NCBI GenBank assembly: GCA_007135935.1
Contig: SLIA01000322.1
Coordinates: forward strand, 1 to 35,404
Direction of reading: 5' to 3'
Source: Wenzhouxiangella sp.
GTDB taxonomy: Bacteria > Pseudomonadota > Gammaproteobacteria > Xanthomonadales > Wenzhouxiangellaceae
DNA: 35,404 nucleotides
Under the pieces are notes generated by a model. That model worked only from the letters and a program-made list of their open reading frames with translations, had not been told where the DNA came from and ran no database searches. Positions 1 to 35,404 of the stretch are shown here, one piece after another; positions within the stretch are counted from its first letter, which is position 1; each line of letters starts with the position of its first letter. The position numbers were made by a program, and so were the translations under genes.

Positions 1-1
1 C

Positions 2-3000
2 ACTGACATCAAATCGATTCTCATCATTGGCGCCGGGCCGATTGTCATCGGTCAGGCCTGCGAGTTCGACTACTCCGGCGTGCAGGCGGTCAAGGCGCTC
101 AGGGAGGAGGGCTACAAGGTCATCCTGGTCAACTCCAATCCCGCCACCATCATGACCGACCCGGAGATCGCCGATGTGGTCTACATCGAACCGATTCGCT
201 GGGACGTGGTGCGCGACATCATCGAGAAGGAACGCCCCGACGCGCTGCTGCCGACCATGGGCGGGCAGACTGCTCTGAACTGCGCGCTGGACCTGGATCG
301 CGAGGGTGTACTCGAGGAGTTCGGCGTCGAGATGATCGGCGCGTCCAAGCAGGCCATCGACATGGCCGAGGACCGCGAGGAATTTCGCGAGGCGATGCGC
401 GACATCGGCCTGGAATCGCCCGAGGCGGAAGTGGCGCACTCGCTTGACGAAGCCATCGCAATCCAGAAGCGCATCGGGTTTCCGATCATCATACGGCCGT
501 CGTTCACCATGGGCGGGTCCGGCGGCGGGATCGCCTACAACCGCGAGGAATTCGTCGAGATCGTCGAGCACGGGCTCGACTTGTCGCCGACCAACGAAGT
601 GCTGCTCGACGAATCGCTGCTGGGCTGGAAGGAATTCGAGCTGGAGGTGGTGCGCGACAAGGCCGACAACTGCATCATCATCTGCTCGATCGAGAATTTC
701 GACCCCATGGGCGTGCATACCGGCGATTCGGTCACGGTTGCACCCGCGCAGACGTTGACCGACAAGGAATACCAGGTACTGCGTGACGCCGCCATTGCCG
801 TGCTGCGCAAGATCGGCGTCGATACCGGCGGCTCCAACGTGCAGTTTGCCGTCAACCCGGAAAACGGCCGGGTCGTGGTCATCGAGATGAACCCGCGCGT
901 GTCGCGCTCCTCGGCGCTGGCTTCCAAGGCCACCGGCTTTCCCATTGCCAAGGTGGCGGCCAAACTGGCGGTGGGTTACACCCTCGACGAGCTCGATAAC
1001 GAGATCACCGGGGGCGCGACGCCGGCATCGTTCGAGCCCACGATCGACTATGTCGTCACCAAGATTCCGCGTTTTGCCTTCGAGAAGTTTCCGGCCGCCA
1101 ACGACCGCCTGACCACGCAGATGAAGTCGGTGGGCGAAGCCATGGCTTTCGGGCGCACTTTCCAGGAATCGCTGCAGAAAGCCCTGAGGAGCCTGGAGAC
1201 GGGATTGACCGGCCTCGATCCGGTCGAGTTCGAGGCCGAGGACGATGCGCCTACCCTGATCCGGCGCGAGCTGCGCGAAGCCGGCGCCGATCGCATGCTC
1301 TACGTGGCCGAGGCTTTCCGGCGTGGCATGGAGTTCGAGGAAGTCCATCGACTGACACAGATCGATCCCTGGTTTCTCGACCAGGTGCAGGAGCTGGTGG
1401 AAGTCGAGCACGCCATTCACGAGGATGGTATCGCCGCATTGACGGCAGAGCGCCTGCTGGAGCTGAAACGCTACGGCTTTGCCGATGCCCGCATTGCCGA
1501 GCTGGCCGGTGTCAGCGAGAAATCGATCCGCAAGCTGCGCAACAGCCACGATATCCGTCCGGCCTTTCGACGGGTGGACACCTGTGCCGCCGAGTTTGCC
1601 ACCAGCACTGCCTACATGTACTCGACCTGGGGCGAGCAGTGCGAGGCGGCGGCCACCGGCAAGCGCAAGATCATGGTGCTCGGCGGCGGGCCGAACCGGA
1701 TCGGGCAGGGGATCGAGTTCGACTACTGCTGCGTGCATGCGGCCATGGCCATGCGCGAACTCGGCTTCGAGACCATCATGGTCAACTGCAACCCGGAAAC
1801 GGTCTCGACCGACTACGACACCTCCGATCGCCTCTACTTCGAGCCGCTGACGCTGGAGAACGTGCTGTCCATCGTCGAGGTCGAGCAGCCGGAGGGCATC
1901 ATCATCCAGTTCGGCGGCCAGACGCCGTTGAAACTGGCGCGCGAGCTGGAGGCGGCCGGTGCCCCGATCATCGGTACCACGCCCGACTGCATCGATCTGG
2001 CCGAAGACCGCGAGCGGTTCCAGCGCCTGCTCAATGAGTTGGGGCTCAAGCAGCCGCCAAACCGCACCGCCCGCGATCCCGACGAGGCGCTGGTGCTGGC
2101 GCGCGAGATCGGCTATCCGCTGGTCGTGCGCCCCTCCTATGTGCTGGGCGGTCGCGCCATGGACATCGTCTACGGCGAGGACGAACTCAACCGCTACATG
2201 CGCGAGGCGGTCAAGGTGTCCAACGACTCACCGGTGTTGCTTGACCATTTCCTCGATCATGCCATCGAGGTGGATGTCGATGCGGTCTGCGATGGCGAGC
2301 GCGTCATCATCGGCGGCGTCATGGAACACATCGAGGAGGCCGGGGTGCACTCCGGGGATTCGTCGTGCAGCCTGCCGCCGTTTTCCCTTGAAGATGACTG
2401 CATTGAGGAGATCAAGCACCAGACCCGGCAGATGGCGCTGGGCCTGAACGTGGTCGGCCTGATGAACGTGCAGTTCGCCGTGCGCGAGGGCGAGATTTTC
2501 GTCATCGAGGTCAACCCCAGGGCATCGCGCACCGTGCCCTTTGTTTCCAAGGCCACCGGTGTACCGCTGGCCCAGGTCGCCGCCGGTTGCATGGTGGGGC
2601 GAAGCCTTGAAGATCAGGGGGTTACGGAAGATCTTTCATCCCCGTTCTATTCGATCAAGGAGCCCGTCTACCCGTTCATCAAGTTCCCCGGCGTCGATCC
2701 GATTCTGGGGCCGGAAATGCGCTCGACCGGCGAAGCCATGGGTGTGGGCCGCTCCTTCGGCTCGGCGGTCGCCCGCGCCCAGCAGGGTGTGAACATCAAC
2801 ATCAAGCATTCCGGGCGAGTCTTCCTGAGCGTACGCGATGCCGACAAGGAGCGCTTGCTGCCGGTGGCACGAGAGCTGGTCGAGCGCGGGTTCTCGCTGG
2901 TCGCCACCCAGGGAACGTGGAAGACCCTGGTTGAAAACGGCATCGAGTGCGACTACGTCAACAAGGTGATCCAGGGGCGTCCCCATATCGTCGACCTGAT

Positions 3001-3214
3001 CAAGAACGACGAAATCGACTATATTGTCAACACCACCGAGGGGCGCCAGGCGATTTCCGATTCATTCTCGATCCGGCGCGAGGCGCTGCAGCGCAAGGTC
3101 AATTACTCGACCACCATTGCCGGCGCACGCGCCACATTGAGAGCGCTGGATCACTGGCATGAGCGGGGCGTACGCAGCCTCGAAGAGTTGCACGGAACCA
3201 AGGAGACAGGATGA
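2..3214 (+). CDS. carB: Carbamoyl-phosphate synthase large subunit, 5' end cut by window
   Basis: Makes carbamoyl phosphate from bicarbonate, ATP and ammonia supplied by the CarA glutaminase, feeding pyrimidine and arginine synthesis in the cytoplasm. The open frame runs into the left edge; the first visible residues [18 protein letters not shown] lie about five residues inside the usual N terminus, so only the extreme start is missing (1070 residues visible, against about 1073 in E. coli). Two ATP-grasp halves are visible, each opened by a glycine-rich loop (GAGPIVIGQ and [15 protein letters not shown]) and each carrying an NPR motif ([20 protein letters not shown] and [20 protein letters not shown]). 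The last ~140 residues are the MGS-like allosteric domain. The stop overlaps the greA start as ATGA, so the two are probably translated together. carA is expected just upstream, outside the window. Confidence 0.97.
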
Positions 3215-3696
3215 CGACTCAGACACCGCTGACCCGTGCGGGTGCGACGCGCCTGCGTGCGGAGCTCGATCGTCTCAAGAAGCAGGAACGCCCGGCCGTG
3301 ATCGAGGCGATCGCCGAGGCACGGGCGCACGGCGACCTCAAGGAAAACGCCGAGTACCATGCCGCGCGCGAGCAGCAAGGCTTCATCGAGGGCCGTATCC
3401 AGGAGCTGGAAGCAGCCCTGAGCAATTCCCGCGTCATTGACGTGGCTGACCTCAACCCGGGCAGCAAGGTCGTGTTCGGCGCGACGGTGACCTTGCTCGA
3501 GGAAGTCGACGATGCCGAAGAGGTGACCTGGCAGATCGTCGGCGACCTGGAGGCCGATGTCGGCCAGCGTCGGCTGGCGATCAGCGCACCACTGGCTCGC
3601 GCGATGATCGGCAAGGAAGAAGGCGATGTCATTGACTTCGAGGCCCCGAACGGTCGCCGGACCTATGAAATCGTCGAGGTCCGCTACGACGCCTGA
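3211..3696 (+). CDS. greA: Transcription elongation factor GreA
   Basis: Binds the secondary channel of RNA polymerase and stimulates cleavage of backtracked transcripts. The 161-residue length is normal for the family. The N-terminal coiled coil carries the diagnostic tip [15 protein letters not shown], with the Asp and Glu that hold the catalytic magnesium; the C-terminal half is the FKBP-like globular domain ending [14 protein letters not shown]. The ATG overlaps the carB stop (ATGA). The order carB-greA followed by an RpfE-type gene and recJ is the arrangement known from Xanthomonas relatives. Confidence 0.97.
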
Positions 3697-4585
3697 GCAT
3701 CGGCACATCGTCCTGGTGCCGGGGCTCGAAGCCATGCTGCGCGAGTCCGCCTCGGTGCCACGGCCCATCAGCCGGCTGCTGGGGCAGGCCGAGGAACGAT
3801 CACTCGACCCGGCAAGCTGTCACTCTCAATTGTTGTTTGGTCAAGCGCTTCCGGCGGCCGCTCTGAGTCGGCATCTCGACCGACCCGAGGATGTACAAGG
3901 TTCATGGCTGCGTGCCGATCCGGCAGGTGTCAGGCCCGACCTCGGAGCGGTCTGGCTGCAACCCGGTTCGCGGCTGTCACCTGATTCACCCGCCGGTCGC
4001 GATCTGGCAGCACGGTTTGCCGAAGAGGGCATGAGGCTGGAGCTGACCCCGTCGGGACGTGGCTATCTCACGCTTCGCAGCGTGCCCGAGTGCCGGTTCA
4101 CCCCCCCGTGGCAACTGGCCGGTGAGAGCATGGACCGGGTCTGGCCGCAAGGTCGCGATGCATTGTACTGGCGCAATCTGCTCAACGAGACCCAGATGAT
4201 TCTCCATCAGCATCGACAATCGAATCCCGAACTGCCGGGCACGCTCTGGTTCTGGGGTGCAGGCGAATTGCCGGCGAACATCCCGCAGGCGCGGGTTTGT
4301 CGGGTTCGGGCGAAAAGTCCGGAATTGCTGGGAGCGTCGCGGTGGGCGGGCCTTGATTGCATCGGTGCCGACGCGGGTGGCGATGCCGGCACATGGCCCG
4401 GCTTGCTGGTCGAGTGGATCTCCGATCATGCCCTGACTGCCGAAGACAACCTCGCGCGACTGGCCGCCGACCTGGTTGCTGCCTTGCGGCGCCTGCGATT
4501 TGCCCGAAAGCTGCGCGAACTGGAACTGGCCAGTGAGAACCGGGCCTGGTGCCTGTCAACGCCAGCAGCCTGGAGGGTGTGGTGA
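3665..4585 (+). CDS. RpfE-type conserved protein (function unknown)
   Basis: A protein of about 306 residues lying exactly between greA and recJ, where Xanthomonas genomes carry rpfE. I assign the family mainly from position plus the general look of the protein: an N-terminal [13 protein letters not shown] strand/loop and tryptophan-rich conserved blocks ([34 protein letters not shown]). Such proteins are often labelled phosphoglycerate-mutase-like, but I see no metal-binding or phospho-serine motif that proves an enzymatic role. Start choice is uncertain: the ATG at 3665 overlaps greA by 32 bases, an in-frame GTG lies at 3716, and the frame is open further upstream. The stop overlaps the recJ GTG as GTGA. 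There is no signal peptide or membrane segment, so it is probably cytoplasmic. Confidence 0.7.
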
Positions 4586-6312
4586 GCATACGCCGGGTGC
4601 GCATCAAGCGGCGGAAAGAGCCGCGCCACGGCCTGGCCGGGATGCACCCGGTGGTCGCGCGGGTTCTTGCCACGCGCGGGCTGCAGTCACCGCCGGATTA
4701 TTCGCTACGGCATTTGCTGCCTCCCAGGCTTGGCGGCATGCGGCCTGCCTGCGAACTGCTGGCGGCGGCCATCGCGGACAATGCACGCATCTGCGTGGTC
4801 GGCGACTTCGACGCCGATGGTGCCACCGGCACGGCGCTGGCCGTTCACGGTCTGCGTGCACTCGGTGCCAGGCAGGTCGACTGGATGGTGCCGGACCGTT
4901 TCCGTCATGGCTACGGACTGAGTCTCGAGCTGGTCGACGAACTGGAGCAACCGCTTCCGGATGTGCTGGTGACCGTTGACCAGGGAGTCAGTTCTCATGC
5001 CGGTGTCGCGCGTGCCCGTGAACTGGGCATTCGCGTCATCGTGACCGATCATCACCTGCCCGGGGAGACGTTGCCACCGGCCGACGCCATCATCAATCCC
5101 AACCTGCCCGACGAACGCTTTCCATCCGGAGCGCTGGCCGGTGTGGGCGTGATGTTTTACCTGCTGATGGGATTGCGTAGCTTCATGCGCGAATCCGGGC
5201 ATTTCCGCCGCGGGCAGGAGCCGCGTCTGGACCAGTGGCTGGATCTCGTCGCCCTGGGGACGGTGGCCGACCTGGTGGAGCTGGACGACAACAATCGCCG
5301 GCTGGTTCATCAGGGGCTGGTGCGCATTCGTGCCGGAAAGTGTCTGCCGGGAGTTCGCGCCTTGCTGGAAGTGGCCGGTCGCAACCTGCGCCACGTTCAG
5401 GCCTCGGACCTTGGTTTTGCCGCTGCACCGCGACTCAATGCCGCCGGGCGTCTCGACGACATGGGCGTCGGGGTGCGATGCTTGCTGGCGGGCAGCGAAT
5501 CCGGTGCCCGCGATCTGGCCAGCGAACTGGATGCCCTCAACCGGCAACGCCAGAGTCTGCAGCAGGAAATGCAGGAGACGGCCGAGCAACAGGCGCAGGA
5601 ATTGGCGCAGCGCCTGGAGGGTGACTTGCAGGGGTTGTGCGTGTTCGATGCGCAGTGGCACCAGGGCGTGGTCGGGCTGGTGGCCGGTCGCCTGATGGAG
5701 CGTCTGCAGCGACCGGTATTCGCCTTTGCGCCGGCGGAAGATGGCGGCAGCGAACTGAAGGGGTCGGGGCGGGGGCCGGACGGGTTGCATCTGCGCGATC
5801 TGCTGGTCGATATCGATTCCCGCCAGCCGGGGCTGATCAAGCGTTTCGGCGGGCACGCCCGCGCTGCCGGGTTGACGATCGACCAAAGCCGATTCAAGGA
5901 GTTCAGAGAGAACTTCAATAACCTGGTTCAGGAAATTGAATTCTCAGGGGAATGTGTCAGCACGGATGGCGCCCTCAGTGCCAGTGAACTGTCGATCGAG
6001 ACTGCCGAGGCCCTGGCCGGCGCCGGACCCTGGGGGCAGGGCTGGCCCGAACCGCTATTCGATGGAAGGTTTCGTGTGCTCGAGCGACGCGTGGTGGGAG
6101 AAAAACACCTCAAGCTGAGATTGTCGCCGACCGGCAGTGGTGCCAGCATCGATGCCATTGCTTTCCGGGCCGGTCACCTGTGTCATCGCGAACTGCCCGA
6201 TCCGCTGCACGTGGTCTACAGCCTGGAGGTCAATCGCTGGCAAGGGCGAGTGACGCCGCAACTCAATGTCCGCTACCTGGTCGACGAAGCAGACGGCGCG
6301 GCGAGCGATTGA
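4582..6312 (+). CDS. recJ: Single-stranded-DNA-specific exonuclease RecJ
   Basis: A 5'-3' exonuclease on single-stranded DNA, acting in RecF-pathway recombination and mismatch repair. A 576-residue DHH/DHHA1 phosphoesterase with DFDADG at 75-80, the DHH triad (VTDHHLPG) at 156-158, DLVALGTVAD following, and the DHHA1 motif FGGHARAAG around 422-430, then the OB-type C-terminal domain. All expected metal ligands appear present. GTG codons occur in frame at 4549, 4579 and 4582. I chose 4582 because it gives the normal N terminus ([10 protein letters not shown]), lies behind GGAGGG at 4572-4577 and forms a GTGA overlap with the upstream stop. The spacer is short (4 bases), so 4549 remains possible. 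Confidence 0.96.
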   Translation: MSIRRVRIKRRKEPRHGLAGMHPVVARVLATRGLQSPPDYSLRHLLPPRLGGMRPACELLAAAIADNARICVVGDFDADGATGTALAVHGLRALGARQVDWMVPDRFRHGYGLSLELVDELEQPLPDVLVTVDQGVSSHAGVARARELGIRVIVTDHHLPGETLPPADAIINPNLPDERFPSGALAGVGVMFYLLMGLRSFMRESGHFRRGQEPRLDQWLDLVALGTVADLVELDDNNRRLVHQGLVRIRAGKCLPGVRALLEVAGRNLRHVQASDLGFAAAPRLNAAGRLDDMGVGVRCLLAGSESGARDLASELDALNRQRQSLQQEMQETAEQQAQELAQRLEGDLQGLCVFDAQWHQGVVGLVAGRLMERLQRPVFAFAPAEDGGSELKGSGRGPDGLHLRDLLVDIDSRQPGLIKRFGGHARAAGLTIDQSRFKEFRENFNNLVQEIEFSGECVSTDGALSASELSIETAEALAGAGPWGQGWPEPLFDGRFRVLERRVVGEKHLKLRLSPTGSGASIDAIAFRAGHLCHRELPDPLHVVYSLEVNRWQGRVTPQLNVRYLVDEADGAASD

Positions 6313-6360
6313 GGCTCACCGGCGCCGGATCAATCACGACCCTGTCGTCGCAGTGGGCTG

Positions 6361-6379
6361 GCCCGCAAATGATGCGGGC
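6361..6379. terminator. Hairpin between convergent recJ and Host_attach genes
   Basis: Perfect 7-bp stem GCCCGCA/TGCGGGC with a 5-base loop AATGA, sitting in the 71-base gap where recJ and the opposite-strand gene meet. No T-run follows on either strand, so a bidirectional terminator role is inferred from position and stem only. Confidence 0.45.
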
Positions 6380-6383
6380 TGGA

Positions 6384-6821
6384 TCAGTAGGACTCGTCGA
6401 TGGCGCGCGTGATGCGGTCGATGGCCTCGCGCGTGACATTCTTCGGAACCTCCTGATCGATGGTGCGCCGGGTATCTTCGTCCATGCATTTGCGCAGCAA
6501 TCCAAGAAACCTCGGATCGGCCACCAGCACGAGCGAAGAGTAGTTGCCGGAAAGGCGAGATTCGCGCAAGCGATGGGCGATCTCGCGCGCAAACACCTGG
6601 GCCTCGACCACCTTGGGATCGGTGGGCTCTTCATTGACGCTTTCACCCGGGGTGCGTGACTCCTGCACCTGGCCGGGACGATCGCTTACCAGGTCCTGGC
6701 GATGCAGGCGAGATTCAGGATGAACCAGTGTTTCAAGCTCCTCCAGCGGGCTGAATTTCTTGTTGCGGGAGAATATGCGTGCCTTGGCCGAATCGGCCAC
6801 AACGACCCAGTATGCAGACAT
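6384..6821 (-). CDS. Host_attach family protein
   Basis: A 145-residue cytoplasmic protein resembling the Host_attach family (Pfam name: protein required for attachment to host cells). Visible features are the start MSAYWVVVADSAKARIFSR, a strand followed by an RIF element typical of the family, a polar middle (HPESRLHRQDLVSDRPGQVQ), and a C-terminal block YSSLVLVADPRFLGLLRKCM with a helix that resembles eRF1 domain 3/Pelota-like folds. The start at 6821 is preferred over the upstream in-frame ATG because GGAGG lies 9 bases before it and the family begins there. It is convergent with recJ and divergent from prfB. In Xanthomonas the recJ-prfB interval holds rpfD instead (from memory). Molecular function is not established. 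Confidence 0.8.
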   Translation of the reverse strand: MSAYWVVVADSAKARIFSRNKKFSPLEELETLVHPESRLHRQDLVSDRPGQVQESRTPGESVNEEPTDPKVVEAQVFAREIAHRLRESRLSGNYSSLVLVADPRFLGLLRKCMDEDTRRTIDQEVPKNVTREAIDRITRAIDESY

Positions 6822-6989
6822 CGGGACAGACCTCCGGAGTGGTTTGAAAGCGGCTATCACTTTAGCAAGTTTTCTGTTCGGTGAGTGTGGGAAGGGGGCG
6901 GGAGATTGCATTCACGGTTACGAGGCAGTCAGCGTTGCAAGGAATCGGTACAATGCGCGTCTTTACTTCACCAGACTGGAATGATTGTC

Positions 6990-8088
6990 ATGGAACAGAC
7001 TTCGCTGAAGAACCTGCTGGACGACCTGGAGCGCCGTGTGCGGGCGCTGAGGGGGTATCTTTGACTACGATGGCAAGGTAGAACGACTCGAAGAGGTCAC
7101 CCGGGAGCTCGAAAACCCGGATGTCTGGAACGACCCCGACCACGCCCAGGCGCTGGGCAAGGAACGCTCGGATCTCGATCGTTCGGTCAGTGCGCAGAAG
7201 GCGGTGATCGAGGGCGTCGGCGATGCCGCCGAATTGCTGGAACTGGCCCTGGCCGAGGAAGACGAGGAGACGCTGGCCAGTGTCGGTGCCGATCTCGAAT
7301 CCCTGGAAAAGCAGGTCGACGAGCTGGAATTCCAGCGCATGTTTTCCGGCGAAATGGATGGTCGACCCTGTTTTATCGACATCCAGGCCGGTTCCGGCGG
7401 CACCGAGGCCCAGGACTGGGCCGAAATGCTGCTGCGCATGTACCTGCGCTGGGCAGAGCGTCGTGGCTGGAAAACGGAACTGATCGAAGTTTCGGAAGGT
7501 GATGTGGCCGGGATCAAGAGTGCCACGGTACGCGTGGAAGGCGATCATGCCTTTGGCTGGTGTCGAACCGAGACCGGCGTGCATCGACTCGTGCGAAAGT
7601 CGCCGTTCGATTCCGGCAACCGCCGGCATACCTCGTTTGCCAGCGTGTTCGTGTCGCCGGAAATCGACGACAGCATCGAGATCGAGGTCGATCCCTCCGA
7701 TTTGCGCATCGACGTCTATCGGGCCTCGGGTGCCGGCGGCCAGCACGTCAACCGGACCGAGTCGGCCGTTCGCATCACGCATGAACCGACCGGCATCGTG
7801 GTGCAGTGCCAGACCGATCGTTCGCAGCACAAGAACAAGGACCGGGCGATGAAGCAGCTGCGCGCCAAGCTCTACGAGTTCGAGTTGCAGAAGCAGCAGG
7901 AGAAGGCACAGGCGGCCGAGGACGAGAAAGCCGATATCGGCTGGGGCAGTCAGATCCGCAACTACGTGCTCGACCAGTCACGCATCAAGGACCTGCGCAC
8001 CGGCGTGGAGCGCTCAGACACTCAGAAAGTGCTCGACGGCGATCTCGACGAATTCGCCGCCGCGCAGCTGCAGGCCGGCCTGGAGTAG
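6990..8088 (+). CDS. prfB: Peptide chain release factor 2 (programmed +1 frameshift)
   Basis: RF2 recognises UGA and UAA stop codons and triggers peptide release. The gene is in two frames: codons 1-24 at 6990-7061 end in RGYL, then an in-frame TGA at 7062-7064, and reading resumes one base later at 7063 ([13 protein letters not shown]). The joined product is 365 residues, the same as E. coli RF2. The anticodon-mimic SPF is at 204-206 and the catalytic GGQ at 249-251, inside [13 protein letters not shown]. In-frame ATGs at 6981 and 6990 are both possible; 6990 gives the usual length. Synthesis is autoregulated: low RF2 lets the ribosome shift at the TGA. The gene lies upstream of lysS, as in many gammaproteobacteria. 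Confidence 0.97.
7050..7065 (+). promoter_or_regulatory. prfB +1 frameshift signal
   Basis: AGG GGG TAT CTT TGA C: a Shine-Dalgarno-like AGGGGG three bases upstream of the slippery CTT codon, followed by TGA and a C that weakens termination. This is the canonical RF2 recoding site; peptidyl-tRNA on CTT slips to TTT and decoding continues at GAC. Confidence 0.96.
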
Positions 8089-8120
8089 TGTGGTACGGGT
8101 TTCGGCCTCAAAGTTTTGAA

Positions 8121-8251
8121 CACGAAGGACACGAAGGAGCGCACGAAGGACACGAAGAAAGGAAAGTCGGATGGAACAACGAACAGGGGAATGCAAAAGA
8201 GCCTGGAGTTTTAACTTCGTGTGCTTCGTGCCATTCTTCGTGCACTTCGTG
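8121..8251. repeat. Paired-arm heptamer inverted repeat between prfB and lysS
   Basis: The left arm (8121-8157) has four copies of CACGAAG starting at 8121, 8130, 8142 and 8151, spaced by 2, 5 and 2 bases. The right arm (8215-8251) has four copies of the reverse complement CTTCGTG starting at 8215, 8224, 8236 and 8245, with the same 2, 5, 2 spacing. All four heptamers can therefore pair in one long hairpin with small internal mismatches and a 57-base loop (8158-8214). The element fills most of the 236-base prfB-lysS gap and would be transcribed if the two genes share an mRNA. It has no gene inside and no transposase. Confidence 0.9.
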
Positions 8252-8324
8252 TTATCCGCTTTCTCGAACCCATGTGTGGCGTCCTCCATGCGCTCTAATC
8301 GCACAAGGCCAGCAGGAATTGGAT

Positions 8325-9854
8325 ATGACCAGAAAAGAAACGGATCAGGCGCCAGAGGTGGACGAGAACCGTCTGATTGCCGAGCGGCGCGAGAAGCTCG
8401 GGAAGCTGCGTGAGCATGGCGAAGCGTTCCCCAATGATTTCCGGGTGACGGTCGAGGCCGCGAAGCTGCTCGATCGCTTCGAGGATGCCGAGCGCTGGGA
8501 TCAGGATGCACTCGAAGGTCTGGAGGAGTCCTTCAGCCTGGCCGGGCGCATCATGAGCCGTCGCATCATGGGCAAGGCCAGTTTCGTGCACATCCAGGAC
8601 GGCTCCGGGGCGCGCATCCAGCTTTACCTGCGGCGCGACGATCTGCCCGAAGGGGTCTACCAGTCCTTCAAACAGTGGGACATCGGTGACATTGTCGGCG
8701 TGACCGGCAGCCTGATGCGCACGCGCACCGGCGAGCTCAGCGTGCAGGCCAGCGACCTCAGACTTCTGACCAAGTCGCTGCGCCCGCTGCCGGAGAAATG
8801 GCACGGCCTGACCGACCAGGAAACCCGCTACCGCCAGCGCTACGTCGACCTGATCGTCAACCCCGAAGTGCGCGAGACCTTCGTGCGCCGCACACTCATC
8901 ATTCGGGCCATTCGTCGTTACTTCGACAGCCGCGAGTTTCTCGAGGTCGAGACGCCGATGATGCACCACATTCCCGGCGGCGCGACGGCCAGACCGTTCG
9001 TGACCCACCACAATGCGCTCGATCTCGATCTCTACCTGCGCGTCGCGCCCGAGCTGCATCTCAAGCGACTGCTGGTCGGCGGGCTGGAAAAGGTCTACGA
9101 GATCAATCGCAACTTCCGCAACGAGGGTGTGTCCACGCGGCACAATCCCGAGTTCACCATGCTCGAGTACTACTGGGCGCACGCCGACTACAACGACCTG
9201 ATCGCACTGACCCAGGATCTGCTCAACAGCGTGGTCAGCGAACTGCCGGACATGCGCGACGGCAAGGTCGACTACCAGGGCGAGACCATCGACTTCAGCG
9301 GCGAGTATGCGCGTGTGCGCGTCGCCGACGCCGTGGTCGAACACTACGTCGATATCGAGCCAGCCGATATCAAGAACGCCGACAAGCTGCGCCAGGTCTG
9401 CCGCGCCAACGACATTCATGTCGAGGACGGCTGGGGCTGGGGCCGCCTGCTGATGGAGCTGTTCGAGGAGCGCATCGAACACACGCTGATCCAGCCGACC
9501 TTCGTGGTCGATTACCCCATCGAGGTCTCTCCGCTGTCGCGCCGCAACGATGAGGATCCGGATTTTGCCGACCGTTTCGAACTGATCGTGGCCGGCCGCG
9601 AGATTGCCAACGGGTTCTCCGAGCTCAACGACCCCGAAGACCAGGCCGAACGATTCCTGGCCCAGGTCCAGGCCCGTGATGCCGGTGACGCCGAGGCCAT
9701 GCATTTCGACCGCGACTACATCCGTGCGCTGGAATACGGCATGCCGCCGGCGGCCGGGGAGGGCATCGGCATCGATCGACTGGTAATGCTGCTGACCGAC
9801 TCGCCCTCGATTCGTGACGTATTGTTGTTCCCTTATCTGCGTCCGGAGGAGTGA
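8325..9854 (+). CDS. lysS: Lysyl-tRNA synthetase (class II)
   Basis: Charges tRNA-Lys with lysine using ATP. 509 residues, close to the E. coli LysS length. The N-terminal OB-fold anticodon-binding domain ([20 protein letters not shown]) is followed by the class II core: motif 1 region [18 protein letters not shown], motif 2 with [20 protein letters not shown], and motif 3 [20 protein letters not shown] near the C terminus. The ATG at 8325 has AGGA seven bases upstream. The frame stays open back through the heptamer repeat to 7806, but that extension overlaps prfB and has no counterpart in the family. Confidence 0.97.
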
Positions 9855-9919
9855 AGCCCGACAACTACAGGTCAATCATGACCGAGCGTTGACGATCATG
9901 GTCGCAACGGAGGCGCGTC

Positions 9920-10699
9920 ATGCGGGATGTCGATAGCTACCATGACATTTTTGCCGCGCGCGGTAAGCAATATCATCGTGCCATGCGGGAATGGCCTGAG
10001 GCACGTCGTGAGGAACTTGAGCTGTTGCCGCAATGGCTGAACCTTGGCGACGGTGAAGTCCTGGTCGACGCCCCGGCCGGCGGCGGTTACCTGGCCCGGC
10101 ATCTGTCACCGGGCGTTCGCTACATTGCCGTCGACCCGGTCGAAGAATTCTATCGATGCTGTCCCGGGGACGAAGGTCGCGATCGTTTTCATTGCTCGCT
10201 TGATGCCATTTCCTTGCCCGACGACACGGTTGACGCAGTGGTCAGTCTGGCCGGCCTGCATCATGAAGCGGATCCGGCGGCCATTTTCGCCGAGTTCTTC
10301 CGTGTCCTCCGTCCAGGGGGGCGCCTGGGATTGGCCGAGGTGGCTGCAGACAGCGCGCCGGCCCGGTTTCTCAATGGCTTTGTCGATGCTCACAGCAGCC
10401 TGGGTCATGACGGGCATTTCTTCGACGAGCGGGTGATCGGCTTGCTGGAAACTGTCGGTCTGGTCGATGTCTCCCTGGACAGCGTCCCGCTGGAATGGCG
10501 GTTTGCCGACCTGGCGGGGATGGCGACTTTTGCCAGGGCTCTGTTCGGCATGGATCGGGCCGGCAACGAACAGATCATCGATGGTGTCGAGCGAATACTG
10601 GGGACGAGAACGCTCAGCGATGGTGGTGTTGCCATGCACTGGGAATTGCTGGTCGTCACCGCCAGTAAACCCGATCCACTCATTGGGCGCATGGCTTGA
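9920..10699 (+). CDS. Class I SAM-dependent methyltransferase
   Basis: A 259-residue Rossmann-fold methyltransferase of unknown substrate. Motif I is VLVDAPAGGGYLARHL, with an acidic residue at the end of strand 2 (YIAVDPVEEFY). The post-motif region VDAVVSLAGLHHEADPAAIF and the typical FRVLRPGGRLGLAEV place it in the Methyltransf_11 (UbiE/small-molecule) style. The C-terminal part (FFDERVIGLLETVGLVDVSL) resembles enzymes acting on small molecules or lipids. It begins 65 bases after lysS with its own GGAGG site six bases before the ATG. There is no signal peptide. The neighbours do not reveal the substrate. Confidence 0.85.
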   Translation: MRDVDSYHDIFAARGKQYHRAMREWPEARREELELLPQWLNLGDGEVLVDAPAGGGYLARHLSPGVRYIAVDPVEEFYRCCPGDEGRDRFHCSLDAISLPDDTVDAVVSLAGLHHEADPAAIFAEFFRVLRPGGRLGLAEVAADSAPARFLNGFVDAHSSLGHDGHFFDERVIGLLETVGLVDVSLDSVPLEWRFADLAGMATFARALFGMDRAGNEQIIDGVERILGTRTLSDGGVAMHWELLVVTASKPDPLIGRMA

Positions 10700-10935
10700 A
10701 CGAAGGCGCATGCTCCCGACACTTCGTTTGCAAGGGTTTGACATAACCCGGATATCGCATGGATTTCCGGTGCAGGACCGTATCTCTGTCCGGTTACAGC
10801 AGCACTTCCGGGCTTCCGCATCCAGAAAATCGTGCAGTATCCGGGATAATCCGACGATGCGCCATGTGTGTGCCACCGGACAGGAGGAGCGCTGATCCCT
10901 GCCATGTTCACGCTGACTCTGGCAGAATTGCCGGC

Positions 10936-11484
10936 ATGAAAGCGTGGATGTTGACGGTGGCCGTGCTGGCACTCATGCTGTCGGGAATGAGTGTTTCACA
11001 TGCCGGCCTGAATCTCGTCGATCAAGTCGACCTGGAGCGTTACCAGGGTCGCTGGTACGAAATCGCGCGCCTGCCCAATCGTTTCCAGCGCCAGTGCGAA
11101 TCGAATGTGACTGCCCACTATCGCCTGCGCGATGATGGCCGTGTCGAGGTGACCAATCGTTGTCGTCGCGAAGACGGCAGTCAGGTCGAGGCCGGCGGCG
11201 TGGCCAGGCGGGCCGACCCGGAAGGTCCCGAGGCCGCCCTGGAAGTTCGCTTTGCCCCGCGCTGGATGTCGTTTCTGCCGTTCGTTTGGGGGGACTACCG
11301 CATCCTGGCGCTGGGTGCCGACTACGATGACGCGCTGGTCGGCAGCGATAACCGGCGTTACCTCTGGGTATTGTCTCGCTCACCCGAACTTTCCGAAACC
11401 CGCCTCGAAGCCTTGCTGAAAACGGCCCGTGAACAGGGCTTCGAACTCGATGAGCTGATTTACACACGCCATGAAGCCGATTGA
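10936..11484 (+). CDS. blc: Bacterial lipocalin (Blc-like), exported
   Basis: A 182-residue lipocalin: a beta-barrel carrier for lipids or hydrophobic ligands in the cell envelope. The family signature RYQGRWYEIARLPNRFQRQC follows the signal peptide, with later conserved blocks LRDDGRVEVTNRC, WGDYRILALGADYDDALVG and RRYLWVLSRSPELS. The signal sequence MKAWMLTVAVLALMLSGMSVSHA ends in a signal-peptidase-I type site with no lipobox cysteine, so unlike E. coli Blc it is predicted to be soluble in the periplasm rather than an outer-membrane lipoprotein. The SD before the ATG is weak. A tiny frame ending exactly at the start (10904-10939) may matter. The 3' end overlaps the next gene by 14 bases. 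Confidence 0.88.
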   Translation: MKAWMLTVAVLALMLSGMSVSHAGLNLVDQVDLERYQGRWYEIARLPNRFQRQCESNVTAHYRLRDDGRVEVTNRCRREDGSQVEAGGVARRADPEGPEAALEVRFAPRWMSFLPFVWGDYRILALGADYDDALVGSDNRRYLWVLSRSPELSETRLEALLKTAREQGFELDELIYTRHEAD

Positions 11485-12451
11485 CGTCATCGTCGTTGGC
11501 GCTGGCTGGGCCGGTCTGACTGCCGCCAGTCATCTTGCTTCGCGCGGATTGTCCGTCACGGTGCTGGACAAGGCGCGTGGTCCGGGTGGCCGCAGTTCGA
11601 CCCGCCGTGAAGGCGAGTTTTCTTTCGATCACGGTGCTCAGTATTTCACCGCGCGCAGTGAGGCCTTCCGTCGTCGGGTGGAGGCCTGGGAGGCGGCGGG
11701 TCTGGTGGCCCAGTGGCAGCCCAGGCTGCGGGTGTTCGGGCCGCGACCACAGGCTGGTGACGGGGCGCCGGTTCGTCGCCTCGTCGCGATTCCCGGCATG
11801 AACGGTCTGCTCAGACGTTTCGCCGAAGGGCTGGATTGCCGGTATGCCAGGCGTGTCGACCGCATTCGCTTCGATGGAAGCTGGCAGCTTGAACTTGAAG
11901 ATGGCAGCAGACTTGAGTCAACGGCGGTGCTGTTGACCGCACCCCCGCAGCAGGCCGTGGCCATGCTGGGAACGAACCATCCCCTGCATGCCCGATTGGA
12001 CGGGGTGGCGATGCATCCGTGCTGGGCGCTCATGCTGGGTTTCGACAAGCCCGTTCAGACCGACTTCGATGCCGCATTCGTCAACCGGGATGGGCTGGCC
12101 TGGGTCGCTCGCAACACCAGCAAGCCGCAGCGAGGTTCGGCCGAGAGCTGGGTGGTTCATGCGGGTGCAGACTGGTCCGGCAAGCGGCTCGAGTCGCCGC
12201 CCGGGACGGTTGCTGCCTCCATGCTCGACCAGCTTCGACAACTCGACCCCGCCTTTTCCGACGAGCCAGTGTTGCAGCGCGCCCACCGCTGGCGTTATGC
12301 GCTGGCCGATCTGCCGATGAACTCCGGGTGTCTGCTTGATGGTGAAACGCGGCTGGCCGTGGCTGGCGACTGGTGCAGTGGCAGCCGCATCGAGGGCGCC
12401 TGGAGCAGCGGTGTGGCCGCGGCGCGACGGCTCGAAGCCCTGCTGCAATAA
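11471..12451 (+). CDS. FAD/NAD(P)-dependent oxidoreductase, renalase/amine-oxidase-like
   Basis: A 326-residue flavoprotein with an N-terminal dinucleotide fold (VIVVGAGWAGLTAASHLASRG, acidic end at VLDKARGPGGRSSTRR), then FDHGAQYFTAR, a hallmark of the renalase-like group in the FAD amine-oxidase superfamily. The C-terminal FAD-binding motif VAGDWCSGSRIEGAWSSGVAAA is intact. The substrate is unknown; proteins of this group are often annotated only as NAD/FAD-dependent oxidoreductase. There is no signal peptide, so it is cytoplasmic. The ATG at 11471 lies inside the lipocalin gene (14-base overlap) and has no clear SD, so translation probably depends on the upstream gene. Confidence 0.85.
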   Translation: MKPIDVIVVGAGWAGLTAASHLASRGLSVTVLDKARGPGGRSSTRREGEFSFDHGAQYFTARSEAFRRRVEAWEAAGLVAQWQPRLRVFGPRPQAGDGAPVRRLVAIPGMNGLLRRFAEGLDCRYARRVDRIRFDGSWQLELEDGSRLESTAVLLTAPPQQAVAMLGTNHPLHARLDGVAMHPCWALMLGFDKPVQTDFDAAFVNRDGLAWVARNTSKPQRGSAESWVVHAGADWSGKRLESPPGTVAASMLDQLRQLDPAFSDEPVLQRAHRWRYALADLPMNSGCLLDGETRLAVAGDWCSGSRIEGAWSSGVAAARRLEALLQ

Positions 12452-12630
12452 CGACATGCGGGTTCTTCGTCTTTGACCCGGCAATTTTCCGCCTTGCGAC
12501 AAACGTGAAAACCGGCTGTGTTAGCATCCGTTGCCGAATGAGGGTAAATGTGGTCCCGGGATGTCCAGACAGGGGGCGGGCTGCAGAATAACCAACAACA
12601 AACCGCCAATCTGTCATCAGGGACTGAAAT

Positions 12631-15600
12631 ATGAAAGCAACCAGGATTCTGGCGCTTGTCGCGTCATTGTTTGTCGCCGTTCCGGCAATTGCCCTGCAAC
12701 CTCCCGCGCATCGCGACCTGCACGATTTCGAGTATCGCCACACCGAACTGTGGTGGTCGAGTGTGTATCGGTCACTCGACCAGTTGCCCATGGAGTGGAG
12801 TCGGTCGGCCAGGGCCGATCTCGATATCCTGGGTGTGCATCACGAGAGGGCGTTTCTGGACCCACGCACCGGGCGCTGGGGCACACTGATCATCACTCGT
12901 CCCATGATTCCCGGTACGGGCGTGGGCAACGATCTGCGCTGGTCTGATTTCGATGTGCCGGCACCGCGGGATCATTACCAGTTGATGGATGCGGCCAGTA
13001 CCGCCTTTCTGAATTTTCTGGCCGAGCACGAGAACGAGCTGGGGTTCGCGACAGATGAAATGAACGCACCGCGCATGCAGGTGCACGGGGATGAGCGCAT
13101 CCAGGTATACATCGGTCGTTCGGTCGACGGCGTACCGGTGCGCGACAGTTACATCACCGCCAACATCAACAGTGGCAACCTGATCCTGATGGGGCAGCGC
13201 AACTGGGGCGACATGCGGGTCGATACACGGCCGTCGCTGAGCGAGACAGACGCCGAGTCGGCACTGTTGTCGCACTTGCACGGCCTCCAGCCGGACCGTT
13301 ATCGTGCAGCCCCGAAGCTGAAGCTGATTCCGGTGTCCGACGAGCCCGATCACAAACGGGTCGGGGAGCTGGGAGAGGGCCTTTCCTACCGGCTGGTATG
13401 GGTGCTGACGCCATTGTTCAGAGATGACATCGGCACCTGGGAGGCACTCATCGATGCACACGACGGTGAGCTGCTGGCCTTCGAAGACACCAATCATTAC
13501 CATTCCGACGAGCCAGCCCATGCCGGACATGGCGCCACGCACGGTATCGGCGACGGTGCTCCTTCACGTGGCGTCATTGGGGGGGTGTTCCCGGTTTCGA
13601 ATGACGGTCAGGCGCCTGATGGCGTGGAACTGGGGCAGCAACCCATGCCGTTTGCCGATGTCAGCCTGGATGGCTCACCAATCGGTTTCACCTCGACCGG
13701 GGGCAATGCACCGACTTCCGGCTCGGGCACGCTGACAACAAGCCTGTCTGGCCAGTTTGCCACCATCAACGACAATTGCGGCACACTTGATGAGTCAACC
13801 TCGTCCGGCGACCTGGACATGGGTCAGGACGCGGGAACCGACTGCGCTGTTCCTCCGGGCAGCTCTTCGGGCAATACCAGTTCCTCGCGCACGACCTACT
13901 ATGGTCTCAACCGCATCATCGAGCAGGCGCAGGGTTACCTGCCGGCCAACAACTGGTTGGGCAACCAGTTGACTTCCAATATGAACCTCAACCAGAGCTG
14001 CAATGCTTTCTGGAACGGTACGGTCAATTTCTATACCTCAGGCAGCGGTTGCGCCAATACCGGCGAGGTCATGGCCGTGGTGCATCACGAGTGGGGCCAC
14101 GGCATGGACGCCAACTCGGTCAATCCCGGTATTTCTCGACCGGGCGAGGGCATCGCCGATATCTATGCCCAGAACATGCTCAACGATTCTTGTGTCGGTC
14201 GCAATTTCCGACCGGGCGTCACCTGCGATGGCTTTGGCGATGCCTGCCTGGAGTGCACCGGAGTTCGAGAGTCGGACTGGGCGTTGCAGCAAAGCGGGAA
14301 CCCGCATGATGTTGCCTGGGTGCAGTCAGCCTGCACAGGCACGGGTAACACGCCCTGTGGGACCAGCACCCACTGCGAGGGCTCGATCGTGGCCGAAGCG
14401 CTGTGGGACCTGGTTCACCGCGACCTGCAGGGCTTCGAAGGCTCGCCGTTTGATTACGACCTCAATACCGCGCTGGAGCTGGGCACGCGCCTGACCTATG
14501 AGGGTGCCGGCGCGGTCGGCGACTGGTACCAGTGCACCACCAACAATGGTGGCTGCAACGCCGACAGCGGCTACCTGCAGTACCTGGCCGCCGATGCCGA
14601 TAACGGTAGCCTCGAGGACGGCACGCCGCATATGTCGGCCATCTTCGCTGCCTTCGATCGTCACCAGCTTGCCTGCGATACGCCAACGGTGCAGGACGCC
14701 GGATGCGAATCCGCTCCCACCGAGGCAGCGCAGAATCTCACCGTCGCGAACTTCAACGAGGGTGTGCAGCTTGACTGGGATCCGGTCGACGACGCCGCCG
14801 AATACTGGGTCTACCGCACCGAAGGTCCGATGGGCTGCGAATTCGGCAAGGCGCGGGTCGGTCAGGTCAGCGATACCAGCTTCACCGAGACTGGACTGAG
14901 AAATGATTTCGATGTCTATTACAGTGTGATTGCCGTGGATGAAAGCGGCAGTTGTTCCGGCCCGATGACGCCATGCGTGACGGCCACGCCGGAGCAGGGG
15001 CCAAGCGGCACCATAGAGGGTTCGGTCCAGCGAGGTGGAACGGGCGAGGCCCTTGCCGGTGTTCTTATCGAGGCGGTTGGTGACGAGTTCGATTTCTCCA
15101 CTGAAACCGACGAAAGCGGTCAGTACAGCCTGACTGTGCTGGAGGGCGAATACGAGGTCGTGGCCAGCCGCGCCGGTTTTGAGTCGGCTTCGGCCGGCGA
15201 TCTGATCATCGAGGAAGATGATGTCATCACGCTTGACCTGGTGCTGGACGCACCGCAGGTTGCCGCGACGCCATCCCAGCTCGAACTGATTGTTCCCGGC
15301 GGGGGCGACGGACAATCCGCGTTGATGATCGAGAATACCGGCACCCTCGATCTGGAGTGGTCGTTGGTCACCGACGAAGCGGTGGTCGCCCTTGAGTCCC
15401 GCGACAGCCATGATCCGAATCTGGACGAAGAGCTGGCCCTGGCCGATTTCAATTTGCCGGGCAGTGGAAATCACAGCGAAGTCCTGGGCGGCGGAATCGA
15501 AACGCGCGGACAAGTCGTCGGCTTCACTTTCGAAGGCAGCGTGAGCGGCATTTCGGGCACTCAAACCTGGGCTTCGGATATGGCTCTGACCGTCACCGGC

Positions 15601-16746
15601 CCGGATGGCGAGGATTTTGCCGTTGGTGGCTACCAGACCAGTAACCCGCCCTGGGATTTTGACGGTAGTGGATCGAGTGGTGACGGAACCTATGACAGCA
15701 CCCACATTGGTGAGGACATCTTTGGCGCGGATGGTGCGCTTGACGAAGGCGACTGGCTGTTCGAATTCGAACATACCTGGAATGACGCCATGGACTGGTC
15801 CGATGTCACGGTGACCCTGCACAAGGTGGCAGCGCCAGTGTGTGAGGATCCGGAAGACGTCGACTGGCTGAGCACCGATCCGGACTCGGGCACGGTCGGT
15901 CCCGGCGAAGGCGCATCGGTCACGGTGCTGGTCGATGCTTCGGGGCTTGACGAGGGCTTGTACGAGGCCTCCCTTTGCCTGCTATCGAATGCTCCCGAAA
16001 ATGAACTGGTCATCGTTCCGGTCAGCGTGGAAGTCAGCAGCGGTCCGGTGCTGGATGTTGCACCTACCGAGCTGGATTTCGGCAAGCTGGAGCCTGGCGA
16101 CCAGAACAGCCAGAACTTCACGGTAAGCAACGCCGGCGAGTCAGGTGCTGGGAGTCTCGAGCTCAGTGCCCTGGATTTGAGCGGTGTTGCCGAGTTCGAG
16201 ATCACGGGCGGCGACTGCGTCATGGGTGCGCAACTCGATTCGGGCGATGCCTGTCAGGTCGAGGTGACTTTTGCCCCGAGCGAAGCCGACAGCTTCAGTG
16301 GCAGTATCGTCGTGGCTACTACCGATGGACAGTCCGAGGCGGTCACGTTGTCCGGCCAGGGGATGCCTGATCCGGGTGTGCTCGGTGTTGACCCGTCGTC
16401 GCTGGCCTTTGGTGATGTGGCCGTGACCCGCGATGCGAGCTTGACATTCACGATCAGCAACATATCTGATGCAGGCGCCATGAGTCTCGAATTGGCCGCT
16501 CTGGATCTGAGCGGAGATGCCGATTTCGAGATCACCGGCGGGGGCTGTGCCGTGGGTGCGGAGCTCGATCCGGCTGACAGCTGCCAGGTCGAGGTGACCT
16601 TTACCCCGGGCTCTGAAGAAAGCTTCAGCGCTGAAGTGCTGGTCACCACAGCCGATGACCAGAGCCAGACCGTCGAACTCGAGGGTGAAGGCTTTGAGCT
16701 GCCCGATGACATCCTCTTTGACCGATTTGAAATTCTGGGGGAGTGA
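12631..16746 (+). CDS. Secreted M36/fungalysin-like metallopeptidase with multi-domain C-terminal half
   Basis: A 1371-residue exported zinc peptidase. The signal peptide MKATRILALVASLFVAVPAIA is followed by a propeptide region (VQVYIGRSVDGVPVRDSYI-like, about 115-270), then the catalytic domain. HEWGH at 486-490 gives two zinc ligands and the general base. GEGIADIYA supplies the third ligand E506, matching the thermolysin/fungalysin gluzincin pattern, though the 16-residue spacing is short. Many cysteines in 540-690 suggest disulfides. The C-terminal half has a fibronectin-III-like domain (~695-790), a carboxypeptidase-regulatory-like domain (~792-873), a BACON-like fold split by a P-domain-like insert (~875-1138), and two choice-of-anchor-D/HYDIN-like repeats (~1140-1248 and ~1249-1360). 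The tail is DDILFDRFEILGE. It is monocistronic, with AGGGA before the ATG. The substrate is probably extracellular protein. Confidence 0.88.
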   Translation: MKATRILALVASLFVAVPAIALQPPAHRDLHDFEYRHTELWWSSVYRSLDQLPMEWSRSARADLDILGVHHERAFLDPRTGRWGTLIITRPMIPGTGVGNDLRWSDFDVPAPRDHYQLMDAASTAFLNFLAEHENELGFATDEMNAPRMQVHGDERIQVYIGRSVDGVPVRDSYITANINSGNLILMGQRNWGDMRVDTRPSLSETDAESALLSHLHGLQPDRYRAAPKLKLIPVSDEPDHKRVGELGEGLSYRLVWVLTPLFRDDIGTWEALIDAHDGELLAFEDTNHYHSDEPAHAGHGATHGIGDGAPSRGVIGGVFPVSNDGQAPDGVELGQQPMPFADVSLDGSPIGFTSTGGNAPTSGSGTLTTSLSGQFATINDNCGTLDESTSSGDLDMGQDAGTDCAVPPGSSSGNTSSSRTTYYGLNRIIEQAQGYLPANNWLGNQLTSNMNLNQSCNAFWNGTVNFYTSGSGCANTGEVMAVVHHEWGHGMDANSVNPGISRPGEGIADIYAQNMLNDSCVGRNFRPGVTCDGFGDACLECTGVRESDWALQQSGNPHDVAWVQSACTGTGNTPCGTSTHCEGSIVAEALWDLVHRDLQGFEGSPFDYDLNTALELGTRLTYEGAGAVGDWYQCTTNNGGCNADSGYLQYLAADADNGSLEDGTPHMSAIFAAFDRHQLACDTPTVQDAGCESAPTEAAQNLTVANFNEGVQLDWDPVDDAAEYWVYRTEGPMGCEFGKARVGQVSDTSFTETGLRNDFDVYYSVIAVDESGSCSGPMTPCVTATPEQGPSGTIEGSVQRGGTGEALAGVLIEAVGDEFDFSTETDESGQYSLTVLEGEYEVVASRAGFESASAGDLIIEEDDVITLDLVLDAPQVAATPSQLELIVPGGGDGQSALMIENTGTLDLEWSLVTDEAVVALESRDSHDPNLDEELALADFNLPGSGNHSEVLGGGIETRGQVVGFTFEGSVSGISGTQTWASDMALTVTGPDGEDFAVGGYQTSNPPWDFDGSGSSGDGTYDSTHIGEDIFGADGALDEGDWLFEFEHTWNDAMDWSDVTVTLHKVAAPVCEDPEDVDWLSTDPDSGTVGPGEGASVTVLVDASGLDEGLYEASLCLLSNAPENELVIVPVSVEVSSGPVLDVAPTELDFGKLEPGDQNSQNFTVSNAGESGAGSLELSALDLSGVAEFEITGGDCVMGAQLDSGDACQVEVTFAPSEADSFSGSIVVATTDGQSEAVTLSGQGMPDPGVLGVDPSSLAFGDVAVTRDASLTFTISNISDAGAMSLELAALDLSGDADFEITGGGCAVGAELDPADSCQVEVTFTPGSEESFSAEVLVTTADDQSQTVELEGEGFELPDDILFDRFEILGE

Positions 16747-16787
16747 TTGCCGGCAGTGACAACCCGGCAGGATGAAAACAGCTCGAA

Positions 16788-16819
16788 CAGGAAGGCCGCC
16801 TGCAGGGGCGGCTTTCCTG
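16788..16819 (+). terminator. Strong hairpin downstream of the M36 peptidase
   Basis: A 13-bp stem (16788-16800 with 16807-16819, one G-T wobble) closed by a six-base loop TGCAGG, starting 41 bases after the stop. No T-run follows, so it is terminator-like by strength and position only. It may serve both strands, because lpxH converges from the right. Confidence 0.55.
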
Positions 16820-17020
16820 TCCGGGGTCGGTCAGATCAACAGTAAAACCCGTCTGTATTCCCGGCGCGCTGCAATCGGGCCGGGCACTCATCGTAGCGGA
16901 TGCGCCGAGTCGGTATGCCGTCGGCCGGTTTCAGCCAGGGTTTCAGCCCAATCGGGCGCGACGTTTGCATCCGCAGGACCTGCCGACGTCCGGTGATGGA
17001 CGGGGGGAACAAGAGGGGAT
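16820..17020. other. Intergenic region downstream of lpxH, no gene seen
   Basis: About 200 bases between the hairpin and the lpxH stop. It contains a duplicated GTTTCAGCC pair (16928-16948 area) and an 8-bp inverted repeat GCGGATGC/GCATCCGC (16896-16903 with 16967-16974) enclosing 63 bases. Short frames here look like chance open frames in GC-rich DNA. No gene is supported. Confidence 0.5.
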
Positions 17021-17812
17021 TCAGTTGGCCAGTGGGGCGGCCGTTTCGTGCAGTCTGAGCTCGATGCGGCCGGCGGCGTCGCGGGCGATGGTCATCATTG
17101 CGATGCCGCTGTCGTCGATGCGAACGGCGCTGCCTTCCTCGTGCCAGTCGCCCAGGACGATGCGCTGACAATGACGATGATCGATCTCGATGTCGTGAAT
17201 GGCCCGGCGGTGGGTGTGACCATGAATGATGCGTCGGACATGGTGTTCACGAAAGCAGCTGGACACTGCATCGTCGTTGACGTCCATGATCATCTGGCCA
17301 GTTCGGCCGGTATGCCACCTGCTGCGCCAGCGCGCAAGCTTTGCCAGTGATTTCCTGAACCATACGGGGTAGGAGAGCACGCGCCGCTGCCAGGCGGGAT
17401 TGCGAGCCTTGCGGCGAAAGCGCTGGTAGGCCACGTCATCCGTGCATAGCGTGTCGCCATGCATCAGGAGGGCGTCGATGTCGTATTCCTGCAGACGCGT
17501 GGGCTCTTCCACTGCCCGCATGCCGGACAGCCGACAGTAGTCGTCGCCGATCAGGAAGTCCCGGTTGCCACAGATGAACTGGATTTCGGTTCCCTGATCG
17601 CCAAGCCGGGACAGTGACTCGGCAATCTCGCGTTCCATCGTCCCGATGCCGTCGTCGCCGATCCAGGCTTCGAACAGGTCGCCCAGAATGTAAAGTGCCC
17701 GGGCCCCACGCGCCGGTCCGTCAAGAAAATCGACGAACAGGCGGGTGGTTTCCGGGCGCTCCGGATCCAGGTGCAGATCCGAAATCAGGTAGACGGGCAG
17801 TGCGTTGCTCAG
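17021..17812 (-). CDS. lpxH: UDP-2,3-diacylglucosamine hydrolase LpxH (probable CTG start)
   Basis: Cleaves UDP-2,3-diacylglucosamine to lipid X in lipid A synthesis at the inner membrane surface. The metallophosphoesterase ligands are all present when read from 17812: D12 and H14 (ISDLHL), D45 ([13 protein letters not shown]), N83 (CGNRD), H118 (LMHGDT), H197 and H199 (IIHGHTHR), matching E. coli positions within a few residues. No ATG, GTG or TTG exists between the upstream in-frame TGA and this conserved start; the first ATG (17638, residue 59) would remove three metal ligands. The only start giving a normal N terminus is CTG at 17812 (M)[14 protein letters not shown], which overlaps the ppi stop as CTGA. 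The product of 263 residues has a slightly long tail. Confidence 0.9.
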
Positions 17813-18381
17813 GGCAGTTCGACCCGTTCCAGGATGACCGGCTCTTCGGGCACGTCACGATGGACGCCGTGGGTTCCGGTGGTAACGCCGCGGATGCTGT
17901 CGACCACATCCATGCCGTCGGTGACGCGACCGAAGACGGCGTAACCCCAGGTCTGGCCGGATTGCTTGCCGCGGTGATTGAGGAAGTCGTTGTCGGACAC
18001 GTTGATGAAGAACTGTGATGTGGCCGAGTGCGGGTCGTTGGTCCGTGCCATGGCCAGAGTGCCGCGTTCGTTCTTCAGGCCGTTGTCGGCCTCGTTCTCG
18101 ATCGGGTCGCGGGTGTCCTTCTGCTCGAAGTCGGTGTCAAACCCGCCGCCCTGGATCATGAAGTTGTCGATGACACGATGAAACAGGGTGCCGTCATAGT
18201 GACCGTCACGGGCATACTGCAGGAAGTTTTCCACGCTCTTGGGCGCATCATTTTCGAACAGTTTGACGGTGATGGTGCCGTGGTTCGTGTGCAGGATCAC
18301 GTTGGGGTTCTCCGTATTTTCAGATTCATCGGCCATGACCAGCATGGGCAGGGCCAGCAGCAGTGTGGTCAGGATACGCAT
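17809..18381 (-). CDS. Periplasmic cyclophilin-type peptidyl-prolyl isomerase
   Basis: Catalyses cis-trans isomerisation of proline peptide bonds during folding. A 190-residue protein with signal peptide [17 protein letters not shown], so it is periplasmic and PpiA-like in location. Core cyclophilin motifs are [49 protein letters not shown] and [15 protein letters not shown]. The start at 18381 is preferred because AAGGAG lies 11 bases upstream; an ATG four codons earlier (18393) sits only one base from that SD. The stop overlaps the lpxH start codon. The same pairing of a cyclophilin gene with lpxH is seen in E. coli (ppiB-lpxH), which supports an operon. Confidence 0.95.
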
Positions 18382-18425
18382 GGTCTCTCGCATGCTCCTT
18401 GTGTGGAACGGGTTTGGGGAACCCA

Positions 18426-18455
18426 ATGATACTGGGTTGACCTATCGATTGTCAG
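18426..18455 (-). promoter_or_regulatory. Sigma-70-type promoter for ppi-lpxH
   Basis: On the minus strand, CTGACA (18455-18450) and TATCAT (18431-18426) are each one mismatch from consensus and separated by 18 bases, 45 bases before the ppi start. The -10 lies inside the 19-base dyad AACCCAATGATACTGGGTT (18420-18438), whose 6-bp arms flank it. Confidence 0.6.
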
Positions 18456-18485
18456 TTCAAGCAGGCAATTTCGCCACCCGCCCGG

Positions 18486-19517
18486 TCAACCGGCAAAACG
18501 GTAAGGCGGCTGGTGAACGCCGTGCTCGGTGACGATGCAGTTGACCAGTGCCGCCGGGGTGACATCGAAGACCGGGTTCCAGGCATCGAAGCCGTCCGGT
18601 TGCAATTCGAGACCGGCGGCGCGCCAGATCTCGGCCGGATCACGTTGTTCGATGACGATGCCTTCCCCTGAAGCCATGTGCGGATCGACCGTGGAAGCGG
18701 GGGCCACGACCATGAAGCGCGCACCGTAATGGCGGGCGATGATGGCCAGTGAACAGGTGCCGATCTTGTTGGCCACATCGCCGTTGGCGGCGATGCGGTC
18801 GGCGCCGGTGACGACCCACTGAACCCGGCCGGAGGCCATCAGGGCGGCGGCTGCCCCCTCGACTACAACCTGGAATGGAATGCCCTGGCGGGCCAGTTCC
18901 CAGGCCGTCAGCCGCGATCCCTGCAGCCACGGTCGGGTCTCGTCGGCAAAGATGCGCTCGACCCGTCCGGCGCGGTAACCAGCCATGATCACGCCGAGGG
19001 CGGTTCCAATGCCCCCGGTTGCCAGTGCGCCGGTGTTGCAGTGAGTCAGAATGCCGGAGCCCGGTTCGAACAACGCACTGCCCGCGGCCGCCATGGCCTT
19101 GTTGGCAGCCACGTCCTCGGCATGAATGACTCGCGCCTCGGCTTCCAGGGCGTCGGCGTCGAGTCTGCCCAGGGTTTCGGCGCAGCGACGCATGCGTGCG
19201 GTCGCCCAGGCCAGGTTGACTGCCGTGGGGCGGGAGCGGTCGAGTCGTTCGAGATCCTGTCGCCAGGCACTGATATCGCTGCCGTGCCGTCGCGCCGAGA
19301 TGACGGCGCCAAAGGCGGCGGCGATGCCGATTGCCGGTGCGCCGCGAACGACCAGGTCGGTGATGGCCCGGGTGACCTGATCGACCGTATCAAGCTCGAG
19401 CCAGACTTCATCGGCCGGCAGTCGGCGCTGGTCTAGCAGGTGGAGGACTCCGTCCTCGAAACGTATCGGACTGAAGTCCGGGTGGGTCTGGGGGGCGGGT
19501 GTGCTCATGGCTGACAT
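18486..19517 (-). CDS. mtnA: S-methyl-5-thioribose-1-phosphate isomerase
   Basis: Converts methylthioribose-1-phosphate to methylthioribulose-1-phosphate in the methionine salvage pathway. 343 residues, normal for the family, with the eIF2B-like fold. Catalytic Cys160 lies in GILTHCNTGALATGG and Asp240 in VTGADRIAANGDVANKIGT; these numbers match those of the well-studied Bacillus enzyme. The conserved N-terminal LVVRGAPAIGIAAAFG is present. ATG codons at 19517 and 19508 are both possible. No other mtn gene is in the window, so the rest of the pathway must lie elsewhere or be incomplete. It is divergent from gyrA. Confidence 0.95.
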   Translation of the reverse strand: MSAMSTPAPQTHPDFSPIRFEDGVLHLLDQRRLPADEVWLELDTVDQVTRAITDLVVRGAPAIGIAAAFGAVISARRHGSDISAWRQDLERLDRSRPTAVNLAWATARMRRCAETLGRLDADALEAEARVIHAEDVAANKAMAAAGSALFEPGSGILTHCNTGALATGGIGTALGVIMAGYRAGRVERIFADETRPWLQGSRLTAWELARQGIPFQVVVEGAAAALMASGRVQWVVTGADRIAANGDVANKIGTCSLAIIARHYGARFMVVAPASTVDPHMASGEGIVIEQRDPAEIWRAAGLELQPDGFDAWNPVFDVTPAALVNCIVTEHGVHQPPYRFAG

Positions 19518-19621
19518 TCTACCCGCAGCGCCAGGCAGCCACGCTCCGGAAACCCGGAGGCGACGGGGCGTCCATGCGGTGTTTTGCCCTGTTCCCGCCA
19601 GTGTCTCGAAGGCCCCGGCTG

Positions 19622-19630
19622 TGGTAATAT
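19622..19630 (+). promoter_or_regulatory. Possible extended -10 promoter for gyrA
   Basis: TGGTAATAT: an extended -10 (TG-N-TAATAT), five of six bases matching TATAAT, located 119 bases before the gyrA ATG. No convincing -35 lies 16-18 bases upstream. Inferred only. Confidence 0.35.
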
Positions 19631-19748
19631 TTCACGTTTGTTGTGCCCGGTCTGGCGGGGGTCGTCAGATTTTCGGGAATACCCAGAAAAATAACCTTGA
19701 ATCAGGCGCTTGCGTTGCGCCCGGTCAGTCACAGACAGGATTTCCCCG

Positions 19749-22304
<2,556 letters not shown>

Positions 22305-22560
22305 ACCCTTCTTCCCCTGCTCCTTGCCTGCGAATTGAATTGCCCCGGGAACTGCCCAGGGTTCCGCGATGCCTGAATGCAAGCCGCCGCCGGCGCGGTC
22401 GGCGGCGCTGCGTTTCCTGGCAAGGGAGCTGCCATTGCCGGCGCTGATGCGCCCTGATTCGCGCCATCAGGCTGACTTCCATCATTGCCCGATTATCCAC
22501 CCGGCCCACCAGTGCCATGGCGGCATGAAATGACTTCCGGCCTATTCCGGCTGTTTCGGG
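22305..22560. other. gyrA-S41 peptidase intergenic region, no gene seen
   Basis: Most of a 299-base gap. It holds a GC hairpin GCCGCCG/CGGCGGC (22383-22389 with 22400-22406, 10-base loop) that may end gyrA transcription; a weak T-rich stretch follows (CGTTTCC). No coding frame with family resemblance was seen on either strand. Confidence 0.45.
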
Positions 22561-22573
22561 CAGGAGTTATAAT
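22545..22573 (+). promoter_or_regulatory. Promoter for the S41 peptidase
   Basis: A perfect TATAAT at 22568-22573, 17 bases after a weak -35 TTCCGG (22545-22550). The start codon is 30 bases downstream, giving a short leader with CGGAG at 22589-22593. Confidence 0.55.
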
Positions 22574-22603
22574 GTATCAAAAGCCCTTCGGAGTGATCCC
22601 TTC

Positions 22604-25867
<3,264 letters not shown>

Positions 25868-25893
25868 GCAAGAGCAGAGTGCGGGGGCAGGGT

Positions 25894-25968
25894 GGCAGGG
25901 TGCCGAGCAGTCCTGCCCGGGGCCGGGTATGTTGGCAGGGCGCCGAGTGGTCCTGCCCGGGGCCGGGT
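25894..25968. repeat. Tandem 35-base repeat, two copies, 40-base period
   Basis: Copy 1 at 25894-25928 and copy 2 at 25934-25968 share 32 of 35 bases. Both contain the core TCCTGCCCGGGGCCGGGT. A third, inverted copy of the core lies at 26109-26141. Confidence 0.85.
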
Positions 25969-26141
25969 TCAAGGTGAATCGCCTTGAATCCGGCTTCAAG
26001 GCTGGTGGCGTTCTTGTGCCCGGGAATAGCGCCGAGCCGTTGGACGGACTTTGCCGGTAGTCGGGGGATGGAGGCGCGCAGAGTACGGATGCTCAGTGCC
26101 TGTTTCCATCACCTTGAGCCCGGCCCCGGGCAAGACCACTC
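25945..26141. repeat. Inverted repeat, 33-base arms, 131-base spacer
   Basis: Arm 25945-25977 (begins GAGTGGTCCTGCCCGG) is the reverse complement of 26109-26141 at 31 of 33 positions. The left arm is part of the second tandem copy. TTCAAGG at 25968-25974 and 25995-26001 can each pair with CCTTGAA at 25982-25988, so alternative hairpins are possible inside the spacer. Confidence 0.85.
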
Positions 26142-26243
26142 GCCACCTGTTGTGTGGGAGTAGGTTGGTGGCGCAACCAGGTCGCTGTCACCGCACGCCT
26201 TCTGACCTACTCTCACCTTTCTTCGATTTTCTCTCCCCTTTCA

Positions 26244-26460
26244 AAGCGGGTGGTATTCGAGCGAGCACGGCCCTGAGCGGGTGCGGAATCACCACCCAGT
26301 CCATCCTGATCCATCCGATGGATCATACGTTTTGGCGAAAGCAATCAGGGTTCGTGTGGCACCGCCTTGATTTTGCCGACGCAAGGGCCACGCAACTCGC
26401 AACGTTCTCCCAAGACCGATAACCCGCTCAGGGCCGTGATCGCTCGGATACCACCCGCTT
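26244..26460. repeat. Inverted repeat with 39-base arms, MITE-like
   Basis: Arms 26244-26282 and 26422-26460 are reverse complements at 37 of 39 positions, enclosing 139 bases. Each arm begins and ends with the hexamer GCGGGT or its complement. The enclosed segment contains a perfect 9-bp hairpin TGATCCATC/GATGGATCA with a one-base loop near 26308-26326. No target-site duplication is obvious and there is no transposase. The right arm lies 7 bases past the gcvP stop, so gcvP transcripts would fold it. Confidence 0.85.
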
Positions 26461-26467
26461 ACACTCC

Positions 26468-29373
<2,906 letters not shown>

Positions 29374-29377
<4 letters not shown>

Positions 29378-30270
29378 GGGATCACTCTCGGGGTATCGAA
29401 CAGGTAATGGTCGACCAGCAGGAAGGCGAACAGCGCCATCAGGTAGACGACCGAATAGTGAAACATCTGCATGGACAACTGCTCGTCGTCGCTTCTCATC
29501 AGGGCAATGGCGTAGCCGAGAAAGCCGATGTTGAGAACAGTTGCGCCGGCCAGGTAGGCCAGGCCGCTCATGCCGGTCAGCCAGGGCAGCAGGGTGACCA
29601 GCGCCAGGATGATGCTGTAGAACAGGATCTGCCAGCGGGTGAACTTGACGCCGTGGGTGACCGGCAACATGGGCACGTTGGCCGCGGCATAGTCATCGCG
29701 CCGGTGAATGGCCAGGGCCCAGAAGTGGGGCGGTGTCCAGACGAAAACGATCAGGAACAGGATCAGGGCGTGGCCGTGAATCTCGCCGGTCACCGCCGTC
29801 CAGCCCAGTACCGGCGGTATGGCGCCGGCCGCCCCGCCGATGACGATGTTCTGCGGGGTGGCGCGCTTGAGCCAGGCGGTATAGACGATGGCGTAGCCGA
29901 TCAGGCCGGCGAAGGTGAGAACGGCGGTCAGCGTGTTGACGAAAGCGAACAGCAGCGCCATCGAGACCACGGCCAGCGCTGCTGCAAAACCGATGACCTG
30001 GGGCTTGTCCAGGCGGTTGCTCGCCAGCGGGCGGTGACGAGTCCTGGCCATGATGCGATCGGCGCGCTCATCGAGCAGATGATTGATCGCCGCCGCGCTG
30101 GCCGCGGCCAGGCCGATGCCCAGTGAGCCGGCCAGCAGGGCATCGAGAGGGATCATGCCCGGTGTGGCCAGCGCCATGCCGACCACGGCCGTGAACACGA
30201 TCAGGGCGACGATCCGTAGCTTGCACAGGGCAAGGAACTGCCGGGTTTGCTGTAGGGCCGTGGCGGTCAT
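29374..30270 (-). CDS. cyoE: Protoheme IX farnesyltransferase (heme O synthase)
   Basis: Adds a farnesyl group to heme B to make heme O for terminal oxidases; an integral inner-membrane UbiA-family prenyltransferase. 298 residues, about nine hydrophobic segments. The allylic diphosphate-binding motif is N63-D67-D71 in [20 protein letters not shown], with a second conserved region [27 protein letters not shown]. The gene follows a SCO-like assembly gene by 29 bases and overlaps gcvP downstream, so it is the third gene of a four-gene unit. It could equally be named ctaB. Confidence 0.96.
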
Positions 30271-30299
30271 GAATCCGGTTGCTGAATCGTCGGCGGTAG

Positions 30300-30872
30300 C
30301 TAGTCGGTTCGGGTCCAGGTCAGCAAGCGCCTCAGATCGCGCCGCATGCCATTGAAATCCGAACCCTCGGGGTAACGCAATATTATATTGGCCTGCGTGT
30401 CCAGAATGTAGCTGACTGGAAGGGATTCGTCGTCGGGCAGCATGTCGGAGAACTCACGACCGGCCTGGCCGGATATGATCCGGACATTCGCCTCCAGCGC
30501 CTCGATCCCGGAAAGAATTTCGGGGTCAATCGGCTGGTCGGTCACCAGGGTGATCTCGACGTCGGGCTGGTGCCGGTCCTGTGCGCGCCTGACCTGGCGC
30601 ATCCAGTACAGCGATTCCACGCAATCCTCGCCGCACGCGCCGTCTGTAACGTGCAGCAGTTGCCAGTGCTCGAGCAGGTCGGTGCGTGCGACCACCCGGC
30701 CATCGGCGTCGTGCAGCCGGAAGTCGGGCAGGGCATGCGGCGGCTGAATCAGCTCGCCGTGGTTGCGTGTCTCGGCCGGGCGCCACTCGAACCACTCGCT
30801 GTGCATCAGCACGGCGATGACGACAGGCAGGAAAAACACCGCGAACAAGGCGATGATGGTGGTGCGATTCAT
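30300..30872 (-). CDS. SCO-like membrane-anchored thioredoxin-fold protein, oxidase assembly
   Basis: A 190-residue protein with one N-terminal transmembrane anchor ([20 protein letters not shown]) and a periplasmic domain of thioredoxin-like pattern. C80 and C84 form a CxxxC motif ([12 protein letters not shown]), as in SCO copper chaperones. The distal histidine of true SCO proteins is not visible in the equivalent region ([20 protein letters not shown]). Position between surf1 and cyoE, with the ATG overlapping the surf1 stop (ATGA), points to cytochrome c oxidase assembly. It may be a thiol-disulfide or redox partner rather than a copper donor. An upstream in-frame extension to 30992 lies within surf1 and is rejected. 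Confidence 0.8.
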
Positions 30873-31588
30873 TGTTGGCGAAAGCTCCTGATGGTGAGGG
30901 TCAGCCAGATGATGAAGACGACTGCGCCGATGGTCATCCACTGAAAGGCATAGGCGCGATGGCGTTCCGGCCCGAAGGTGACTGGCTGCCATTCGTCACC
31001 AGTGAGGTGGGCCGGGTGCTCCGGATCGAGCAGGATGACCCGGTCCTGCACCTGGTCACCAAGCACCTGGCGGATCTTGTCGATATCGAAATAGGTCATC
31101 AGGTTGGGCCAGTTGTCGGCATCCAGCGGCTCGGCAGCGCCGATTTGCAGGCCAACGCGGGGCCGTTCGCTCACGCGACCGTGAATCGTGACCTCGTCTG
31201 ATACTGTTTCGAATTCGGGCAGGATCGATCGTTCGGGCATGGGCTGCCAGCCCCGGTTGATCATCCAGACGCGATCGGATCCGGTTGGCCTGAACGGCGT
31301 GAAGACATGCACGCCGGGGTGCATGTTGCGCGTCTGGTTGTCCAGCAGGACGTGGTGCTCGCTATCGAAATGGCCACTGGCGGTGACCCGGGCGTAAAGT
31401 GCCGGCTCGATCGAATCGTCGCGGTCGAGTGTGGCAGCCGGAGCACGTTCCCATTCATCCAGCAGCTCGTCCTTTTGCTCGGCACGTTCCATCTGCCACA
31501 GCGCCAGCTTGAGGCATAGCGCGAGCACCGCCAGCGCCGCCAGATGAGGCAGCACCCGGCGCCAGACGGGAGGCCCTGTCCTGCTCAC
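30869..31588 (-). CDS. SURF1 family cytochrome oxidase assembly protein
   Basis: An inner-membrane protein helping heme insertion into aa3/cbb-type oxidases. 239 residues with two transmembrane segments at the ends (VLPHLAALAVLALCLKLALW and AFQWMTIGAVVFIIWLTLTI), as in the family. Conserved blocks are LKLALWQMERAEQK, VLLDNQTRNMHPGVHVFTPF and VWMINRGWQP. Two GTG codons in tandem (31591 and 31588) are possible starts; GGAGG lies five bases before the second, which I chose. It is the first gene of the surf1-SCO-like-cyoE-gcvP unit and is divergent from the DUF2909 gene by 48 bases. Confidence 0.93.
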   Translation of the reverse strand: MSRTGPPVWRRVLPHLAALAVLALCLKLALWQMERAEQKDELLDEWERAPAATLDRDDSIEPALYARVTASGHFDSEHHVLLDNQTRNMHPGVHVFTPFRPTGSDRVWMINRGWQPMPERSILPEFETVSDEVTIHGRVSERPRVGLQIGAAEPLDADNWPNLMTYFDIDKIRQVLGDQVQDRVILLDPEHPAHLTGDEWQPVTFGPERHRAYAFQWMTIGAVVFIIWLTLTIRSFRQQ

Positions 31589-31601
31589 CACGACCTCCGC
31601 T

Positions 31602-31607
31602 TATAAT
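31602..31607 (+). promoter_or_regulatory. -10 element for the DUF2909 gene
   Basis: A perfect TATAAT in the 48-base gap between divergent surf1 and the DUF2909 gene, 29 bases before the TTG start. The -35 is poor, so this is moderate evidence only. Confidence 0.45.
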
Positions 31608-31636
31608 GTCCGCCATACTCAGCACGGGCAGCAACA

Positions 31637-31873
31637 TTGATTAGCAAGGTACTGATTCTCGGAGCGTTCGGCGTCATTCTGTACACTCTGGCATCGAGCT
31701 TCTATTTTCTCGTACGTGATTCAGGCGAAGGTGAGCGAACGGTCAGGCGCTTGAGCTGGCGAGTGGGCCTGTCATTGGGCCTGGTCATCATGCTGTGGAT
31801 CGGTTTTCATCTCGGGTGGATCGAACCGCAGGGCGTCAACCCGGTACAGTATCCAGCCGCGCCGGGTAACTGA
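31637..31873 (+). CDS. DUF2909 twin-transmembrane protein
   Basis: A 78-residue inner-membrane protein with two hydrophobic helices (VLILGAFGVILYTLASSFYF and VGLSLGLVIMLWIGFHLGWI) joined by the conserved basic loop LVRDSGEGERTVRRLSWR, characteristic of DUF2909. Members commonly sit in cytochrome c oxidase gene clusters next to SURF1; function is unknown. The start is TTG at 31637 (no ATG or GTG in the right place), with a weak SD, behind a TATAAT. It is divergent from surf1. coxC, its frequent neighbour, is not adjacent here. Confidence 0.85.
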   Translation: MISKVLILGAFGVILYTLASSFYFLVRDSGEGERTVRRLSWRVGLSLGLVIMLWIGFHLGWIEPQGVNPVQYPAAPGN

Positions 31874-31899
31874 ACCCGGCCATCGCTCGAATGCCGGGT
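31861..31899. terminator. Alternative hairpins at the DUF2909 stop
   Basis: GCCGGGT at 31861-31867 and 31893-31899 can each pair perfectly with ACCCGGC at 31874-31880, giving two mutually exclusive 7-bp hairpins around and just after the stop codon. No T-run. This looks like a transcription end or RNA-stabilising structure in a convergent gap. Confidence 0.45.
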
Positions 31900-31987
31900 G
31901 CCGGACCGCTCTTCTGCCCGGTAAAGCAGTGTTCCCGGGGTTCCCGGGTCCGGATGTTCATGCAACAGTCGGATGAATGCGATCCGG

Positions 31988-32470
31988 TCAGAGTTTGCCG
32001 AGAACCTGCTCGGCTCCTGAAACGCGGAATTCTCCCGGTGCATCGACCATAAGGTGGCGTATCACGCCATCCTCGATGATCATGGCGAAGCGCTGGGACC
32101 GGTATCCCAGGCCGAACGCGGTGGCGTCGAGTTCCAGTCCGAGAGCGCGAGCGAACTCGCCGTTGCCGTCGGCTGCCATGTCGACTGCGTCACCCGCACC
32201 TGATGCTTTGCCCCAGGCTTCCATGACAAAGATATCCTGGACGGCGGTGCAGACAATCCGGCTGACACCGGCAGCCTTGATTTCTTCGGCCAGCTCGATG
32301 AAGCCGGGCAGATGCCGGGCCGAACAGGTCGGGGTGAATGGCCCGGGGACGGCAAACAGGACAGTCTTGCCGACCCCGAGCAGATCACTGGCGGAGCGGG
32401 ACTTCGGCCCGTCGGCGGTCATGACGGTCAGATTGACCGCCGGGACCTGGTCGCCGACCGCAATGGTCAC
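31988..32470 (-). CDS. Peroxiredoxin, Prx5 type
   Basis: Reduces peroxides through a peroxidatic cysteine. 160 residues with the Prx5 signature PGPFTPTCSARHLPGF; the peroxidatic Cys is C49, with T46 and a downstream arginine (GYRSQRFAMI). No glutaredoxin domain is fused and the resolving partner is not visible, so an external thiol such as glutathione/glutaredoxin is inferred. The start is GTG at 32470, three bases after the stop of the pilH-type gene, so both are probably on one transcript. There is no signal peptide: cytoplasmic. Confidence 0.93.
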   Translation of the reverse strand: MTIAVGDQVPAVNLTVMTADGPKSRSASDLLGVGKTVLFAVPGPFTPTCSARHLPGFIELAEEIKAAGVSRIVCTAVQDIFVMEAWGKASGAGDAVDMAADGNGEFARALGLELDATAFGLGYRSQRFAMIIEDGVIRHLMVDAPGEFRVSGAEQVLGKL

Positions 32471-32473
32471 CTT

Positions 32474-32839
32474 TTAGGTACCTAGTGCCTGTTTGACGGC
32501 CTTGAGCAGCTCCTTCTTGTCCACCGGCTTGGTGATGTAGGCAGCTGCCCCCTGACGCATGCCCCATACACGATCGGTTTCCTGGTCCTTGGTGGTCACG
32601 AAAATGATGGGGATATGTGCCGTTTCCTCGTCCTTGGAAATCTTGCGCGTGGCCTGCAGGCCATTGAGGCCGGGCATGACGATATCCATCAGGATCAGGT
32701 CGGGCTTGTGCGACTTGGACTTTTCCACACCTTCTTCGCCGCTCGACGCGGTCACCACCTCGTGACCGGCCCCTTCGACGATCTTCTGCAGCGAATACAG
32801 ATGGGTCTCGGAATCATCAACAATCAGAATCTTGGCCAT
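32474..32839 (-). CDS. pilH: PilH-type single-domain response regulator
   Basis: A 121-residue CheY-like receiver with no output domain. The phospho-acceptor is D52 (LILMDIVMPGLNGLQATR); the acidic pair is D8-D9; T82/T83 and K104 (TKPVD) complete the active site. The block FVTTKDQETDRVWGMRQGA is strongly like PilH of the type IV pilus Chp/Pil chemosensory system. Here it is alone: no pilG, pilI, pilJ or chpA lies next to it. Its partner in the transcript appears to be the peroxiredoxin 3 bases downstream. GGGAG lies about five bases before the ATG. The role could be twitching control or another pathway. Confidence 0.85.
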   Translation of the reverse strand: MAKILIVDDSETHLYSLQKIVEGAGHEVVTASSGEEGVEKSKSHKPDLILMDIVMPGLNGLQATRKISKDEETAHIPIIFVTTKDQETDRVWGMRQGAAAYITKPVDKKELLKAVKQALGT

Positions 32840-32865
32840 GTTGCTCCCTTTGTTGTCTGGTACGG

Positions 32866-32884
32866 TGGCAATTTGCCAATCATA
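32866..32884 (-). promoter_or_regulatory. -10 element and adjacent palindrome upstream of pilH
   Basis: On the minus strand TATGAT (32884-32879) is followed directly by the perfect 13-base palindrome TGGCAATTTGCCA (32878-32866). The palindrome would lie at the transcription start, a typical operator position. The -35 is weak. Confidence 0.4.
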
Positions 32885-32907
32885 CCCGAAATGCTGCCCG
32901 CTTCGGC

Positions 32908-32928
32908 GTCCTTGGGGTCCTCAAGGAC
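32908..32928 (-). terminator. Terminator-like hairpin after acuI
   Basis: A perfect 7-bp stem GTCCTTG/CAAGGAC with a 7-base loop, starting 12 bases past the acuI stop on the minus strand. No T-run. Confidence 0.4.
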
Positions 32929-32939
32929 TCCGCCCGAGT

Positions 32940-33953
32940 TCAGCTTTCCTGGTCAATACGCACGACTGTGCGCCCGTGACCGCCTCCGGCCAGTAGTCTG
33001 TCAAAAGTCCGTGGCAGCTCTTCCAGGCTGGTGTGCTCGTTGGCGATGGCGCCCAGGTGTCGGGGTTTCCAGTCGCCGGACAGCTTCTGCCACAGGTGCT
33101 CCCGGATCTCGTAGGGGCAACCGGCGGAGTTGATGCCCAGCAGGGTGATGCCGCGAATGATGAAGGGCATGACGGTGGTGTTCAGGCCGATGCCCCCGGC
33201 CATGCCGCAGGAGGCGATATTGCCCCAGGGCTGGATGACCCGGGTCAGTCCGGAGAGCATGTCGCCGCCGACATTGTCGAAGGCGCCGGCGAACTGTGCC
33301 GAGGCCAGCGGGGTTTCCGGCCAGTACAGGTCGTGGCGCGAGATGCACTGGGCCGCGCCGAGTTCGTGCAACCAGTCGAATTCCTCGACCTTGCCGGAAA
33401 TGGCGCTGACCTCGTAGCCGGCGCGCGAGAACATGTCGACGGCCAGCGAACCCACGCCCCCGCTGGCGCCGGTGATCGCGATCGGTCCCATCTCCGGGGT
33501 CTGGCCATTGGCCTCCATCCTCCACAGGGCGAGCGCGGCGGTGAAACCGGCCGTGCCCAGAATCATCGATTCCTCCAGGCTCAGCCCCTCCGGCAGCGGC
33601 ACCAGCCACTTCGAGGGAGCACGCAGGTATTCGCTGTAACCCCCGTCGCGAACTTCCGAAAGGCCGCAACCGGTGATGAGCACCTCGTCGCCTTCGCTGA
33701 AGCGATCGGAATCCGACTGCACTACGGTGCCGGCCGCGTCGATACCGCCATTGAGCGGAAACCGCCGCAGGATCTTGCCCTTGCCGGTGCCGGCCAAGGC
33801 ATCCTTGTAATTGACGCTGGAGTAGGCCACCCGGATGACGACATCACCTTCCGACTGCTCGTCGATGGACTGCTCGACGAGCTTCGCGCGGTAACCGTCC
33901 TCGTCGTCGAAGATGCGGAAGGCGTTGAACTTGGCGGGGATGGCTTTGGTCAT
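32940..33953 (-). CDS. acuI: YhdH/AcuI-type NADPH-dependent acryloyl-CoA reductase
   Basis: A medium-chain dehydrogenase/reductase; family members reduce acryloyl-CoA to propionyl-CoA, detoxifying it. 337 residues with the family pattern VAYSSVNYKDALAGTGKGKI at the N terminus, GIDAAGTVV, the nucleotide-binding ITGASGGVGSLAVDMFSRAGY, and YEIREHLWQKLSGDWKP near the end. No zinc-binding cysteine/histidine set is evident, as expected. It stands alone: a pilH-type gene follows and lpdA lies upstream across a repeat element. The acryloyl-CoA substrate is inferred from the family only. Confidence 0.9.
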   Translation of the reverse strand: MTKAIPAKFNAFRIFDDEDGYRAKLVEQSIDEQSEGDVVIRVAYSSVNYKDALAGTGKGKILRRFPLNGGIDAAGTVVQSDSDRFSEGDEVLITGCGLSEVRDGGYSEYLRAPSKWLVPLPEGLSLEESMILGTAGFTAALALWRMEANGQTPEMGPIAITGASGGVGSLAVDMFSRAGYEVSAISGKVEEFDWLHELGAAQCISRHDLYWPETPLASAQFAGAFDNVGGDMLSGLTRVIQPWGNIASCGMAGGIGLNTTVMPFIIRGITLLGINSAGCPYEIREHLWQKLSGDWKPRHLGAIANEHTSLEELPRTFDRLLAGGGHGRTVVRIDQES

Positions 33954-34002
33954 GCCTTGCTTGATCCTTTAGTGCAATGCTGCCGATGACTCCAGGGGGT
34001 CA

Positions 34003-34093
34003 AGTTGCAAGTTGTATGTTGTCAGTTGCAAGTGCCATTGGCCACATCGCGGCGTAACGGGAGCTTGCAACTTGCAACCGACAACTTGCAACT
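34003..34093. repeat. Heptad-repeat inverted element between acuI and lpdA
   Basis: The left arm (34003-34030) is four tandem heptads AGTTGCA, AGTTGTA, TGTTGTC, AGTTGCA. The right arm (34066-34093), read on the minus strand, is AGTTGCA, AGTTGTC, GGTTGCA, AGTTGCA. The arms agree at 24 of 28 positions, with the outer 13 bases perfect, and enclose 35 bases. The element is 153 bases or less from the neighbouring genes and encodes nothing. Confidence 0.88.
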
Positions 34094-34094
34094 C

Positions 34095-34111
34095 ACTGAG
34101 CGAAGCTCAGT
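34095..34111 (-). terminator. Hairpin overlapping the lpdA stop
   Basis: A perfect 7-bp stem ACTGAGC/GCTCAGT with a three-base loop overlaps the last codon and stop of lpdA. No T-run follows; the heptad repeat is immediately downstream. Confidence 0.4.
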
Positions 34112-35404
34112 TGGCCTTGTGAATTGCGCGCTTGTCCACGGCCAGGGCGGCTTCGTGCACGGCTTCCGACAGGGTCGGGTGGGCGTGGACGATGCGGGCC
34201 AGGTCCTCGGAGGCGCCGGCGAATTCCATCGCCACCACGCACTCGGCGATCAGTTCCGATGCGCTCGGGCCGATGATCTGCACGCCCAGGATACGGTCGG
34301 TTTCGGCATCGGCAATCATCTTCACGTGCCCGGCGGCTTCGCCCAGGGCCAGGCCACGACCGGTGGCTGCAAAGGGGAAGGTGCCGACGCGGTATTCCAC
34401 ACCTTCCTCGGCGAGCTGCTTTTCGGTCTTGCCCACCCAGGCAATTTCCGGGTCGGTGTAGATCACCCACGGCACCATGTCCAGGTCGATGTGGCCATGA
34501 CCGCCGGCAATCGTCTCGGCCACGGCAATGCCTTCTTCCGACGCCTTGTGCGCCAGCATCGGTCCACGCACCAGGTCGCCGATGGCCCACACGTTCTCGG
34601 CCGACGTGCGGCAGTCGTCATCCACTTTTACCTGGCCGCGGTCGGTCAGCTCGACGCCGGCATCGTCGGCCAGCAGCCCTTCGCTGGCGGCCTTGCGGCC
34701 GACGGCGACCAGCAGCTTGTCGAAGATCTCGGTTTTCTCCTCGTCACCGTCGCTGTAAGTGACCTTGACCTTGCCGTCACTGACTTCGGCGCCGGATACC
34801 TTGGTTCCCAGTCGGATGTCCAGGCCCTGTTTCTTGAATTCGCGCGCCGCCACCCGGGCGGTGTCCTTGTCAACGGTTGGCAGCAGCTCGTCCAGAGCCT
34901 CGAACAGGATGACTTCGCTGCCCAGGCGCTTCCAGACGCTGCCCATTTCCAGCCCGATGACACCGGCGCCGATCACGCCCAGGCGCTCCGGGGTCTCGGC
35001 CAGGTCGAGAATGCCGATGTTGTCGACGATGTGCTCATTGTCGACCTCGACATTGGGAATGGAAAACGACACCGACCCGGCCGCCAGCATCACGTGCTTG
35101 CCGGTGGCGGTCCAGACATCGCCTTCATTCGGGGTGATTTCGACTTCTCGGTTGGCCCCGAGCTTGCCGCGGCCGTTGGCGAACTCGATCTTGTTGGCCT
35201 TGAACAGCTGCAGCAAGCCGCCATTGAGCTGCTTGACCACCTTGTTCTTGCGCTCGATCATGGTGCCGACATCGATCGACAGGCTGTCGACGGAAATGCC
35301 GTGCGCCTTGTAGTCGTGCGCGATGTGGTGGTAGTGCTTGGACGAGTCGAGCAGGGCCTTGGAGGGCACGCAGCCGACATTCAGGCAGGTGCCACCGGGG
35401 GCCG
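34107..35404 (-). CDS. lpdA: Dihydrolipoyl dehydrogenase (E3), N terminus cut by window
   Basis: A flavoprotein that reoxidises lipoyl groups of 2-oxo-acid dehydrogenase complexes and the glycine cleavage H-protein. 432 residues are visible; the FAD-binding first ~40 residues lie beyond the right edge. The redox disulfide is visible in GGTCLNVGCVPSKALLDSS at the edge. The NAD-binding VIGAGVIGLEMGSVWKRLG, the second FAD motif NVWAIGDLVRGPMLAHKASEEG and the active-site HAHPTLSEAVHEAAL follow. It ends at 34107 beside a heptad repeat. Its upstream E1/E2 partners would be outside the window; gcvP at 26468 is a potential functional partner but not in the same unit. Confidence 0.97.
   Translation of the reverse strand, partial: APGGTCLNVGCVPSKALLDSSKHYHHIAHDYKAHGISVDSLSIDVGTMIERKNKVVKQLNGGLLQLFKANKIEFANGRGKLGANREVEITPNEGDVWTATGKHVMLAAGSVSFSIPNVEVDNEHIVDNIGILDLAETPERLGVIGAGVIGLEMGSVWKRLGSEVILFEALDELLPTVDKDTARVAAREFKKQGLDIRLGTKVSGAEVSDGKVKVTYSDGDEEKTEIFDKLLVAVGRKAASEGLLADDAGVELTDRGQVKVDDDCRTSAENVWAIGDLVRGPMLAHKASEEGIAVAETIAGGHGHIDLDMVPWVIYTDPEIAWVGKTEKQLAEEGVEYRVGTFPFAATGRGLALGEAAGHVKMIADAETDRILGVQIIGPSASELIAECVVAMEFAGASEDLARIVHAHPTLSEAVHEAALAVDKRAIHKAN

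Follow-up and report, generated by a model that had tools for sequence, protein, structure and literature searches.

Mirrored heptamer arrays between prfB and lysS of Wenzhouxiangella and their association with GxxExxY nuclease-family genes

In the REP/REPIN-RAYT (TnpAREP) systems, or REPtrons, mirrored non-autonomous repeats with a diverse middle are accompanied by a cognate gene, and the sections of the literature available to us describe groups of repeats and proteins that have co-evolved, as well as REP/REPIN repeats in genomes that lack the gene (PMC8049555, PMC8266576). The intervening sequences of 23S rRNA carry a small S23/four-helix-bundle ORF between terminal inverted repeats and are called selfish in the excerpt available (PMC4990558). 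Dispersed arrays of heptamers are described, again in partial texts, from Xanthomonas and Nostoc (GGGAATC; PMC4692102), Beggiatoaceae (TAACTGA; PMC4679880) and Geobacter metallireducens (GGACCGG and others; PMC2700814).

The CACGAAG elements described here resemble REPINs, as far as the available accounts of the latter go, in having two mirrored, hairpin-capable repeats, a diverse middle, many dispersed copies and an associated gene, in this case of the GxxExxY family. The copy from which the analysis started lies in a 35,404-nucleotide stretch of Wenzhouxiangella sp., termed the window, to which all coordinates refer unless a contig is named.

The element and its copies

The element occupies the gap between the 3' part of prfB, encoding release factor 2 (7204-8088, forward strand; TIGR00020, 460.9 bits; stop codon at 8086-8088), and lysS (8325-9854, forward strand; TIGR00499, 672.8 bits), whose start is placed at 8325 by the extent of the family match. 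Inverted-repeat and word searches delimit a left arm on the forward strand (8119-8157), consisting of AA and four CACGAAG heptamers that start at 8121, 8130, 8142 and 8151, and a right arm on the reverse strand (8215-8253), in which four CTTCGTG heptamers starting at 8215, 8224, 8236 and 8245 are followed by TT. Unit starts are 9-12-9 nt apart in both arms, leaving mirrored spacers of 2-5-2 nt. The outer ends read GAA on the left and TTA on the right. The 57-nt loop (8158-8214) is without a gene of its own and is crossed by one opposite-strand ORF and one forward-strand ORF; compared with the orthologous copy in the congener G009, it differs at 9 of 56 aligned bases and has the same orientation. 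The unit count, spacing and loop length given in the initial annotation were thus confirmed at every position.

Lone heptamers number 12 in the window against 5.6 expected, and 2 of 100 shuffles contain as many; single heptamers are not very rare, and it is their mirrored arrangement that sets the element apart. De novo searches of the window, including one relaxed to 2+2 units and loops up to 300, revealed no second such element, and Rfam gave no match in the window at the gathering threshold. Within 8000-8400, neither a promoter scan nor a search for terminator-like sites (a short-loop GC stem followed by a T run) returned a candidate, and a BLAST search of plasmids with the element gave no match.

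The picture changes at the scale of the 3.2-Mb draft genome (G000). The sequence CACGAAGNNCACGAAG (CACGAAG-N2-CACGAAG) occurs there 63 times on 21 contigs, 31 forward and 32 reverse, while its backward control does not occur at all. The genome has about twenty gene-less copies, the window element among them. Their common anatomy is TAA, 2-4 CACGAAG, loop, 2-4 CTTCGTG and TTA, with TAA-CACGAAG at 15 of 21 left ends and CTTCGTG-TTA at 12 of 20 right ends. Heptamers are constant among the copies; spacers and loops vary, the middle spacer usually measuring 4 or 5 nt. The symmetrical 2-5-2 spacing that was first remarked upon holds for both arms of the window copy, but other copies and relatives show 2-4-2 or 2-2 spacing, or unit steps of 8 or 10 nt, and the 2-5-2 pattern is a subfamily trait. 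Exceptions to the common anatomy are C107, which is truncated at the end of its contig; C51, with one exact unit on its right side; C217, which has an additional lone left array; and C269, with 3+3 units at 2-2 spacing.

The C269 copy (L049:1131-1404) is nested within arms built of CACGGAG/CACAGAG words. The nesting was considered as a dated insertion and rejected as such; in G019 and G009 the entire site looks empty, and the comparison does not isolate an insertion of the inner element alone.

Spacers of 25 full arms match at 4.42 of 9 positions, compared with 4.58 predicted from column composition (the best pairs reach 8 of 9), so that nothing in them shows recent copying. The 5-nt spacer is biased in composition, with A as its second base in 24 of the 25 arms and G as its last base in 22. 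Based on crude ORF calls, the genes around 20 elements (18 usable) are arranged in tandem in 10 cases, convergently in 5 and divergently in 3.

Constraint, pairing and loop orientation

Nine orthologous pairs of CACGAAG elements were compared, eight with G009 and one with G019. Heptamers changed at 8 of 462 positions (1.7%), spacers at 31 of 143 (22%) and flanks at 131 of 1036 (13%); heptamer substitution is about 12 times below that of spacers. Loops changed at 119 of 295 positions, a figure inflated by inversions and by one doubtful alignment. A functionless simple repeat made by slippage is hardly credible in view of this difference in substitution, and the units are non-contiguous, their spacers differ and the arms are mirrored; what speaks for slippage is that contiguous 7-nt arrays of a sister kind, described below, do exist.

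The two arms form a 39-nt inverted repeat (8119-8157 / 8215-8253) that is 85% complementary, and the predicted RNA fold of 8100-8270 is stable (-67.3 kcal/mol against a shuffle mean of -45.45, z -5.29; none of 200 dinucleotide shuffles is as low). Such a fold could serve in the prfB-lysS transcript as an mRNA stabilizer, an RNase III site or an attenuator, and RNase III is described, in the excerpt available, as cutting Coxiella 23S intervening sequences with inverted repeats (PMC4990558). Several observations make an RNA hairpin distinctly improbable as the explanation of the element. Among 20 elements with 4+4 units, a set that includes orthologous pairs, 14 unit pairs carry a change, and none of the 14 is changed on both sides; 6 are still fully paired if G-U is counted. 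Mirrored spacers are paired at 57 of 154 positions (0.37), compared with 0.464 when arms are redealt, and 1991 of 2000 shuffles are at least as high. The result for G000 alone (ten elements) is 29 of 80 positions, with 1986 of 2000 shuffles at least as high. In addition, pairing does not need one fixed word in all copies, and the absence of a terminator-like site around the element counts against a role of this kind. Conserved heptamers together with poorly pairing spacers argue that the heptamer is read as sequence, and against selection for a perfect stem.

The initial annotation had every unit pairing with its mirror image in one hairpin and suggested a dispersed, possibly mobile or RNA-processing element. 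The inverted repeat itself stands, but its mirrored spacers pair less often than shuffled ones, and the suggested role in RNA processing finds no support in the spacer and heptamer comparisons. The finding of copies elsewhere in the genome disposes of the possibility that the element is unique, while the proposed check for compensatory change in the heptamers found none; taken together, these results weaken a hairpin-only reading and strengthen that of a dispersed element. In the spacers at 8128-8150 and 8222-8244 of the window, and in those of other copies, perfect palindromes seem to be avoided.

A sequence that is read could be a double-stranded DNA site. The arrays might bind a host nucleoid or regulatory protein, with the GxxExxY gene a lodger in some sites, a reading that we consider unlikely. 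It fits the conservation of heptamers but not spacers and the lack of a pairing signal; the 9-12-9 steps average 10.5 bp, which would bring the heptamers to the same side of the double helix, and heptamer/octamer arrays of Geobacter metallireducens are read in this way in the available part of their description (PMC2700814). On the other hand, steps of 8 and 10 nt argue that helix phasing is not general, and binding by a host protein does not predict the inversion of loops, to which we now turn.

Loop orientation was compared in 8 of the nine pairs, C52 being excluded for an unreliable loop alignment. Loops align directly in 4 pairs (C72, which is the window element, C24, C275 and C206) and better when inverted in 3: C116 and C208, between G000 and G009, and C94, between G000 and G019. 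Each of the three inverted alignments is matched by none of 1000 shuffles; the C208 and C94 inversions are clear, and that of C116 is based on 18 nt. The loop of C106 aligns in neither orientation. At C94 the inner 2-nt spacers moved with the loop, which places the exchange point within the arms. Host recombination between short inverted repeats could explain loop inversion.

GxxExxY genes, array words and site occupancy

One CACGAAG element of G000, on contig C104, has a gene in its loop. The GxxExxY match (451-801, reverse strand) lies between arrays at 400-436 and 823-859, and the longest ATG frame (445-867) begins just beyond the arm and reads through it; judging from this frame, the protein may begin with residues encoded by the arm. 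The protein scores 143.8 bits against TIGR04256 (cut-off 35) and 141.3 bits against PF13366 (cut-off 22), making it a full family member. GxxExxY/PF13366 belongs to the PD-(D/E)XK nuclease family, and the C104 protein keeps the motif residues. E44, D84, E94 and K96 show no variation in alignments of 15 and of 31 GxxExxY proteins, drawn from related loci of the genome search, with L195 and L207 excluded for a stop inside the frame.

A structure was predicted for the homolog L200 from Chloroflexi, which also lies beside a CACGAAG array and was modeled in place of the G000 protein (pLDDT 96.7). Its top Foldseek matches are PD-(D/E)XK nucleases (a lambda-type exonuclease, SSO0001 and lambda exonuclease), with a best E of 0.014 and none at or below 0.001. 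By VIA-align, the Cas4 protein SSO0001 is the only chain at Z of at least 8 (Z 9.4; 96 residues, 3.3 A); Hjc comes second at Z 7.0, and a Z under 8 may reflect a common arrangement only. The model thus predicts for L200 a PD-(D/E)XK nuclease fold with D...ExK. A sequence search of the PDB with the GxxExxY profile gave 0 hits.

GxxExxY is the only gene found inside a CACGAAG element of G000, and this counts against a conventional MITE, bounded by heptamer arrays and mobilized by a DDE or serine transposase. Short inverted ends, dispersed copies and site turnover are what such a MITE would show, but the spacers of the copies are unrelated and the arms are arrays of 7-mers, not a unique terminal repeat; we regard it as very improbable.

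The association of gene and array extends far beyond Wenzhouxiangella. Arrays, defined as at least 3 units of CRCNRRD at steps of 8-12, lie no more than 180 nt from 103 of 127 GxxExxY genes from many phyla; the other 24 are without an array by this criterion. The pattern was written after examples had been seen, and controls scored with the identical pattern yielded 2 arrays in 229 windows about 700-900 nt away and 3 in 254 reversed flanks. Array direction is as in the window in 136 of 177 cases (upstream, 64 forward and 23 reverse; downstream, 72 reverse and 18 forward). A search free of any given word found inverted 7-mers, at least 3+3, in 55 of 78 loci, compared with 23 in the same orientation, 9 in reversed and 15 in complement controls; the 78 are those long enough for use among 80 loci, themselves the best 80 of 582 relatives. 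These best 80 of 582 represent Bacteroidota, Verrucomicrobiota, Cyanobacteriota, Chloroflexota, Planctomycetota, Acidobacteriota, Thermodesulfobacteriota, Pseudomonadota and others. When 20 GxxExxY loci from this genus and order were inspected by eye, most adjoined mirrored heptamers of their own word, and a few, such as L114, did not clearly do so. The suggestion in the initial annotation that similar stretches are scattered through environmental bacteria is thereby borne out. Arrays that bound a host protein would not be predicted to lie beside most genes of one nuclease-like family.

At L404 a GxxExxY gene apparently lies between two short CACAGAA/CACGGAA elements with identical loops, the upstream one partly in view, an arrangement reminiscent of RAYT genes between REPINs. 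In G002, G015, G018 and G019 (L105, L109, L110 and L112), GxxExxY genes of the CGCAGAT type lie in what is seemingly one gap, apparently carA-carB as guessed from the flanks.

The word of the array tracks the phylogeny of the protein. When its last three letters are mapped on a maximum-likelihood tree of 100 proteins, 20 changes are needed, compared with a mean of 44.0 for shuffled labels (0 of 200 as low); the tree comprises 100 of the 103 array-bearing genes, the others having a stop inside or fewer than 95 residues, and it has few columns and many unresolved forks, while near-copies help any clustering. A fully supported split, at which the midpoint root falls, has all 24 words ending in T/A (GAT, GAA, AAT, AAA; steps 9-10) on one side and all 76 ending in G (mostly steps 8-9) on the other; these two main clades stem from two differently seeded searches, with some near-copies in each. 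One clade (support 85) unites the CACGAAG proteins of G000 with those of four genomes from another family, and one more CACGAAG protein, L200, lies elsewhere. Inheritance of gene and arms together, without recognition, could yield the correlation or part of it; arms that are recognizable over phylum-level distances, however, make it unlikely that they go unread. A host DNA-binding protein would not predict that the word follows the protein tree.

Orthologous sites differ widely in content. In the prfB-lysS gap, G009 has the orthologous element; by eye, G022, G011 and G003 have CACAGAT elements, and G008, G005, G001, G015 and G019 CGCAGAT/CGCGGAT elements. Contiguous repeats of GGGACCA and GGTTTAC type occupy the gap in G017 and G018 (L084 and L082). 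The gap is just 10-40 nt in G012, G016, G023, G006 and G020, and holds no array in G013 (103 nt), G014 (54 nt) and G004 (89 nt). Of the 51 loci outside G009 that are orthologous to 14 further CACGAAG sites, 15 had a strict element, compared with 1 in the complement control and 6 in 1100 random 450-nt windows. This excess is overstated, since coding DNA is present among the random windows and related species do not provide independent loci at a given site. A looser criterion gave 17 elements at these loci, none with CACGAAG. The count covers 58 locus entries (7 from G009 and 51 others) at 14 of 15 sites, and the site comparison covers C104 and C206 in part and the other sites except C116. Several orthologous sites are empty, for example those of C206 and C264 in G018. 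Strict elements of any word reach densities of 0 to 25 per Mb in stretches sampled from four congeners and 57 in G000, where most of the contigs chosen were already known to carry CACGAAG elements; controls gave 1 (complement) and 0 (reverse) in 1.19 Mb.

The suggestion that the element is dispersed and possibly mobile is upheld as regards dispersal, by the spread of copies over contigs, the variable occupancy of orthologous sites and the one copy with a GxxExxY gene; movement itself was not seen. No sign of transposition, excision or target duplication came to light at the sites compared with congeners, which offered no close empty/filled pair with clean ends. G019, a single contig that is 99% complete, keeps its CACGAAG heptamers intact (0 of 56 changed), and its sole GxxExxY match lies within CGCAGAT arrays. 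G009 (80% complete) and G027 likewise have CACGAAG arms, and a cognate, CACGAAG-flanked GxxExxY gene was not found in either. In a REP/REPIN-RAYT-like system, genomes with the gene would be expected to have more repeats. Copies outside gene flanks were counted in 24 genomes of another family, on the basis of 53 gene entries that include fragments. The 7 genomes with the cognate locus have 2, 2, 4, 6, 8, 8 and 20 copies; of the 17 without it, eight have none and the others 1, 2, 2, 4, 11, 11, 14, 27 and 34 (one-sided p = 0.07, an excess for the first group that falls short of significance), and the two copy-richest genomes lack the cognate gene. Counts of CACAGAT in these genomes likewise bear no clear relation when inspected by eye. 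A host DNA-binding role is a serious rival on account of the copies in G019, G009 and G027, where no cognate gene was detected, this p value and the lack of a clean-ended insertion; a copy conserved in G019 with no detected cognate gene is what a host-bound site would show.

A proposed element class and known systems

We conclude that the window element is probably a gene-less, non-autonomous, REPIN-like copy that serves as substrate for a GxxExxY nuclease specific to its word. Its arms would be the recognition and hairpin-forming ends, the flipped loops traces of cutting and rejoining, and the copies would spread in trans, rarely. The gene within a loop, the association of genes and arrays, the covariation of word and protein, the constraint on heptamers, the inverted loops and the turnover of sites are observed; recognition, cutting and mobility are inferred. 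The GxxExxY protein would recognize its own heptamer word as DNA and may act on a hairpin or cruciform made by both arms, as suggested by a predicted fold that is nearest to Cas4 and also matches lambda-type exonucleases and Holliday-junction resolvases. Cutting and rejoining at the arms would flip the loop and might occasionally spread gene-less copies in trans to intergenic sites.

A broader reading, which we put at somewhat less than even, is that a bacteria-wide class of elements exists in which a PD-(D/E)XK nuclease of about 120 residues (GxxExxY) co-evolves with the mirrored array of its heptamer word, gene-less copies being spread and flipped in trans and the word changing along with the evolving protein. 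A sister class would consist of four-helix-bundle (S23/IVP/Avd-like) proteins with contiguous 7-nt arrays, of which 23S intervening sequences would be a special case. At genes of the four-helix-bundle family TIGR02436/23S_rRNA_IVP (L128-L157, from the genus and order), mirrored contiguous 7-nt arrays of at least 3+3 units were observed in 16 of 28 cases (controls: complement 6, reversed 0, same orientation 1), with very diverse words, and 23S intervening sequences may represent a special case of arrayed elements of this kind.

Were these readings true, the dispersed heptamer arrays of several genomes and a nuclease-like family of many phyla that has no known role would belong to one system, with a protein-DNA word code that has many natural variants and is directly testable. 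Such a system might also explain some spurious repeat-encoded peptides, such as the HEGHEG and FVSFVV types mentioned in the initial annotation, and would add to REPINs a second system of that kind, built on an unrelated enzyme.

The pairing of a GxxExxY gene with mirrored heptamer arrays is apparently a widespread and undescribed kind of genome-resident element. GxxExxY/PDDEXK_3 (TIGR04256, PF13366) is a known family named by motif and superfamily only, and the open PMC literature, in which one paper names the family in passing, yielded no link of GxxExxY or PF13366 to repeats. Like CACGAAG, the arrays described in PMC4692102, PMC4679880 and PMC2700814 are dispersed and largely intergenic, and those of Xanthomonas and Geobacter are often inverted pairs; in the parts of these papers available, they are discussed as G-quadruplex, translational or regulator-binding sequences, without a link to GxxExxY or four-helix-bundle genes. 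The C104 copy resembles the 23S intervening sequences in having a small ORF between inverted repeats, and differs from them in its nuclease-family gene, its spaced units and the location of such elements between protein genes, prfB and lysS for the window copy.

The closest parallel, that with REP and REPIN, has clear limits. The gene linked to CACGAAG encodes a PF13366/TIGR04256 PD-(D/E)XK protein, in contrast to the HUH (Y1) enzyme of RAYT. As REPs are described in the available text, each arm here is an array of 2-4 spaced heptamers where a REP has one short palindrome, and the mirrored spacers here do not pair. In REP sequences a GTAG tag adjoins the palindrome. The CACGAAG consensus, with TAA at the left end and TTA at the right, has no such tag. 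By analogy, the logic of the system is REP/RAYT-like, yet it is not a REP/RAYT system, since both the enzyme and the repeats are unrelated.
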